From NCBI RefSeq assembly GCF_038637725.1, contig NZ_CP152052.1, forward strand, positions 3,021,501 through 3,085,500: a stretch of 64,000 nt of DNA. Direction: 5' to 3'. The position numbers and the translations under genes were made by a program. Source of the DNA: Psychrobacillus sp. FSL H8-0483. GTDB taxonomy: Bacteria; Bacillota; Bacilli; Bacillales_A; Planococcaceae. The notes beneath the pieces were generated by a model that saw only the letters and a list, made by a program, of their open reading frames with translations, did no database searches and had not been told where the DNA came from. How positions within the stretch are numbered: the stretch's first letter is position 1; every line of letters begins with the position of its first letter. Shown here one piece after another: positions 1 through 64,000 of the stretch.

Positions 1-639
1 AAGTGCAGCTTTCATGAATCCTGCAGGAGGAATGATGATACCAGCTTCTCCTTGAATTGGTTCAATTAAGAAAGCAGCTGTATTTGGAGTAATCGCAGCT
101 TTAAGCGCTTCAAGATCACCATAAGGAATTAATTTGATACCTGGAAGCATTGGTCCGAATCCACGTTTGTATTCAGGGTCTGATGATAGAGATACTGCAC
201 CCATTGTGCGGCCATGGAAGTTCCCATTACATGCAATCACTTCTGCTTGATCTGCTTCCACACCTTTTACATCATATGCCCAACGACGAGCAGCTTTGAA
301 AGCAGTCTCAACTGCTTCAGCACCAGTATTCATTGGTAATACCATTTCTTTACCAGTTAATTCACTTACTTTTTCATACCAAGGACCTAATTGGTCATTA
401 TGGAATGCACGAGAAGTTAAAGTAACTCGATCTGCTTGATCTTTCAATGCTTGAATAATTTTTGGATGACGATGCCCTTGGTTTACTGCAGAATACGCAG
501 AAAGCATATCCATAAATTTATTGCCTTCAGGATCTTTTACCCAAACACCTTCCGCTTCTGAAACAACGATTGGAAGTGGATTATAGTTATTAGCACCAAA
601 TTTTTCAGTTTGTTCAATCACTTTTTGTGAAATAGTCAT
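1..639 (-). CDS. rocD: Ornithine aminotransferase, N-terminal part (runs off the window)
   Basis: PLP-dependent ornithine--2-oxoacid transaminase, converting ornithine to glutamate-5-semialdehyde in arginine catabolism. Only the first 213 codons are present. The N-terminus ([19 protein letters not shown]) and the class-III aminotransferase segment around [17 protein letters not shown] match RocD. The PLP lysine lies beyond the window edge and cannot be checked. The ATG at 637-639 has AAAGGAG about 9 nt upstream. It lies downstream of rocA on the same strand with a 69-nt gap, so the two are probably cotranscribed and act consecutively: RocD makes the semialdehyde that RocA oxidises. Confidence 0.93.
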
Positions 640-668
640 AGACACATACTCCTTTGTTTTTAAAGGGT

Positions 669-699
669 AGGTAGACACATCATTGTGATGGGTCTACCT
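669..699 (-). promoter_or_regulatory. Intercistronic hairpin between rocA and rocD
   Basis: AGGTAGACACATCA (669-682) pairs with TGATGGGTCTACCT (686-699) with one mismatch and a 3-nt loop. On the minus strand it follows the rocA stop and precedes the rocD RBS. The following U-run is poor (CCCTTTAAAAA), so it is more likely a processing or stability hairpin, or a partial attenuator, than a full terminator. Confidence 0.5.
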
Positions 700-708
700 C
701 CGTAAATA

Positions 709-2253
709 TTAAAGCATTTCAGAAGTTGTTTTTGCTTGCATATGAAGTCCGATATAGTCTGGACCACCTGCTTTTGAATCTGTACCTGACATATTAAATC
801 CACCGAATGGTTGGTATCCAACAATTGCACCAGTACATCCACGGTTAAAGTAAAGGTTACCTACGTGGAAGTCTTCACGAGCTTTTTCTAAATTCATGCG
901 GTTATTAGTTATAACAGCACCAGTTAAGCCGTATTCAGTGTTGTTAGCAATTTCGATTGCTTCGTCGAAATCTTTAGCTTTTGTAATACCTACAACTGGA
1001 CCAAAGATTTCTTCTTGCATAATACGAGCTGTTGGAGATAGGTCAGCAATTACTGTTGGTTGAATGAAGAAACCTTTTGAATCATCACCAGTACCACCTG
1101 TAACAAGGCGACCTTCTCCTTTACCGATTTCGATATAGCTCATAATTTTTTTGAAAGAAGCACCATCGATAACTGGACCAACAAAGTGTTCGTCGTTATC
1201 AGGAACACCAACTGATAAAGCGTTAGTTAACTCTTCTACACGATTTACTACTTGATCATATACATCTTCAACGATTACAGCGCGTGAACAAGCAGAACAT
1301 TTTTGTCCACTAAATCCAAATGCTGATTTCACGATAGATTGAGCAGCTAATTCTAAATCTGCTTCTTTATCTACAACGATTGTATCTTTACCGCCCATTT
1401 CAAGGATTGTACGTTTAATCCAAATTTGACCATCAGATAATTTAGATGATTTTTCTACGATTCCTAAACCTACATCACGTGAACCTGTGAAGCTGATTAA
1501 ACGTGTACGTGGGTGTTCAACTAGGAAGTCACCAATTTCAGCACCTGAACCAGGGATGAAGTTAACAACACCAGCAGGCATTCCAGCTTCTTCTAATACT
1601 TCGATAAATTTATAAGCAACTACTGGAGTAGTTGAAGCTGGTTTAAGTAAAACTGTATTACCAGCTACCATAGCAGCTACAGCTGTACCAGCCATAATTG
1701 CAAACGGGAAGTTCCATGGTGAAATAACAACTGTTACTCCTAGTGGAATATAGTCATAACGATTGTATTCGCCTGGACGGCTTTCTACTGGTTGACCATC
1801 TTTCAAACGAAGCATTTGACGACCATAATATTCAAGGAAATCGATCGCTTCAGCAGCTTCTACATCCGCCTCAACCCAAGTTTTACCTGCTTCTTTAGAT
1901 AATAATGCAGAGAATTCAAATTTACGACGACGCATAATTGCTGCAGCTTTGAAAAGAACGTCAGCACGCACTTCTGGTTTTACTTTTTTCCAAGTGTTGA
2001 AAGTTTCATCTGCAATATCCATTGCTTTTGCAGCAATTTCTTTTGAAGCTTTAGATACAGAACCTACAACTTGCTCTTTGTTTGCTGGATTATAAGAAAC
2101 AATTTTGCTTTCTGTTGTAATTCTTTCTCCACCAACGATTAATGGATACTCATCACCTAAGTATGCTTCTACTACTTTATAGCCTTCTTTAATTGCTTTT
2201 TTATTTTCTTCTTTCGAAAAGTCTGTGAATGCTTCATGTTTATAAGGTATCAT
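709..2253 (-). CDS. rocA: 1-pyrroline-5-carboxylate (glutamate-gamma-semialdehyde) dehydrogenase
   Basis: NAD-dependent aldehyde dehydrogenase oxidising glutamate-5-semialdehyde to glutamate, the last step of arginine, ornithine and proline degradation. At 514 aa it has the usual RocA length. Visible motifs are the ALDH N-terminal fold ([11 protein letters not shown], about 179-189), the general base Glu in LEMGGK (about 285) and the nucleophile Cys in GQKCSAC (about 319). A strong SD (AAAGGAGG) lies 6-7 nt before the ATG. The gene is divergent from a RocR-like regulator across about 130 bp and probably heads a rocA-rocD operon. I found no full -24/-12 sigma-54 promoter upstream, only an isolated TTTTGCAT that resembles a -12 half. 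Confidence 0.95.
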
Positions 2254-2388
2254 GTAAATCCTCCTTTAATTGTTAGAGCAAAAAAAATTTGCGCTTTTAA
2301 TTCAATTACATATATAATAATGCAAAAGATTATTGCGTTAATCAAGTAAAATATTCTAAAATCACAATTTTTTTTCGAGGTGAGCCAA

Positions 2389-3693
2389 ATGACTAACACT
2401 ATGGATAATCTTCTTCCTTTTTATAAATTTGCAACAGAGCAAGTGACTGTAGGGATCCACGCCGTCGACATCTTGGGTAAAACAATCATTTATAATGAAA
2501 AAATGAAAGAAATTGAAGGACTAAATTCTGTAGACGTGGTCGACCGTTCCATTCTGGAGGTTTTTCAATTTGAGCAACAAGAAAGTACATTACTCAAAGT
2601 GTTGCATAGTGGCAAGCCAGTATTACGTGTTAAACAAACCTATTGGAATCGAAATGGACAAGAAATTACTACGATTAATGATACATACCCCGTTTTTGAA
2701 CAAGGTAACCTGATTGGTGCGATTGAGTTCTCCCGAGATATCACCACATTAGAAAGACTTATTTTTCAACCTTTAAAAAGGAACAGCGAAGCGATAACAC
2801 TCTCCACGATTGCCGCAGAATCTCAATTAATGAAAGAAGTAAAAGAACGTTCGCTGAAAGCTGCCCATGTTCGAATGCCTGTCCTTTTAATAGGAGAAGC
2901 TGGTACAGGGAAGGATTTAATTGCTGAAGCTATTCACAATCAACTTTCTCCGACTAATGAACAATTTATTAACCTTCCTTGCCATAGTTCAGATGATCAC
3001 TTTATTAATAAATTTGAACAAGAACTTTTACATCTATCTAACTGCACTATATTCTGTGAAAGAATCGACTTATTATCCATTGACTTACAAAATAAGCTTT
3101 TACAAATCCTAATGGAAAATAGAGATCAAAATCTATATATCGCAAGTATAGGACAGGATCCAATCGATTTAGTTTATCAAAATCAATTAAGTAAAGAACT
3201 GTACTATTATTTTGCGACTATGACGATTAATATTCCGCCACTTAGGTACAGAACGGATGATATTTTACCTATCATACATGATTATTTTCATCGTTATTTA
3301 AATCGTTATGGTTCGACCATTCAAGAGGTTGAAGATGAAGTAATCCAAGCGTTCTTAACCTATGAGTGGCCAGGGAATTTAAAAGAACTAGAGCTACTTT
3401 TAGATGAAATCAGCTCTATGATCACAACGGAAAGTATTTTAAAATTTGATATGCTCCCTCTACACTTTAAATTGAAGGTTCAGGATTTTAATGAAACCTC
3501 TAAAAAAGCAGAGGATTTTGTTATCTCCCCCGATAAAGAATTACTTCCTTTGGATGAATATTTAAGAGAAGCGGAATTTTATTATTTACAAAAAGCAATG
3601 GAAAAATACGATAGCAATATTACAAAGGCTGCGGAAGCTTTGGGGATGAGTCGCCAAAATTTACAATATCGCTTACGGAAAATGAAAAAGTAA
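2389..3693 (+). CDS. RocR-like PAS/AAA/Fis-HTH regulator lacking the GAFTGA loop
   Basis: Probable regulator of the divergent rocA-rocD genes. Order: PAS domain (about 10-120), AAA+ domain (about 130-360), C-terminal Fis-type HTH (about 390-434, ITKAAEALGMSRQNLQYRL). Walker A is intact (GEAGTGKD, about 169-176). The sigma-54 contact segment that normally contains GAFTGA is absent: Walker A and the Walker B position are about 50 residues apart, against about 66 in NtrC. Walker B reads IFCERI instead of LFLDEI, and the sensor-II GNVRE is GNLKE. So the sequence looks like an enhancer-binding protein that cannot engage sigma-54, comparable to TyrR. GTG at 2380 is in frame, but GAGGTGA at 2377-2383 sits 5 nt before ATG 2389, which I chose. 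Confidence 0.85.
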   Translation: MTNTMDNLLPFYKFATEQVTVGIHAVDILGKTIIYNEKMKEIEGLNSVDVVDRSILEVFQFEQQESTLLKVLHSGKPVLRVKQTYWNRNGQEITTINDTYPVFEQGNLIGAIEFSRDITTLERLIFQPLKRNSEAITLSTIAAESQLMKEVKERSLKAAHVRMPVLLIGEAGTGKDLIAEAIHNQLSPTNEQFINLPCHSSDDHFINKFEQELLHLSNCTIFCERIDLLSIDLQNKLLQILMENRDQNLYIASIGQDPIDLVYQNQLSKELYYYFATMTINIPPLRYRTDDILPIIHDYFHRYLNRYGSTIQEVEDEVIQAFLTYEWPGNLKELELLLDEISSMITTESILKFDMLPLHFKLKVQDFNETSKKAEDFVISPDKELLPLDEYLREAEFYYLQKAMEKYDSNITKAAEALGMSRQNLQYRLRKMKK

Positions 3694-3738
3694 TGGAGGA
3701 AATTGGTGAATTATTGGGAAGCGTTTTAACGCAAATTC

Positions 3739-3790
3739 CGTTTCCACATGGATGTCGCGACTTTAGGATTTGTCCCTAACATTTTCTTCT
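3739..3790. repeat. Fragment of a dispersed intergenic repeat
   Basis: The stretch containing CCACATGGATGT and TTAGGATTTGT recurs almost identically near 56571-56611 inside a larger palindromic element, and a related piece occurs inverted near 49411-49440. Here only the central part survives. Confidence 0.55.
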
Positions 3791-3802
3791 AAAACAACGA
3801 CA

Positions 3803-3853
3803 ACAAAAAAGGAAGGCTCTAATATTGTTAGTAAACAATTTTTAGAGACTTCC
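3803..3853 (-). terminator. Rho-independent terminator of yugI
   Basis: Imperfect stem GGAAGGCTCTAA-TATTGTT / AACAATTTTTAGAG-A-CTTCC (3811-3853), followed on the minus strand by TTTTTTG. It lies 7 nt after the yugI stop. Confidence 0.75.
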
Positions 3854-3859
3854 CTGGTT

Positions 3860-4237
3860 CTAGTATCGAATGGATTGTTTGATCCAATCTGCTAGTTTTT
3901 CTTTTAATGTATTAAATCCTTCGTCATCATGTTCATCAACACGATCTTGTAGTGTTTTACGTGGTTTATCCTCTTTTTTAGGAGCAGATGGTTTTTCTTG
4001 CAGTTCACGAATAGACAAGCTTATTTTCCCAGCTCCATCGTCTACTTCCAAAATTTTTACTTCCACTTCTTGACCAATCGTTAAAAATTCACTGACTTCT
4101 TTTACATAGCCATACGTTATTTCAGAAATATGCACGAGACCTTGCGTATTTTCATCTAAACTAACGAATGCTCCATAGGGCTGAATGCCAGTAACCCTAC
4201 CCGCGACCACATCTCCTACCTTATAATTTTTTGCCAT
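3860..4237 (-). CDS. yugI: S1-domain RNA-binding protein, general stress protein 13 family
   Basis: Small cytoplasmic S1/OB-fold RNA-binding protein of 125 aa. The S1 domain covers about residues 3-78 (YKVGDVVAGRVTGIQPYGAF, then GLVHISEI, then GKISLSIRE). A charged Lys/Glu-rich linker and a short C-terminal helix follow. Length and sequence agree with B. subtilis YugI (GSP13), a ribosome-associated stress protein; that role is family knowledge. In B. subtilis it also neighbours yugE and patB, which lie about 4.5 kb away here. It is monocistronic with its own terminator. Confidence 0.88.
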   Translation of the reverse strand: MAKNYKVGDVVAGRVTGIQPYGAFVSLDENTQGLVHISEITYGYVKEVSEFLTIGQEVEVKILEVDDGAGKISLSIRELQEKPSAPKKEDKPRKTLQDRVDEHDDEGFNTLKEKLADWIKQSIRY

Positions 4238-4313
4238 ATTACCCGTTCCTACTTTCTTATATACGTTTTAGTCATGTTAAATTATAACATAGTAGAAAGT
4301 AAGTGGGCAAAAT

Positions 4314-5933
4314 TCACTGAGTCGGCATAAAGGCAGCCCGCCAACCATTCTCAGTATGCTTGAGCTGAAAGCTTGCATGTTCCTCTTCAGTTGTGTCTTG
4401 AATAATAGTCACTACACCTTCATCTTCTGAAAGCTGCCGGAATTCTAATTTCCAAATTTCAATTAAATGTGTTATGCCTAAATTCAAACTATACTCTTCT
4501 TTTGAAATAGGATAATATTTTTTATCTTTCACGTACAACTCATATTGAGTATCATAATCTTGAAGTTGCGTACAGTAATAATATAGACCGACAATCTCTT
4601 CAGCCCTCGCACCTTTTAAAACCGCTTGATCATATGATGCCGAAAAGGAACTATACAGTTTTTGAATTCCTTGCATAAAATTTTGATCTACTAACGATTC
4701 AGATACTTTAAACGAAGGGTTTTCTATAAACTGCTCTAAATCTCCGTTAATCGCTAAATGAAGAGCGTCATCAATATCATTGTAGTCAAGAGCTTCCCAA
4801 CTACCAGACTGTGTCCAATTAGTAGCTTCAAATTCTTCTACAATTGGAGCCAAAATGAAATTCACAGGAGTATAACTAGATGTTTCGTTTGCCATTGCTT
4901 TCCATAATTCTCGATATTCTTTTTTGACTGTCCCGTTATCAAAAATAGGTTGGTCAATCGTTCCTTTCACTACAGCATGAAAGATTTCTGTGTAATAAAT
5001 TTTCATCTTATCTTTATCCACATAAGAATCAGAGCTTTCCAACAAATAATTTTCAAATAACATCATGGTTGCTACCGAGTCATTTAAAGAATAAATTAAT
5101 TCGCCTGCAAAAGTGACAGGTTCTTTCTCTAGCATATTAATATATCCAATAATAGACGGAGCCAAGTATTCCTTTATACGAAAGACTTGCTCTACATCTA
5201 CTTTATATCGTATATATGGTGGTTCAGGAAAAGCGTATAGACCCTCCTTCTCCAATGCCTTTATCTGATCTTCTGAAGTGGTTTCTTTTGTATTAAAGAA
5301 CTGTTGTAATCCCTCAATTTTACTAGAATAGCTATTAAAAAACTGGGCAGTTTCTTCATCTGATAAAGTCGTTTCATTCTTTATTACCTCTTCTATCATT
5401 TCGGAAGGTAAATAAAGGGAACTTATTATCTCATCGAAATGAATTTGCAGTGTCTCAGGAGTTGTAGCCGTATGATACAAACTTTTATAATAATTAGGTT
5501 CGGTATAGAAGTTATAGGTAGAATCTGCCCTCTCAATAAATGCTATTTTTGAATACTCTTCTTCCGTTAATTTTAAAACCTGCCTTCTCTTTTCCCGTTC
5601 TTTCGGATATACGCCTTTTAAATCTTCTAGAAATTGCTCTGTTAAGATATCCAATTCATACTCTACTTGCTCACTTCCGTCCTCATTTGCATGATCAACA
5701 TCTTCGGTTAGGAAGCTTGCACCTAAAATTCCTATGATAAATACACAAGCTATACTAACTGTCCAAACAGTAATCCTTTGCCATTTAGTCCCTTTACCTT
5801 TCTTCTCGTATGGAGGTTGGACTTTTTCTTCTACTATTTTTTTTATAATTTCATCTGTATTATCAGCAGAAGGCACTCTTTCATAAGATGTTTTCAGTAA
5901 ATCTAATCGATCTTCGAGTTGTTTATCGTCCAT
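4314..5933 (-). CDS. Putative membrane-anchored anti-sigma-type protein
   Basis: A 539-aa protein with a short N-terminal cytoplasmic segment (1-50), one membrane span (about 53-75, IACVFIIGILGASFL) and a large extracytoplasmic part rich in acidic and aromatic residues. I recognise no enzymatic motif. It overlaps the 3' end of an ECF sigma gene by 11 nt, the usual arrangement for a cognate anti-sigma factor, so that is the inferred role. The extracytoplasmic part is unusually large for an anti-sigma factor. GTG at 5942 is in frame, but GGAGGT lies 7 nt before ATG 5933, which I take as the start. No typical zinc-binding anti-sigma motif (HxxxCxxC) is visible. Confidence 0.65.
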   Translation of the reverse strand: MDDKQLEDRLDLLKTSYERVPSADNTDEIIKKIVEEKVQPPYEKKGKGTKWQRITVWTVSIACVFIIGILGASFLTEDVDHANEDGSEQVEYELDILTEQFLEDLKGVYPKEREKRRQVLKLTEEEYSKIAFIERADSTYNFYTEPNYYKSLYHTATTPETLQIHFDEIISSLYLPSEMIEEVIKNETTLSDEETAQFFNSYSSKIEGLQQFFNTKETTSEDQIKALEKEGLYAFPEPPYIRYKVDVEQVFRIKEYLAPSIIGYINMLEKEPVTFAGELIYSLNDSVATMMLFENYLLESSDSYVDKDKMKIYYTEIFHAVVKGTIDQPIFDNGTVKKEYRELWKAMANETSSYTPVNFILAPIVEEFEATNWTQSGSWEALDYNDIDDALHLAINGDLEQFIENPSFKVSESLVDQNFMQGIQKLYSSFSASYDQAVLKGARAEEIVGLYYYCTQLQDYDTQYELYVKDKKYYPISKEEYSLNLGITHLIEIWKLEFRQLSEDEGVVTIIQDTTEEEHASFQLKHTENGWRAAFMPTQ

Positions 5934-6480
5934 GCTTTGCACCTCCGTTTGTTGAAAGTAGGCTTTTTAGTTGTCCTTTTCCTCGGAGTAATCTTGTTTT
6001 AACTGTTGAAATAGGAACATTTAAGACATCTGCTATTTGTTCGTACGATAAATCGTGAAAATAAAACAGAATAATCGGATGACGATATTTTTCATCTAAT
6101 GTTTGGATTGTTTGATGCAATTCTCGATCTTCTTCAAAGATAAGTACTCGGTCTTCTGCAGATTTTGTTAAGTACGTTACAGCTACGTCATTATTTAGCT
6201 TTTCTTGTTTTTCTTTCTCTTTTGTTTCTTTCCGGTAATAATCTCTCGTTGTATTTAAAGTTATTTTGTATAACCATGTAGTAAAACGCTCACGCTGAAA
6301 CTGATGTAAAAACCGAAACAGCTTTACAAATACTTCTTGTGTGACATCTGGAATGTCATTTACACGAACTCCACATTGAAACGCAAATTTCTCAACTGTT
6401 CGTTGATGTTTTTCAATGAGCGCAGTGTATGCAGCTTTGTCTCCTTGTTGCGCTTGCTCAATTAGTTCGTATTCGGACAT
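5923..6480 (-). CDS. ECF-type RNA polymerase sigma factor
   Basis: A 185-aa group IV sigma factor. Region 2 spans about 20-85 (DVTQEVFVKLFRFL, then FTTWLYKITLNTTRDYYR) and region 4 about 125-175 (RHPIILFYFHDLSYEQIADVL, with the HTH at PISTVKTRLLRG). No region 3, as expected for ECF. The SD is a long purine run (AGGGTGAGGGGGAG). It overlaps the downstream anti-sigma-like gene and is preceded by an ECF-type promoter (6509-6537), so autoregulation is likely. The signal and regulon are not evident. It resembles the Bacillus SigW/SigX/SigM/SigV group but I cannot assign one. Confidence 0.9.
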   Translation of the reverse strand: MSEYELIEQAQQGDKAAYTALIEKHQRTVEKFAFQCGVRVNDIPDVTQEVFVKLFRFLHQFQRERFTTWLYKITLNTTRDYYRKETKEKEKQEKLNNDVAVTYLTKSAEDRVLIFEEDRELHQTIQTLDEKYRHPIILFYFHDLSYEQIADVLNVPISTVKTRLLRGKGQLKSLLSTNGGAKHGR

Positions 6481-6508
6481 TGCTCCCCCTCACCCTTTCA
6501 ATATAGGT

Positions 6509-6537
6509 GATACGAAAGATCGTTCAATTATGTTTCA
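6509..6537 (-). promoter_or_regulatory. Candidate ECF (autoregulatory) promoter
   Basis: On the minus strand TGAAAC (6537-6532), a 17-nt spacer and CGTATC (6514-6509) match the Bacillus ECF consensus (TGAAAC, about 16-17 nt, CGTA/CGTC). It lies about 30 nt before the sigma ATG. Confidence 0.65.
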
Positions 6538-6652
6538 CAAATACGTATACATTTTCTTTTAACCTCGTGTACTATAGTGCAGTCATAAAAAAGTGAAACT
6601 TCAATCCGTATGGGTTTATCTCTTACAGATTGTTAGTTGAACCATTCGAGCT

Positions 6653-6728
6653 TTAACGGGCGGATGACCTCCCACATATTCTTTCTAGGTTTTTAAAGTC
6701 CTGATGTGGGCGTTTTACCGCCTGTTAA
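6653..6728 (+). promoter_or_regulatory. Long structured hairpin in the 5' leader of the NSS transporter
   Basis: TTAACGGGCGG (6653-6663) pairs with CCGCCTGTTAA (6718-6728), 11 bp with one G-U. Inside it CCCACAT (6671-6677) pairs with ATGTGGG (6704-6710). The helices are separated by a symmetrical 7/7 internal loop, and a 26-nt apical part remains. A competing short hairpin GGCG/CGCC (about 6709-6722) would disrupt the outer helix. The RBS begins about 10 nt later. I cannot assign it to a known riboswitch or T-box class. Confidence 0.6.
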
Positions 6729-6751
6729 TGCGGGATAAAGGAGGAATTACT

Positions 6752-8089
6752 ATGACAAAAAGAGATCATTTTGGCTCAAAAATCGGATTTATTTTAGCGG
6801 CAGCTGGAAGTGCAATTGGCTTAGGTGCTATTTGGAAGTTTCCATATATGGCTGGAACAAACGGTGGTAGCGTGTTTGTATTACTTTTCATTTTATGTAC
6901 ACTACTTATCGGACTACCAATATTATTAGCCGAATTTATTATTGGAAGGAAAGGGCAGGCAGACGCTGTTACGGGATTTAAAAAACTTTCTCCCGGAAAA
7001 CCTTGGTATTTAATTGGCTGGTCTGGTTTTATCTTCTCATTTATCATACTATCGTTTTATAGTGTCGTTGGAGGTTGGATTTTATCCTACTTAGTTCGAT
7101 CGATTACATTTAGTTTAAATGGTAGTAGCGAGACATTCTATGAAGACCTTTTTAATACAGTTATTTCCAACCCATGGGAAGTGCTTCTCGGACAGGGCGT
7201 TTTTATCTTGTTAACTATTTGTATTGTTTCTGGTGGGATAAAAGGCGGGATTGAGAAAGCAAGTAAATGGATGATGCCATTGTTGCTTATCTTCTTTGTA
7301 GTATTAGCGATTCGTTCTTTAACTCTTGAAGGCGCTATAGATGGGGTTAAATTCTTATTAGTCCCAGATTGGTCGTATTTCACGTGGGAAACAGCATTAC
7401 TTGCTCTAGGACAAGCATTTTTCTCTTTAAGTGTGGGCGTCTCAGGAATGATCACCTATGCTTCTTACTTACCGAAGGAAACAAATTTAGGTAGCTCAGC
7501 ACTTAGTGTATCTCTCTTGAATATCGGGATTTCCATTATGGCGGGTCTAGTTATTTTTCCAGCAGTATTCGCTTTAGGTTTTTCACCTGATGCAGGACCA
7601 GGATTAGTCTTTATAATTTTACCTGCAGTGTTTGAGAAGATTGTTTTCGGTCAGTTTTTCTTAATTTTGTTCTTCATATTACTGTTATTTGCAACACTGA
7701 CTTCTTCCATTTCCATGTTAGAAATTGTTGTATCTATAGGTATTAAATCAAAGTATGATCGAAGAAAACGAGCGGCGTGGGTTTATGGATTTTTAATCTT
7801 TTTAGTTGGAATCCCAAGTGCCTTATCTTTTGGAGTCCTTTCCCACATTCAGATATTGGGAATGTCATTCTTTGACTTTGCAGACTTCTTTACGAGTAGT
7901 ATTGGATTACCGCTAGGAGCGTTGTTTATATCCCTATTTGCTGGATTTAAGTTCTCCAAAATGGATCTCTCAAATGAATTAAATTTAAATAATTATTTAT
8001 TAAATACTTGGCATGTTATTGTGCGGTATGCCGCTCCTATTGCTATAATAATCGTATTTGTGCAAGGCGTTATCAAATTGTTTATTTGA
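6752..8089 (+). CDS. Neurotransmitter:sodium symporter (NSS/SNF) family transporter
   Basis: Sodium-coupled amino-acid-type transporter of 445 aa with about 11 membrane spans, the bacterial LeuT/MhsT-like length. The N-terminus carries the family signature in TM1 (GFILAAAGSAIGLGAIWKFP, with the unwound-helix GSAIGLG) and NGG in the next loop. The substrate cannot be told; bacterial relatives transport hydrophobic or aromatic amino acids. An in-frame ATG at 6704 falls inside the leader hairpin; AAAGGAGG at 6738-6745 places the start at ATG 6752. It is monocistronic with a strongly structured leader. Similar in size to B. subtilis YocR/YhdH. Confidence 0.9.
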   Translation: MTKRDHFGSKIGFILAAAGSAIGLGAIWKFPYMAGTNGGSVFVLLFILCTLLIGLPILLAEFIIGRKGQADAVTGFKKLSPGKPWYLIGWSGFIFSFIILSFYSVVGGWILSYLVRSITFSLNGSSETFYEDLFNTVISNPWEVLLGQGVFILLTICIVSGGIKGGIEKASKWMMPLLLIFFVVLAIRSLTLEGAIDGVKFLLVPDWSYFTWETALLALGQAFFSLSVGVSGMITYASYLPKETNLGSSALSVSLLNIGISIMAGLVIFPAVFALGFSPDAGPGLVFIILPAVFEKIVFGQFFLILFFILLLFATLTSSISMLEIVVSIGIKSKYDRRKRAAWVYGFLIFLVGIPSALSFGVLSHIQILGMSFFDFADFFTSSIGLPLGALFISLFAGFKFSKMDLSNELNLNNYLLNTWHVIVRYAAPIAIIIVFVQGVIKLFI

Positions 8090-8137
8090 AAATTTGCTTT
8101 TTCTGACAATACTTTAAACCCGTTCTAAAAGAAATTG

Positions 8138-8146
8138 TGCTATAAT
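8138..8146 (+). promoter_or_regulatory. Extended -10 promoter of the XRE gene
   Basis: TGCTATAAT is a perfect extended -10 element (TGnTATAAT), 40 nt before the start codon. No good -35 is seen, as is common with extended -10 promoters. Confidence 0.6.
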
Positions 8147-8186
8147 ATAATAACAATTAAGACTTTCTAAAGGGGTGGATGGAATT

Positions 8187-8399
8187 ATGAAAAAAGAATT
8201 ACATGAACAATTACGTCAAATAAGAGAAGAAAAAAATATTTCTTTAGAAACACTAGCCTTAAAAACAAGAATTGGTACCGGGAAACTTGAAGCGTATGAA
8301 TCTGGAAGTGAAACACCTTCTGTACAAACAATCTTAAAATTATCAAATGCTTTAGAAGTTCCTGCTTCCAATCTATTGGATGGCGTACAAGAAGTATAA
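8187..8399 (+). CDS. Small XRE-family HTH regulator
   Basis: A 70-aa single-domain Cro/C1-type HTH protein: LRQIREEKNISLETLALKT, then GKLEAYESGSETPSVQTILKLSNAL, i.e. five helices with recognition helix about 29-40. No ligand or sensor domain. The GGGGTGG stretch 8 nt upstream places the start at ATG 8187 rather than the in-frame ATG 8175. Monocistronic, with its own extended -10 promoter and strong terminator. Target genes unknown. Confidence 0.85.
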   Translation: MKKELHEQLRQIREEKNISLETLALKTRIGTGKLEAYESGSETPSVQTILKLSNALEVPASNLLDGVQEV

Positions 8400-8402
8400 A
8401 AA

Positions 8403-8437
8403 AAGGCTTTCGGTGTAATAACCGAAAGCTTTTTTTA
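8403..8437 (+). terminator. Rho-independent terminator of the XRE gene
   Basis: GCTTTCGGT / ACCGAAAGC stem with a 6-nt loop followed by seven T residues, beginning a few nt after the stop. Confidence 0.9.
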
Positions 8438-8521
8438 TTAGCTGAGTTAAAAGATAATGTTGTTACCTACCGAAAATATACGCTTCTATAAACAACAACC
8501 TAATTTAATAGACCATTTTTA

Positions 8522-8782
8522 TTAAATGATACATTTCATTTCATATTTTAACGCAATCAATTTATATGAAATCTCTACACATTTCTCAAGCGGAATCCAC
8601 TGTTCAAACGAATGTTCATAAATCCCCTGAATTCGCTTCGCTAGTTCAGATGGATGATCGATGCTTTGTAAATCAGCGACTACATCAGCTGTTTCTGTTT
8701 CGTAACCATCTACCCCAATATTAAATGGATCCCATTGTTGTAGTATCCACACTGCTTTTCTATTCATTTCAATTGAGTCCAT
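8522..8782 (-). CDS. yugE: YugE-like small protein (DUF1871 family)
   Basis: An 86-aa soluble, acidic protein of unknown function. The sequence (WDPFNIGVDGYETETADVV, then AKRIQGIYEHSFEQWIPLE) resembles the DUF1871/YugE family and has its length. Divergent from patB, which is also the B. subtilis neighbour. A spaced GAATG-type RBS is weak. No motif allows a biochemical assignment. Confidence 0.75.
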   Translation of the reverse strand: MDSIEMNRKAVWILQQWDPFNIGVDGYETETADVVADLQSIDHPSELAKRIQGIYEHSFEQWIPLEKCVEISYKLIALKYEMKCII

Positions 8783-8856
8783 ACATTCACCTTATTACTT
8801 TTTATTAGTTAGGGATATAATAACATAATAATAGCAAATTGAAAGGGGTAATTATT

Positions 8857-10023
8857 TTGTATAATTTTTCTACTGTACATGAAAGACGAAATACGCATTC
8901 CGAGAAATGGGATAAGTTAGAAAAAGTATATGTAATGGATGATGCAACTGACATACTTCCAATGTGGGTTGCCGATATGGATTTCGCTATTGCTCCTGTT
9001 ATTAAGGACGCTATACAGAAGAGATTGGAACATCCTATTTTTGGATACGCTGTAGCTCCTGAAGAAACACGGTCATCTCTAACTAATTGGGTTTATTCTA
9101 AACATCAATTGACGATTAAAAACGAATGGATTCTATTTCGTCAAGGTGTAATCCCTGCAATAGCAGAAGCGATAGAGGCTTTTACTGACATAGGAGATAA
9201 AATATGTATTCATACACCTGTTTATCCTCCTTTTACAAGTATCCCCCAAAATCTAGAGCGAGAAGTTGTTACATGTCGTCTAATTGAAAAAGAAAATTCT
9301 TATGAAATGGATTGGTTAGCATTTGAATCGTGTTTACGATCTAACGTAAAGTTATTTATCCTTTGTAATCCGCATAATCCAAGTGGCAAGGTGTGGAGCA
9401 AAGAAGACTTAGCGAAAATGGCAGCACTCTGTCAACAATATAATGTCCTAATTTTATCGGATGAAATTCATTCTGATCTAGTATTCCACCCCAACAAGCA
9501 TACACCCATGCTATCTGTAGCAGATGATATCAATAACATCATTACTTTTTTTGCACCTACCAAAACATTTAACTTAGCAGGTATTCAAGCTGCTGCTATC
9601 GTCGTTCCAGATGAAGAGAAACGAAAGGTATTAGAAAATATATCCAAGAGTCGAGGCGATATGGGGTTAAATGTATTTTCCTTAACAGCCTTGCAAGCTG
9701 CTTATGAGCAAGGGGCACCATGGTTAGAGGAATTGTTAGAGGTACTATCCTCTAATATCGAATATGTGATAGAGCATCTTTCCAAATTAGATGGTATAAA
9801 AGTAGCTAAACCAGATGGCACCTATTTAATGTGGATAGATTACCGTGGTACAGGACTTTCTGAAAAAGACATGATGAATCGTTTACTGACGAAAGGCAAA
9901 CTTGCACTCGAACCCGGAACGAAGTTTGGACAATCTGGAGATGGCTTTTTACGTATGAATGTTGCATGCCCACCTCTTACATTAAAAGATGGTGTCGCAC
10001 GCTTCATCCATGCACTGTCCTAA
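8857..10023 (+). CDS. patB: PatB/MalY-type cystathionine beta-lyase / aminotransferase
   Basis: PLP-dependent fold-type I C-S lyase; the family cleaves cystathionine to homocysteine, pyruvate and ammonia and may have aminotransferase activity. At 388 aa it matches B. subtilis PatB (387). Visible: N-terminal PMWVADMDF (substrate/dimer segment), PHNPSGKVW (PLP aspartate/asparagine region), LSDEIHSDLVF, and the PLP Lys in FFAPTKTFNLAG (about 228). In-frame TTG at 8839 has no RBS. GAAAGGGG at 8841-8848 sits 8 nt before TTG 8857, giving an N-terminus (MYNFSTVHERRNT) like PatB. Confidence 0.9.
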   Translation: MYNFSTVHERRNTHSEKWDKLEKVYVMDDATDILPMWVADMDFAIAPVIKDAIQKRLEHPIFGYAVAPEETRSSLTNWVYSKHQLTIKNEWILFRQGVIPAIAEAIEAFTDIGDKICIHTPVYPPFTSIPQNLEREVVTCRLIEKENSYEMDWLAFESCLRSNVKLFILCNPHNPSGKVWSKEDLAKMAALCQQYNVLILSDEIHSDLVFHPNKHTPMLSVADDINNIITFFAPTKTFNLAGIQAAAIVVPDEEKRKVLENISKSRGDMGLNVFSLTALQAAYEQGAPWLEELLEVLSSNIEYVIEHLSKLDGIKVAKPDGTYLMWIDYRGTGLSEKDMMNRLLTKGKLALEPGTKFGQSGDGFLRMNVACPPLTLKDGVARFIHALS

Positions 10024-10037
10024 CCCCAAATATGAAA

Positions 10038-10068
10038 AGCAGTTACCTCATTGTAGAGGTAACTGCTT
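10038..10068 (-). terminator. Terminator-like hairpin, first of two identical copies
   Basis: AGCAGTTACCTC / GAGGTAACTGCTT stem, loop ATTGTA, followed on the minus strand by TTTTC. The same hairpin recurs identically at 10358-10391. It follows the patB stop, so it may serve both strands. Confidence 0.7.
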
Positions 10069-10263
10069 CAGACTGTAATCAAACTCAATTTTTGGTGCAT
10101 AGAGTTGTATAATAAATTCGGCAAGGACCACCACTTCGCTTTCCGTGGGCTTGGCTTCAGCCTCCTCGTCACTGCGTTCCTGCGGGGTCTTCTGCTCAAG
10201 CTGTTCCCACAGGAGTCTTCGTGGTGACCCTTGCCTTATAAACAATTCCTTATAGATATCCAC
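10048..10263 (-). CDS. Doubtful small ORF interrupted by a repeat element
   Basis: A 71-codon frame starting at GTG with AAAGG upstream and ending inside the first terminator hairpin (last residues KQLPLQ). Its middle third (about residues 11-46, Pro/Glu/Arg-rich, PQERSDEEAEAKPTESE) is simply the translation of a GC-rich palindromic repeat. The flanks (IYKELFI and EFIIQLYAPKIEFDY) have the AT-rich composition of the surrounding DNA. It may be a small gene into which the element inserted in frame, or non-coding. Confidence 0.3.
   Translation of the reverse strand: MDIYKELFIRQGSPRRLLWEQLEQKTPQERSDEEAEAKPTESEVVVLAEFIIQLYAPKIEFDYSLKQLPLQ
10120..10235. repeat. GC-rich palindromic repeat element
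   Basis: Ends GGCAAGGACCACCAC / GTGGTGACCCTTGCC form an imperfect terminal inverted repeat. The core has CGCTTTCCGTGGGC on one side and CCCACAGGAGTCTTCG on the other, the same architecture as elements at 14811, 24690, 50210 and 56472. Confidence 0.7.
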
Positions 10264-10357
10264 TATCTTTACCTTTAATTAGATAAAGTAACCTCTTTAG
10301 GAATATTTTTCATTATTATTGATAACCATTTATAGAAATACTTTTGTCGTCAAGCTG

Positions 10358-10391
10358 AAGCAGTTACCTCATTGTAGAGGTAACTGCTTTT
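10358..10391 (-). terminator. Terminator hairpin, second identical copy
   Basis: Exact second copy of the 10038-10068 hairpin. It encloses the stop codon of the small membrane protein gene and is preceded by that gene's last codons (KQLPLQ, the same residues that end the neighbouring ORF). Confidence 0.75.
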
Positions 10392-10596
10392 CCATTTCTT
10401 CTTTTCTCGCTTTCAAAACTCTCTCTTCTATCTCTCTTGCTTTTTCAGCGTCTTTGTGAGATTTCTTTTTTAACCATCTAAAGACCAGAATACATATAAT
10501 CAATACTAATAGAAATTCAAGTACTACTGGAATATATTCCTTTTTATCTTCTGGGAAATATAAATAGAGAAAACCTAGCTGTAAAAATGTAAACAC
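10369..10596 (-). CDS. Small hypothetical membrane protein
   Basis: A 75-aa protein starting at GTG with GGAAG 8 nt upstream. One or two hydrophobic segments (about 3-14 and 24-41, VVLEFLLVLIICILVF), then a basic and Lys/Glu-rich helical tail (KKKSHKDAEKAREIEERV) likely cytoplasmic and coiled-coil prone. It begins 16 nt after the cyclophilin stop, so probably cotranscribed. The stop lies inside the terminator hairpin. I do not recognise a family. Confidence 0.6.
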   Translation of the reverse strand: MFTFLQLGFLYLYFPEDKKEYIPVVLEFLLVLIICILVFRWLKKKSHKDAEKAREIEERVLKARKEEMEKQLPLQ

Positions 10597-10612
10597 ATTG
10601 GCACTTCCTTAC

Positions 10613-11350
10613 TTATTTTTGAATAATTTCGATGGAATCTATCGTAATATCTTCGACTGGTTTATCGTTCGCATCTTTTTCAACTACCGCCATTTGATCG
10701 ACAATGTCCATACCTTCCACCACTTGTCCAAATACTGTATGCTTTTGATCCAAGTGTGGTGTTCCACCCATTTCTACATATGCTTCTGCAATCTCATCTG
10801 GCCAACCACCTGATTTTAGTTGCTCCACTGTACCTGGAGCTTGTGAAGCTTGAACGATAAAGAACTGACTACCATTCGTATTTGGTCCAGCATTCGCCAT
10901 CGAAAGAGCTCCTCGTAAGTTAAAAAGATTCATGGAAAATTCATCTTCGAACTCTTCCCCATAAATACTTTCTCCGCCCATACCAGTTCCAGTCGGATCT
11001 CCGCCTTGAATCATGAAATCTTCAATAACACGGTGGAAAATGATACCGTCATAATAGCCATTTTCTGCATGTGTTAAAAAGTTTTCGACCGTTTTTGGTG
11101 CTAGTTCTGGGAATAACTTAATTTTTATTGCGCCTATTGATGTATTCATAATTACTAATGCTTCGTTTGAAGCAACTTCCGTTGAAAGTTGTGGATACAT
11201 GATTTTCTCTCCTTGTTGTTGGGTATCTGTATTTACAGATGTTTCTTCTTTGGTCATTACATCCTCTTTTGGTGTGTCTGCTGAATCATTTCCACACGCA
11301 CTTAAGAAAATTACAGTAAATATACTCATAAAAATGAAGACTTTTTTCAT
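10613..11350 (-). CDS. Lipoprotein cyclophilin-type peptidyl-prolyl isomerase
   Basis: A 245-aa extracytoplasmic PPIase. Type II signal with lipobox LSAC (Cys about 19), a low-complexity linker (about 20-60), then a cyclophilin domain (about 65-242) with [19 protein letters not shown], the catalytic Arg in FHRV, and SQFFIV. Catalyses prolyl cis-trans isomerisation, probably in folding of exported proteins outside the membrane. Bacillus has a cytoplasmic PpiB; the lipoprotein form is common in other Bacillales. Upstream of a small membrane protein gene. Confidence 0.9.
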
Positions 11351-11488
11351 AAATTAATCACCCCAAAATAGTTTACCATATTGAAAGTGCATTTTCAGTG
11401 ACAAAGTATCTAAACTTTCTTAGTTACACGAAATGTTCTATAATAAATATTAATTTAAGTACGCAACAAATAGAAAGAAGGGATTTCG

Positions 11489-12724
11489 ATGAGCGTACAA
11501 AAAAGAAACTTTACGATCATGTGGTTTTCTAACTTTCTTGTATCGAGCACAATGACGATGATTATGCCTTTTCTGTCGCTATATATTAATACAATGGGCG
11601 ATTTTTCAGATGCATATGTTCAAAAATGGTCTGGACTCGTATTCGGTGCAACATTTGTATCAGCCTTTTTAATGTCTCCTGTATGGGGAAGAATTGCAGA
11701 TAAATATGGATACAAGCCTATTCTTATTATTAATGGCTTCGGTATCGCAACAAGCGTGTTTCTAATGGGATTTGTTCATTCTGTTGAAGCATTTTTTGTA
11801 CTGCGTTTATTTATGGGGATTGTAACTGGATTTATCCCCACTTCTCTTGCTTTCATAAGCTCACAAACTCCTAAAAATGTAGCTGGAAAGACGATGGGGA
11901 CTCTGCAAATGGGGAGTGTTTCAGGTTCACTTTTCGGTCCTATTATAGGTGGATTTTTAGCAGATACTTTCGGGTTCCAATATACATTTATCATCACTTC
12001 CATTGCTGTATCATTAGCAGCACTACTCGTTATTTTTGGAATACATGAAATCCGAAGGGTAAAGCATAAAGGAGATCATGAATACTCTAGAAAAACAGTT
12101 ATCTCAGGTATTTTTCATCATCGACTCATTTTAAATGTACTCATGATTAGTTCCCTTATTCAAATTGGCTTATTTAGCATTCAACCACTTCTCTCTTTAT
12201 ATGTTTCTCATTTAACAGATTCCAGTGAAGTTGCGTTACTAGCAGGTATTACTTTTAGTGCGACTGGAGTAGGTAGTTTACTGTTCGCTAGACCTTGGGG
12301 TAGACTCGGAGATACCATTGGGTATGAAAAAGTATTATCTGCCCTACTTGTTATTGCCTTTTTATTCATTGTTCCTCAGGCATTCGTAACGGAACTGTGG
12401 CAATTAATCGTTCTTCGCTTTTTATTTGGAATTGCATCTGGTGGATTAATTCCAATCACAACAGCTATAATTAGAAGAGAAGCACCGATTGAAGTTCAGG
12501 GCGAATTAATGGGCTATAACACAAGCTTTCGCTTTTTAGGTAATATAATAGGGCCGATGTTCGGCGGATTTATTAGTGGTTATATTGGAATATCCTCGGT
12601 ATTTTTCGTAACAGGCGCATTGTTCATGATCGCCTTTTTCATTATCTATTTTGCAAGAAAAAAACCAGTCCAAAATTTTGAAAACGTACTATTAGAGGAA
12701 GAGCTTCACGCAAAATTATCTTAA
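11489..12724 (+). CDS. MFS transporter, drug:H+ antiporter type
   Basis: A 411-aa, 12-TM major facilitator. The motif A-like loop GRIADKYGYKP (about 71-81) and its second-half equivalent GRLGDTIGYEK, with the TM5 motif-C-like GPIIGGFLADTFG (about 151-163), point to the drug efflux group (MdtG/multidrug type). Substrate unknown. RBS AGAAGGG upstream of ATG 11489. Stand-alone, divergent from the cyclophilin gene. Confidence 0.85.
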   Translation: MSVQKRNFTIMWFSNFLVSSTMTMIMPFLSLYINTMGDFSDAYVQKWSGLVFGATFVSAFLMSPVWGRIADKYGYKPILIINGFGIATSVFLMGFVHSVEAFFVLRLFMGIVTGFIPTSLAFISSQTPKNVAGKTMGTLQMGSVSGSLFGPIIGGFLADTFGFQYTFIITSIAVSLAALLVIFGIHEIRRVKHKGDHEYSRKTVISGIFHHRLILNVLMISSLIQIGLFSIQPLLSLYVSHLTDSSEVALLAGITFSATGVGSLLFARPWGRLGDTIGYEKVLSALLVIAFLFIVPQAFVTELWQLIVLRFLFGIASGGLIPITTAIIRREAPIEVQGELMGYNTSFRFLGNIIGPMFGGFISGYIGISSVFFVTGALFMIAFFIIYFARKKPVQNFENVLLEEELHAKLS

Positions 12725-12730
12725 AACATG

Positions 12731-12766
12731 AGCACACTTTTCTATAGAAAGTGTGCTATTCTTTTT
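12731..12766 (+). terminator. Terminator after the MFS gene
   Basis: AGCACACTTTC / GAAAGTGTGCT stem with loop around TATA, followed by ATTCTTTTT. Confidence 0.85.
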
Positions 12767-12777
12767 AATAGATTAGC

Positions 12778-12877
12778 GCTGTTATATTTTACTGTTGTTT
12801 TTTAGTAAATAATTTTCGGTAGACTCCTGCTGGAATGCGAGTGGATTCTACCAAATAACACTATCTAGTTTAACAGC
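12778..12877 (+). repeat. MITE-like element, copy A (internally deleted)
   Basis: 100 bp from GCTGTTATATTTTACTG to TTTAACAGC. Inner inverted ends GGTAGACTCC / GGATTCTACC. The left 30 bp match copy C (30302-30455, inverted) nearly base for base. The right end ACCAAATAACA..TAGTTTAACAGC matches copy B (14811-14984). It lacks the GC-rich middle of copy B. Confidence 0.7.
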
Positions 12878-12909
12878 AACAATAGATTAAACGAATTGGA
12901 GTGCAGTAT

Positions 12910-14769
12910 ATGCGACAAGCAATAGGGTTTTTCATCATTCTTGTGTGCTTCCCAATTATATGGATATTGTATTCCTTCATCCACACAGAGTTATTAACTG
13001 CCTCAGCATTCAAAGATAATTTGGAGCAATCCATTCAATTATCAAGTCCTAATCTTGCTGCTCCGGTTGTAATGCTCGATGAAAATAACAACATTTTCTC
13101 TGAAGATTATGTGGAATGGAGAGATCCTCTACCAATAGAATCCATCCCACTCTTTGTACAAGAGCTTTTCATTCAAAGTGAAGATGCAGAGTTTTACAAT
13201 CATATCGGGTTTAACTTTAGCGCGATATTCCGTGCGGTTTTTGCCAACGCTTCTGCAAATGCAAATGAGCAAGGGGCTAGTACAATTACCCAACAACTAG
13301 TTAGACTCCGCTATTTGTCAACGGAAAAAACCTATGAGAGGAAAGTTACCGAACTTGTTTATGCATATGAAATGGAAAAGAAATCGACAAAAGAAGAAAT
13401 TTTATTAAATTATTTAAATGAAATTTATTTTAGTAACCAAGTGTATGGAATTGGCGCAGCTGCAACCTATTACTTTGGTCGCCCTTTAAACCAATTAACA
13501 GAAGCGGAGCTTGCATTTATAAGTGCGATCCCGAATAATCCAAGTATGTATGATCCTTTAGAAAACTTCGAGGCAACCAAAAAGCGACAAGAATTACTTA
13601 TAGATGTGTTGGTGAATAACGGAAGGATTTCCACTGATCAAGCAGTTGCATTAAAAGCGGAACCAATTGTTTTACAGACAAAAAAGAAAAAGCAGCTTTA
13701 TCCAGCTTATAGTACATATGTGTTGGAAGAATTAAAGAGTCTCATTGCAGAAAAAGAGGGCTACAAGGAAAAAATGAGCAATGCCCAAAATGAGCATCAA
13801 AAATTATTTTTCGAAAATGAACTTCAAACAAGAGTAAATGAAATCATTGCACAAGGAGTTACGATTTATACAGCACTTGATCCTTTCAAGCAAAAGGAAG
13901 ATGAAGCATACGTTAATAATTTGTTACATAAAACATCCGATGTACAAGCAGCATCTGTCGTTATTAATAATGAAACAAGAGAGATTATTAGCATGTATGG
14001 TGGAAAAGATTATAAGAAATTTGATTTTCATCGTGGTTACCAAGCAGTTCGGCAGCCAGGATCGGCATTAAAGCCATTGCTTGTTTATGCACCTGTCTTT
14101 GATATGACTTCGTTAACAGCAAATAATACGATTAACGGTGGGAAATTATGTATCGGTACATTCTGTCCACAAAATTATGGTGGAGCTGTTTATGGAGATG
14201 TAACCCTTAAACAAGCATTTCGCTTTAGTCATAACACTCCTGCTGTTCGTCTTTTAGACACGGTGGGAATTGACAATGCTTTTGCCAAACTAGACCAATT
14301 TCAATTTAGCCATATAACGGCTGCTGATCATACCTATGCGTCTGCATTGGGTGGATTGACTAATGGAGTGACTGTTTTAGAAATGGCAGATGCTTATACT
14401 AGTTTTATCAATGGTATGTATAAACCAGCTCACGCCATTCGTAAGGTTGTCGATAAAAATGGAGAAGTTTTATATGAATGGCAGGAAGAAAAAAAAGAAG
14501 TTTGGACCCCAAAAACAGTACAAACAATGAGAGAATTACTTTCCGATGTTGTACAAAACGGGACAGGAAAAGGAATATCTATTCCATCTACCTACGTTGG
14601 TGCTAAAACGGGAACCACGAATGATTTTTATGACTATTGGATTGCTGGACTTACAGATACGTATACGTCTGCAGTATGGATTGGTTATGATATGCCCAAA
14701 AATATGAAAACAATTGAATCGAAAAAAATACACCATAAGATTTTCAATCAAATAATGAACACAAAATAG
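12910..14769 (+). CDS. pbpD: Class A penicillin-binding protein (PbpD-like)
   Basis: Bifunctional peptidoglycan glycosyltransferase/DD-transpeptidase, 619 aa, close to B. subtilis PBP4 (624). N-terminal membrane anchor (about 6-25). The GT51 domain includes SEDAEFYNHIG (catalytic Glu about 91) and GASTITQQLVR (about 123-132). The transpeptidase has SxxK at GSALKP (Ser about 385, Lys 388), SHN (440-442) and KTGT (566-569). An in-frame GTG at 12901 lies within the SD; GGAG at 12898-12901 is 8 nt from ATG 12910. It precedes yufK and the mrp operon as in B. subtilis. Confidence 0.9.
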   Translation: MRQAIGFFIILVCFPIIWILYSFIHTELLTASAFKDNLEQSIQLSSPNLAAPVVMLDENNNIFSEDYVEWRDPLPIESIPLFVQELFIQSEDAEFYNHIGFNFSAIFRAVFANASANANEQGASTITQQLVRLRYLSTEKTYERKVTELVYAYEMEKKSTKEEILLNYLNEIYFSNQVYGIGAAATYYFGRPLNQLTEAELAFISAIPNNPSMYDPLENFEATKKRQELLIDVLVNNGRISTDQAVALKAEPIVLQTKKKKQLYPAYSTYVLEELKSLIAEKEGYKEKMSNAQNEHQKLFFENELQTRVNEIIAQGVTIYTALDPFKQKEDEAYVNNLLHKTSDVQAASVVINNETREIISMYGGKDYKKFDFHRGYQAVRQPGSALKPLLVYAPVFDMTSLTANNTINGGKLCIGTFCPQNYGGAVYGDVTLKQAFRFSHNTPAVRLLDTVGIDNAFAKLDQFQFSHITAADHTYASALGGLTNGVTVLEMADAYTSFINGMYKPAHAIRKVVDKNGEVLYEWQEEKKEVWTPKTVQTMRELLSDVVQNGTGKGISIPSTYVGAKTGTTNDFYDYWIAGLTDTYTSAVWIGYDMPKNMKTIESKKIHHKIFNQIMNTK

Positions 14770-14800
14770 AGAAGCCCCTTCATGCTGGCTTCTCTTTCCT
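14768..14800 (+). terminator. Terminator of pbpD
   Basis: AGAGAAGCC / GGCTTCTCT stem overlapping the stop codon, followed by TTCCTTTTCT. Confidence 0.8.
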
Positions 14801-14810
14801 TTTCTCAGAC

Positions 14811-14984
14811 GCTGCTTTTATATTTACTGTAATTTATTAGCATAAAATTTGCGGTAGAATCCGCGCAGACTCCTGTGGGAAAGCGAGCAGGACAAGACCT
14901 CGCAGGCGCAGACTAGGAGGCTTGTCGGTTTGCCCGCGAAAAGCAAGTGGATTCTACCAAATAACAACCATGTAGTTTAACAGC
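14811..14984 (+). repeat. MITE-like element, copy B (full length)
   Basis: 174 bp. Outer ends GCTGCTTTTATATTTACTG and TAGTTTAACAGC. Inner ends GGTAGAATCC / GGATTCTACC. The GC-rich palindromic core (CGCAGACTCCTGTGGGAAAGC, about 14859-14885, against GCCCGCGAAAAGCAAG, about 14932-14947) is absent from copy A. Confidence 0.7.
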
Positions 14985-14989
14985 GTTTG

Positions 14990-15550
14990 TTATAAAAATG
15001 GTAGACTCGCAATAATTCCGTTATATAACTTAATAATAACATACACCACAAGTGCTAAAAAAAGACTCCACACAATAATTTCAAACATGATTAACCCAAG
15101 TGTACCTAATACGCTCATAGAGCTACTTAGCTTATATACAACATATACAAAATAAATAAATGCGGTTGCAAGAAAAATTAGGAGTAATATCTGAATAGAT
15201 TGAAAGCCTACAGCTGAAATGACAGCTCCTACAAAAAATATAACATATCCGCCACGAGCCTGTGCCATTGTCTTCCCTTCGTAATCCTTTGAGAAAAACA
15301 ACATTCCTAGCTCATGAATTGTTTCCGCAATTAGCTTCATTGCTGAAAATAGCATAAAGTATGCAAGTGCTAATAAAATTAATAAGAATAATTTTAGCTC
15401 CAAATCCGATAGAAACTCCCTCATACCGCTATATACACCAATAACTTTGAAAAGCTCGATTGCTTTATTCATGGTGAAGGTAGAAAAGGTTAAGCTAAAA
15501 AATACGATTGTGATTAATGGTAGAAAACCAAACACATATGGGTTTTTCAT
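14990..15550 (-). CDS. yufK: YufK-like membrane protein (DUF5366)
   Basis: A 186-aa integral membrane protein with about five hydrophobic segments (FGFLPLITIVFFSLTF, then LFLLILLALAYFML, GGYVIFFVGAVISAVGF, ILLLIFLATAFIYFVYVV, and a C-terminal span). AGAGGAG 6 nt before ATG 15550 fixes the start; an upstream open stretch without RBS is not used. Length and position next to mrpA agree with B. subtilis YufK. Function unknown. Confidence 0.75.
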   Translation of the reverse strand: MKNPYVFGFLPLITIVFFSLTFSTFTMNKAIELFKVIGVYSGMREFLSDLELKLFLLILLALAYFMLFSAMKLIAETIHELGMLFFSKDYEGKTMAQARGGYVIFFVGAVISAVGFQSIQILLLIFLATAFIYFVYVVYKLSSSMSVLGTLGLIMFEIIVWSLFLALVVYVIIKLYNGIIASLPFL

Positions 15551-15708
15551 AATTGCTCCTCTTACTCTATAAAATAGTTTCCTATTTATCATATCGAAGT
15601 GCACGTAAGTTCTGCAAGTAGCTAAATAATTCCCAATGCATTTACTGCTTAATTGCGTTATAATTTTAAGTATGCATTTAAATCTATTGTTTTGAAAGGA
15701 GGATTCTT

Positions 15709-18141
15709 TTGTTATTAGTTTTTGGAATATTCTTGCCAATAATTATAGCAATATTTATCCCATTTCTATTTAAAAAAGCTGTTAACATCCACACAGGCTG
15801 GTTCGTCTTAATAGTTCCAGTTGCACTTGTTGCTTTTTATGGGACTTACATACCTTCTGTTATGGATGGAACAACTTATACAAACGAAATGCCCTGGATT
15901 CCATCACTCGGAATATCCATTATCTCTTACATAGATGGTTTAAGCTTACTGTTTTCTTTGTTGATAACTGGAATTGGGGCACTAGTTGTGCTTTACTCCA
16001 TCTTTTATTTGGATAAGAAAAAAGAGAAATTAGGGAACTTTTACGTGTACTTATTATTGTTTATGAGTGCAATGCTTGGGGTTGTCCAATCGGATCATTT
16101 AATCAGCCTGTATTTCTTTTGGGAACTTACTTCTATTTCCTCTTTCCTTTTAATCGGATATTGGTACACTCGTGATCGTTCTCGATTTGGTGCTTTAAAG
16201 TCCATGATGATTACGGTATTCGGTGGACTAATGATGCTCGGAGGATTTTTAATCCTTAGTATTATTGGAGGCAGTTTCTCCATACGTGAATTGATTGCGC
16301 AGGCTCCAGAACTTGCTGGACATGACCTTTTTGTTTGGGCGCTTGTATTAGTACTACTCGGAGCATTTACAAAGTCAGCACAGTTCCCATTTTATATTTG
16401 GTTACCAGATGCAATGGAGGCTCCTACACCAGTTAGTGCTTACTTACACTCTGCAACAATGGTTAAAGCTGGTTTGTATCTAGTAGCAAGATTTACCCCT
16501 ATTTTTGCAATTTCTGAAGTTTGGGTATGGCTCGTAACTGGCATTGGTATGCTCACATTATTCTGGGGATCATTTTTTGCAGTGAAACAAACAGACTTAA
16601 AAGCAATTCTAGCTTTTTCTACTGTTAGTCAGCTTGGTTTAATCATGTCTTTACTTGGAATTGGTTCTATTGCTTATCATGTAACAGGTGATTTAGTTAC
16701 CACGTATACATTTGCAACATTTGCTGCCATTTTCCATCTCATGAACCATGCTACTTTTAAAGGAAGTTTGTTCATGATTGCAGGTATTGTTGATCATGAA
16801 ACCGGAACGAGAGATATCCGGAAACTTGGAGGACTTATGAGTTTAATGCCAGTAAGCTTTACAATTGCGCTTATTGGTAGTTTATCGATGGCAGGAGTTC
16901 CTCCGTTTAATGGATTCTTAAGTAAAGAGATGTTTTTAGACTCTACTTTAGCTCTACAACATTTCGATCTTTATGCAATGGATACTTGGAGTGTTTTATT
17001 CCCAATCGTTGCTTGGATTGCAAGTATATTTACATTTGTCTATAGCTTGTATTTTGTTTTCCATACATTCCGTGGGAAACATAAACCGGAACAATTACCG
17101 AAGAAAGCGCATGAAGCACCAATTGGTATGCTTGTTTCACCTGGTATTCTAGCTACACTAGTAGTTGTTATCTTCTTTGTTCCAAATTTCTTCGGTAACA
17201 TGTTTATTAAACCAGCTGTAGTAGCTATTCAACCTGGAGCATATCAAGTTCCTGCAGAAGTAGGATTCACAATCAAAGCTTGGCATGGTTTTGACTCCCC
17301 TGCTCTATATATGACACTTGGTGTATTTTTAGTTGGTTTTATATTATTTAAAACGCTTACAAGATGGGCTCCCGCTTATGAAAAAGTACCAGCAAAGATT
17401 TCACTAAATCGTATATACGATGGACTAATGGGACTAGCAGATAGTGGAGCAAATCGTTTTTCATCTATTTATATGACAGGATCTATTCGATCTTATCTAA
17501 TTTACATGTTTGCAGCGATTATTGTATTACTTGGAAGTACAATGTGGTTAAAAGACGCATTTGTTCTAAACACAGACAATTTAGCACCGATTCGTTTCTT
17601 TGAACTACTCATTTCTTTCATCTTAATAGTAGGTACCATTACGATTTTAGTTACAAAATCAAGACTAACTGCAATTATCGCACTTGGAGCAGTTGGATAT
17701 ACGGTGGCATTATTCTACATTATCTTCAAAGCACCTGACCTTGCGTTAACTCAATTAGTAATTGAAACCGTCTCGGTCGCTTTGTTTTTAGGTGCATTTT
17801 ACCACCTTCCCAACATGAACAAACATGAAAAAGGAAAAGAAGATCGCGGTTTCCGTTTAGGGAACTTCCTTATTGCGCTTGGAGTAGGTGTAATGGTAAC
17901 GTTAATAGCTATTTCCTCGCATTCTCAAAAACTTATCCCTTCGATTTCTAAGTATTACAAGGAAACTGTGTACACGGAAGCTGGTGGTGGAAATATCGTA
18001 AATGTCATTCTAGTAGATTATCGTGGCTTTGATACATTGTTTGAAATTAGTGTTTTAACGATTGCTTCGCTTGGGATTATTGGAATGATTACGCTTCGTC
18101 TAACAAAAAAGAAAGGAGATAGAAAAATTGAAAACAAATGA
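15709..18141 (+). CDS. mrpA: Na+/H+ antiporter subunit A
   Basis: Largest subunit of the Mrp (Sha/Mnh) cation/proton antiporter, 810 aa, with about 20 spans. It is homologous to respiratory complex I subunit NuoL/ND5 and contains the ion-path motifs: the TM5-type Glu in WELTSISSFLLIG and the Lys-containing AFTKSAQFPFYIWLPDAMEAPTPVSAYLHSA region, with HLMNHATFKGSLF. The C-terminal part contains the MrpA-specific extension that pairs with MrpB. Starts at TTG 15709 with AAAGGAGGA 7 nt upstream. First gene of seven tightly overlapping genes. Exports Na+ (and other cations) for H+, supporting alkali and salt tolerance. Confidence 0.96.
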   Translation: MLLVFGIFLPIIIAIFIPFLFKKAVNIHTGWFVLIVPVALVAFYGTYIPSVMDGTTYTNEMPWIPSLGISIISYIDGLSLLFSLLITGIGALVVLYSIFYLDKKKEKLGNFYVYLLLFMSAMLGVVQSDHLISLYFFWELTSISSFLLIGYWYTRDRSRFGALKSMMITVFGGLMMLGGFLILSIIGGSFSIRELIAQAPELAGHDLFVWALVLVLLGAFTKSAQFPFYIWLPDAMEAPTPVSAYLHSATMVKAGLYLVARFTPIFAISEVWVWLVTGIGMLTLFWGSFFAVKQTDLKAILAFSTVSQLGLIMSLLGIGSIAYHVTGDLVTTYTFATFAAIFHLMNHATFKGSLFMIAGIVDHETGTRDIRKLGGLMSLMPVSFTIALIGSLSMAGVPPFNGFLSKEMFLDSTLALQHFDLYAMDTWSVLFPIVAWIASIFTFVYSLYFVFHTFRGKHKPEQLPKKAHEAPIGMLVSPGILATLVVVIFFVPNFFGNMFIKPAVVAIQPGAYQVPAEVGFTIKAWHGFDSPALYMTLGVFLVGFILFKTLTRWAPAYEKVPAKISLNRIYDGLMGLADSGANRFSSIYMTGSIRSYLIYMFAAIIVLLGSTMWLKDAFVLNTDNLAPIRFFELLISFILIVGTITILVTKSRLTAIIALGAVGYTVALFYIIFKAPDLALTQLVIETVSVALFLGAFYHLPNMNKHEKGKEDRGFRLGNFLIALGVGVMVTLIAISSHSQKLIPSISKYYKETVYTEAGGGNIVNVILVDYRGFDTLFEISVLTIASLGIIGMITLRLTKKKGDRKIENK

Positions 18142-18550
18142 TTTAATTATTCAAACGACCACCAAAGTAGTCTTTTTCATCATTTTTCTATTCTCCATTC
18201 ATATCTTTTTTGCAGGTCATTACACACCAGGTGGAGGATTTGTTGGTGGATTATTAATGTCGAGTGCCATTGTTTTATTAATGCTTGCATTCGATTTAAA
18301 AACGGTGCAAGAAATGTTGCCTATAAATTATACGGTTGTTACAGCAGTAGGCTTATTAATATCTCTTGCAACAGCGGCCGGTTCTATATTCTTTAATGTT
18401 CCATTTTTTACGCATGTCTACGATTATTTTTACTTACCTTTACTTGGTAAAACCTCTATTCATACAGCAATGTTTTTTGATACGGGTGTTTACTTAGTAG
18501 TTGTCGGTGTAACGATGACGATTATTCAAATGATAGGGGGAGATGAATAA
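18128..18550 (+). CDS. mrpB: Na+/H+ antiporter subunit B
   Basis: A 140-aa, four-TM subunit of the Mrp complex. Family signature GHYTPGGGFVGGLL (about 29-42). Starts at TTG 18128 with AAGGAGA upstream, overlapping mrpA by 14 nt. Confidence 0.95.
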   Translation: MKTNDLIIQTTTKVVFFIIFLFSIHIFFAGHYTPGGGFVGGLLMSSAIVLLMLAFDLKTVQEMLPINYTVVTAVGLLISLATAAGSIFFNVPFFTHVYDYFYLPLLGKTSIHTAMFFDTGVYLVVVGVTMTIIQMIGGDE

Positions 18551-18891
18551 TGGAAATCTTGATGTCCATTTTAATCGGCTTTCTGTTCATGGCTGCAGTC
18601 TATTTAATTCTTTCGAGAAGCTTGCTTCGCATCATTATTGGAACGGGTTTATTAAGTCACGGAACTCATTTACTTTTATTAACGATGGGCGGTTTAGGCG
18701 GGGAATCTGCTCCTGTTTTAGCAGAAGGCGTTACAGATTACGTAGACCCTTTACCACAAGCGCTGATTTTAACTGCAATCGTAATAAGTTTCGGTGTTAC
18801 AGCTTTTTCCCTTGTACTAGCTTATCGTACTTATAAAGAAGTTGGTACGGACAATATGGAATTAATGAAAGGAACTGAAGACAATGATTAA
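18550..18891 (+). CDS. mrpC: Na+/H+ antiporter subunit C
   Basis: A 113-aa, three-TM NuoK-like subunit (GTGLLSHGTHLLLLTMG, then PLPQALILTAIVISFGVTAF, which holds the NuoK-type conserved segment). Stop/start overlap TAATG with mrpB and an 8-nt overlap with mrpD. Confidence 0.95.
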   Translation: MEILMSILIGFLFMAAVYLILSRSLLRIIIGTGLLSHGTHLLLLTMGGLGGESAPVLAEGVTDYVDPLPQALILTAIVISFGVTAFSLVLAYRTYKEVGTDNMELMKGTEDND

Positions 18892-20371
18892 TTTATTATT
18901 ATTTCCGGTTCTCATCCCTTTCCTATTTGCAGCGATATTGTTATTTTTCCCGAAAAAAGTGATGGCTCAACGAGTAGTTACAATTATTGGTTTACTATTT
19001 GCATTATTCTCTGCAATTGTTTTACTTCTAAAAGTAAAAACGGATGGCGTTCAAACACTCACGTTAGGTAGCTGGGCACCTCCTTTTGGAATTACGATGG
19101 TGTCGGATATGATTTCAGCACTACTTGTCACTTCCTCTCTAGTTATCGCTTTATTTGTTGTATGGTATAGCTTTACTTCAATTGGAGAAGCAAGAGAAAA
19201 GACATTTTATTACCCAGCCATTATGTTCATGTTAACAGGGGTAAATGGAGCATTTACAACAGGCGATATATTCAATATGTTCGTTTTCTTTGAAGTGCTA
19301 TTAATGTCCTCTTATGTACTGATTGTATTAGGGGGAGAAAAAGTTCAGTTAAAAGAGTCGATTAAATACATACTTGTCAATATTGTTTCTTCTTCTTTGT
19401 TTGTTATTACGGTAGGGTATTTATATTCCGTAGTTGGAACGCTAAATATGGCTGATATTTCGGTGAAGATAGCAGAAATCGGTCCATCCGGAATTGTAAC
19501 CGTTATAGCTGTTTTGTTCTTGATTGTCTTTGGAATTAAAGGAGGTATTTTCCCTCTATTTTTCTGGTTACCGGGATCATATGCTGCTCCTCCTGTTCCA
19601 GTACTTGCGTTATTTGGTTCACTGCTAACAAAGGTCGGTGTGTATGCCATTATGCGTACATACACATTGTTCTTCACAACAGATACTGGATTTACACATG
19701 AACTTTTGATGATTGTCTCCATTCTAACGATTATCGTAGGATCTATTGGGGCTCTTGCATACTTCGATGTGAAGCAAATTATTATTTATAATATTGTTAT
19801 TGCCGTTGGAGTAATCTTGTTTGGAGCATCCATTATGAATGAAAATGGAATGATGGGTTCTGTTTTTTATTTAATTCATGATATTCTCATTAAAGGGGCT
19901 CTGTTTTTATTAATCGGGATTATTATTAGCATTACAGGTACATCCGATTTACGTAAAATGGGAGGGCTTATGAAGCGTTATCCGGTTCTTGCGTGGAGCT
20001 ATTTAATCGCAGCATTTGGTCTCGCAGGAATTCCTCCGCTTAGTGGATTTGTAGGAAAGTTACTCATTGTGCAAGGTGGTCTTGAGGACGAGCTTTTGTG
20101 GCAAAGTATTTTTATCTTAGCTTCCAGTCTCATCGTTCTACTCTCTGCCATCCGCATTTTCATCTATGCATTCTGGGGTGAGGAAAAAGGAGAACACCTT
20201 ATTAACGCGAAAAAGTATCGTCATTTAATAGCTCCAACGATTACGTTGGTTGGTCTCACAGTCCTATTCGGAGTTGGAGCAGAATACTTAGTTCCATTTA
20301 TGACGGATGCAACTACTGTGTTACTTGATCCTTCTGTTTATGTAGAAGCTGTATTTAGAGGGGTGAAATAA
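18884..20371 (+). CDS. mrpD: Na+/H+ antiporter subunit D
   Basis: A 495-aa, about 14-TM NuoM/NuoN-like subunit. Conserved: FEVLLMSSYVLI (membrane Glu, about 138), GIKGGIFPLFFWLPGSYAAPPVPV (Lys about 219) and DILIKGALFLLIG. Overlaps mrpC and mrpE; required for ion translocation with MrpA. Confidence 0.96.
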   Translation: MINLLLFPVLIPFLFAAILLFFPKKVMAQRVVTIIGLLFALFSAIVLLLKVKTDGVQTLTLGSWAPPFGITMVSDMISALLVTSSLVIALFVVWYSFTSIGEAREKTFYYPAIMFMLTGVNGAFTTGDIFNMFVFFEVLLMSSYVLIVLGGEKVQLKESIKYILVNIVSSSLFVITVGYLYSVVGTLNMADISVKIAEIGPSGIVTVIAVLFLIVFGIKGGIFPLFFWLPGSYAAPPVPVLALFGSLLTKVGVYAIMRTYTLFFTTDTGFTHELLMIVSILTIIVGSIGALAYFDVKQIIIYNIVIAVGVILFGASIMNENGMMGSVFYLIHDILIKGALFLLIGIIISITGTSDLRKMGGLMKRYPVLAWSYLIAAFGLAGIPPLSGFVGKLLIVQGGLEDELLWQSIFILASSLIVLLSAIRIFIYAFWGEEKGEHLINAKKYRHLIAPTITLVGLTVLFGVGAEYLVPFMTDATTVLLDPSVYVEAVFRGVK

Positions 20372-20850
20372 TGGCTTTTCAGATTTTATTAAATGTATTT
20401 ATTGCGCTCACATGGATGTTCTTATCCGTCTCTTTTAAACCAACTACATTTATTATTGGTTATATAATTGGGATACTTATGCTTTTCATGCTTCGTAAAT
20501 CTTTTAATTCACGATTCTATATGGCACGTGTTTGGGCTGTTATTAAGCTAATTTTGTTATTCTTAAAAGAATTAACCTTATCAAATATTTCTGTGTTAAA
20601 GCTTATTATTAAACCAGATATGCCTATTCGTCCGGCGATATTCGCAATGCCTACTGTACTCGAACAAGACTGGGAAATAACACTTCTATCAAGTTTGATT
20701 ACCTTAACGCCAGGAACAATAGTTATAGACATATCCGATGACAATAAAACACTATATATCCACGCGATTGAATTTGACGATGTGGATGAAGCAATAGATT
20801 CTATAAAGAACACTTTTGAAAAAGCAATTTTGGAGGTGAGTAGATCATGA
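20371..20850 (+). CDS. mrpE: Na+/H+ antiporter subunit E
   Basis: A 159-aa subunit with about two N-terminal spans and a soluble C-terminal domain. Family motif SLITLTPGTIVIDI (about 110-123). 1-nt overlap with mrpD and 4-nt overlap with mrpF. Confidence 0.95.
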   Translation: MAFQILLNVFIALTWMFLSVSFKPTTFIIGYIIGILMLFMLRKSFNSRFYMARVWAVIKLILLFLKELTLSNISVLKLIIKPDMPIRPAIFAMPTVLEQDWEITLLSSLITLTPGTIVIDISDDNKTLYIHAIEFDDVDEAIDSIKNTFEKAILEVSRS

Positions 20851-21128
20851 CAGCCTTTCTCTGGGTAATCGTCGTTTTAATTAGTATATCCCTCCTAGGC
20901 TTTGTGTATCGTCTAGTGATAGGCCCTTCTACTCCGGATCGTGTTATTGCATTAGATGCAATTGGAGTGGGTTTAATTTCATTAATTGGCCTTATTTCCA
21001 TCTTGTTTGATACTGGATTTTTCTTAGAGGTCATTTTATTATTAGCAATTCTTTCATTCATAGGTACTGTTGCTTTTTCTAAATTCACGGAGAAGGGAGA
21101 AATCATTCAACGTGACCGTAATAGCTAA
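20847..21128 (+). CDS. mrpF: Na+/H+ antiporter subunit F
   Basis: A 93-aa, three-TM subunit. Characteristic RLVIGPSTPDRVIALDAIG (about 23-41). SD GGAGGTGAG upstream of ATG 20847. Confidence 0.95.
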   Translation: MTAFLWVIVVLISISLLGFVYRLVIGPSTPDRVIALDAIGVGLISLIGLISILFDTGFFLEVILLLAILSFIGTVAFSKFTEKGEIIQRDRNS

Positions 21129-21474
21129 TTTACTTATCATTGCTACTATTTCTTTTGGAACAATATTTATTCTTGTCACTGCTATTGGATTAATTCGCCT
21201 TCCTGATGCCTATTCAAGAGCACACGCTGCTTCCAAGAGTGCAACACTAGGCGTTATGAGCATCCTACTAGGAGTATTTTTTCACTTTTGGTTGAATGAA
21301 GGTTATTTTAATTCTCGCATATTACTAGGAATTCTCTTCTTATTTATCACCGGACCAGTTGGCGGACATATGATGGGACGAGCAGCTTATTTATCTGGAG
21401 TGAAAATGTGGGATAAATCAGTACGTGATGATCTCGCTGAAGTCGTTAAGAAAAAAAGAGAAATTGAAAAATAA
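21112..21474 (+). CDS. mrpG: Na+/H+ antiporter subunit G
   Basis: A 120-aa, three-TM final subunit. Conserved AIGLIRLPDAYSRAHAASKSATLG (about 23-46). I place the start at GTG 21112 (overlap of 17 nt with mrpF), because a TTG-initiated extension from 21070 would add an unrelated hydrophilic stretch. The SD AAGGGAG is about 11 nt away, somewhat far. A strong terminator follows. Confidence 0.92.
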   Translation: MTVIANLLIIATISFGTIFILVTAIGLIRLPDAYSRAHAASKSATLGVMSILLGVFFHFWLNEGYFNSRILLGILFLFITGPVGGHMMGRAAYLSGVKMWDKSVRDDLAEVVKKKREIEK

Positions 21475-21475
21475 G

Positions 21476-21526
21476 AAAGCTTTTGCAACCAGCATTAATT
21501 TACGGTTGCAAAAGCTTTTGTTTTTT
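21476..21526 (+). terminator. Terminator of the mrp operon (bidirectional)
   Basis: 15-bp perfect stem AAAGCTTTTGCAACC / GGTTGCAAAAGCTTT, 13-nt loop, then GTTTTTT. It also serves the convergent Gly/Tyr-rich gene. Confidence 0.93.
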
Positions 21527-21752
21527 AATAATAACCATAATAATAAGGATATGGTGGATACGGGTAATAATAGTAAGGAGGTGGAGGTGGATATGAATAA
21601 TATGGTTGTCTATACCCTCCGTAACCTCCTAACGAAGAACCTAATAGACCCCCTAAGAAACCTCCAAAAAATGGACCTCCAAAATTTCCAAAGCCAAAGC
21701 CAAAACCGGGACCTCTAAAACCACCAAAACCACCCCGTTGAAATCTTACCAT
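21525..21752 (-). CDS. Gly/Phe- then Pro/Tyr-rich low-complexity protein
   Basis: A 75-aa protein with no globular domain. Residues 7-48 are Gly/Phe repeats (GGFGGFRGPGFGFGFGNFGG) and 49-75 are Tyr/Pro repeats ending YYYGYY. An excellent RBS (AAAGGAGGAG, 6 nt before ATG) and a shared terminator argue it is a real gene and not a composition artefact. Such proteins in spore formers are often envelope or coat components; that is inference only. Confidence 0.75.
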   Translation of the reverse strand: MVRFQRGGFGGFRGPGFGFGFGNFGGPFFGGFLGGLLGSSLGGYGGYRQPYYSYPPPPPYYYYPYPPYPYYYGYY

Positions 21753-21811
21753 GCTTCTCCTCCTTTCACCTCAGTGTATGCTACTAGGGAAAGGGAGGTT
21801 GTGCGTTTTCC

Positions 21812-23314
21812 CTATTCTTCGTCTGCCATTCTTTCAACCAACGTTGCAAGTGTACGTACCATTACGCCAGTACCGCCTTTTGGGCCAAAATCATGTGCAG
21901 ATTTTGTATCAGAAGTACCTGCAATATCTAAATGAATCCATGGCGTATTTTCCACGAACTCACCAACAAATCCACCACCAAAAATCATATGACCATCGCT
22001 ACCTGGAGAATTGTTTAAATCCGCTACATCACTTTTACGAATACGTTTTTTATCATTTTCCGTTAATGGGAGTCTCCAAACAAATTCACCTGTTTCGAGA
22101 GAAGATTCCATAAATGTTTCGAAAAACTCCTCATCATTTGTAAGAGCTCCTGTTTTATCATAACCTAGAGCTGTAATAACTCCACCTGTTAAGGTAGCTA
22201 CGTCCACGATATAATTAGCTCCTTGTTGTTTTGCATATGTAACAGCGTCTGCTAAAACTAGACGACCTTCTGCATCTGTATTTAATATTTCAATAGTTTT
22301 CCCACTCATAGATGTGATCACATCATCTGGTTTGAATGCATTTCCGGAAATCATATTATCTGTAGAAGCTATAACAGCAATAACATTTTGGTTTGGACGA
22401 AGCTCACCAATAATTTGCATCGCACCTAATACAGCTGCTGCTCCTCCCATATCACCTTTCATCCCTACAATACCAGTTTTTGTCTTAATGGAGTAGCCAC
22501 CTGTGTCAAATGTGATTCCTTTACCGACAAGGGCAATAACATCTTCCCACGCTTCAGTTGCTTGATATTTTAAGACGATTAGGCGTGGCTCCTCTACTGA
22601 TCCTTGATTTACAGCTAAAAGCGCACCCATTCCTAATTCTTCTATTTCTTTTTTACCTAGAATTTCTGTTTCAAAATCATATGTTTCTCCTAATTCTCTT
22701 GCATACTCACCTAATTGAGTAGAAGTTAAAACATTACCAGGTGTGTTGACTAATATTCTCGCTTCATTAACAGCATCAGCATAAATACTTCCAACTTCAA
22801 AATAGGACACTACTTCTTCTGCATCTACATCTGTTAGAAGCTCAATAGCTGGCAAGTAATAGTCCGGAACATTAGAGGTTGTTTTATATCCCTCGTAAGT
22901 AAAAGAACCCATTCCAAGGCCTTCAGCAGCTAAATAAGCTACGTCTGCATCAGCAGTGGAATCAGAAGTAAAAGAAGGAATCCAAACTGCTACAGATTCG
23001 GGTTTACTAGATAAAAGTTCTTTCCCAACTAGGCCAAATGCTTCTCGAATATTTTCTTGTGTTACTTGTTTACGGTCACCTATTCCTACAAACAAAATTC
23101 TTTTAACTGCTTCTTTATTTGCAACGGGTACTTTTACAATTTTTTTCAGGTCGGAGGAAATATCTCCACTTTTAACCCACTCTAAAATATGCTCGCCAAA
23201 GTAGCTTAAAAAAGCTGCCCATTTCGTTGTATTTTCGGGATGTTTAGATACACCAACAACAAGTGTTTCAGATTGGATTTCATCAAATAAAACTGCATTT
23301 GTACTAATAATCAT
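21812..23314 (-). CDS. pepA: Leucyl aminopeptidase (M17)
   Basis: A 500-aa cytosolic dinuclear-metal aminopeptidase removing N-terminal residues from peptides. N-terminal M17 domain (1-170), catalytic domain with metal and active-site segments ALVGKGITFDTGGYSIK (Lys/Asp ligands) and the signature NTDAEGRLVLAD (about 349-360). Corresponds to B. subtilis YuiE, which lies in the same neighbourhood. SD GGGGGAAAA just upstream. Divergent from yuiD. Confidence 0.94.
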   Translation of the reverse strand: MIISTNAVLFDEIQSETLVVGVSKHPENTTKWAAFLSYFGEHILEWVKSGDISSDLKKIVKVPVANKEAVKRILFVGIGDRKQVTQENIREAFGLVGKELLSSKPESVAVWIPSFTSDSTADADVAYLAAEGLGMGSFTYEGYKTTSNVPDYYLPAIELLTDVDAEEVVSYFEVGSIYADAVNEARILVNTPGNVLTSTQLGEYARELGETYDFETEILGKKEIEELGMGALLAVNQGSVEEPRLIVLKYQATEAWEDVIALVGKGITFDTGGYSIKTKTGIVGMKGDMGGAAAVLGAMQIIGELRPNQNVIAVIASTDNMISGNAFKPDDVITSMSGKTIEILNTDAEGRLVLADAVTYAKQQGANYIVDVATLTGGVITALGYDKTGALTNDEEFFETFMESSLETGEFVWRLPLTENDKKRIRKSDVADLNNSPGSDGHMIFGGGFVGEFVENTPWIHLDIAGTSDTKSAHDFGPKGGTGVMVRTLATLVERMADEE

Positions 23315-23435
23315 TATTTTTCCCCCTATAATTCGGATACACTCTTATTATATAGGAAGAAGATTAATTTTTCGAATTGTATGAATGTGTTATACTATTC
23401 TTATTTAAAGTATTAGATGAAAGGCGGTGTCTACT

Positions 23436-23912
23436 TTGGCAATCTTCCAAAACACTCCATTAATGGCTGCACTATTTTCTATTTTCTTTGCACAATTTGT
23501 AAAGATTCCTATTCATTTTCTAATGACAAAGAAATTAGATTGGAAGTTATTCACGTCTACTGGCGGAATGCCTAGTTCTCACTCTGCTGCTGTAACATCA
23601 CTTTGTACTGCTATTGCATTTGAAATGGGACTAGATTCACCACTCTTTGCAGTTGCGACAGTATTCGCTGTTATTGTCATGTTCGATGCAACTGGCGTTC
23701 GTTTCCAAGCAGGACAGCAAGCAATTATTATTAATCAAATGCGTGCCGACTTTCAAGTTTTTATAGAACAAACGAAAGGGTGGGCTCATAAAAAAAATGA
23801 GGAAAAGATGGAAGAGTTGAAGACATTACTCGGTCATAAACCAATTGAAGTTTTTATGGGTGCACTAACAGGGATCTTGATATCTATCATAATTTACACA
23901 TCGATAGAATGA
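23436..23912 (+). CDS. yuiD: YuiD-like divergent PAP2-family membrane protein
   Basis: A 158-aa membrane protein (DUF212). The motif TSTGGMPSSHSAAVTSL (about 36-52) and DATGVRFQAGQQA (about 88-100) resemble acid phosphatase/VanZ-type lipid phosphatase motifs; true activity is not established. About 4 spans including a C-terminal one. The TTG at 23436 has AAGGCGG 8 nt upstream and gives exactly the B. subtilis YuiD length; the in-frame GTG 23427 is inside the SD. Confidence 0.85.
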   Translation: MAIFQNTPLMAALFSIFFAQFVKIPIHFLMTKKLDWKLFTSTGGMPSSHSAAVTSLCTAIAFEMGLDSPLFAVATVFAVIVMFDATGVRFQAGQQAIIINQMRADFQVFIEQTKGWAHKKNEEKMEELKTLLGHKPIEVFMGALTGILISIIIYTSIE

Positions 23913-23947
23913 AAAAAGGATGACTCCATTACAGAGTCATCCTTTTC
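23912..23947 (+). terminator. Bidirectional terminator between yuiD and yuiB
   Basis: AAAAGGATGACTC / GAGTCATCCTTTT stem, loop CATTACA, flanked by A/T runs on both sides; convergent genes yuiD and yuiB share it. Confidence 0.9.
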
Positions 23948-23950
23948 TAA

Positions 23951-24274
23951 TTAAAACATTTGATATCCATTTTTTCTTAAGTATTTAATGACAAAACCTG
24001 CTGCAATTGCTCCAATCAATCCACTAGATAAAATGATAATATCAGCTGCATGGAGTGAAACTATTTTATCCCCTAGGGCCCGGAAAGAAGAACTTGGTTT
24101 TGTTAGATAATCAAAAAAGCCAACTTCATCAATTATAAACACAACAACAATCGGATAAAGTATTGCCATAAACCAAGTCATTCTAAGTAACATATTTATT
24201 AAGAAGGCGATTCCAAAAAACATAACAAAAAATATGACAACTGAGAGTATCATTTGTACGAGCATAAAATCCAT
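23951..24274 (-). CDS. yuiB: YuiB-like membrane protein
   Basis: A 107-aa membrane protein with three to four hydrophobic segments (MILSVVIFFVMFFGIAFLINMLL, WFMAILYPIVVVFIIDEVGFF, IIILSSGLIGAIAAGFVI). Length and neighbours (yuiD, yuiA) match B. subtilis YuiB. Function unknown. SD GGAGG before ATG. An in-frame Met at codon 4 is an alternative. Confidence 0.8.
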   Translation of the reverse strand: MDFMLVQMILSVVIFFVMFFGIAFLINMLLRMTWFMAILYPIVVVFIIDEVGFFDYLTKPSSSFRALGDKIVSLHAADIIILSSGLIGAIAAGFVIKYLRKNGYQMF

Positions 24275-24369
24275 AATCTATTACCTCCGTAGTATCTCTA
24301 AATAGTTTACCTTAACGGAGGTTAGTATTCAATCTACTTGTCTGTTTTCACTTTTTTGTCATAATAATT

Positions 24370-24495
24370 TTATTTTTTTCCAGAACCATTGCAACGTCCA
24401 CAAGTTTCTGAACCACCTAGCCTAAGCTGGAAGTAACCTTCTCCTTTACAATATGGACAGGATTTTTTTATGCCCTCTTTAGTTGTTTTTTGCAT
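24370..24495 (-). CDS. yuiA: YuiA-like mini zinc-finger protein
   Basis: A 41-aa protein (MQKTTKEGIKKSCPYCKGEG and onward) with two DnaJ-type metal motifs, CPYCKGEG (13-20) and CGRCNGSG (32-39). The four Cys probably bind one zinc. An ideal SD (AAAGGAGGAG) stands 5 nt before the ATG. Position after yuiB and upstream homologues identify it as YuiA, missed easily because of its size. Function unknown; may be a small chaperone-like or RNA-associated finger. Confidence 0.85.
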   Translation of the reverse strand: MQKTTKEGIKKSCPYCKGEGYFQLRLGGSETCGRCNGSGKK

Positions 24496-24561
24496 TAAAA
24501 CTCCTCCTTTTTTGTTTTTTTATAATATTCTGATAATATATCACGGAAATGTTTATTTGTA

Positions 24562-24592
24562 AATAAAAAACACAAACCTTGTATTTGTGTTC
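24562..24592 (-). terminator. Terminator-like hairpin
   Basis: AACACAAA / TTTGTGTT stem with a 7-nt loop, followed on the minus strand by TTTTTTATTT. It ends transcripts from the Nudix side. Confidence 0.75.
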
Positions 24593-24689
24593 TTCTTTAC
24601 TACTATTTGAATCAATTTGATCATTCCGATTTACATAAAAACCACGAACAATACTAAAGAAATATATATTTTACACGGAATAAAGTATA

Positions 24690-24820
24690 GTTGATTTCGG
24701 CTATAGGCGGACGCTTTCCGCGGGGTGAGCGATAAGCCATCACCGCCGCTATGCGTCGTTTGTGATGTCTTATCTGTCTCACTCATCCCGCTGGAGTCGC
24801 CGCCTACCGCTTCAATCAAC
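24690..24820. repeat. GC-rich MITE-like element, family 2, copy 1
   Basis: 131 bp with terminal inverted repeats GTTGATT..CGG..TA.GGCGG / CCGCCTACCGCTTCAATCAAC. The inner arms GACGCTTTCCGCGGG and CCCGCTGGAGTCGCC are shared with the copy at 50210-50397. It fills the gap between yuiA and the Nudix gene; no gene is supported in it. Confidence 0.75.
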
Positions 24821-24872
24821 ACAGTAATAAAGGTTCGTATTTTAATGACAAATTACTATTTATGAAATTAAC

Positions 24873-25376
24873 TCATTTTATAAATAATTTATAACTCGTA
24901 TAGCCAAATACATCACCGGGATTTATCCCTTCGATGGTTCGAAATCCGTCATCTATCGTTTTCTTCGCTAACTCATGAAGCATAACTGAGGCGTCACTAT
25001 CGTTTATTAGCTTTGATGGATGTGCCCATATTACTTCATAGAGTTCCGATAGTTGTGCTTGTAAAATCGGTTCTTTCTCTATTGGTGATAATAAAAAGAT
25101 AGCCATGTTATCACTAGTTTCGTTTTGGATTACCCCACTTCGAAAGCCAATCATCTTGAGTACTGTAGCAGATACTCCTGTTTCTTCTTTTACTTCACGA
25201 AGCACGGCTTGATCGACGGTTTCGTTTCTATTGACAAACCCTGCTGGTAAAGACCAACGACCGTGAAGACCCCCGTATCTTTTCTTTACTACTAGCCATT
25301 CCCCTTTATAATTCTCCACTAGTCCAGCTACCCCAAGCCAAACATTCCCACGATCTTCTCTTGCCAAACTGTACAT
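24873..25376 (-). CDS. Nudix hydrolase
   Basis: A Nudix-fold pyrophosphohydrolase of about 167 aa. The Nudix box GX5EX7REVxEEtGV is complete (GFVNRNETVDQAVLREVKEE and onward, about 47-69), so it should hydrolyse an NDP-X substrate with Mg2+. The preceding Arg/Gly segment (YGGLHGRWSLPAG) is typical of ADP-ribose/NADH-type subfamilies, but the substrate is not certain. The start is uncertain: ATG 25376 has the SD AAAGGGG immediately adjacent, while TTG 25367 is 9 nt from it and would give an N-terminus three residues shorter. It starts right after the yumB terminator. Confidence 0.85.
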   Translation of the reverse strand: MYSLAREDRGNVWLGVAGLVENYKGEWLVVKKRYGGLHGRWSLPAGFVNRNETVDQAVLREVKEETGVSATVLKMIGFRSGVIQNETSDNMAIFLLSPIEKEPILQAQLSELYEVIWAHPSKLINDSDASVMLHELAKKTIDDGFRTIEGINPGDVFGYTSYKLFIK

Positions 25377-25383
25377 CCCCTTT

Positions 25384-25422
25384 AAAAAAGCTCCCACTGA
25401 TGTTTACAGTGAGAGCTTTTTG
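25384..25422 (-). terminator. Terminator of yumB
   Basis: Minus-strand stem AAAGCTCTCACTG / CAGTGGGAGCTTT with loop TAAACAT, followed by TTTTTTAAA; it sits between yumB and the Nudix gene. Confidence 0.85.
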
Positions 25423-25431
25423 TTATTCAAA

Positions 25432-26643
25432 TTATAAACTAAATTTACCTTTTTTCACAACAAGTGGAATTCCACCAATCATGTAAAGCGCACGGTTATC
25501 AATCACTTTTTTCATGATAGATGCTTTAGTTCCAGTAATCTTTCTACCCATTACATCACCAATCGCATCGTGTTCTCCTAGAGAACAAACTGTCCCTTTT
25601 AATTCAGGAACGAATTCTTCTGTTTCATTCCCTTTCATAAGAGCAACAATATTTTTTGCAACAGTTACTGCTTGTTGCATAGCAATTTGTGCAGTTGGAG
25701 GGTATGGACGGTTGACAGCTTCATTGATCATAAGTGCACAGTCCCCAACGATAAATACATCTGGGAATCCAGGAGCACGCATATCTTTTTCAACTTTAAC
25801 GCGCGCACGCATGTTTTCAATGCCTGATGATTCGATTAAGCGATTTCCTCGAACTCCTGCAGCCCATACAACAGTACCAGCTTTGATGAATTCGAATTCT
25901 TCTTCGCCTTTTTTAATTTTAACGCCTTCAGGAGTAGCTTCTACTACTGGTGTACCAATAGAGAATTCGATTCCTTTAGACTCTAATTGTCTTACAGCAT
26001 ATTCTACTAGTTCAGGATCGAATCCTGGAAGTACCATTGGAGCAGCTTCGACGCATAGTACGCGCACTTTTTCTTTTGGTACATCATATTCCTTACAAAG
26101 TTCAGGAACACGATTACCTAATTCACCTAAAAATTCGATACCAGAGAATCCAGCTCCACCTACAACAATTGTTAGTCGAGTATCGTCTTGTACATCTTCT
26201 GTTGACCATGTAGCAAATTGATATTCAATGTGATCACGAATTTGACGGGCTGCATTTACGTTAGCAATCGATAACGCATACTTGTCTAAACCAGGAATTC
26301 CAAAAGTTTCGCCTTCAAATCCTAAACCAATGACTAAGTAGTCATAAGTATACTCACCAGCACTTGTTGCAATTTTTTTCGTATTTACGTCAATTGCATC
26401 TACAGTCGCTTTTACAAACGTTACTTTGCTAGAATTAATGACATCTTTTACGTCGTAACGTACTTGATCTGGGCGTAACGTACCAGCAGAAGCTTCATGT
26501 AACCATGTAGATTCATAATGGTAATCGTTTTTATTCACTAGAATTATATCTGCTTCATCGGTGCCTACTATTTTTTGAAGATTAACTATAGTAGATAACC
26601 CACCATATCCTGCACCTAATACTAGAATTGTTGGTCTTTTCAC
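25432..26643 (-). CDS. yumB: Type II NADH dehydrogenase-like flavoprotein
   Basis: A 403-aa FAD/NAD(P) oxidoreductase. N-terminal GAGYGG (FAD Rossmann, about 10-15), NAD-binding [14 protein letters not shown] (about 165-178), and C-terminal FAD site IVGDCAL (about 303-309). An NDH-2 would pass electrons from NADH to quinone without proton pumping. GTG 26643 gives the B. subtilis YumB length; GGTGG lies about 11 nt before it. Longer in-frame extensions start with unrelated basic sequence and were not used. Confidence 0.88.
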
Positions 26644-26832
26644 GAAGATCGCAACCACCTTTTTATAATTTTTAAGAAAAGCACAACGACACAAAAGATT
26701 CATCATTAAGCTCTTCATTTTTTGTCTATAATCCGACAAAAATCTCTTACTCCTTATATTAGCCCTTTTATCATATGATTTCAATACATTATTAGGATAT
26801 CATTAACATTCGAATATACTGAAAACTCCGCG

Positions 26833-26868
26833 TAAAAAAAGAACATTCTCTTTTAGAAGAAAATGTCC
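26833..26868 (-). terminator. Terminator of yutM
   Basis: GGACATTTTC / GAGAATGTTC stem on the minus strand, followed by seven T residues. Confidence 0.75.
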
Positions 26869-26877
26869 AAGTTTATT

Positions 26878-27240
26878 TTAGCAACTCTCGGGTGTGCCTT
26901 CTTTTTTCGCTGTTCTAAACGAAGAACCACAACCACATGAAGCGATAGCGTTGGGATTTTCGATGGTAAATCCTCCGCCCATTAAAGATTCTTTATAATC
27001 TATTGTAGTTCCACTTAAAATGGGTGCATCTTCATTTGAAACGACAATATCAATACCATGTTGATGAAGTTCTATATCATCTTCCTGTTTTTCCTTTTCA
27101 AAACCCATCCCGTAAGAAAGCCCGCTGCACCCGCCACCATTAACAGATACACGGAGTAAAGAGCCTTCTTCACTGTTGTGCGTCATCATTTCTTTAACGC
27201 GGTAAGCTGCCGCTTCAGACAAAACTACTACATCTGTCAT
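26878..27240 (-). CDS. yutM: HesB/IscA-family iron-sulfur carrier
   Basis: A 120-aa A-type Fe-S carrier (ErpA/SufA-like). The three conserved cysteines are visible in GGGCSGLSYG (about 36-45) and SCGCGSSF (about 102-109). Fits B. subtilis YutM. Acts with the SUF system and the NifU-like yutI nearby in handing clusters to apoproteins. GGTGAT 4 nt before ATG 27240 marks the start; in-frame ATG 27252 is possible but less likely. Confidence 0.9.
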   Translation of the reverse strand: MTDVVVLSEAAAYRVKEMMTHNSEEGSLLRVSVNGGGCSGLSYGMGFEKEKQEDDIELHQHGIDIVVSNEDAPILSGTTIDYKESLMGGGFTIENPNAIASCGCGSSFRTAKKEGTPESC

Positions 27241-27387
27241 CTGAATCACCATTCCTTCCTTTTGTTTATAATATCAATATTTTCACCATGTATACAAGGA
27301 AAACTACTCAAACTATTACTTCACTTTCGATGAACGAATCAAGTATAATAGAACTAATTAAGCAACTGAGTGAAAAGAGGGTCAATC

Positions 27388-28086
27388 TTGGAAATAACTC
27401 CATATTATCAAAAAGATATAGAATGTTTGCACTGTAAAAAGAAGTTTATAACAACAAAAGTACGATCTAGATTTGTCAAAATAGATAGCCATGAATCAGA
27501 CTTTCAACCTATATATCAAAACAAAGAAGTGAATCCACTTCTCTATAATACTTTCGTGTGTGAACATTGTGGCTTTTCATTCACAGAGGACTTCACCAAA
27601 TACTTTGCGCCTGGAGCAAAAGAAATAATTCAACAGGAAGTTGCAAATAAATGGGTACCACACTCTTTTGGGAATGAAAGATCTATTCAAGAAGGAATTA
27701 TGGCATATAAACTAGGATTCCATTGTGGATCCTTAAAAAAAGAAAAACATGTTACTATTGCTGGTCTAGCTTTACGTACTGCTTGGTTATACCGTATAGA
27801 AAACGAAGAGGAGCAAGAAAAACGCTTTATGAAAATTGCTCGTGATCGATACATAGATTCCTATTCAAGTGATGATTATAATGGAACGCAAATGTCAGAA
27901 ATACGGATACTTTATTTAATAGCTGAGTTATCTAGAAGAATTGGTGAAAATGAAATTGCAACGCGCTATTTTTCCAAAGTTATTGAAAAACAAAGCAAGT
28001 CGATTGAGCCAAAAGTAATTGAAATGGCAAAAGAACGCTGGCAAGAAATGCGTGAGGACAAAGAAAAAGAAGCCCTATCTCCATAA
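27388..28086 (+). CDS. DUF2225 family protein
   Basis: A 232-aa soluble protein. N-terminal zinc-ribbon-like pairs CLHC (about 12-15) and CEHC (about 52-55) flank a long insertion, with a further Cys at about 113; the rest is an all-helical TPR-like region (about 95-225). Domain of unknown function DUF2225, found widely in Bacillales. TTG 27388 has AAGAGGG 6 nt upstream. The 3' end is part of the terminator stem. Confidence 0.75.
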   Translation: MEITPYYQKDIECLHCKKKFITTKVRSRFVKIDSHESDFQPIYQNKEVNPLLYNTFVCEHCGFSFTEDFTKYFAPGAKEIIQQEVANKWVPHSFGNERSIQEGIMAYKLGFHCGSLKKEKHVTIAGLALRTAWLYRIENEEEQEKRFMKIARDRYIDSYSSDDYNGTQMSEIRILYLIAELSRRIGENEIATRYFSKVIEKQSKSIEPKVIEMAKERWQEMREDKEKEALSP

Positions 28087-28099
28087 GGCTTCTTTTTTA
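28068..28099 (+). terminator. Terminator of the DUF2225 gene
   Basis: AGAAGCC / GGCTTCT stem enclosing the stop codon, followed by TTTTTT. Confidence 0.85.
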
Positions 28100-28109
28100 A
28101 TATAGTTAA

Positions 28110-28343
28110 TTAAAATACTTGTTCTACTTCAATTATTCCTGGAACTTCTTCTAGTAGAGCACGTTCAATTCCTGCTTTTAATGTAATCGTTGAACTCGGG
28201 CAGCTTCCGCATGCTCCTAGAAGGCGTAGCTTTACAATACCGTCTTCAATGTCTACAAGCTCACAGTCTCCCCCATCGCGTAGTAAAAATGGGCGTAATT
28301 TATCTAAAACTTCTTGAACTTGTTCATTTAATGTATCAGTCAT
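28110..28343 (-). CDS. yutI: NifU-type Fe-S scaffold/carrier
   Basis: A 77-aa NifU C-terminal domain protein. The CGSCPSS motif (about 55-61) holds the two cluster-binding cysteines. Corresponds to B. subtilis YutI (NfuA-like single domain), a carrier that transfers clusters to targets such as lipoyl synthase (lipA lies 4 kb away). SD GAAAGGAG upstream of ATG. Confidence 0.93.
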
Positions 28344-28426
28344 ATCTATCGACTCCTTTCACTATAATCATTATAATCAGAAGTAAGAAAAAAATCCATT
28401 AAAGAATCTGAAGGAGACAACTAATT

Positions 28427-28756
28427 ATGGAACAACAAGTTTTAACAATAGAAATTTATGGTACAGACATAGTATGCGCAAGCTGTGTGAATGCTCCATC
28501 CTCAAAGGATACATACGAATGGTTGCAAGCTGCAATCGACCGGAAATTTCCGGCTCATAAAGTAACATTTACATATATCGACATTGAGAAACCAATTGAG
28601 AATGAGAAACAACAAATGATTGCGAATCGAATTGCGGAGGATGAATTTTTCTATCCACTAGTCATGATTAACGAGGAAGTAATAGGTGAAGGATATATTC
28701 AATTAAAACCAGTATATGCTGCACTTGAGAAGTATGGGTATGTGAGTACAAATTGA
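28427..28756 (+). CDS. yuzD: YuzD-like disulfide/thioredoxin-fold protein (DUF1462)
   Basis: A 109-aa thioredoxin-like protein with CASC (about 18-21) where redox proteins have CxxC, and VMIN as the cis-Pro loop region equivalent. Annotated generally as DUF1462/YuzD. Divergent from yutI. The CxxC suggests redox or metal chemistry; not proven. SD GAAGGAG. Confidence 0.85.
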   Translation: MEQQVLTIEIYGTDIVCASCVNAPSSKDTYEWLQAAIDRKFPAHKVTFTYIDIEKPIENEKQQMIANRIAEDEFFYPLVMINEEVIGEGYIQLKPVYAALEKYGYVSTN

Positions 28757-28761
28757 GCAAA

Positions 28762-28796
28762 AAACGAGCAAAGCATAAGCTACGCTCGTTTTTTTG
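28762..28796 (+). terminator. Terminator of yuzD
   Basis: AAAACGAGC / GCTCGTTTT stem with an internal AAAGC..GCTAC helix, then T7. Confidence 0.9.
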
Positions 28797-28867
28797 TGTG
28801 TTTTATTTTGCATTTCCAAAATAAAAACATCAAAATGCTGATAAACAACATTTCAATGTTTTTTCGA

Positions 28868-29935
28868 TTACCCATTATGTCTCTTATACATCCAAAGTAA
28901 TCCAGATTTCATTAATCTTGCGATACGGCCAGTTACGGAGATATCTGCCAAGTAAGCAAAGCCTTGTTTTTTTCCTAGAGATCCCATGAAACCTTTTAAT
29001 TTAATTTCCGGCATTTTTTCTGGAAGTGGCATGTCTTTCCAACGTGCTTGCAAAACTTTTACGATTTGTTCCGCTTGTTCTTCTGCTAATTGAGCACTAG
29101 GTGCAAATGGTAGAGAAGCACAATCACCTACGACAAATACGTTTTCAAAATTAGGTAGATCATGATATTGAGTTAAGATAACACGTCCTGTATTATCCTT
29201 TTCTCCTGGCAACGCTCTCACTGGTGCAGCTGGTTGAATACCTGCTGTCCATACAACCACGTCCACTGGGATTACTTCTTCATGATTATATAGTTTATTC
29301 GGTTCTACTTTTGTAATGTTGGAGTTGCTTACTACCTCTACATTGTTCGTATCGAACCATTTTTGCACATAATTACTTAAACGTTCTGGGAAATCTCTTA
29401 ATACGCGTGGACTTCGATCAAATAATTTAATTTTTAAATCTGGACGACTTTCACGAAGTTCACTTGCTAGTTCAATCCCACTTAGTCCAGCACCAACAAT
29501 GCCAACTATAGATCCCGCTGCTAATCCACCAACTTTATTATACGTGTCACGTGACCGCCCAATCGTTTGAATGCTGTACGTAAATTCATCTGCTCCAGGG
29601 ACGTTATGGTACTTATCTTCACAACCAAGTCCAATAACTAGATCATCATACGCAACTGCTTGTCCGTCTGCTAATAAAACCTGCTTAGTTTCTACATCAA
29701 TTTCTACAATTTCACCATACGTTATCTTTAGTTTAGGACTCTCAGGAAAAGCTACTCGAATCTCATTATCAGGTGATGTTCCTGCTGCTAACGCATAAAA
29801 CTCTGTTTTTAAGCTATGAAATGGTGTTCGGTCTATTAATGTGATTTCTACATCATCCGGCAAGTTGTTCGGCAATAACCGAAGTAACACGCGCATATTA
29901 CCGTATCCTCCACCAAGTAATACTAATTTTCGCAT
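28868..29935 (-). CDS. yutJ: Type II NADH dehydrogenase-like flavoprotein
   Basis: A 355-aa FAD-dependent oxidoreductase, the B. subtilis YutJ length. FAD site LGGGYGNMRVL (about 7-17), NAD site IVGAGLSGIELASEL (about 146-160) and C-terminal FVVGDCASLPF (about 261-271). Second NDH-2-like protein in the window after yumB, with a slightly shorter C-terminus. In place of a membrane helix there is an amphipathic basic tail (GLLWMYKRHNG). Confidence 0.87.
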   Translation of the reverse strand: MRKLVLLGGGYGNMRVLLRLLPNNLPDDVEITLIDRTPFHSLKTEFYALAAGTSPDNEIRVAFPESPKLKITYGEIVEIDVETKQVLLADGQAVAYDDLVIGLGCEDKYHNVPGADEFTYSIQTIGRSRDTYNKVGGLAAGSIVGIVGAGLSGIELASELRESRPDLKIKLFDRSPRVLRDFPERLSNYVQKWFDTNNVEVVSNSNITKVEPNKLYNHEEVIPVDVVVWTAGIQPAAPVRALPGEKDNTGRVILTQYHDLPNFENVFVVGDCASLPFAPSAQLAEEQAEQIVKVLQARWKDMPLPEKMPEIKLKGFMGSLGKKQGFAYLADISVTGRIARLMKSGLLWMYKRHNG

Positions 29936-30062
29936 AATATTCTCCCTTTTATTTCAATGTCATTTCAAATTATAAATGATTGTGATGGATTTCACAATAA
30001 AACTTCTTTATTGACGATTCGATAAAAAAAGAGTAGCATGACGATGTGGTGAGGTGACAGCT

Positions 30063-30299
30063 ATGAATCCTATGGTTGAATTTTGTATAAGCAACCTTGC
30101 AAATGGTTCTCAAGAAGCTTTTGAAATTTTAGAACAAGATCCGAATTTAGATGTACTTGAATATGGCTGTTTAAGCTATTGTTCCTTGTGCTCTGAAACT
30201 TTATTCGCCATTGTGAATGGCGATGTGGTGGAAGGCGAATCTTCAGCTGATCTTGTAGCTAAAATATATGCATATATTGAAGAAAATCCATTATTTTAA
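30063..30299 (+). CDS. yuzB: YuzB-like protein (DUF1450)
   Basis: A 78-aa protein, same length as B. subtilis YuzB. CISNLANGSQEAFEILEQDP then YGCLSYCSLCSETLFAIVNG, with four cysteines (CxxxCxxC), suggesting metal or redox chemistry. AGGTGA 5 nt before ATG 30063 sets the start, rather than GTG 30054. Divergent from yutJ. Confidence 0.85.
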   Translation: MNPMVEFCISNLANGSQEAFEILEQDPNLDVLEYGCLSYCSLCSETLFAIVNGDVVEGESSADLVAKIYAYIEENPLF

Positions 30300-30301
30300 A
30301 T

Positions 30302-30455
30302 GCTCTGTTCATCTATATGGTATAATCCGCTTACTTTCCGCGGGCGAGCAAACTCGGCTACACCTGTGGGGTCTTGTCTGGCTCGATTCAAGCAAGAGTC
30401 TGCACGAATTCTACCCAACATTGCATGCTAAAAAACAACAGTAAAACATAACAGC
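30302..30455 (-). repeat. MITE-like element, copy C (inverted relative to A and B)
   Basis: 154 bp. Read on the minus strand it begins GCTGTTATGTTTTACTGTTG, nearly identical to copy A, followed by GGGTAGAATTCGTGCAGACTC, and ends at GGATTATACC and an eroded AACAGAGC. The core contains CTTACTTTCCGCGGGCGAGC. It starts 3 nt after the yuzB stop. Confidence 0.65.
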
Positions 30456-30463
30456 GTCATTTT

Positions 30464-30499
30464 AAAAAGACTGCAAGCAATAGCTGCTGCAGTCTTTTT
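30464..30499 (-). terminator. Terminator of yutF
   Basis: AAAAAGACTGCA / TGCAGTCTTTTT 12-bp stem; overlaps the yutF stop by 2 nt. Confidence 0.9.
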
Positions 30500-31262
30500 A
30501 TTTTGTCCACTCCAATAACGATTGTAGGAAATACGTTGGCTGTTCTCTCTGCAATTGCACTTCTTCTGTACGATTTACACCACTATTCACATGTGCTGTA
30601 TGAATACCCATACGGATGCCCGTCAATATATCTGTTTGATAATTGTCTCCAATCATAATCATTTCTTCTTTTTTAAATCCATACTTCTTTTGTATAAGCT
30701 CTAACATGTAAGGCTGAGGTTTCCCCATAAATATTGGCTCTACACCAGTGGAATGCTCTACTAACTTTGTAAAAGCACCATTTCCAGGAACAAGTCCTCT
30801 TTCGTTTGGAAATGCATGATCACTATTGGTAGAAATAAAGGTTGCTCCCGCACGAACCGAAAGACAAGCAGTTGCAAGCTTTTCGTAGTTAATGGCGCGA
30901 TCAATCCCCATAACAACCACATCACCAATATCTTCCGTAATGACTATTTGTTTAGAATCAAGCGCATCTTGTAAACCACTTTCTCCAATCATAAATACTG
31001 ACTTTCCATGATAGTATTCATCCATATAATTCGCTGCCGCAATCGAAGAAGAAATAATATGATCTTGATCCGTATGTACATCCATTATCGCTAGCTTTTC
31101 TTGCAGTTTTTTTTGGGTCATGGAAGAATTATTCGTCACAAAAAAAGGCTCCACCCCTTTACTTTGCAAATACTGCACAAAATCCACTGCTTCTTTTATT
31201 GGCGTTTTACCTCTATACACAGTTCCATCCAGGTCTAGACAGTAAGCCTTATAGCTTAACAT
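30498..31262 (-). CDS. yutF: HAD-family sugar phosphatase, NagD type
   Basis: A 254-aa HAD phosphatase (NagD/pNPPase subfamily, TIGR01457). DLDGTVYRGK (about 8-17, nucleophile Asp and acid Asp), FVTNNSS (motif II), and MIGDNYQTDILTG (motif IV, about 202-214). Hydrolyses phosphomonoesters such as nucleotide or sugar phosphates; physiological substrate unknown. GGAGG 6 nt before ATG 31262; overlaps yutE by 14 nt, so translationally coupled. Confidence 0.92.
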   Translation of the reverse strand: MLSYKAYCLDLDGTVYRGKTPIKEAVDFVQYLQSKGVEPFFVTNNSSMTQKKLQEKLAIMDVHTDQDHIISSSIAAANYMDEYYHGKSVFMIGESGLQDALDSKQIVITEDIGDVVVMGIDRAINYEKLATACLSVRAGATFISTNSDHAFPNERGLVPGNGAFTKLVEHSTGVEPIFMGKPQPYMLELIQKKYGFKKEEMIMIGDNYQTDILTGIRMGIHTAHVNSGVNRTEEVQLQREQPTYFLQSLLEWTK

Positions 31263-31710
31263 TCGAATCCTCCGGTAGAAAAGCAGAAACTGGACCAAGT
31301 TCATTTACCAAATAGCTTTCTACTTTTTCAGGAAATTGTTTTAAATACACTAAGTTGGATACAAGTATATGTTCTAATTTTTTATGATCAACGGAATAAA
31401 AACTACGCACAAGTTCTTTTCGAAATTCGATCACTTCTTTGATAGGAGCATCCATTTCAGGGGTAATCACATTCTCATCAGTTAAAATGTCGATAATATC
31501 ATCGTAGCCACCAGGATCCCTCATGATAAAACCATCAATCATCGAATTCCCTACATCAATAATCGATTCAATCATATTTTGGCCAACTCGTTCGAACGCT
31601 AATTTTGATAATTCATCTTTATGCCAATCTGTTTTTTGGTCTATTAATACAAGCAATTCTTTCATATGTGCTAAAGTCATTGCAATTTTTTTTCGATCCA
31701 CAAAATACAT
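31249..31710 (-). CDS. yutE: YutE-like HepT-family protein (DUF86)
   Basis: A 153-aa all-helical HepT/DUF86 protein. The family's RX4-6H RNase motif is present as RSFYSVDH (about 120-127). In toxin-antitoxin pairs HepT is an RNase neutralised by an MNT nucleotidyltransferase. No MNT gene is adjacent, as also in B. subtilis yutE, so a toxin role is uncertain. Coupled to yutF. SD AAGGAGG. Confidence 0.85.
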   Translation of the reverse strand: MYFVDRKKIAMTLAHMKELLVLIDQKTDWHKDELSKLAFERVGQNMIESIIDVGNSMIDGFIMRDPGGYDDIIDILTDENVITPEMDAPIKEVIEFRKELVRSFYSVDHKKLEHILVSNLVYLKQFPEKVESYLVNELGPVSAFLPEDSNVKL

Positions 31711-31795
31711 TGAAAAGCCTCCTAATTCTTCTTCAGTTGATATATACCTCTATTCTATAGTACCATAATTCATAGGTAGGAAGGAGTGTTGCCGG

Positions 31796-32062
31796 GTGGA
31801 ACGATTTTTTTTATACGATGATGTAGAAGATACGAAAACAAGATTTGTTGGATTTACAGGAGATTCTCAACGATATGATTTAGCAATTTTACAAAGCTCT
31901 CGTTTTTTTGGGAAAGTGCTTGTTATGGATATTCAATATGGTCGAGCAGCCATTTTAGGTTCAGACGATTTAGAAGAACCAGGCTATCTCGAACATGTAT
32001 ATAATAGAACAGAAGAAGAAGCAGAAGAACTAAGAGACTACTTAAGAGAATTACTCAGCTAA
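31796..32062 (+). CDS. DUF3055 family protein
   Basis: An 88-aa acidic protein starting at GTG with AAGGAG about 9 nt upstream. The sequence ERFFLYDDVEDTKTRFVGF followed by a beta-rich middle and acidic helical C-terminus matches a small Firmicutes family of unknown function (DUF3055) next to yutD-yutF. Divergent from yutE, and the upstream intergenic region is short. Confidence 0.75.
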   Translation: MERFFLYDDVEDTKTRFVGFTGDSQRYDLAILQSSRFFGKVLVMDIQYGRAAILGSDDLEEPGYLEHVYNRTEEEAEELRDYLRELLS

Positions 32063-32103
32063 GATTAGTAACAAATGGTAAACACTTGTCACTCGAGCTA
32101 AAC

Positions 32104-32151
32104 TAAAAAACCCTTGAGCTATGATCACGAATGATCTTGCTCAAGGGTTTC
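32104..32151 (-). terminator. Terminator of yutD (stop codon inside the stem)
   Basis: Nested stem AACCCTTGAGC / GCTCAAGGGTT with inner GATCA / TGATC; on the minus strand it ends in TTTTTTAG. Confidence 0.9.
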
Positions 32152-32454
32152 ATTAATTTCTAGTGGAGCCATTTTTGGGGCAACTCCTGTTTTTTTGAGA
32201 ATAAAATAAGCACAACCAAAATTACAATACTCATACAAATAATCTTTCATGGTACTTATTTTCGTATCAAATGTTGCTTTATGATTACGATCCTCGAAAA
32301 ATCCTTTTAAACGAAGCTGTCCATATCCCCAGTCACCCATAATATAGTCATACTTCGATAAGATTTCGCTATACCGATCCAAAAAAGCATCTTCTTTAAA
32401 TGCATCTCGGTAATCTTCTAATACTTCATAAGTAAAACCTTCCACAACTATCAT
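32125..32454 (-). CDS. yutD: YutD-like protein (DUF1027)
   Basis: A 109-aa protein of the YutD family. Typical segments: LDRYSEILSKYDYIMGDWGYGQLRLKGF (about 25-52) and a C-terminal YCNFGCAYFILKK (about 76-88) with two Cys. Function unknown; conserved next to lipA and yutF in Bacillales. It follows lipA by 14 nt with SD GGTGG, likely cotranscribed. Confidence 0.88.
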   Translation of the reverse strand: MIVVEGFTYEVLEDYRDAFKEDAFLDRYSEILSKYDYIMGDWGYGQLRLKGFFEDRNHKATFDTKISTMKDYLYEYCNFGCAYFILKKTGVAPKMAPLEINETLEQDHS

Positions 32455-32468
32455 TTAATCACCACCCA

Positions 32469-33419
32469 TTAGATATTTTGAGTAGTTAGTAGTTCTTCAC
32501 CTTGTGCTTGTCTTTGTTTCGCAGCAGCATTCACTTGTTCATCCGCGTGATAACTACTTCTTACTAGAGGACCAGCTTCACAATGCGAGAATCCTTTACT
32601 CATTGCAATCTTACGTAACTCACCAAACTCAGCAGGTGAGTAATATTTTAGAACAGGTAAATGCTTTTTAGTTGGTTGTAAATACTGACCAATTGTCATG
32701 ATGTCCACGTTATTTGCACGTAAATCATCCATAACTTCTAGAATTTCTTCATGCGTTTCCCCTAAACCTAACATTAGTGATGATTTAGTTGGAATACTTG
32801 GTTGCATTTCTTTTGCGCGACGAAGTAATTCAAGCGAACGGTCATATTTTGCTCTTGCACGAACTCTCGGAGTTAAACGACGAACGGTTTCAATATTGTG
32901 ATTTAGAATATCCGGTTTGGCATCCATAATATTTTGGATGTTTTGCTCGATTCCACCCATATCCGAAGGTAAAACTTCAATTGTTGTGAATGGATTTTTA
33001 CGACGGATTGCACGAATTGTTTCTGCAAATACTTCCGAGCCACCATCTTTTAAATCATCACGAGCTACCGCCGTAACAACTACATGTTTTAAATTCATAA
33101 TAACTACTGAATCTGCAACACGTTCTGGTTCTGCTAAATCTAGCTCAGTTGGAAGCCCAGTTTTCACTGCACAAAAACGACATGCACGTGTACAAACTGC
33201 TCCTAAGATCATAAATGTTGCTGTTCTTCGCGAACCCCAACATTCATGGATATTTGGACATCTCGCTTCTTCACATACTGTATGTAAATTATTTTCACGC
33301 ATTAATTTTTTTAGACCCTTGTATTCTTCATTTGTATTTAATTTTATTTTTAACCAATCAGGCTTACGCTCATGCTCAGTTTTTGTTGGTTTGCACGATG
33401 TCACTACTCTCGACCCCAT
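32469..33419 (-). CDS. lipA: Lipoyl synthase
   Basis: Radical-SAM enzyme inserting two sulfurs into octanoyl groups bound to lipoyl domains, including GcvH. 316 aa. Both Fe-S centres are visible: [13 protein letters not shown] (auxiliary cluster, about 49-61) and CTRACRFC (radical SAM CxxxCxxC, about 76-83). The C-terminal RSSYHA (about 288-293) is the conserved Ser/Arg motif of LipA. The start is uncertain (ATG 33419 has a weak SD; GTG 33404 is an alternative). The auxiliary cluster must be supplied by Fe-S carriers such as yutI/yutM. Confidence 0.94.
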
Positions 33420-33536
33420 TCCAAATAAACTAACTTTACTGTTGTCAATGTAACATATTATGAGAATTCAAACAACCTTCTGAAACTATATTTACCTAGT
33501 ATAAACAAGTAATCAGCGGTTTCTAAGTAACATGTA

Positions 33537-35096
33537 TTAATTGGCTTTTTTACCTCTAATACTCCAAGCAGTAAATAATAGTACAATCATGACTATAACT
33601 GATATAAAACCAATCATTACAGACCCTGTCAATCCTAAAACTAAATAGCCAACGCCAGCAATTACGGCGCAAATAATGGCGTATGGTAATTGTGTTATAA
33701 CGTGGTCAATGACATTTACCCCTGCTCCAGTTGCTGACATAATCGTAGTATCTGAAATAGGAGAGCAATGGTCTCCAAAAACTGCTCCAGCCAATACAGC
33801 TGCAAGAACTGGCAATAATAATTCGGGTTCTATGGCCATTATAATACTTGCTCCAATTGGTAATAAAATCCCGAAAGACCCCCATGACGAACCTGTTGCA
33901 AATGCCATAAACGCTGTTAAGACAAATAATAGGAAAGGAATGACCCCAACTGGGATATTGTTTTCCGTTACCAACGTAGCTAAAAACGCACCTGTTTCTA
34001 ATTCATTGATTAAAAATGACAATGCCCACGCAAATACGAGTATAAAGATTGCTGGTAGCATAGAGTTAACACCTGTGACTAGAGCTTTCCATACATTGCT
34101 AATGTTAGCACCCGGATTTGTTTTAAATTGACGTAAATACAATAATACAGCTAAAGTACTTGCTGTTAATCCTCCGATAAGTAGAGAAAATGGAACATTC
34201 ATATTTTCAAAAATCACCAGTAGATTAAATTCTCTTCCAGACAGGTTGTAGCCTGTCCAAAACATGGCTAATAGTGTTACAACAACTAATGAAATGATAG
34301 GCAGTACTAGGTCAATTACTTTACCATATTTATTTTCCGGGAAATCCCCTTGAAGATCCCCTGGATTTGTTTTCTCCAAGTCGAATAGTTGACCTGTTTC
34401 TATCGCTCTTTTTTCATGTTTTTTCATCTCTAATATATCAAAGTCTGTCCATGCAATAAAAAATACCATGGATAGAGTTGCAATTACATAAAAATTCATT
34501 GGCGCCATTAACATAAATGCCTGTAAGGGTGTATACTCAGTTATTGCGTGTGTCGTAAAAATAACCCCTAGCTGTGAAATTAAAAAAGCGCCCCAGCTGG
34601 AAACTGGTGATACCACGCAAACTGGTGCAGAAGTAGAATCGATAAAATAAGCCAGCTTTGCACGTGATACTTTATGTGAATCAGTAATAGGTCTTGCAAT
34701 TTGTCCAACTGCTAGTGCATTAAAATAATCATCTACAAATATGATGATTCCTAAAAATACAGTAAGTAGCTTTGAACCACGTCTTGTCTGAATTCTTTTT
34801 ACCGCCCACGCAGCAAATGCCTCACTCCCACCAGACAAACTAACAAATGCTGTCACAACGCCTAATAACAATATAAAGAGTAATATATAAATATTATGCG
34901 TATTTAACCCTTCATCCCAAAAAGAAGTTTTAAAAGATTCCCATAAGAGTATGAACGAATCTACAGGAGCAAAACTCTCTACAAGAAACGCAGCGGAAAC
35001 AATCCCAACTCCTAATGATAATAAAACCCTTTTTGTGACTAAAACCATAATAATTGCTAATAATGGTGGTACTAAAGAAAAAATTGTATTCTCCAA
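33537..35096 (-). CDS. lysW: NhaC-family transporter under lysine riboswitch, predicted lysine permease
   Basis: A 519-aa, about 12-TM Na+/H+ antiporter superfamily (NhaC) protein. Signature segments IIFVDDYFNALAVGQIARPITD (about 119-140), FATGSSWGSFGILLP and GAVFGDHCSPISDTT (about 429-443). TTG 35096 has GAGGAGG upstream. Directly downstream of a lysine riboswitch and its terminator. Comparative genomics of L-box RNAs assigned NhaC-type lysine-regulated genes (LysW) as predicted lysine transporters, so a lysine substrate is more likely than a plain Na+/H+ antiporter role. Direct proof is absent. Confidence 0.85.
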   Translation of the reverse strand: MENTIFSLVPPLLAIIMVLVTKRVLLSLGVGIVSAAFLVESFAPVDSFILLWESFKTSFWDEGLNTHNIYILLFILLLGVVTAFVSLSGGSEAFAAWAVKRIQTRRGSKLLTVFLGIIIFVDDYFNALAVGQIARPITDSHKVSRAKLAYFIDSTSAPVCVVSPVSSWGAFLISQLGVIFTTHAITEYTPLQAFMLMAPMNFYVIATLSMVFFIAWTDFDILEMKKHEKRAIETGQLFDLEKTNPGDLQGDFPENKYGKVIDLVLPIISLVVVTLLAMFWTGYNLSGREFNLLVIFENMNVPFSLLIGGLTASTLAVLLYLRQFKTNPGANISNVWKALVTGVNSMLPAIFILVFAWALSFLINELETGAFLATLVTENNIPVGVIPFLLFVLTAFMAFATGSSWGSFGILLPIGASIIMAIEPELLLPVLAAVLAGAVFGDHCSPISDTTIMSATGAGVNVIDHVITQLPYAIICAVIAGVGYLVLGLTGSVMIGFISVIVMIVLLFTAWSIRGKKAN

Positions 35097-35114
35097 AACC
35101 TGCTCCTCCTCAAA

Positions 35115-35365
35115 ATAAAAAAAGCCACCCTAATTATTATAGGTTGGCTTCTACTATTGAATTTAAGTATTAAAACTTTTATCCATATTTTTGTAGCTCC
35201 CCATTTATATGAATCATATAAATGACAGTGTTATTTTTATTCAAAATAACCCCAACTAAATATCGTTTGACCAACCATATCTAATTTCGGCAAAACTTCC
35301 TTTCGTATACGATCCTCGGTGTCACCCTACCGTATAGTACTTTTAAGCTCTGCAGCCTCTACCTA
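35115..35365 (-). promoter_or_regulatory. Lysine riboswitch (L box) with terminator
   Basis: On the minus strand, from 35365: AGGTAGAGGCTGC, then GTGACACCGAGGAT, GAAAGGAAGTTTTGCCGAA, the ACTGTCA segment and GGGGAGCTAC (about 35192) follow the conserved order of L-box aptamers. The expression platform is a terminator AGCCAACCTA / TAGGGTGGCT followed by T7 (about 35115-35150). High lysine should stop transcription before the transporter gene. Confidence 0.9.
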
Positions 35366-35417
35366 TTTTATTCATTTACATTATAGTATCAGTAATTTCT
35401 ATGCATCTTAATATTTT

Positions 35418-36185
35418 TTATTTTTCTGGCAACGGTAAGGGTACTTCTACAGATGGAGAATTCCCTTCACCTTTCGTATAAATATACGGTACTTGCCCTT
35501 GCACTAATCCCATTGCAACCGGAATATTTTGCTCTACGACACTCATTTTGCTTGCCAATGGAACGATAATTTGGACATTTACTTTTATATGGATACTGAC
35601 CTCTACATACGCATTATTAATACCAAATTCCTGAATGGTTGGCACTACATTTGATTGGACATTTCCGATTACATGAAACCTTATCGGAATTTTAGGACCT
35701 AAGTTACCAATGAGTGGAATATTCGTCGCCTGCCCCATCGGCACGAAAAATACAACTCCCCCTTGATCCTCCATCGTTTGCTTGTCATATTCGATGTCAT
35801 CTAAATAAGGCAAACTCGATAAATTTCCTTGCTCGGCTTGCTCTAAATGCGATTGTACTAAACTATTTGTATCGGATAGAACACGATTAATGATCTCTGT
35901 ATTAAATTTCGTTGTGACCATATTTGCACTATCGGATGGCACTTCTTCAATAATATCGTTTACGTCTAATACGTTAGCCGTTCTCGAATTAATGGCTTTA
36001 CTAATAACCATGGACGCTATTTTATTCGTTTGGACTTCCGCATAGCGAAGATATGTTGGAGTTAGTTGTACATTCACATAATAAAAAACTCCCGCAACCG
36101 ATAGGATGAAGCATGCAAGAAAAATCGCTAATTTTCGCTGAGTTGTTAATATGGAGAAACGCTTCTTTTTTCGATAGAACAACAA
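35418..36185 (-). CDS. yunB: Sporulation protein YunB
   Basis: A 255-aa protein with a single N-terminal membrane anchor (about 18-38, LAIFLACFILSVAGVFYY) and an extracytoplasmic alpha/beta domain. It matches B. subtilis YunB, needed for sporulation and expressed in the mother cell (family knowledge). It indicates an endospore-forming host. The start at TTG/ATG region 36185 follows GGGGGAT; promoter not resolved. Confidence 0.9.
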   Translation of the reverse strand: MLFYRKKKRFSILTTQRKLAIFLACFILSVAGVFYYVNVQLTPTYLRYAEVQTNKIASMVISKAINSRTANVLDVNDIIEEVPSDSANMVTTKFNTEIINRVLSDTNSLVQSHLEQAEQGNLSSLPYLDDIEYDKQTMEDQGGVVFFVPMGQATNIPLIGNLGPKIPIRFHVIGNVQSNVVPTIQEFGINNAYVEVSIHIKVNVQIIVPLASKMSVVEQNIPVAMGLVQGQVPYIYTKGEGNSPSVEVPLPLPEK

Positions 36186-36223
36186 AAAATCCCCCTAGTT
36201 ACAATATGTAAACGGAGAGATTT

Positions 36224-37597
36224 TCATGACAAATATATACGTTCTTCTATTTTTCCATACCATTTTACAACATCACGAATCATCTCTGGCATAAAATATT
36301 GCTTATTCGCAAACTTTAACGTAGGAAAGAAATAGCCAAATGTAAACATATCCAGCGTAGCTAGCGTATATATGTTATCGAGATTCAACAATTCATCCTT
36401 AATAAAAAGGTCACCGAATTCATTTTCTACAAGTTGTTCATACAGCATGGAACCTAAATATTTCCCACGGAAACCAAGCCCTTTCACTTCTAGACTCGGC
36501 CATTTATCATTTTTAGAGGTCTCTATTATTTCTAGTAACTCTGATCCGGTCAATGTAATCACACACGGATTAATAGGATGTGGTAGACAACCATGTAAAT
36601 CACTAGCCGAAATAGGACCTTTAGGTAAATCCGTTAAAAAGATACCTGCGGGAAACATAGCACAGTCAGCATTAGTAAAAGCAATTAACGCCTTTCCAAA
36701 AAAACTAGATAAGTCAGAACCACTAAACCATTCCTTTGCTAATAGAGAGCGATTTTCGAATACAATAGAGGAAAGATTCTGATTCCCTATTTGCTCCCAT
36801 TTTTCTAACTGAAGTTCTGCCTCTTTAGGAACCGGTAAATTATCCGTAGGATACAAGGTCGCTTGCCTAGATACAATTTTTTTACTTTCTAGGTCATATT
36901 CTATCGTCACATGCCCCACGTACATACCAAATTTGCCCGTAGCAGCTTGTAATGTATTCCCTATTACTTTCCCTTCCTCAAATATATGATGAGTATGAGA
37001 ACCTAAAATAAGATCTATTTCAGGTATTTCTACGGACATTGTTTCATCCAGAGAAATGCCTAAATGGGACATACAAATTAGAATATCTACGCTAGTTCCG
37101 ATTTCCTTACAAACTTCCTTCAAGCGATCCATTGGATTTTGGATTGACCAACCTAATTTTTCATAATACTCCCCAAAATCAGCAGTTGCAGCGACAAGAC
37201 CAATTTTAATTCCTGAGGGGGTGGTATGAATTTTATACGGAAGTACCCAAGAGGGAATATTTCCTTTTAAGTCAGTAAAATTAGACACGATGACTTCAAA
37301 TTTAGCCTCGGCATATAAAGTGTCCAGCTCCTCATGACTCAGCGTTATACCTTCATTGTTACCAATCGTTATGTAATCGTATTCCGCATCATTTAGTAGT
37401 TGGACATTCCCTTTTCCAAGAGTGCCTTCAGTATAAATATTCGATCTATCTATATGGTCCCCGATATCTAGCGTAAGATAGGAATCAGTTGGTCCGTGAT
37501 TTTTTCGGCGTTCTGAGAGAAACTGATGAATAGTAGGCCAGTTTTCTAAATGACTATGCAAATCATTCGTATGATAAATATGTATTGTCTCTCTCAT
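36224..37597 (-). CDS. yunD: 5'-nucleotidase-family metallophosphoesterase
   Basis: A 457-aa protein. N-terminal metallophosphatase domain with the metal motifs IYHTNDLHSH (7-16), DIGDHIDRS (about 44-52), IGNNEG (about 77-82), and LGSHTHH (about 192-198), then a C-terminal 5'-nucleotidase domain (about 260-440). Hydrolyses nucleotide or phosphate esters; no signal peptide, so cytoplasmic. Equivalent of B. subtilis YunD. SD GAGGTGGGTGG upstream of ATG. Confidence 0.92.
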   Translation of the reverse strand: MRETIHIYHTNDLHSHLENWPTIHQFLSERRKNHGPTDSYLTLDIGDHIDRSNIYTEGTLGKGNVQLLNDAEYDYITIGNNEGITLSHEELDTLYAEAKFEVIVSNFTDLKGNIPSWVLPYKIHTTPSGIKIGLVAATADFGEYYEKLGWSIQNPMDRLKEVCKEIGTSVDILICMSHLGISLDETMSVEIPEIDLILGSHTHHIFEEGKVIGNTLQAATGKFGMYVGHVTIEYDLESKKIVSRQATLYPTDNLPVPKEAELQLEKWEQIGNQNLSSIVFENRSLLAKEWFSGSDLSSFFGKALIAFTNADCAMFPAGIFLTDLPKGPISASDLHGCLPHPINPCVITLTGSELLEIIETSKNDKWPSLEVKGLGFRGKYLGSMLYEQLVENEFGDLFIKDELLNLDNIYTLATLDMFTFGYFFPTLKFANKQYFMPEMIRDVVKWYGKIEERIYLS

Positions 37598-37671
37598 TCT
37601 CCACCCACCTCTTTATTTAAATATATTCACAAAAGCCTACAGTAGACGTTGGGACGTATTACGGAATAAAG

Positions 37672-38490
37672 TTATAATAATCCATCGATAATAGAGCGAA
37701 TACCAAGTAATAGCAGTACGATACGAAGTGCCAAAACAAGTGTTTCTGAGTTTAACTTTTTGTTTAATCTTGCTCCAATTTTTGCTCCAATATAAGCAGC
37801 TGGAATAACTGGAATTGTGTATAACCAAGGTACATTTCCTAACGAAATATGCGTTATTGAATTGACGATCGACGAAAGGAACACCATGAACATTGACGTC
37901 CCAATTGCTACGTGTGGTGGAAATAGGAATAATAAAATCATTGCTGGTACGATAATCGAACCTCCACCAATACCAAATAACCCGGATGCAAAACCAACTG
38001 CAAACGTTAATATAAGTGCAAACCAAATAGGATACCCATATACATATGTACTATTCTCATCTTTGAATGTTCTTTTCTTGCCATTCTCGACAAACCAATG
38101 GACTGGCTTCAAATAATTACGAACAAGCAATAGCATAGATAAGACCACAAGTAAAATACCAAAGTACAAATTAAAGGAAGGTAAGTCTAATCCTTTATTC
38201 ACCCAAGCACCCAAAATTGTTCCAGGTATACTTCCAATAAAGAAAATACCTCCACTTTTGAAATCGACTGTTTTCGTTTTCATATAAGAAAGGGTAGATG
38301 AGAGTCCAGTAAAGATCATCATCACGACAGATAATCCTACCACACTTTGTGGAGTAATATTAGGAATTAAATCGAGAGTAGTGCCAAAAAATAGTACTAC
38401 TGGTACTAAGATAACGCCTCCGCCAAGACCCACTAAAGCTCCAATAATACCAGAAAAAAGTCCACTTACTACTAATAAAAACCATTCCAT
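37672..38490 (-). CDS. yunE: TauE/SafE-family membrane transporter
   Basis: A 272-aa, about 8-TM anion permease. Characteristic repeats: SGIIGALVGLGGGVILVPV (about 13-31) and GFASGLFGIGGGSIIVPAM (about 166-184). The family exports sulfite, sulfoacetate or related organosulfur anions; substrate not determined. Matches YunE; one nucleotide separates it from yunF, so it is cotranscribed. AAGGAGG lies before ATG 38490. Confidence 0.9.
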   Translation of the reverse strand: MEWFLLVVSGLFSGIIGALVGLGGGVILVPVVLFFGTTLDLIPNITPQSVVGLSVVMMIFTGLSSTLSYMKTKTVDFKSGGIFFIGSIPGTILGAWVNKGLDLPSFNLYFGILLVVLSMLLLVRNYLKPVHWFVENGKKRTFKDENSTYVYGYPIWFALILTFAVGFASGLFGIGGGSIIVPAMILLFLFPPHVAIGTSMFMVFLSSIVNSITHISLGNVPWLYTIPVIPAAYIGAKIGARLNKKLNSETLVLALRIVLLLLGIRSIIDGLL

Positions 38491-38491
38491 T

Positions 38492-39343
38492 TTACAATCC
38501 TCCTTCGAATAGATCTAATTGTTTTGGTGCTAATCCATTAAACTCAATTCCAAGCATTTGCTGAAATGATTTTGCATTCTTTGCAGCATGCCCACCCGAA
38601 TTATTATTAAATAATACGATAACTTCCTTTGCTTGCTTCTGTAATTGCTCACAAACGTTTTGGATATATGTTAACTCTTCCTTATTATAGTCATATAAAT
38701 ATCGAACTTCTCTCCATTTTTCGTTATTACCTGGGTTAAGCCAACCGTATGTATTTCTTCCGTGTAATCGAACAAGTACTTTACTTGAGGTAGCGACTGG
38801 TACTAATGGAATACTCCCATCTCCAACCTGTGGTTCATCACAAACACTATGGTGAAAAGAATTTTCTTTTAAAAATTGAAGGGTAGATTTTCTATACTCT
38901 TGTGCATACCAAGATTGATGGCGGAACTCAATGACCACCTCAAAGTCCTTTAGTTCTTCTCTAACTTTTCGAATATAAGCGACGTTTTCCTTCTCACATT
39001 GAAACCATGGAGGAAATTGAACTAATATCATCGAAAGTTTTCCAGCCTTTTGAAAAGGGATAATAGACTGTCGGTATAGCTCGAACATTTCTTCTTGCGA
39101 ATTAAACGGAAATTCTCCTCGTAAATGACCTGTAATACCCTGATACGCCTTCACAATAAATTGAAAGTTTTCAGGAGTCTCGTTTATCCATTTTAAGCTA
39201 TTTTTAATAGGTTGAATGGCATAAAAGGCAGCATCTAATTCCACGACAGGGAAATGAGCACAATAATCCTGAAGTTTTTGCTTAGCAGATGATGTATATA
39301 AGTCAGGATGATCTCCCCAACCCGTTAAACCAATTTGAATCAT
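38492..39343 (-). CDS. yunF: DUF72 family protein
   Basis: A 283-aa protein with a TIM-barrel-like DUF72 fold (LTGWGDHPDLY, FVVKAYQGITGH, EFRHQSW, FNNNSGGHAAKNA about 246-259). Similar to B. subtilis YunF. Biochemical role unknown; a nuclease or metal-enzyme role has been suggested only from fold. Cotranscribed with yunE. Confidence 0.9.
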   Translation of the reverse strand: MIQIGLTGWGDHPDLYTSSAKQKLQDYCAHFPVVELDAAFYAIQPIKNSLKWINETPENFQFIVKAYQGITGHLRGEFPFNSQEEMFELYRQSIIPFQKAGKLSMILVQFPPWFQCEKENVAYIRKVREELKDFEVVIEFRHQSWYAQEYRKSTLQFLKENSFHHSVCDEPQVGDGSIPLVPVATSSKVLVRLHGRNTYGWLNPGNNEKWREVRYLYDYNKEELTYIQNVCEQLQKQAKEVIVLFNNNSGGHAAKNAKSFQQMLGIEFNGLAPKQLDLFEGGL

Positions 39344-39407
39344 GCAATCACCTCGTTAATTATATTATCATATCACTGCGTTAGCTTGTCAGACAAAACA
39401 AAAGAAT

Positions 39408-39451
39408 TAAAAAAGCAGCAAGAATGAAATTACATTCACTCTGCTGCTTTT
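39408..39451 (-). terminator. Terminator of the suf operon
   Basis: AAAAGCAGCA / TGCTGCTTTT with an inner GAATG / CATTC helix; minus strand ends in TTTTTTAATTC. Confidence 0.9.
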
Positions 39452-39467
39452 GGACGGTCTATCTGTA

Positions 39468-40865
39468 TTAACCGATAGAGCCTTCCATCTCAAATTTGAT
39501 TAATCGGTTCATTTCTACCGCATATTCCATTGGAAGTTCTTTTGTGAATGGCTCGATGAAGCCCATTACGATCATTTCAGTTGCTTCTTCTTCACTAAGT
39601 CCACGACTCATCAAGTAGAATAATTGTTCCTCAGATACTTTCGAAACTTTCGCTTCGTGCTCTAGAGAAATGTTATCGTTTAAGATTTCGTTGTATGGAA
39701 TTGTATCAGAAGTAGACTGATTATCCATGATCAATGTATCACATTCAATGTTTGCACGAGCTCCCGTTGCTTTACGTCCAAAATGAACGATACCACGGTA
39801 TGTTACTTTACCACCTTGTTTAGAAATTGATTTCGAAACAATTGTAGAAGAAGTATTTGGAGCTAAATGCATCATTTTTGCACCAGCATCTTGGTGTTGT
39901 CCTTTACCAGCGATCGCGATAGAAAGAGTCATACCACGTGCGCCTTCTCCTTTAAGGATAACAGCTGGGTATTTCATTGTTAATTTAGAACCGATATTAC
40001 CATCAATCCATTCCATTGTAGCATTTGCATCACAAACAGCACGTTTTGTAACTAAGTTATATACGTTGTTTGCCCAGTTTTGGATGGTAGTGTAACGGCA
40101 ATAAGCATCTTTTTTGATAATGATTTCAACAACTGCACTATGAAGTGAGTTTGTTGTGTAAACTGGTGCTGTACATCCTTCCACATAATGTACGGATGCG
40201 CCTTCGTCTACAATGATTAGCGTACGCTCGAATTGACCCATGTTTTCTGAGTTAATACGGAAGTATGCTTGAAGTGGTGTTTCCACTTTTACGCCTGGTG
40301 GTACATAGATAAATGATCCACCCGACCATACTGCCGAGTTAAGTGCAGAGAATTTATTATCTGATGATGGAATAACTGTTCCCCAGTGCTTCTTGAAAAT
40401 ATCTTCATTTTCACGAAGAGCAGAGTCCGTATCTTTAAATACGATTCCCAAATCTTGAAGCTCTTGTTTCATGTTGTGGTAAACAACCTCTGATTCATAC
40501 TGTGCAGAAACACCTGCAAGGTATTTTTGTTCAGCTTCTGGAATTCCCAGTTTATCAAATGTTGCTTTGATTTCCTCTGGTACTTCATCCCATGATTTTT
40601 CTGTTTGTTCTGATGGTTTCACGTAATACGTAATTTCATCAAAATTCAATGACCCTAAATCTCCACCCCATTGTGGCATTGGTTTTGAGTAGAAAATTTC
40701 TAAAGCTTTTAAACGATAATCTAACATCCATTGTGGTTCATTTTTCATACGTGAGATTTCTTCAACGATATCTTTCGTTAAACCACGTTTTGAACGGAAA
40801 ATGGATACGTCTTTATCGTGGAAGCCATATTTATAATCGCCAATTTCAGGCATTTTTTTTGCCAT
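39468..40865 (-). CDS. sufB: Fe-S cluster assembly scaffold SufB
   Basis: A 465-aa scaffold subunit of the SufBCD complex. It receives persulfide sulfur from SufS/SufU and builds Fe-S clusters. Right-handed beta-helix core, with the conserved [18 protein letters not shown] region (about 229-246) and C-terminal [20 protein letters not shown]. Last gene of sufCDSUB. SD GGAGGAAA before ATG. Confidence 0.97.
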
Positions 40866-40886
40866 CGTATTTCCTCCGTTCTCATT

Positions 40887-43850
<2,964 letters not shown>

Positions 43851-43868
43851 GCTGATTCGTCCCCTTTC

Positions 43869-44648
43869 TTATGCTTCTTGTCCAACTGTCTCGTCTTCAA
43901 TTCCTAACTCTTCTTTAATCCAGTCATATCCTTGCGCTTCTAATTTTTGAGCAAGCTCAGGACCACCAGATTTAACAACGCGACCTTGCATCATTACATG
44001 TACATGGTCTGGAGTGATGTAGTTAAGAAGGCGTTGGTAGTGAGTGATTACTAGACTTCCAAATCCTTCTCCACGCATTTCGTTGATACCTTTAGAAACT
44101 ACTTTAAGTGCATCGATATCTAAACCAGAATCGATTTCATCTAAGATAGCGAACTTTGGTTTTAGCATCATTAATTGAAGAATTTCGTTACGCTTTTTCT
44201 CTCCGCCAGAGAAGCCTTCATTTAAATAACGTTGCGCCATGTCAAGATCCATTTCTAAGAACTCCATTTTACTGTCTAACTCACGGATGAACTTCATTAA
44301 TGAAATTTCATCTCCTTCTTCACGACGGGAGTTGATCGCTGAACGTAAGAAGTCTGCATTTGTTACTCCAGTAATTTCGCTTGGATATTGCATAGCTAAA
44401 AATAAACCAGCTTGTGCGCGCTCGTCTACTTCCATAGCTAATACATCTTCCCCATCAAGTTCAACAGAACCAGATGTTACTTCATATTTAGGATGACCCA
44501 TAATAGCAGATGCTAAAGTAGATTTACCAGTACCATTTGGACCCATAACTGCGTGAATTTCATTTGTATTAATTGTTAGATTTACACCTTTTAGAATCTC
44601 TTTACCGTCGATTGAAACGTGTAAATCCTTAATAACTAAAGTCGACAT
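43869..44648 (-). CDS. sufC: Fe-S assembly ATPase SufC
   Basis: A 259-aa ABC-type ATPase. Walker A GPNGTGKS (36-43), signature FSGGEKKR (about 147-154), Walker [13 protein letters not shown] (about 168-179). Drives conformational change of SufBD. First gene of the operon; SD GGAGG 8 nt upstream of ATG. Confidence 0.97.
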
Positions 44649-44898
44649 TTAATAACCTCCATTAAGTAACTATGAATGTATAACCATTCTAATTTATTAT
44701 CATTCTAATCTTAACCCAAACTGTATTCCCTTGCAAATCTTTTGAAAAACTTTACCATTTATAATAAAAAACATTCATAGTTATGATTTCTACTGATTTT
44801 TCATCTTACATTACTCAAAGAGTAGTAATATCTTACATTTTCAATAAGAGTAATCTAATTGAGAATCGATTTCACTATGAACACAGTGTTAACAGAAA
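44649..44898. other. Intergenic region upstream of sufC
   Basis: About 250 bp AT-rich, containing the suf promoter presumably. On the minus strand TGATAATAAATTAGA (44702-44688) resembles half of a Fur box (TGATAATnATTATCA); the second half is poor. No gene supported. Confidence 0.4.
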
Positions 44899-44930
44899 AA
44901 ATCCATGAAGAAATTTGTCTTCATGGATCT
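44899..44930 (-). terminator. Terminator of the 63-codon gene
   Basis: ATCCATGAAGA / TCTTCATGGAT stem with the loop AATTTG-type, followed on the minus strand by TTTTTTCTG. Confidence 0.85.
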
Positions 44931-44942
44931 TCCTTTATTATT

Positions 44943-45134
44943 TTAGCCTCGGTAAGCTTGCGCATCAATTTTTGCAACCATTTGAATACTCTTCTCGTAA
45001 TCTTTTTGTCGACGCTTTTCAACTTTTAAGCGTAATGCTTGGCTGTTTCGTAATTCGTCGTACCCAAATCCATGTACTCCTCTGAATGCGTGGTCCATTT
45101 GTTCTGTGTAAGGTAACTCCTCTGAATTGATAAT
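44943..45134 (-). CDS. Small conserved-looking protein with apparent ATT start
   Basis: 63 codons, no ATG/GTG/TTG at the beginning. The only well-placed SD, AAAGGA, lies 7 nt before ATT 45134; the frame is closed by TGA three codons further up. An internal ATG (45098) has no SD and would give 51 aa. The product is hydrophilic and helical (FRGVHGFGYDELRNSQALRL, then KRRQKDYEKSIQMVAKI), ending at AQAYRG. It has its own terminator. Not recognised. Composition looks coding, and the frame lies alone between metQ and sufC. Confidence 0.55.
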   Translation of the reverse strand: MINSEELPYTEQMDHAFRGVHGFGYDELRNSQALRLKVEKRRQKDYEKSIQMVAKIDAQAYRG

Positions 45135-45294
45135 GAATCAGTCCTTTCGATTTTTAACACTTACACTATAGTACATACCCATGTCATTCCATTATAAACA
45201 TTTATTTTTCTTTTGAAAATTTATCAACAATAATCGCAAGTGCACTATAAACTCCTAAATAGGTAAAATTCGTAATTGAAAAATATATCCATAT

Positions 45295-45325
45295 AAAAAA
45301 GCAAGCATTTTTCAATGCTTGCTTT
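45295..45325 (-). terminator. Terminator of the met operon
   Basis: AAAGCAAGCATT / AATGCTTGCTTT stem, tetraloop-like TTTC, followed on the minus strand by TTTTTTATAT. Confidence 0.9.
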
Positions 45326-45341
45326 CCCTCTATCTATAATA

Positions 45342-46145
45342 TTAGTTAACTGGTACTACAGAACCGTTCCACTCAGTAATAATAAAATCTTGAATTTCTT
45401 TCGAGTGTAATGCGTCAACTAAAGCTTTGATTTCTTTTTTGTCTTTATCTTCAGCTCGTACAGCAACAATATTTACATATGGTGATTCTTTATCTTCTAA
45501 TGCGATTGATTCTTCTAATGGGTTGATTCCAGCGTCAATTGCGAAATTAGAGTTAATAAGAACTGCATCGCCTTCTTCATTTTCATAAAGCTGAACAAGT
45601 AATGCTGGTTCATAGTTGGCATCAAATTTTAGATTTTTCTTATTTTCTACAACGTCTTTTACTTCAGCTGCTGTTTTATCTATACCCTCCGCAAGTTTAA
45701 TTAATCCTTTAGCTTCTAATAAAGATAAAACACGCCCATGGTCAGCAACAGAGTTACTCATAATAATTGTAGCCCCTTCAGGTAACTCTTCTAATGACTT
45801 GTATTTTTTCGAGTAAACACCGATTGGCTCAATGTGAATTCCACCTGCATTTACAAAATCATACCCATTGTCTTTAATTTGGCCCTCTAAATAAGGAATA
45901 TGTTGAAAAAAGTTAGCATCTAGGTCTCCAGATTCCAAATCTTTGTTTGGTAATACATAGTCTTGGTAAGTTTCAATTTTAAGTTCAATGCCTTGCTCTT
46001 CTAAAATAGGTTTTACTTGTTCTAATATTTCTGCGTGTGGAACGTTAGAAGCTCCAACTACTAATTCGCCGCTTTCTTCATTTCCACAAGCTGCAAGAGT
46101 TAATGCACTTACTGATAATAATGCCCCAGCTAAAAACTTTTTCAT
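45342..46145 (-). CDS. metQ: Methionine ABC transporter substrate-binding lipoprotein
   Basis: A 267-aa lipoprotein; signal ending LAAC (Cys about 20), then an NlpA/MetQ type periplasmic-binding fold (GASNVPHAEILEQ, about 31-43, and FFQHIPYLEGQI). Binds extracellular methionine. AAGGAGA precedes two ATGs; 46145 (MKKFLAG) has better spacing than 46151. Longer in-frame extensions lie in metP and were rejected. Follows metP. Confidence 0.94.
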   Translation of the reverse strand: MKKFLAGALLSVSALTLAACGNEESGELVVGASNVPHAEILEQVKPILEEQGIELKIETYQDYVLPNKDLESGDLDANFFQHIPYLEGQIKDNGYDFVNAGGIHIEPIGVYSKKYKSLEELPEGATIIMSNSVADHGRVLSLLEAKGLIKLAEGIDKTAAEVKDVVENKKNLKFDANYEPALLVQLYENEEGDAVLINSNFAIDAGINPLEESIALEDKESPYVNIVAVRAEDKDKKEIKALVDALHSKEIQDFIITEWNGSVVPVN

Positions 46146-46207
46146 TTTCATTCTCTCCTTTATATTTCCCCAATTTATATTTGATCGAGTAAACTCGCAA
46201 ACACCTA

Positions 46208-46876
46208 TTAACGCTTGTCTATTTTGGATGTAATCGCATCGCCAATCCATTGAATAATAAATACAATAATTAAAATTAGTATGGTTGCGACTAATGTAAC
46301 GTCTTCTCTACTTCTTTGAAACCCATCTAGGAAAGCCAAAGTTCCCAAACCACCAGCACCTATAATTCCTGCCATCGCAGTGTATCCAACAAGTGAAACA
46401 CAAGTAACTGTTATCCCAGACACTAATGCTGGCATTGATTCTGGCAATAAAACCTTCCATATAATCGTAGACGTTTTAGCCCCCATTGATTTTGCGGCTT
46501 CTAAAACGCCTTTATCAATTTCCCTTAAAGCTATTAACACCATACGTGCATAAAATGGTGCTGCCCCTATGACAAGTGCAGGAAATGCTGCATTCGGACC
46601 ACGCATTGTTCCCACCAACAACTTCGTTAATGGTATAAGTAAAATGATTAATATAATAAAAGGGATAGAGCGGAATATATTTACAATTGCTCCTGTTAAC
46701 CAGTTTGCCATTTTATTCGCCCATGCTTGATGTGGACTTGTTAAAAATAATAGCAATCCAAGTGCGAGACCAAAGACAGCTGTTAAGATTGTTGATACTC
46801 CGGTCATATAAAGTGTTTCAAGTGCTGCTTCCCACATCCTAGGCCAATCAACATTCGGAAAAAGCGTATTAATCAT
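46208..46876 (-). CDS. metP: Methionine ABC transporter permease
   Basis: A 222-aa, five-TM permease with the EAA loop (EAAKSMGAKTSTIIWKVLLPES, about 132-153). Translocation channel for D/L-methionine. Overlaps metN by 8 nt. Confidence 0.95.
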   Translation of the reverse strand: MINTLFPNVDWPRMWEAALETLYMTGVSTILTAVFGLALGLLLFLTSPHQAWANKMANWLTGAIVNIFRSIPFIILIILLIPLTKLLVGTMRGPNAAFPALVIGAAPFYARMVLIALREIDKGVLEAAKSMGAKTSTIIWKVLLPESMPALVSGITVTCVSLVGYTAMAGIIGAGGLGTLAFLDGFQRSREDVTLVATILILIIVFIIQWIGDAITSKIDKR

Positions 46877-47894
46877 TGTTGATCACCTCTGTACTTACTT
46901 TCTGTTCATGAATAAATCGAATCGCTTCATCGACTGCTAAAGCATCTCCATCTATTTGGAGAATTAGCGTGCCAAACGCACCGCTTTTTGTGTGCGAAAT
47001 ATTCCCTTGCACAATATTGACTTCTAGTTCGAATTGTTTGATCAGCCTAGAAAGTATTGGCTGCTCTGTTTGCTCTCCCACAAAAGTGAGTTTGATTAAC
47101 TTGCCATTTGGATATAAATCCACTAGGTTTTGTATCGTTTGAATTGTTTGTGTAGATTCCGAAACTTGGGTAACAAATCTTTTCGTTATTGGTTGTTGTG
47201 GGTTTTGGAAAACTTCTAACACGTCGCCCTCTTCCACAACATGCCCACCTTCCATTACTGCCACTCGATTACAAATCTTTTGAATGACTTGCATTTCGTG
47301 CGTGATCAATACAATCGTTAAGCCTAGCTTCTCATTAATGCTGACTAACAGATCCAAAATAGCATCCGTTGTTTCAGGATCAAGTGCAGAGGTTGCCTCA
47401 TCACAGAGTAATACTTCCGGACGGTTTGCTAATGCACGGGCAATCCCTACTCGTTGTTTTTGTCCACCTGACAATTGGGAAGGATAATAATCTCCTCTTC
47501 CTTCCAGTCCAACAAGCTCGATCAATTCCTTCACTCGAGCTGTTCTCTGTTCTTTTGGGACACCTGCAATTTCTAGTGGAAATGCAATATTTTCAGCAAC
47601 TGTTCTAGACCATAAAAGGTTAAAATGCTGGAAAATCATACTTACTTTCTGTCTTACTTGGCGAAGCATATCTTCTGAAATGGAAGTAATTTCTTTATCA
47701 TTTACGATTATTTGGCCCGAAGTCGGTTTCTCTAGGCCATTAAGCAATCGGATTAATGTACTTTTACCAGCACCACTATATCCAATAATCCCAAAGATTT
47801 CGCCATGCTTAATGTCAAGATTTACATCATCAACAGCAACAATCGTCCCTTGCTTCGTATTAAACTTTTTGGAAACATCTTTTAAACTAATCAT
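46869..47894 (-). CDS. metN: Methionine ABC transporter ATP-binding protein
   Basis: A 341-aa ATPase. Walker A GYSGAGKS (about 38-45), signature LSGGQKQR (about 140-147), Walker B VLLCDEATSALD (about 160-171), and a C-terminal NIL regulatory domain (about 265-338) that senses methionine. First gene of metNPQ. AAAGGTGG about 10 nt upstream. Confidence 0.96.
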   Translation of the reverse strand: MISLKDVSKKFNTKQGTIVAVDDVNLDIKHGEIFGIIGYSGAGKSTLIRLLNGLEKPTSGQIIVNDKEITSISEDMLRQVRQKVSMIFQHFNLLWSRTVAENIAFPLEIAGVPKEQRTARVKELIELVGLEGRGDYYPSQLSGGQKQRVGIARALANRPEVLLCDEATSALDPETTDAILDLLVSINEKLGLTIVLITHEMQVIQKICNRVAVMEGGHVVEEGDVLEVFQNPQQPITKRFVTQVSESTQTIQTIQNLVDLYPNGKLIKLTFVGEQTEQPILSRLIKQFELEVNIVQGNISHTKSGAFGTLILQIDGDALAVDEAIRFIHEQKVSTEVINND

Positions 47895-47918
47895 GCAAAT
47901 CTAACCACCTTTCATTAA

Positions 47919-48094
47919 AAAACCCCTTCTGCAAAAGAGCAGAAGGGGTGTAGGTTATCAATTTAAATAACACTCATCCATTCTCTCATTTCCCAAAGCA
48001 TTCGCTTTGCGTGACTTGGCACCATTTCATTTACATGACGGTTGCCGGGCTTCGTAGGGCACTTCCCTCCACCTCTCTTAATAAGAGTGACACT
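47919..48094 (-). promoter_or_regulatory. SAM-I riboswitch (S box) with terminator
   Basis: On the minus strand CTCTTATTAAGAGAGGTGGAG, then GAAGCCCGGCAACC, GGTGCCAA and the closing GATGAGTG give the complete S-box order. A terminator CCCCTTCTGC / GCAGAAGGGG with T6 follows (47920-47950). SAM should terminate transcription of metNPQ. Confidence 0.96.
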
Positions 48095-48122
48095 ATTAAA
48101 TTTTAGTACAAATCGTATATTA

Positions 48123-48443
48123 TCATACGACTACTTGGTCGTCAATACTTTTTATTGTTTCTAACAAATAAGGTACAGATTGAAAAGCGTATATTTTTCT
48201 ATAAATAATCCCATTCTTCGCTATAAGAAGACATGGTACACTTTCAATTTCATATTCTTGAGCTAGGTTACCTAGAAAGTTTATATTGGCTTGACCTAAT
48301 GGATACGAAACCATTTCATTTATGACATGCAGCATTTTACTTGCTACCTGGCAAGTACCGCACATAGGTGTATAAATATATAGTAAAGAAAGCTGAGATT
48401 TTTTTTTATATTGCTCCCATTGTTCTCGCGTCCATTCATTCAC
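48123..48443 (-). CDS. yusE: Thioredoxin-like protein YusE
   Basis: A 106-aa thioredoxin-fold protein. Active site CGTC (about 28-31) after YIYTPM, cis-Pro in VPCLLI (about 69-74). Cytoplasmic thiol redox. Similar to B. subtilis YusE and 11 nt after yusF, thus cotranscribed. Confidence 0.9.
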   Translation of the reverse strand: MNEWTREQWEQYKKKSQLSLLYIYTPMCGTCQVASKMLHVINEMVSYPLGQANINFLGNLAQEYEIESVPCLLIAKNGIIYRKIYAFQSVPYLLETIKSIDDQVVV

Positions 48444-48454
48444 AAAGCATCATC

Positions 48455-48805
48455 CTAAAGTAAAAATTCTTTTTTCACTTTAATATTAACACTTTTCAAT
48501 ATGGAAGCCAAAACTTTAAAAGGGGTATTAGCGACTTCGCAATACATTGGATTCGTGTATAAATGAATTGCTTCAGGATATTCTTTTCTTACAATCGAAC
48601 GAATTTGCTCACCTGATTTATCTGAGTCCAAAAAAGCATAAATTGGTAAACCTACATAGGGATTCAGAATCTCCTCTAGCTTTACATTAGAAATAGTTCC
48701 ATTTGTACAAATGATTTCTGGGGATTCATCCAGAAGTGTTAAAAGATGTAGCTTATCTGATCTGCCTTCGACGAGAATTACTTTTTCACTAAATACATTA
48801 GCCAT
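48455..48805 (-). CDS. yusF: Toprim-domain protein YusF
   Basis: A 116-aa single Toprim domain: VEGRSD (Glu about 13) and LDSDKSG (about 58-64) give the Mg-binding acidic residues. Related to small primase/RNase M5-like proteins; substrate unknown. Matches YusF. Confidence 0.88.
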   Translation of the reverse strand: MANVFSEKVILVEGRSDKLHLLTLLDESPEIICTNGTISNVKLEEILNPYVGLPIYAFLDSDKSGEQIRSIVRKEYPEAIHLYTNPMYCEVANTPFKVLASILKSVNIKVKKEFLL

Positions 48806-48843
48806 TTAGCTTCTCTCCCTACTACTGTCTTTCAATCATTATA

Positions 48844-48880
48844 TGAAAAAAACGCCGACAATTAACCGGCGTTTTCATTA
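48844..48880 (-). terminator. Terminator of gcvH
   Basis: AAAACGCCGG / CCGGCGTTTT-type stem (one mismatch), followed on the minus strand by TTTTTTTCAT. Confidence 0.88.
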
Positions 48881-48883
48881 TTA

Positions 48884-49261
48884 CTATGAAATTAATTCTT
48901 CGTATTTTTCTGAAGATAATAATGCATCCACTTCAGTTACATCAGTTGGCTCTACTACTATCATCCATGCATTTTCATATGGAGACTCGTTTACAAATTC
49001 AGGGCTATCTTCTAATTCGCTATTAACTTCCACAACTTTCCCACTAATAGGTGCATAAAGTTCTGAAACAGTTTTTACAGATTCTACACTTCCAAAAGGA
49101 TCTCCTGCTTTAATCTCGTCTCCCACTTGTGGAAGCTCTACAAACACGATATCTCCTAGTTCTGATTGTGCAAAATGAGTAATACCGATGCGAACGTTCT
49201 CGCCTTCTGTTTTTACCCATTCATGCTCTGCTGAATACTTTAAATCTTTAGGTGCGCTCAT
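48884..49261 (-). CDS. gcvH: Glycine cleavage system H protein
   Basis: A 125-aa lipoyl carrier. The lipoylated Lys lies in [16 protein letters not shown] (Lys about 63). Shuttles aminomethyl groups in glycine cleavage and is the hub for lipoate assembly in Bacillus (LipM/LipL, then LipA). GAGAGGGG precedes ATG 49261; longer forms are not supported. Confidence 0.95.
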
Positions 49262-49410
49262 AAATATACCCCTCTCAAAATTGTTATACATCCACTTATT
49301 ATAGTCACATATTTTATTAGGAAAAACAAGTAGTATTAAGGCGTCAGACGTCTGATTTCTAAAGGTTCAGCTTAGACTATCTTGAAAACTCTTGTCTAGG
49401 AAGGCAACCT

Positions 49411-49440
49411 AAGTTCGCGACATCCATTTCGCAACGGTTG
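49411..49440. repeat. Fragment of the 56472-56708 repeat (inverted)
   Basis: Read on the minus strand this stretch (ACCGTTGCGAAATGGATGT, then CGCGAACTTAGG) matches the core CCGTTGCCACATGGATGTGGCG..TTTAGG of the 56 kb element and the 3.7 kb fragment. Confidence 0.5.
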
Positions 49441-49453
49441 CAAATCTTTTTCT

Positions 49454-49557
49454 ACGACGAGCAAATGAAATGGCGCAGGAGCAACGCCTTTGACCGCGAC
49501 GAGCTTTGCGCAGGAGCAACGCTTTTGACTGCGACGAGCTTTGCGCAGGAGCAACGA
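49454..49557 (+). repeat. Tandem repeat array upstream-side of yusI stop
   Basis: Three units. Units 2 and 3 are GCGACGAGCTTTGCGCAGGAGCAACG (49496-49521 and 49531-49556), 35 bp apart. Unit 1 (49454-49484) is a diverged version with AAATGAAATGG in the middle. The same unit recurs twice on the other side of yusI. Confidence 0.8.
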
Positions 49558-49593
49558 AGAATGCGAGCGTTTATCAACAGTCTGAAAGGTGCT

Positions 49594-49956
49594 TTATTTG
49601 CTTATCCAACTATTCGTAAAATGCTCTTCCTTAAAACCGAACGTAAGCTGTTTTCCATCAAAAACAAGTGGACGTTTAATAAGCATTCCATCTGTTGCAA
49701 GAAGTGCCAGTTGCTCTTCTTCCGACATGGTAGGAAGCTTGTCCTTTAATTGAAGCTCACGGTATTTCATACCACTTGTATTAAAAAATGTCTTTAAATC
49801 GCCATTACTTGTATCAAGCATTTCCTTTAAAAGTTCTTTAGAAGGAGGATCTTCTACTATATGGTGATAAACAAACTCTACTCCACTGTCTCTTAACAAT
49901 TTACTAGCCATATTACATGTACTACACTTTGGATATCCAAAAAATTGAATTGTCAT
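49594..49956 (-). CDS. yusI: ArsC/Spx-family reductase-like protein YusI
   Basis: A 120-aa ArsC-fold protein. N-terminal CSTC (about 11-14) and the fold's basic residues (KRPLVFDGKQLTFGF, about 93-107) are visible. Close to B. subtilis YusI, an uncharacterised ArsC-like protein (same place between gcvH and fadE). Whether it reduces arsenate or acts as a thiol regulator is unknown. AAAGG-type SD (GGAAAAAAGGTGAG). Confidence 0.9.
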   Translation of the reverse strand: MTIQFFGYPKCSTCNMASKLLRDSGVEFVYHHIVEDPPSKELLKEMLDTSNGDLKTFFNTSGMKYRELQLKDKLPTMSEEEQLALLATDGMLIKRPLVFDGKQLTFGFKEEHFTNSWISK

Positions 49957-49988
49957 AAAATCTCACCTTTTTTCCTTTATCATAGCAC

Positions 49989-50015
49989 ACAACCACTGCC
50001 AAAAGCAGTGGTTGT
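49989..50015. repeat. Inverted repeat upstream of yusI
   Basis: Perfect 11-bp stem ACAACCACTGC / GCAGTGGTTGT with loop CAAAA. No U-run on the minus strand. It lies 33 nt before the yusI start and abuts the repeat units that follow; it may be in the yusI leader. Confidence 0.5.
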
Positions 50016-50016
50016 C

Positions 50017-50074
50017 TGCGACGAGCTTGCGCAGGAGCACATGGTCTTCTGCGACGAGCTTTGCGTAGGAGCAC
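50017..50074 (+). repeat. Two further copies of the 35-bp repeat
   Basis: GCGACGAGCTTGCGCAGGAGCAC (about 50018-50040) and GCGACGAGCTTTGCGTAGGAGCAC (50051-50074), the same orientation and spacing (about 34 bp) as the array at 49454-49557, on the opposite flank of yusI. Confidence 0.75.
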
Positions 50075-50209
50075 ACGAGTTCCTGCACGAGTTGGGAGCT
50101 CTGTTGCTGTTTTAAAAGATGAATGCTATCTATTTTTTCTATCTTTAGAGTCTTTTCCTACACCTGTTTTTTGTATACTTTTTATTAAAACTACTAATTT
50201 TTGTAGGCA

Positions 50210-50397
50210 ATTGATTGTAGTGAAAGACGGCGACTCCAGCGGGAATAGCGTGCGCTGAAGGCCCCGCAGGAGCGAACAAAGGAACGAAGGCTAAGAACGC
50301 CACCTCGTGTGGCAACGCCTTCGTGACCAACATCGTGTTGGCCTGAGGAGACTGAAGCCATGCCCGCGGAAAGCGTCCGTCTGGAACGGAAATCAAT
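50210..50397. repeat. GC-rich MITE-like element, family 2, copy 2
   Basis: 188 bp. Terminal repeats ATTGATT..AGACGG / CCGTCT..GGAAATCAAT and inner arms CGACTCCAGCGGG / CCCGCGGAAAGCGTC match the copy at 24690-24820 (inverted relative to it). It also contains a nested hairpin series in the middle (AACGCCAC..GTGGCAACGCC and AACATCGTGTTGG). Confidence 0.75.
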
Positions 50398-50458
50398 ACA
50401 TTGGAAAAGGGACCATCTCTCAGTCACGATATGACTTTAGGGACAGCCCCATCTTAAA

Positions 50459-50492
50459 ACAAAAAGCCGATTCATATAGAATCGGCTCTTCT
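50459..50492 (-). terminator. Terminator of the fad operon
   Basis: AGCCGATTC / GAATCGGCT stem with loop ATATA, followed on the minus strand by TTTTTG. Confidence 0.9.
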
Positions 50493-50495
50493 AGA

Positions 50496-52277
50496 TTAAA
50501 CGATGTATTTTTCAGCGTCGATTAGATTAACAGATGCTTCACGCTTTTTCTGAATCAAGTTATAAGGTGTATTGCGTGTTAGTTTACGAAGAGCAGAAAG
50601 CATGATGCGTAAATTATCGCCATCCGCAGATGCAATTAACGTTTCTTTTGCTGCTTTTTCGATGTCATCAAAAGCTTCTTGGCAGAAAATTTGTGTATAA
50701 AGAAGTTTTTGGTTTGCTTTTTCTTCACCACTACGGCCAATTGCTTTTTCTGTACGAAGAACGGCAGATTCCATTGCGAATAAGTTGTTGGCGATGTTTG
50801 CAATATTCACAAGTACTTCTTGTTCTGCTTCTAATTTCGTACCAAAACGTTGTGCAGCAAGGCCAGCAGCTAAAATACCAATCTTCTTCGCATTCGCTAC
50901 TAATACTTTCTCTTGAGCTAATGCCTCGTCTCCAACTTCCTCTGGCATCATCATTAATAGCTCTTCTTGTAAGCTTTGCGCTTTTTGAAGCAGTGGTAAT
51001 TCACCCTTCAATGCTTTTTTCAAGAACGTACCCGGCACGATTAGACGGTTAATTTCGTTTGTTCCTTCGAAAATACGGTTAATACGTGAGTCACGATAAA
51101 TACGCTCTACTTCGTATTCTTGCATGAAGCCATATCCACCATGTAACTGTACAGCTTCATCTGCAATATAGTCTAACACTTCCGAACCAACAACTTTATT
51201 AATAGAACATTCAATTGCATATTCCGCGATAGAAGCTGCAATTGCTTTTCCGTCCTTTTGTTCTTCTTCACTTAATTGGCCCATGCGGTCTTCAAAATAT
51301 CCAACAGTACGATAGATTAAGCTTTCTGTCGCATATAATTTAGATGCCATAGTAGCTAATTTTTGCTTAGTTAAATTAAATGAAGAAATAGGTGTTTTAA
51401 ATTGTTGACGTTGATTGGAGTATGAAATCGCTAATTCTAATGCACGCTTAGCACCACCTACAGTACCTACTCCTAATTTGTACCGACCAATATTTAAAAT
51501 GTTAAAGGCGATTATGTGTCCACGACCGATTTCACCTAGTAAATTTTCTACTGGAACTTCTGCATCTTGTAGAATTAGCGTACGAGTAGAAGATGATTTG
51601 ATTCCCATTTTCTTCTCTTCTGCTCCAACGGAAACACCAGGAAATTCACGTTCCACGATAAATGCCGTGAATTTATCTCCATCTACTTTTGCGTACACTA
51701 CAAATACATCTGCAAAACCTGCGTTTGTGATCCATTGCTTTTCACCGTTTAAAATGTAGTGCGTGCCTTCTGGATTTAATTTTGCAATCGTTTTTGCTCC
51801 AAGTGCATCAGAACCTGAACCTGGCTCCGTTAATGCATATGCAGAGATTTTGTCTCCAGAAGCGGAGTTTGGTAAGTACTTTTGTTTTTGTTCTTCGTTT
51901 CCAAAAAGAACAATTGGTAAAGTACCAATTCCAACATGTGCTCCGTGTGTAATAGAGAAACCACCAGCTACGGATAATTTTTCTGCAATTAATGCAGAAG
52001 AAATTTTGTCTAAACCTAAACCACCGTATGCTTCTGGAATATCAGCTGCAAGTAAACCAAGGTCTCCAGCAGATTTTAATAAACGTACGGAGTGTTCAAA
52101 CTCATGATGTTCTAAGTTTTCAACAACAGGTAATACTTCGTTTATCACGTAGTCTTCTGTTGTTTTTGCTATCATTATTTGCTCATCCGTGAAGTCCTCT
52201 GGTGTGAATACACGGTTTGCATCAATATCCTCTACTAAAAAGCTTCCACCTTTAACTACATCTTGAACTTTTGTCAT
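50496..52277 (-). CDS. fadE: Acyl-CoA dehydrogenase
   Basis: A 593-aa flavoprotein introducing the trans-2 double bond, first step of beta-oxidation. ACAD N-terminal and middle domains: YALTEPGSGSDALGA (about 148-162), ITNAGFADVFVVYA, and C-terminal RDSRINRIFEGTNEINR (about 391-407), where the catalytic Glu is expected. A further C-terminal domain (about 425-593) is typical of the longer Bacillus FadE (YusJ). Last gene of fadN-fadA-fadE. Confidence 0.94.
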   Translation of the reverse strand: MTKVQDVVKGGSFLVEDIDANRVFTPEDFTDEQIMIAKTTEDYVINEVLPVVENLEHHEFEHSVRLLKSAGDLGLLAADIPEAYGGLGLDKISSALIAEKLSVAGGFSITHGAHVGIGTLPIVLFGNEEQKQKYLPNSASGDKISAYALTEPGSGSDALGAKTIAKLNPEGTHYILNGEKQWITNAGFADVFVVYAKVDGDKFTAFIVEREFPGVSVGAEEKKMGIKSSSTRTLILQDAEVPVENLLGEIGRGHIIAFNILNIGRYKLGVGTVGGAKRALELAISYSNQRQQFKTPISSFNLTKQKLATMASKLYATESLIYRTVGYFEDRMGQLSEEEQKDGKAIAASIAEYAIECSINKVVGSEVLDYIADEAVQLHGGYGFMQEYEVERIYRDSRINRIFEGTNEINRLIVPGTFLKKALKGELPLLQKAQSLQEELLMMMPEEVGDEALAQEKVLVANAKKIGILAAGLAAQRFGTKLEAEQEVLVNIANIANNLFAMESAVLRTEKAIGRSGEEKANQKLLYTQIFCQEAFDDIEKAAKETLIASADGDNLRIMLSALRKLTRNTPYNLIQKKREASVNLIDAEKYIV

Positions 52278-52315
52278 ATCCCTTATCCCCCTATGTGATA
52301 GTTATTCTGTTTGTC

Positions 52316-53491
52316 TTATAAAAGCTCAAATACGCCGGCTGCCCCCATGCCGCCTCCGATACACATTGTTACTACCCCAAACTGCTTACCTTGACGCTTC
52401 AGCTCGCTCATCATTTTTAATGTTAAAATAGTTCCCGTTGCTCCAAGCGGGTGTCCTAGAGCGATTGCACCACCATTAACATTTACTTTATCGATGTCGA
52501 TTCCTAAATGACGAACTACTTGAATCGATTGAGAAGCAAATGCCTCGTTAATTTCCCAAATATCGATATCCTCTATCGATAATCCTGCAAGTTTCAATGC
52601 TTTTGGTACCGCTACGATTGGTCCAATACCCATTAGGTCTGGTGCCACACCGCCAACTGCGAATGAACGGAATTTAGCCATTGGTTTTAATCCCTGAGTT
52701 TCAGCTACTTCACGGTCCATCACAAGTACTGCTCCTGCTCCGTCTGAGGTTTGCGAAGAGTTTCCTGCTGTGACAGATCCACGAACGTTAAATGCAGGAC
52801 GTAATTTTGCAAGTGTTTCAACTGTCGTACCAACACGAACGCCCTCATCCATTTCAAATAAAAACTTTTTCTCTTGAGCTTTGTTATTTCCATCTACAAA
52901 ATGCTTCACTACTTCAACAGGAACAATATGGTCATTGAACTTTCCAGCGGCAATTGCAGCTGCGGCAAGTTCATGTGAACGAACGGCAAAAGCATCTTGA
53001 TCTGCACGACTTACACCATATTTATTCGCCACCTGCTCTGCTGTATGACCCATTCCCATATAATATTGTGGTGCCGTTTGAGCAAGATGCGCATTTGGTC
53101 GAATTGTATTTCCCATCATTGGGATCATACTCATTGATTCCACACCACCTGCAATAATTGCTTCGGAATGTCCAAGCATAATACGCTCTGCTGCATAGGC
53201 AATTGATTGCAGACCTGATGAACAAAAACGGTTTACTGTAATAGCTGGTGTACTATCTGGAAGACCTGCTAATGCACCGATAATACGAGCAACGTTCATC
53301 CCTTGCTCTGCTTCTGGCATTGCACATCCTAAAATTAAGTCATCTATCGGGCCATCATATCCACCGGCTCTTTTTAAAGTTTCTCTTACAACCAAAGCCC
53401 CAAAATCATCTGGGCGAACAGTTGCTAAAGATCCTTTCTTCGCTTTACCAACTGGTGTTCTAGCACCTGCTACGATTACTGCTTCACGCAT
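52316..53491 (-). CDS. fadA: Acetyl-CoA C-acyltransferase (thiolase)
   Basis: A 391-aa thiolase. Nucleophile Cys in NRFCSSGLQS (about 89), His in NGGAIALGHPLGATG (about 348), and second Cys in TMCIGGGMGAAG (about 379). Cleaves 3-ketoacyl-CoA in the last step of beta-oxidation. AAAGGAGGAG upstream; 29 nt after fadN. Confidence 0.95.
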   Translation of the reverse strand: MREAVIVAGARTPVGKAKKGSLATVRPDDFGALVVRETLKRAGGYDGPIDDLILGCAMPEAEQGMNVARIIGALAGLPDSTPAITVNRFCSSGLQSIAYAAERIMLGHSEAIIAGGVESMSMIPMMGNTIRPNAHLAQTAPQYYMGMGHTAEQVANKYGVSRADQDAFAVRSHELAAAAIAAGKFNDHIVPVEVVKHFVDGNNKAQEKKFLFEMDEGVRVGTTVETLAKLRPAFNVRGSVTAGNSSQTSDGAGAVLVMDREVAETQGLKPMAKFRSFAVGGVAPDLMGIGPIVAVPKALKLAGLSIEDIDIWEINEAFASQSIQVVRHLGIDIDKVNVNGGAIALGHPLGATGTILTLKMMSELKRQGKQFGVVTMCIGGGMGAAGVFELL

Positions 53492-53520
53492 GAGTTCTCC
53501 TCCTTTTACCTAACACATGT

Positions 53521-55905
53521 TTAGTTGCGCAATGGCTTACCTTTCACTAACATGTGCTGCATTCTTGCTTGTGATTTTGGTTCTGCAACTAAACTTAAGA
53601 AAGCTTCACGCTCTAAATTAAGTAAATATTGCTCATCTACTAGCGTGCCATATGGAACTTCCCCACCTGCAATAACATATGCAAGTTTTTTCGCGATTTT
53701 CAGATCATGCTCACTAATGTATCCAGATAAGAACATACCTTCCGCTCCTAAAAGTAACGTCGCATAACCAGGTGATCCTGTGACAGGAACTTTTTCACGA
53801 ATAGGAGCTTTATATCCAGCTTCTACAAGTGCTAACGCAGCTTGTTTTGCATCATAAATTAAATGGTCTGGATTTACACTAATGCCGTCCGCAAAGGTTA
53901 AAAAGTTAGTTTCACGTGCTTCTTCTCCAGAAGTCGATACATTCGCCATTGCAATCGTTTCAAATACTTTATTTGCAACATATTGATAGTCCACTTGGAC
54001 ACCGTTTGGAAGACCTTTTAAGTGTTTCATATAAAGCTCTTTATTTCCCCCACCGCCAGGAATCAGACCAACTCCTGCTTCTACAAGGCCCATATAAGTC
54101 TCCGAAGATGCTTGAATGTGAGCTGCTGGTAAAGTAGCCTCCGCTCCTCCGCCAAGTGTCATTCCGAATGGAGCAACTACAACTGGTTTTGCAGAATATT
54201 TAATTTTCATCATCGCATTTTGGAATTGGCGAATCACAAAGTCTAATTCAAAAATGTTATCGTCTTGCGCTTCCATTAAAATCATTCCAAGGTTAGCTCC
54301 TACACTAAAGTTTTTTCCTTGGTTTCCAATCACAAGCCCTTTAAAGTTCTTTTCCACTTCGTCTACTGCAAAGTTAATCATTTGCACAATGTCTATGCCA
54401 ATTGCGTTTGATTTGGAGTGAAATTCTAATAAAGCAATCCCGTCACCTAAATCTATTAAACTTGCACCAGAATTTGCCTTGATGACACCATGTTTTTTCT
54501 TATATCTTTTCAAGTCTATTACTTTTTCATTTACTGGAACGGTTTTGTAGTCATCTCCGTCAAAGAAATAGAGATCTCCATTTTCTTCTTTATAGAAGCA
54601 TTCAAAACCTTTATCTAGCAAAGATTGAACGAAGGTTGGTATTTCATGACCTTCTGCTTTCATTTTTTCCACGGAATCTTTTACACCTATTGCATCCCAA
54701 ATTTCAAACGGGCCTTGCTCCCACCCAAATCCCCATTTCATTGCTTGGTCGATGGATACGATATCGTCTGCAATTTCTCCGTGAAGCTCTGCTGAGTATC
54801 GAAGCGTTGGGTTTAAAATATTCCATAAAAGCTCTCCAGTTCGGTCTTTTGCATATGTTAACGTTCTCACTTTTGCAGCTAGACCTTTTTGTTGCTTCGC
54901 CATTTCTATGGAAGGTGTTTTAAGTTTTTTCACTGGCTCGTATACAAGTGTTTCTATGTTCAATTCTTTAATTTCTTTTCCTTCCTTTAAGAAAAAACCT
55001 TGACCTGTTTTTGCACCAAGCCATTTATTTTCAAGCATTTTTTGCATAAATCCAGGTACTTCAAATACTTTTTGCTCTTCACCAGTTGTTTGGTCATATA
55101 CATTTTTCGCAACATGTGCAAATGTATCTAAACCCACAACATCTAGCGTTCGGAACGTAGCGGATTTTGGACGTCCGATTAGTGGACCAGTGACAGAATC
55201 TACTTCTCCAACTGAATATCCTCTTGCTTGCATTTCGCGAAGTGTTACAAGTAAGCCATATGTGCCAATTCGGTTTGCAATAAAGTTTGGAGTATCTTTT
55301 GCAAGTACAACCCCTTTGCCTAAAACGTCTTCTCCAAATTTTTTCATAAACTCTACTACTTCCGGAGAAGTTGTTTTTGCTGGAATTACTTCTAATAGTT
55401 TTAAATAACGTGGTGGATTGAAGAAATGCGTTCCAAGAAAGTGAGTGCCAAAGTCTTCTGAGCGACCTTCCACCATTGCCTGAATGCTAATACCTGAAGT
55501 ATTAGAACTAATAATAGTTCTCGGTTTACGTACTGCATCTATTTTTTCATATAAACTCTTTTTAACCTCTAAATTTTCTACTACTACTTCTATGATCCAG
55601 TCCACATCTTTTAACTTTTCCAAGTCATCTTCTAAATTGCCTGCAGTAATTTGTTGCAAGTTCTTAATAGAAGTAAGTGGTGCTGGCTTTTGCTTCAACA
55701 GTTTTTGGAGAGCTGTTTGAGCAAAGCGATTACGAACGGATGGGTGCTCCAATGTAAATCCTTTTGCTTCTTCCTCTTTACTAACTTCTCTCGGAACGAT
55801 ATCTAATAACAAAGTTGGTATGCCTATATTTGCTAAGTGAGCTGCGATTCCGGAACCCATTACCCCTGAACCAAGTACAGCTGCTTTTTTAATTTGATAT
55901 GTCAC
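53521..55905 (-). CDS. fadN: 3-hydroxyacyl-CoA dehydrogenase / enoyl-CoA hydratase
   Basis: A 794-aa bifunctional beta-oxidation enzyme. NAD-binding GSGVMGSG (about 11-18) and HCDH domain (1-400) are followed by an enoyl-CoA hydratase/isomerase domain (about 480-700; GLVIGNQGKNFSVGANL, GGGAEATL, VEAGVGLIPGGGG). The second half shows the B. subtilis FadN (YusL) order, opposite to E. coli FadB. GTG 55905 has GGGGAGG 8 nt upstream. First gene of the operon; controlled by a FadR-type palindrome. Confidence 0.94.
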   Translation of the reverse strand: MTYQIKKAAVLGSGVMGSGIAAHLANIGIPTLLLDIVPREVSKEEEAKGFTLEHPSVRNRFAQTALQKLLKQKPAPLTSIKNLQQITAGNLEDDLEKLKDVDWIIEVVVENLEVKKSLYEKIDAVRKPRTIISSNTSGISIQAMVEGRSEDFGTHFLGTHFFNPPRYLKLLEVIPAKTTSPEVVEFMKKFGEDVLGKGVVLAKDTPNFIANRIGTYGLLVTLREMQARGYSVGEVDSVTGPLIGRPKSATFRTLDVVGLDTFAHVAKNVYDQTTGEEQKVFEVPGFMQKMLENKWLGAKTGQGFFLKEGKEIKELNIETLVYEPVKKLKTPSIEMAKQQKGLAAKVRTLTYAKDRTGELLWNILNPTLRYSAELHGEIADDIVSIDQAMKWGFGWEQGPFEIWDAIGVKDSVEKMKAEGHEIPTFVQSLLDKGFECFYKEENGDLYFFDGDDYKTVPVNEKVIDLKRYKKKHGVIKANSGASLIDLGDGIALLEFHSKSNAIGIDIVQMINFAVDEVEKNFKGLVIGNQGKNFSVGANLGMILMEAQDDNIFELDFVIRQFQNAMMKIKYSAKPVVVAPFGMTLGGGAEATLPAAHIQASSETYMGLVEAGVGLIPGGGGNKELYMKHLKGLPNGVQVDYQYVANKVFETIAMANVSTSGEEARETNFLTFADGISVNPDHLIYDAKQAALALVEAGYKAPIREKVPVTGSPGYATLLLGAEGMFLSGYISEHDLKIAKKLAYVIAGGEVPYGTLVDEQYLLNLEREAFLSLVAEPKSQARMQHMLVKGKPLRN

Positions 55906-55927
55906 GTGCAAAGCCTCCCCTTCAACT

Positions 55928-55945
55928 TGAATGAACACTCATTCA
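55928..55945 (-). promoter_or_regulatory. FadR operator
   Basis: TGAATGAacacTCATTCA is a perfect palindrome of the Bacillus FadR type (TGAATGAnnanTCATTCA). It lies 23 nt before the fadN start and downstream of the candidate promoter, so a repressor would act as a roadblock, relieved by long-chain acyl-CoA (family knowledge). Confidence 0.88.
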
Positions 55946-55986
55946 TTTTCTGATCAAAAAAAATAAAATCAATTTCTATATCTATC

Positions 55987-56015
55987 ATTTTAGAACACTA
56001 TTTGAATTTTCGCAA
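55987..56015 (-). promoter_or_regulatory. Candidate sigma-A promoter of fadN
   Basis: Minus strand TTGCGA (56015-56010), 17 nt, TAAAAT (55992-55987). It places the start of transcription just upstream of the FadR palindrome. Confidence 0.55.
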
Positions 56016-56102
56016 TAATAAAATGAGTAAAAAAATGCATATTTCTTTCTCGGCTATTGAAAACAGTGTAAACTGAAATCAAAAGAGATGGAGGTATATG
56101 AT

Positions 56103-56420
56103 ATGCAAAAAATTACAACAACAGAACAATTTAATGAAATCATTTCTGGTGACAAAGAAGTACTAGTAAAATTCGAAGCTGGCTGGTGCCCAGATTGCCG
56201 TCGAATGGAAATGTTCATTGATCCTATCATTGAAAAATATAACCAATATACTTGGTACGAAGTGAACCGTGACGAACTTCCAGAAATCGCAGATAAATAT
56301 GAAGTAATGGGTATTCCTAGTCTACTTATTTATAAAAATGGAGGAAAAAAAGCACACTTACATAGTGCAAACGCAAAATCTCCAGAACAGGTAACTGAAT
56401 TCCTGGATGCACAAAAGTAA
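56103..56420 (+). CDS. Thioredoxin-family protein
   Basis: A 105-aa thioredoxin-fold protein with active site CPDC (about 28-31) after FEAGW and cis-Pro in GIPSLLIY (about 70-77). The Asp replaces the usual Pro-Gly pair of thioredoxin CGPC, as in the YtpP/YdbP subgroup. Redox partner not known. GGAGGT 7 nt before ATG 56103 fixes the start. Confidence 0.9.
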   Translation: MQKITTTEQFNEIISGDKEVLVKFEAGWCPDCRRMEMFIDPIIEKYNQYTWYEVNRDELPEIADKYEVMGIPSLLIYKNGGKKAHLHSANAKSPEQVTEFLDAQK

Positions 56421-56425
56421 ATATC

Positions 56426-56460
56426 AAAAAGGCTGTTCCATTTCGGAGCAGCCTTTTCTT
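56426..56460 (+). terminator. Terminator of the thioredoxin-like gene
   Basis: AAAAGGCTG-TTCC / GGAG-CAGCCTTTT stem with loop ATTTC, ending in TTTTCTT. Confidence 0.88.
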
Positions 56461-56471
56461 TATAAAAGGCT

Positions 56472-56708
56472 CTGTAAAATGATCATGTTGTTAAGTGACA
56501 AAATCCACTCGCTTTCCGCGTACGAACTGCCAAGTCTCCTCGGGCCAACAGGATGTTTGTCACGAATCCGTTGCCACATGGATGTGGCGTATTTAGGATT
56601 TGTTCCTATAAGCCCGCTTGGGGGTCTTGGCAGCCCGTTTTTCCGCAGGAGTCTCGCGGATTTTCGTCACAAAATATATGCTTCAAAAAACGATGCATAA
56701 TTTAACAG
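56472..56708. repeat. MITE-like element, family 3
   Basis: About 237 bp. Outer ends CTGTAAAATGATCATG / ATGCATAATTTAACAG, inner inverted repeats GTGACAAAATCCACTCGC / GCGGATTTTCGTCAC, and GC-rich arms (CTGCCAAG.. / ..CTTGGCAG). It contains CCACATGGATGT and fragments of it occur near 3.7 kb and 49.4 kb. No gene supported. Confidence 0.7.
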
Positions 56709-56731
56709 TCCAAAAAATGAAATACACGTTT

Positions 56732-57613
56732 TTATGTTAAAGATTTCTTAACCATAAACACTTGCGAAAGCTCTGTACTTTTAAATCCTTGATTTTGTAA
56801 AAATGAAAGTGTCTTTTGCTTATAATCCACTAAATTATAAGTGGTTCTTTTGAGTGAATGTTGAAAGTACAGTCCTTCCTGTAATACAGCATGAAGCGCA
56901 CGCTCGCCTTCCTCATCTTCCTTATTAATAACTGCTTGAAATAATGTGACACCTTCCACTTCAGAACCGTATTGTTGCTTTGTTCTTACTAAACAAGCAG
57001 CAAGCACTTCCTCATTCTTCGTTGCAATAACCGCTTCCCCTCCAACCTTCGGGATAACGGAAGGATCCACTTGCCACGGCACTAAAGTTGGAAAAATACC
57101 TGCATTAGCTGCTTGTAATGCTGGGATTCTTTTTAAGCTAAATTCACTTGCCAAATCCTCATCAAAGGGAAGTACTCCATCCGCTTCCCAAAAATGTAAT
57201 GTGTCGATTACTTCATAGCCAATCTTTTCATATAATTTAATAGCTGGATGATTCACAGACAAAGCTTCTAAAGTAGCAACAGATGCACTTTGTTGTTTCA
57301 ATAGTTCGAGCGCTTTTTCCATCAGAATAGTACCAAGCTTTTTCCCACGGTACTCTGGAATGATTCCTGTTCCACCATTCCATGCTATTTTCTGTCCATC
57401 CACTTCTCGTATGCCCTGCAACACAATTCCAATAGGAATCTCCTCATCAAACATGACAACTGACAACTCTGTCGAAAGCCCTTCATTGCCTAAACGTGCA
57501 ACAAAAGCATCCAATGACATCTGCATCGGAATAAAATACCCTTCAAACCCACGAGTAAAAAGTTTATGTGCTTCCTTAAACGTTAGATGTTCGATTGTCT
57601 TAAACGAAATCAT
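56732..57613 (-). CDS. GNAT-family acetyltransferase
   Basis: A 293-aa protein. N-terminal GNAT domain (about 1-145): substrate region, then the CoA-binding motif A in IIPEYRGKKLGTILMEKAL (about 86-104) and LYEKIGYE. The C-terminal half (150-293) has a second, weaker GNAT-like fold and no clear CoA loop. Acyl acceptor unknown. Close to, but shorter than, the next gene upstream, which also has tandem GNAT domains. Confidence 0.85.
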   Translation of the reverse strand: MISFKTIEHLTFKEAHKLFTRGFEGYFIPMQMSLDAFVARLGNEGLSTELSVVMFDEEIPIGIVLQGIREVDGQKIAWNGGTGIIPEYRGKKLGTILMEKALELLKQQSASVATLEALSVNHPAIKLYEKIGYEVIDTLHFWEADGVLPFDEDLASEFSLKRIPALQAANAGIFPTLVPWQVDPSVIPKVGGEAVIATKNEEVLAACLVRTKQQYGSEVEGVTLFQAVINKEDEEGERALHAVLQEGLYFQHSLKRTTYNLVDYKQKTLSFLQNQGFKSTELSQVFMVKKSLT

Positions 57614-57640
57614 TCCCTAACCCCCCTTTTTTACTTCCTT

Positions 57641-58897
57641 TTAAAACGATGTAAAACAAATAGGAGTACGTTTAGATTTAAACCACTCATCCAACTTTTT
57701 TACATCTATATTATTCAATGTCACTTCGCCGTAATTTTGAAGAGCTTCAACGGAAACGCAGCCCATCCACCAAGCGCTTAAATTATGAATACCAATTTGT
57801 ACATTTGCTTTTTCATTGGAATCTGATAATTTTGTTGCATTCCAATAATCACCATTGTAAGTAATTTCATATAACCCTTGTTGCTCATTTATGAATGTAT
57901 CTTCTATTTCTAGTAATATTCTTGTATTTTCTTCTGGTCTTCTAAGGTTATGAAATTCGGTTTCGTGTACAAAAGATAGAATATTAGTAATACGATACAT
58001 TAAGCCTGCTCCAGTTGTTGCAACCTCATGATATGCGCTTGGTATAAGATGGTTGGAATCATTCATTGGATTCGTAAGTCCATATAAAAAGGATGGATCA
58101 TTCGTACGAAAAATAATTCGATCCACTTGATCCTGTTGGGAATGTAACCAAGAAGCTAACTGTTTATAAGCTAGAGGTTCTGTCCAAATCCATTCGTGTA
58201 CAATCATATGTTGGTGTAGAAAATGACTATCTTTTACTGGCTGTAATGTAAATGCTATTGCACCAATTAATCGTTCGTCCTCTACTACACCAACGTAATT
58301 GGTTGTTGCATTTTTAATATGTTGCCTTTCACTCCATGTTCTTTTAATCATCCCGTGATTGCTTTGAGCGTAATCATTATATAGCGAGACTATCTCTTCC
58401 TCATCATCTGGAGATAAGAACCTCACCAATCCTTTTTCTCCATCTGCAATAAGTGCACTTGGCTTAATTTTAAATTCATATTTCATTGGCCCAAATCCAT
58501 ACCCCATTTTCCGGTAAAAACTTGGATTAAAGGGATACAGGGATACGAGGGCTACATTTTCCTGTCTAGCAAATGCATGAAAATGGGAGAGAAGTTGAAA
58601 CGCAATCTTCTCTTTTTTGTGAAGAAGATGTACAGCCACCATACCGATTCCGAAAGTACGTTGAAATTTTCCGTTTATATTACATTCAAAATCATTCAGA
58701 CGATAAATTCCTAGAAGTTCTTCTTTCTTATTAAAATAGCCGAAATAGTGTATACCGTTTTGTTCCTTTTGCTCTCGTGTCAAACGCTCTACTAATTCCA
58801 TTCTTTTCTCTTCTGTTTGCAAGTTCATACCTGGATAAGCGAGCGAAGCGATATTTGATGCCTCTTTATAATCTTGCGTTTGTAATAGTCGAATCAA
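57641..58897 (-). CDS. Eis-like tandem-GNAT acetyltransferase
   Basis: A 418-aa protein with the Eis-type order: GNAT (about 1-140, IGMVAVHLLHKKEKIAFQLL as CoA loop region and FYRKMGYGFG), a second GNAT-like half (about 150-285) and a C-terminal SCP2-like domain (about 300-410). Mycobacterial Eis acetylates aminoglycosides; relatives in bacilli have unknown substrates. TTG 58897 has AAGGGG 8 nt upstream. 27 nt before the next GNAT gene, likely an operon. Confidence 0.85.
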   Translation of the reverse strand: MIRLLQTQDYKEASNIASLAYPGMNLQTEEKRMELVERLTREQKEQNGIHYFGYFNKKEELLGIYRLNDFECNINGKFQRTFGIGMVAVHLLHKKEKIAFQLLSHFHAFARQENVALVSLYPFNPSFYRKMGYGFGPMKYEFKIKPSALIADGEKGLVRFLSPDDEEEIVSLYNDYAQSNHGMIKRTWSERQHIKNATTNYVGVVEDERLIGAIAFTLQPVKDSHFLHQHMIVHEWIWTEPLAYKQLASWLHSQQDQVDRIIFRTNDPSFLYGLTNPMNDSNHLIPSAYHEVATTGAGLMYRITNILSFVHETEFHNLRRPEENTRILLEIEDTFINEQQGLYEITYNGDYWNATKLSDSNEKANVQIGIHNLSAWWMGCVSVEALQNYGEVTLNNIDVKKLDEWFKSKRTPICFTSF

Positions 58898-59027
58898 GTC
58901 ATTAACCCCTTTTTATACTCAGTTCATCTAATTTCACTATAAAATATTCTGATACTTTAGACAATACAAATATTATACGATATGTATTTGTTGCAATTTT
59001 ATTCAAGTATATTTAAAGTAAAATCTA

Positions 59028-59067
59028 AAAAAGAGCTCTTCCTTTTTAAATAGGAAAAACTCTTTTT
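59028..59067 (+). promoter_or_regulatory. Leader hairpin upstream of the C39-like gene
   Basis: AAAAAGAG / CTCTTTTT with inner TTCCT / AGGAA helix, followed by GAATTGGAGGTC (SD). It could be a terminator-like attenuator or the end of a minus transcript. Confidence 0.45.
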
Positions 59068-59083
59068 GAATTGGAGGTCACTA

Positions 59084-59602
59084 ATGAAAATTCAATTGCC
59101 TGTTCAAGGCTACTCTCAATATAATGCTTCGATTCTATCTAATTATCAAGCTTCCGCTTGTGGTCCTGTCACTGCATACGTGCTACTAAATTTTTTATTT
59201 CCATACACAAATGCTTATCATCCAAATGAACTATACAGCAAATTAGGTGGTACTCGGATTGGGTTATTTACTTATCGTTTGGTGCGTAATATGCGCAAAC
59301 TTCTAGGACCTGATTGGTTAATAGAAAAATGCTCGTTGAAGAGTGCATTAGACGAACTAAAAAATGATCGACCGCTCGCGTTAAAATTCGATAAGTATTT
59401 TACGTTTAAATGGAATAAAAAATTTACTTTTTCCTATCATTGGGTACCACTTATTGGATACGAATTAGATGAGGGTGAGCTTTTTCTAATCGTTCACGAC
59501 AACGGGGGTCGAAATCGTGAAAGTAGCATTCGTAAAATACGCTATGCAGACAATGCCTCCATACTTACTTTTGTAAAAGTCGCACCCTGTTCAACTCGTT
59601 AA
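59084..59602 (+). CDS. C39-like papain-fold protein
   Basis: A 172-aa protein with a papain-like triad layout typical of Peptidase_C39_2: Cys in YQASACGPVTAY (about 26), His in SYHWVPLIGY (about 124) and Asp/Asn in VHDNGGRN (about 140). No signal peptide. May be a cysteine peptidase or amidase; substrate unknown. GGAGGT before ATG 59084. Its 3' end overlaps the convergent exonuclease gene by 4 nt. Confidence 0.75.
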   Translation: MKIQLPVQGYSQYNASILSNYQASACGPVTAYVLLNFLFPYTNAYHPNELYSKLGGTRIGLFTYRLVRNMRKLLGPDWLIEKCSLKSALDELKNDRPLALKFDKYFTFKWNKKFTFSYHWVPLIGYELDEGELFLIVHDNGGRNRESSIRKIRYADNASILTFVKVAPCSTR

Positions 59603-60474
59603 TTTTTTAGCTGTCTAGCTAAAATCGTGTACCCATGATCATATAAATAGTCCAATTTAGTAGAATCGATGTTTTGTACAACAAGCTGATCCAGTTCTGC
59701 TTCTATTGGAACATCTCGTCGAATGGTTGCAAGCTGTTTAGATAAATGAAGCATTTGTAAGTCTGTTTCAATTTTTGTTCGTTGCCCGGCTTTTAACAAA
59801 TGAAGTGAATCTATCACTTTTTCAACTGTTCCATAGGTTTGTACTAATTGTAAAGCTGTTTTCGGTCCAATCCCTTTTACTCCTGCGTACCCATCACTGG
59901 AATCCCCCATAAATGCTTTGACATCTGGGAATAGAAGTGGTGATATCCCGTATTCCTCTAGAAATCTAGCTTCGTTATATACGTCGTAAATAGTGAATCC
60001 TTTTTTCGTAAAGGCAATTTCTGTGGAAGGATGCAGAAGCTGAAGTAAATCCTTATCCCCACTAACAATCGTAAACCTCGCATCATCTTGCCATTTATGT
60101 GTAATGGAAGCTATTGTATCATCTGCTTCCATCCCCACAATGCCAAAATTCATCCAACCTAAATGTTCCGATAGATCTTGTGCCATATCAAATTGAGGTA
60201 CAAGTTCTTCTGCTGGCTTTGGTCGGTTGGCTTTGTAGCCATCATATAGATCATTCCGAAATGTATTCATCCCTTTATCCCAACAAATAGCCAAATGGGT
60301 CGGCTGCATTAATTGCTGTGCAGCTAATACATGCCGAGCAAATCCTTGTACGGCATTTGTCGGAATCCCTTTGTCATTTTTAAAAAAATTACCTGACATT
60401 GCCGTTGCGAAAAACGAGCGAAACAATAAAGCCATTCCATCTATTACTAGTACATGTGGTTTATCTTTATTCAT
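59599..60474 (-). CDS. ypcP: 5'-3' exonuclease (PolA N-terminal-like)
   Basis: A 291-aa flap/5'-3' exonuclease (FEN family), corresponding to the N-terminal domain of DNA polymerase I. Acidic metal ligands: IDGMALLFRS (about 10-19), MEADDTIA (about 107-114), VSGDKDLLQLL (about 130-140), and the helix-hairpin-helix GVKGIGPKTALQLV (about 192-205). Like YpcP it probably removes RNA primers or flaps. AAAGG 9 nt upstream fixes ATG 60474. Confidence 0.9.
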   Translation of the reverse strand: MNKDKPHVLVIDGMALLFRSFFATAMSGNFFKNDKGIPTNAVQGFARHVLAAQQLMQPTHLAICWDKGMNTFRNDLYDGYKANRPKPAEELVPQFDMAQDLSEHLGWMNFGIVGMEADDTIASITHKWQDDARFTIVSGDKDLLQLLHPSTEIAFTKKGFTIYDVYNEARFLEEYGISPLLFPDVKAFMGDSSDGYAGVKGIGPKTALQLVQTYGTVEKVIDSLHLLKAGQRTKIETDLQMLHLSKQLATIRRDVPIEAELDQLVVQNIDSTKLDYLYDHGYTILARQLKN

Positions 60475-60521
60475 ATTCAACATCCTTTTTTATAATAAAC
60501 TACTAAATAGTATAGCATGGA

Positions 60522-60987
60522 TTGAATAAAGAGAATTTGGGTATTATAACTTGGAATATTGTCTTGGGGGGTTTACATACCAATGATTATGAAACACTAC
60601 CTGTTGGTAAACGTATCGGAGCAGTCATTAATCGATCCTATGTATTTGTAAGTAATCCTATTATAAATTTCTCAGATTGGTATGAACAGGCGCTTATTCT
60701 TTATATTAGATCAACCGTAGAAGGTAGAATAATCGCTGGTGGTTTAGATGAAGCCAACCTGGAAGCCACCTCAATCGGACGAATTTAACATGCAGCGTGT
60801 AAATGCTGCGAGTTTCGGAGAGTCGATTGATAATCTCCCGTTCATCGTAGAACATCCAACAAAAGCCAACCATTACTATTTGTTAGGGTACGGTGGGAAC
60901 GGAACTGTTAATAGGATGCTTGGATCACATTTTTTAAGAGATTTAATTATAGGAAAAAAAACGATGATGCAACGATCGTTCAACTAA
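60522..60987 (+). pseudogene. Degraded FAD-dependent (DAO-type) oxidoreductase
   Basis: Two frames carry pieces of one protein. Frame 1 (60522-60785) includes WYEQALILYIRSTVEGRII and AGGLDE, frame 2 (about 60788-60984) includes PFIVEHPTKANHYYLLGYGG and NGTVNRMLGS. These follow the DadA/glycine-oxidase-like order near the C-terminus. A frameshift around 60745-60790 and apparent loss of a short block before LYIRST, plus a missing N-terminal FAD site, show a non-functional remnant. Confidence 0.75.
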
Positions 60988-61002
60988 ACCGGAAATACGG
61001 AG

Positions 61003-61330
61003 CTAAATAATAATACGAAGGGATCTATTTCTCCCTTCGTATTTTTTCATCACATCTGTGACATCTCTCATATGCATACTTTGAAAATTATATTTGCCTT
61101 TTAAATGATCTACATGCTTTAATATTTCTTTTAGAAATTATAGATTCTCTTCGATATTCTTTCCGAAATTATGTGGACGCCACCATAAATGATAAAACTC
61201 ATTGTCTTTAGCAGCTTTCGTTAATCCATTTTAATTCGTCGTAAACGTAAATTCTCTAAAACTGCAAGTAGTTTACTGTATGGTCTTAAAAGCCTGTAGA
61301 TTGATGCTTGGTTCTTTTTGTAAATTCTTT
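61003..61330 (-). pseudogene. Polysaccharide deacetylase remnant (C-terminal)
   Basis: On the minus strand, pieces LLRPYSKLLAVLENLRLRRI, then LTKAAKDNEFYHLWWRPHNFG in another frame, a stop, and FLKEILKHVDHLKGKY continuing to the terminator. The HLWWRPHNFG block is typical of the C-terminal part of NodB-like polysaccharide deacetylases. At least one frameshift and one stop. Confidence 0.65.
61010..61046. terminator. Terminator hairpin
   Basis: AATACGAAGGGA / TCCCTTCGTATT 12-bp stem, loop TCTATTTC, then TTTTTC on + strand and ATTATT on minus. Follows the DAO pseudogene and overlaps the end of the deacetylase remnant. Confidence 0.8.
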
Positions 61331-61374
61331 AACGAAGAAGCTTTTCAGTGAAATGAAACCCAACTATTTTAAGT

Positions 61375-61977
61375 TTAATTTTTTATTCTCTCAATTCCTT
61401 TAGAAGTAATCGTTTCTTTTACCCATAAAAAATTCCGATACGTTTTTGCTCTTAATGTATTTGTAGAAAAGATAGTTTTTCTTGTGTAATCACCCGAATC
61501 ATCATAAGAAATTACAATTCGTTTAGATTGCTCCTTCATATTTCTTGCTTGCAAATAGTTGGATAGTTTAACAGGAGTACCCCTATTCTCTACTAAACCA
61601 TGTAAATAAAAAACGGCACTCTTCTTTTGCTTAATAATTGCATCAAAAACAAACATAATGACCCGATCCATGTCTCTTTTTCGAGCAATTATATCCATAT
61701 AATTAGCATTATCAAGAGCTAAAAACTGCACTATATAGCCAAACCAAGTTTTTTTCAATTGAATCGGAAAAAATGCAATAATACGTTTATGCTCTCTTAC
61801 TGCATATATTTCCACTTCTTCATTTTCACTTTGGAAACGCCACCAGTTATAAACAAATTCAAACTCTATAAATGGGTTCGTATTTTGATTATCTTCCAAA
61901 ATATCCGTCCATTCTTTCTCATATACTCCCAGATGTTTATACGTGCTAATTACAATGAGCTCCAAATAATCCTCCAT
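61375..61977 (-). pseudogene. Truncated BioF2/CelD-like GNAT protein
   Basis: A 200-codon frame. N-terminal part (WTDILEDNQNTNPFIEFEF, then WWRFQSENEEVEIYAVREHK, RIIAFFPIQLKK) is the substrate-side half of CelD/BioF2-type acyltransferases, which are usually 350-380 aa. The C-terminal GNAT catalytic half, with the CoA loop, is missing. It may still make a product but is probably inactive. Confidence 0.6.
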
Positions 61978-62009
61978 TCAAGTCAGGTTTGTTTGATATG
62001 CGCATAATA

Positions 62010-62314
62010 TTAAATAGTCTCCTCTAGCCCTGACAGCTTGGACAAAGCATAAAAAGAAAGAGGGGTGAGCTTCGTTTCTTTATCTAGGTGCTCAGCTTGA
62101 GCTGATCTAAATACGGTAGAAGTATTTTTGCATTCAGGGTTTGTGCAACTGTATCCCATATTAACTATTGTCATTACACCATCAAGGGTGGAAATAGTTT
62201 TCTTTGAAACTGTATGACGATATTCCAACTTAGACTGGCAAGATGGACAGTTTATAAACTTAGGTCAAAATATTTAACTTCATCAGCAACTAAACGATTT
62301 TTTGAACGCATCAT
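62010..62314 (-). pseudogene. Transposase N-terminal remnant
   Basis: ATG at 62314 opens MMRSKNRLVADEVKYFD, then a 1-nt frameshift continues PKFINCPSCQSKLEYRHTVS, and the C-terminal part has CTNPECKNTSTVFRSAQAEH. The CPxC..CxxxxC zinc-ribbon layout is typical of the N-terminus of a Bacillales IS transposase. DDE domain absent. Supports a decayed mobile-element footprint. Confidence 0.6.
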
Positions 62315-62386
62315 TTTATGATTTTATATCTCTAATTTATCATAAACCATAGTGATTACGCTGGTTTAGCCGTTTAAGAAAAAAAA

Positions 62387-63037
62387 CTAAATTAATCTTC
62401 TAACTAACATAAAACTTTCCGCAAATGGTACACCAACTGTTGAGCCTCTAAGCTTTGCCAATGCTTCAATGATTTCAAGTGTTCGAGGATGAGGGGGATG
62501 TTTTAGTTGTGATTGATAACAGTTCATTGCTTCTTTCTTTAAGTCGATAAATTTCGAGATATCACTCCATACATTTGGCATATAGGCATTGTCTACTGTG
62601 GGAAGATTCCATTCTGTTTCTGAAAGGGTTTCATATGCATAAATATTCTCCACCTTAATGCCATTAATTGGTCTTAATGCCACCATTGCACTGTGAGAGA
62701 CAACAGTATGGTCCATATGCATATCACCTTTATGAGGAATAAATGCAATGTTTGGTCGAATATCTTCCACAACTTTTAAAAATTCAGCATTAATTTTCAC
62801 TAAAGGAGTTTCTCTTAAAGTCACAATGGGAAAATCTAAAAAGATCGTTTCCTTAACACCTAATAGTTGATGAGCAGCTAATGCTTCTGAACGTTCTTCT
62901 TTGACCTCTTCATCTGTATTACTTTTAGTGACCTCACAAATAAACACTTCATGACCTTGTGCTGCATACTTCGCAATCGTACCGCCAACACCTAATACCT
63001 CATCATCATTGTGTGGTGCAAATACCAACACCTTCAT
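62387..63037 (-). CDS. PIG-L/LmbE-family deacetylase
   Basis: A 216-aa metal-dependent N-deacetylase. Zinc motif APHNDDEVLG (about 7-16) in place of the common AHPDDE, and HMDH (about 107-110). Members act on GlcNAc-type sugars in BshB, GlcNAc-PI or cell-surface pathways. Near a formyltransferase, acetyl removal followed by formylation of an amino sugar is plausible. SD AGAGGTG. Confidence 0.85.
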   Translation of the reverse strand: MKVLVFAPHNDDEVLGVGGTIAKYAAQGHEVFICEVTKSNTDEEVKEERSEALAAHQLLGVKETIFLDFPIVTLRETPLVKINAEFLKVVEDIRPNIAFIPHKGDMHMDHTVVSHSAMVALRPINGIKVENIYAYETLSETEWNLPTVDNAYMPNVWSDISKFIDLKKEAMNCYQSQLKHPPHPRTLEIIEALAKLRGSTVGVPFAESFMLVRRLI

Positions 63038-63078
63038 CTATTCACCTCTGATTGTTTCTTAACTTTCCAAGGGAAATA

Positions 63079-63978
63079 TCACTTAAATTTATAGCCCGCT
63101 CTCATTTGCACATCATCAATATTCTCAAACTCGGTAACTCGAAGTAACCCACCTTTACAAACAATATCGATATAGTCGTTCGTAATTTGTGCAATTTGCC
63201 CCGGTATCCCGACATATTTTTTATTTTCCAAATAATCCGCTCGCCAAAAGATCAATTTATGCTGTCCATTATAATGAGAAAAAGCACCTGGGTATGGTTT
63301 TGAAACCGCCCTTATTAATCGTTGAATTGCCTCTACAGGTTCTTGCCAATCGATTCGTCCATCTTCAGGTGTTCTCTTTAGTAGATAGGTCGCTTCTTCC
63401 TCATTCTGTTTAACCGATGTAACGGTTCCATCCAACATCTGAGGTAGCACCCGATGCATCATGCGTTGAAGCGCTTCATTACTCTTATCTTGAACATCGA
63501 TTGCATAATCAGAATCTTCAATTACATACGCTTCCTGTGCCACAATATCGCCAGAGTCCATGCCTTCATCTATAAAAAATAGAGAGCATTTTGTTTCTCG
63601 TACGCCTAATAAGACTTGCCAAACTAAAGCGGCTCTTCCTCTGAATTTTGGAAGGGGAGTGGGATGAAATCCGATTGTACCAATTCTTGCAGCATGAATA
63701 ATTTCTGGTTTTATGAGTTGAGACAATCCGACCACAAAAATATAATCTGGATGGTGATCAGTAATCTCTTTCACATAGAGATCTTCGTTTATATTTTTAA
63801 ACTTCCGAAATGGAATGTGATGAGCTTCGGCCAACTCATGAATTGGCTCATATCCAGAAACATTTTTTGAATATTTTTCATCCAGTGAAAATACGAGATC
63901 CACCGGAAAGTTCAGTCTAATCATTTCTTCAAGTACCACTTTACTTGAATCAACAGAGCCAATTAGGATTGACTTCAT
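63079..63978 (-). CDS. Methionyl-tRNA-formyltransferase-like protein (sugar or other formyltransferase)
   Basis: A 299-aa formyl_trans_N/C protein using 10-formyl-THF. HPTPLPKFRGRAALVWQVLLG (about 109-129) holds the SLLP-type motif with substitution to TPLP; FIDEGMDSGDIV (about 136-147) has the catalytic Asp. The C-terminal domain is present. fmt is normally near def/pheST-type housekeeping genes. Here it is next to a PIG-L deacetylase, so a sugar N-formyltransferase is likely. AAGGAG 6 nt before ATG 63978. Confidence 0.8.
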   Translation of the reverse strand: MKSILIGSVDSSKVVLEEMIRLNFPVDLVFSLDEKYSKNVSGYEPIHELAEAHHIPFRKFKNINEDLYVKEITDHHPDYIFVVGLSQLIKPEIIHAARIGTIGFHPTPLPKFRGRAALVWQVLLGVRETKCSLFFIDEGMDSGDIVAQEAYVIEDSDYAIDVQDKSNEALQRMMHRVLPQMLDGTVTSVKQNEEEATYLLKRTPEDGRIDWQEPVEAIQRLIRAVSKPYPGAFSHYNGQHKLIFWRADYLENKKYVGIPGQIAQITNDYIDIVCKGGLLRVTEFENIDDVQMRAGYKFK

Positions 63979-64000
63979 TTCCATCTCCTTACCGTTATAA

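Follow-up and report, generated by a model that had tools for sequence, protein, structure and literature searches.

The regulator encoded next to rocA in the window (the 64-kb stretch of DNA analysed here) is a RocR-type protein, termed RocR2, that lacks the GAFTGA motif and several other parts of the sigma-54-activating motor. Comparison of sequences strongly supports an action of RocR2 that is independent of sigma-54, and makes it quite probable that an enhancer-binding activator, RocR, was converted in this lineage into a sigma-54-independent repressor embedded in the rocA promoter.

Motor residues and conservation of the regulator

The features identified in and around the gene are listed in Table 1. 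Translation could begin at ATG 2389 (434 amino acids) or at GTG 2380 (437 amino acids), and the ATG is favoured because the GTG falls inside GAGGTGAG, the Shine-Dalgarno-like stretch that precedes it. RocR2 has the features of a RocR, namely the PAS-AAA+-Fis-type helix-turn-helix architecture and the roc gene neighbourhood, and two stretches of its PAS sensor (VGIHAVD..GKTIIYN and VKQTY.N..G.EITT) are common to the consensus of GAFTGA-less and GAFTGA-bearing RocRs, which suggests that both types may respond to related effectors. The AlphaFold model of RocR2 (mean pLDDT 80.6; 70-93 per ten-residue block in the AAA+ part) matched NtrX, 1ojl, LuxO, NtrC1 and PspF in the PDB (Foldseek, E-values 8e-16 to 1e-11); because the model still resembles the AAA+ domains of sigma-54 activators, the fold appears to be kept and the motor parts not. 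The predicted structure of a GAFTGA-bearing RocR was poor (mean pLDDT 60.5) and was left out of the comparison.

Table 1. Features of the rocA-rocR2 region (positions within the window)
Feature	Position	Strand	Basis
rocA, L-glutamate gamma-semialdehyde (P5C) dehydrogenase; divergent, presumed target	709..2253	-	NCBIfam NF002852, TIGR01237 above cut-off
Operator O2, 44 bp from O1; in predicted rocA 5' UTR, overlaps possible rocR2 -35	2278..2292		
Possible rocR2 promoter TTGCGC-18-TATAAT; -35 in O2, O1 right after -10	2289..2318	+	
Inferred sigma-A-type rocA promoter TTGATT-17-CATTAT; -35 at 2345-2340, -10 at 2322-2317	2317..2345	-	
Operator O1, GCAA-N7-TTGC; within -35/-10 spacer of inferred rocA promoter	2322..2336		
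RocR2, RocR-type PAS/AAA+/HTH regulator without GAFTGA	2389..3693	+	ORF; Pfam Sigma54_activ_2, AAA_lid_14, HTH_8, PAS
N-terminal PAS sensor, residues 17-125	2428..2754	+	Pfam PAS_4 above cut-off; PAS_9 and PAS slightly below theirs
Degenerate AAA+ domain and lid, residues 145-369	2812..3486	+	Pfam; AlphaFold; PDB matches
Walker A GEAGTGKD, retained	2893..2916	+	Sequence
Stretch without loop L1/GAFTGA, about 15 residues shorter	2980..3045	+	Alignment
Degenerate Walker B TIFCERI, aligns with TLLLDEI (D to E, E to R)	3046..3066	+	Alignment
Stretch with loop L2 (pre-sensor I) about 10 residues shorter	3067..3150	+	Alignment
LSKELYYYF in place of the canonical arginine-finger stretch LRKDLYYRL; neither Arg present	3187..3213	+	Alignment
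Sensor II GNLKE, canonical GN[VI]RE	3373..3387	+	Alignment
Fis-type helix-turn-helix	3562..3681	+	Pfam HTH_8 2.7e-10

The first-pass annotation of this DNA had described a protein with Walker A kept, a Walker B of IFCERI, a sensor II of GNLKE and about 50 residues between Walker A and Walker B. These readings are correct, although the Walker B is better described as a replacement of DE by ER. In an alignment of 41 GAFTGA-less sequences from the family with 25 GAFTGA-bearing RocRs (including the variants GSFTGA, GAFSGA, GAFTDA and GAFPGA), 48-50 residues (median 50) separate the Walker A Lys from the position of the Walker B Glu in the former, against 65 in all 25 of the latter. A second loss, overlooked in that annotation, is the deletion of loop L2: Walker B and sensor I are 29-31 residues apart in the GAFTGA-less sequences and 41 apart in the GAFTGA-bearing ones. 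Arg occupies the position of the catalytic Walker B Glu in all 41 family members aligned, the D position holds E in 37, D in three and V in one, the sensor I Asn is replaced by Gly in 41 of 41, and the sensor II Arg by Lys in 36. None of the 41 has Arg at either finger position (assigned, by analogy with PspF-type AAA+ domains, to the stretch given in Table 1), compared with Arg at both in 25 of the 25 GAFTGA-bearing RocRs. The set of GAFTGA, Walker B DE, sensor I Asn and Arg fingers that characterises a functional sigma-54 enhancer-binding protein was thus not found in these family members. The Walker A Lys is present in 35 of the 41 sequences and lost in six, being replaced by Ile in L058, L059, L090, L117 and L118 and by Thr in L070; these branches, which include Kurthia zopfii and Lysinibacillus capsici, may have abnormal ATP binding.

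No GAFTGA-like motif was detected in any of the 62 distinct family loci (67 loci, deduplicated), which bears out the reported absence of the loop and eliminates the frameshift or assembly error that had been named as a possible cause. Of 15 close pairs, 14 differ; the ratio dN/dS was 0.01-0.08 in these 14, and was also low for the AAA+ domain where dS was computable. Given this constraint and the agreement among the 62 loci, the missing motif reflects neither assembly error nor decay. Within the family (Planococcaceae, the Caryophanaceae of NCBI), the regulator was matched in 256 of 261 genomes at 1e-20 and in 249 at 1e-50, an order-level search covering the same 261 genomes. The GAFTGA-less type occurs in 243 of the 261, a class set by E-value and confirmed for the loop in the fetched loci; the six of the 249 genomes left out carry the GAFTGA-bearing type alone by E-value (1e-71 to 1e-75). 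Frames were broken in three fetched family loci (L031, L054 and L063). Sequences from Planococcus, Sporosarcina, Bhargavaea, Kurthia and Lysinibacillus group among the members of the window family (f1) in the tree.

The predicted rocA promoter and its operators

The -35 and -10 elements of the inferred rocA promoter agree with the consensus at 8 of 12 positions (by eye) and were missed by a generic promoter scan, as was the possible rocR2 promoter, which has a weak -35. Transcription of rocA would start at about position 2310, with O2 downstream of it by some 19-33 bp. Within the window, exact GCAA-N7-TTGC sites occur at O1 and O2 and nowhere else; since a mean of 1.33 sites is expected by chance, their weight rests on paired conservation and not on their count.

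The pattern TTG-N3-N17-CANNAT was found upstream of rocA in all 56 distinct loci that have rocA alongside; some of its positions also served as the search criterion, and at these the conservation is in part a matter of selection, though none of the 56 loci lacked it. O1 showed no mismatch in 46 of these loci, one in eight, two in one and four in one, and lay inside the spacer in 55 when up to two mismatches were allowed. O2 was exact in 52 and had one mismatch in four, and the spacing between the operators was 43-45 bp in 56 of 56. Uncounted among the 62 loci were L058 (contig end) and L059 (no close rocA called), both of which also show the promoter element, with one operator mismatch, as well as L061, L070, L071 and L087 (no rocA alongside). 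These last four represent one genus, in which the GAFTGA-less regulator gene lies away from rocA; in L061, L070 and L071 the regulator is followed by an apparent PutP-type sodium/proline symporter, with no divergent rocA (by eye). Across 24 representatives less than 80% identical, chosen from 61 aligned, conservation peaked at TTG, O1, CAnnAT and O2 (1.5-2.2 bits), against 0.3-0.65 bits in the flanks and operator middles. The same pattern upstream of rocA was seen within the window genus in both rpoN-less (L011, L017, L018, L025, L026) and rpoN-bearing (L010, L012, L015) loci. In 42 of the 56 loci, but not in the other 14, a possible rocR2 promoter of the form TTG-N3-16..19-TATAAT lies between the two operators; without a fixed position it was counted in 46.

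The statement in the first-pass annotation that no full -24/-12 promoter precedes rocA also holds. The best score within 260 bp upstream was 6 of 11 consensus positions, and TGGCAYN5TTGCW, with up to one mismatch, gave four matches in the window and none near rocA; a cryptic -24/-12 promoter at the window rocA was rejected on these grounds. A sigma-54 promoter here, named beforehand as the observation that would contradict a change of mechanism, was thus looked for and not seen. The 56 family loci scored 6-9 of 11, with 9 reached in L044, L055 and L056 (260-bp scan; two of these three best scores sit more than 220 bp upstream), and three GAFTGA loci with rocA scored 9, 10 and 10 on the same scan.

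The contrast with the GAFTGA-bearing loci extends to the upstream pattern TGG[CT]A-N6-TTGC, which was absent from all 48 GAFTGA-less RocR rows and occurred in 18 of 25 GAFTGA-bearing ones, or in 19 of the 25 when a longer stretch was scanned (not in L199, L202, L204, L206, L209 and L211). When one mismatch per operator was allowed, 24 of the 25 GAFTGA-bearing loci had one or more operators upstream (none in L081), a tolerance at which some single matches may be due to chance. Pairs 41-45 bp apart, with at most one mismatch in each operator, were found in 12 of the 25, and in six loci (L075-L078, L207 and L210) the pair lies upstream of the -24/-12 element. Because the GAFTGA-bearing loci carry the same operators, O1 and O2 look inherited from an enhancer pair, and a sigma-A-type promoter now looks to surround one of the two ancestral enhancer sites. 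In family f6, a promoter of the O1 type was seen in L204 (GAFTGA intact) and L206 (GAFPGA) and a -24/-12 element was not, so the coupling of loop loss to promoter type is not absolute; this separate branch perhaps represents a second independent start of the same transition.

The exact operator pair occurred in 20 of the 24 genomes searched, at one place in 17 and at more in three, against 0 of 24 for the reversed-pattern control; two places were found in G610 and G438, and zero in G007, G255, G390 and G370. In the window genome the pairs lie at rocA and at two overlapping places in a repeat (C1:1044774-1044872, L225), in which operator-like pairs (GCAAGATAGAATTGC) happen to occur. A wider regulon was also sought in the window genome: TTGN6GCAAN7TTGCANNAT was exact once, at rocA, and with up to two mismatches gave 70 places versus 21 for the reversed control; of the near-matches, all five with one mismatch and one of those with two were inspected (open reading frames), and none made a persuasive roc target. 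As a search pattern, TGCAAN7TTGCA alone, with one mismatch allowed, was rejected as too common. Upstream of rocA in L053 and L055, ATGTAAACGTTACCA and ATGTAAACGTAAACA lie between O1 and O2 (noted in the matches for G228 and G197); they fit the CcpA cre consensus, so that catabolite control may overlay the rocA promoter in these two loci.

Descent of RocR2 and the occurrence of rpoN

In quick IQ-TREE trees, a single branch set every GAFTGA-less RocR row apart from the other rows, with SH-aLRT support of 99 (77 rows) and 99.8 (59 rows, leaving out 15 RocR rows and three of the four outgroup rows of the 77). RocR2 was nested in these trees among GAFTGA-bearing RocRs, which identifies it as a RocR by descent, the GAFTGA-bearing rows, with no B. 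subtilis row among them, having been named RocR by similarity and roc neighbours. The rooting is not firm, because the long-branched outgroup rows fall among the GAFTGA-bearing rows.

The GAFTGA-less group extends beyond the family to Rossellomorea marisflavi (L120, Bacillaceae) and to genomes of f29, f37 and f38. In L120 and three f29 rows, GAFTGA was lost by replacement and both Arg fingers are kept; the f29 rows keep the Walker B DE and have lost the sensor I Asn, and L120 has N for D and keeps the Asn. The sigma-A/O1 element is present in L120, L192, L194, L196 and L197, and a good element was not seen at the f37 relatives L193 and L195, which lack GAFTGA. All six f29, f37 and f38 genomes searched have rpoN. 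On this reading, the loss of the loop and the change of promoter would have preceded the loss of Walker B, of the Arg fingers and of rpoN.

The window genome has rpoN, as do 152 of the 261 family genomes (PF04552, the DNA-binding domain, at E<=0.001; 148 above the cut-off); it was undetected in the other 109 by the same search, absence from the match list being taken as rpoN-less. The GAFTGA-less regulator is kept in 104 of the 109 rpoN-less and in 139 of the 152 rpoN-bearing genomes (handles compared by eye), and all 12 family genomes with a fetched GAFTGA-bearing RocR have rpoN. Both distributions, as well as the contrast in TGG[CT]A-N6-TTGC and the operator inside a sigma-A-type element, agree with the earlier proposal that roc control moved away from sigma-54.

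The gene for the GAFTGA-bearing RocR lies about 1 kb from rpoN in at least eight of those 12 genomes (loci L072-L080, e.g. G018, G237 and G248), and in L072, L079 and L080 it adjoins a further rocA gene (about 60% identity) that has a -24/-12 promoter. G282 (L198) has a GAFTGA-bearing RocR and a -24/-12 element, yet no rpoN match, which may reflect an assembly gap or a recent loss. Of the enhancer-binding proteins encoded by the window genome, L001 and L002 bear GAFTGA, whereas two further ones, both encoded outside the window, lack it despite the presence of rpoN: L003 (C1:2979561-2980049), which adjoins an apparent 3-oxoacid CoA-transferase subunit (by eye), and L004 (C1:2580930-2581418).

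Mode of action and relation to known regulators

At the level of sequence, RocR2 has lost both sigma-54-contact loops and the ATP-hydrolysis residues; the PAS domain, the Fis-type helix-turn-helix and the RocR-type operators persist, and the protein is under strong purifying selection. In the mechanism that we propose, a dimer or higher oligomer of RocR2, perhaps with ATP bound only, would occupy O1 and O2 and, once bound, would occlude the sigma-A promoter in front of rocA and probably also the divergent promoter of rocR2 itself. Binding of arginine, ornithine, citrulline or a proline-pathway effector by the PAS domain would then cause RocR2 to leave or to change shape. An inducible enhancer-dependent activator would thereby have become a repressor relieved by its inducer, with rocA as the main target. 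Repression is suggested by the position of O1 within the 17-bp spacer and of O2 downstream of the inferred start.

RocR2 might instead stimulate sigma-A RNA polymerase in the manner of TyrR or VpsR, by contact or by a MerR-style distortion of the spacer, its AAA+ domain merely binding ATP. In favour of this, the window rocA -35 and -10 are weak by consensus; the accessible part of PMC9245794 describes canonical RocR as an activator induced by Arg, Orn and Cit, and that of PMC10274813 an R. capsulatus NtrC without GAFTGA that activates via sigma-70 and a VpsR without GAFTGA that regulates sigma-70 promoters. However, O1 exactly in the 17-bp spacer and O2 past the inferred start form a layout typical of repression, and activation by RocR2 seems possible but unlikely. 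A 17-bp spacer also makes the MerR-type variant less likely, since such activation operates on spacers of 19-20 bp.

A surviving link to sigma-54, whether direct or via mixed oligomers that include a GAFTGA-bearing enhancer-binding protein, would be compatible with the rpoN, L001 and L002 of the window genome, and in the section available of PMC12421884, Caulobacter NtrC mutants without GAFTGA alter some sigma-54 genes. It is nevertheless very improbable, as 104 of the 109 genomes in which rpoN was not detected retain the regulator, the window rocA lacks a -24/-12 element, and rpoN-less congeners show the same rocA promoter pattern. Least probable of all is that the degenerate ATPase motifs and the three broken frames mark RocR2 as a decaying relic without function, in view of dN/dS values of 0.01-0.08, its presence in 243 of the 261 family genomes by E-value class and the conserved operators that adjoin its gene.

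RocR2 departs in several respects from the canonical RocR of B. subtilis and B. thuringiensis, with which it has the PAS-AAA+-Fis helix-turn-helix architecture and the roc neighbourhood in common (a comparison of properties given in the available text of PMC9245794 and PMC4428206, and not of the sequences themselves). RocR2 lacks GAFTGA/L1, L2 and the Arg fingers and has ER for DE, and its operators lie inside a sigma-A-type promoter, whereas those of canonical RocR lie upstream of a -24/-12 element; common descent and the same operators nonetheless unite RocR2 with the GAFTGA-bearing RocRs. B. subtilis RocR drives rocABC, rocDEF and rocG (PMC4348106, in the portion consulted), whereas at most one exact operator pair was found in 21 of the 24 genomes searched for RocR2 sites. 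Point mutations can activate a cryptic SigA-type promoter before B. subtilis rocDEF, as stated in the accessible part of PMC9245794.

The comparison with TyrR drawn in the first-pass annotation is fair as a functional analogy, given that RocR2 has no GAFTGA and that its operators, at the level of sequence, overlap a housekeeping-type promoter; by descent it fails, RocR2 being a RocR. TyrR, DhaR and HupR are reported as sigma-70 dependent in the available part of Francke 2011 (PMC3162934), and these proteins and VpsR resemble RocR2 as bEBP homologues in which GAFTGA has undergone substitution or deletion. Set against their descriptions rather than by alignment, RocR2 has in addition lost Walker B, the Arg fingers and L2, and it differs in sensor, target and descent and in having living intermediates. 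The NtrC proteins of Rhodobacter capsulatus and Caulobacter share with RocR2 a lineage-wide L1 deletion and sigma-70 promoters; they are, however, response regulators, and Caulobacter NtrC is predicted still to hydrolyse ATP (PMC10274813, in the same accessible part). RocR2, by contrast, has other residues at the positions needed for hydrolysis, and its ancestral enhancer sites seem to have been turned into promoter operators. Loss of GAFTGA within Bacillota is not itself new, as B. subtilis YplP, a different gene likened here by description, is a bEBP homologue with a GAFTGA deletion (PMC3162934, in the part available), and GAFTGA-less bEBP homologues at sigma-70 promoters are already known from the sections consulted of PMC3162934, PMC10274813 and PMC12421884. 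Among the titles and starts of abstracts listed in searches of open-licence papers, none concerned a GAFTGA-less RocR or a repressor role for it in Planococcaceae.

We lean slightly towards a broader scenario, in which this pseudo-ATPase repressor arose in one lineage with surviving intermediates, a sigma-A promoter being built around the ancestral enhancer pair, the enhancers becoming operators and the sign of regulation being reversed, as one step in a more general abandonment of sigma-54 by Planococcaceae, in the course of which GAFTGA disappeared from several enhancer-binding proteins and these survived the loss of the sigma factor. RocR2 would then provide a worked case of how bacteria may exit sigma-54 control, in the proposed order of contact loop first, ATPase motor next and, in many genomes, rpoN last; the sensor, the DNA-binding domain and the DNA sites would persist, the sites being reused as operators. 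The f29 and Rossellomorea relatives retain most ATPase residues, and the f29 genomes retain rpoN; the steps of the transition are testable in such living relatives. The label "sigma-54-dependent regulator" is probably wrong for RocR2 members family-wide.

Other enhancer-binding proteins of the family were compared in the same respect. Of 20 rpoN-less family genomes, 16 have PF00158 proteins at 1e-15, and none of the 30 proteins fetched from 31 matches (L232-L261) contains GAFTGA. Among 10 rpoN-bearing genomes (L262-L291), GAFTGA was found in 18 of 28 readable proteins and GAFSGA in three more, in a sample of 30 of 46 matches fetched with the best per genome first, which may favour GAFTGA. In genus g12, a protein of 683 amino acids carries GAFTGA in the rpoN-bearing G070 and G077 (L277 and L268), and DAFAGA or DAFVGA in the rpoN-less G075 and G076 (L232 and L233).
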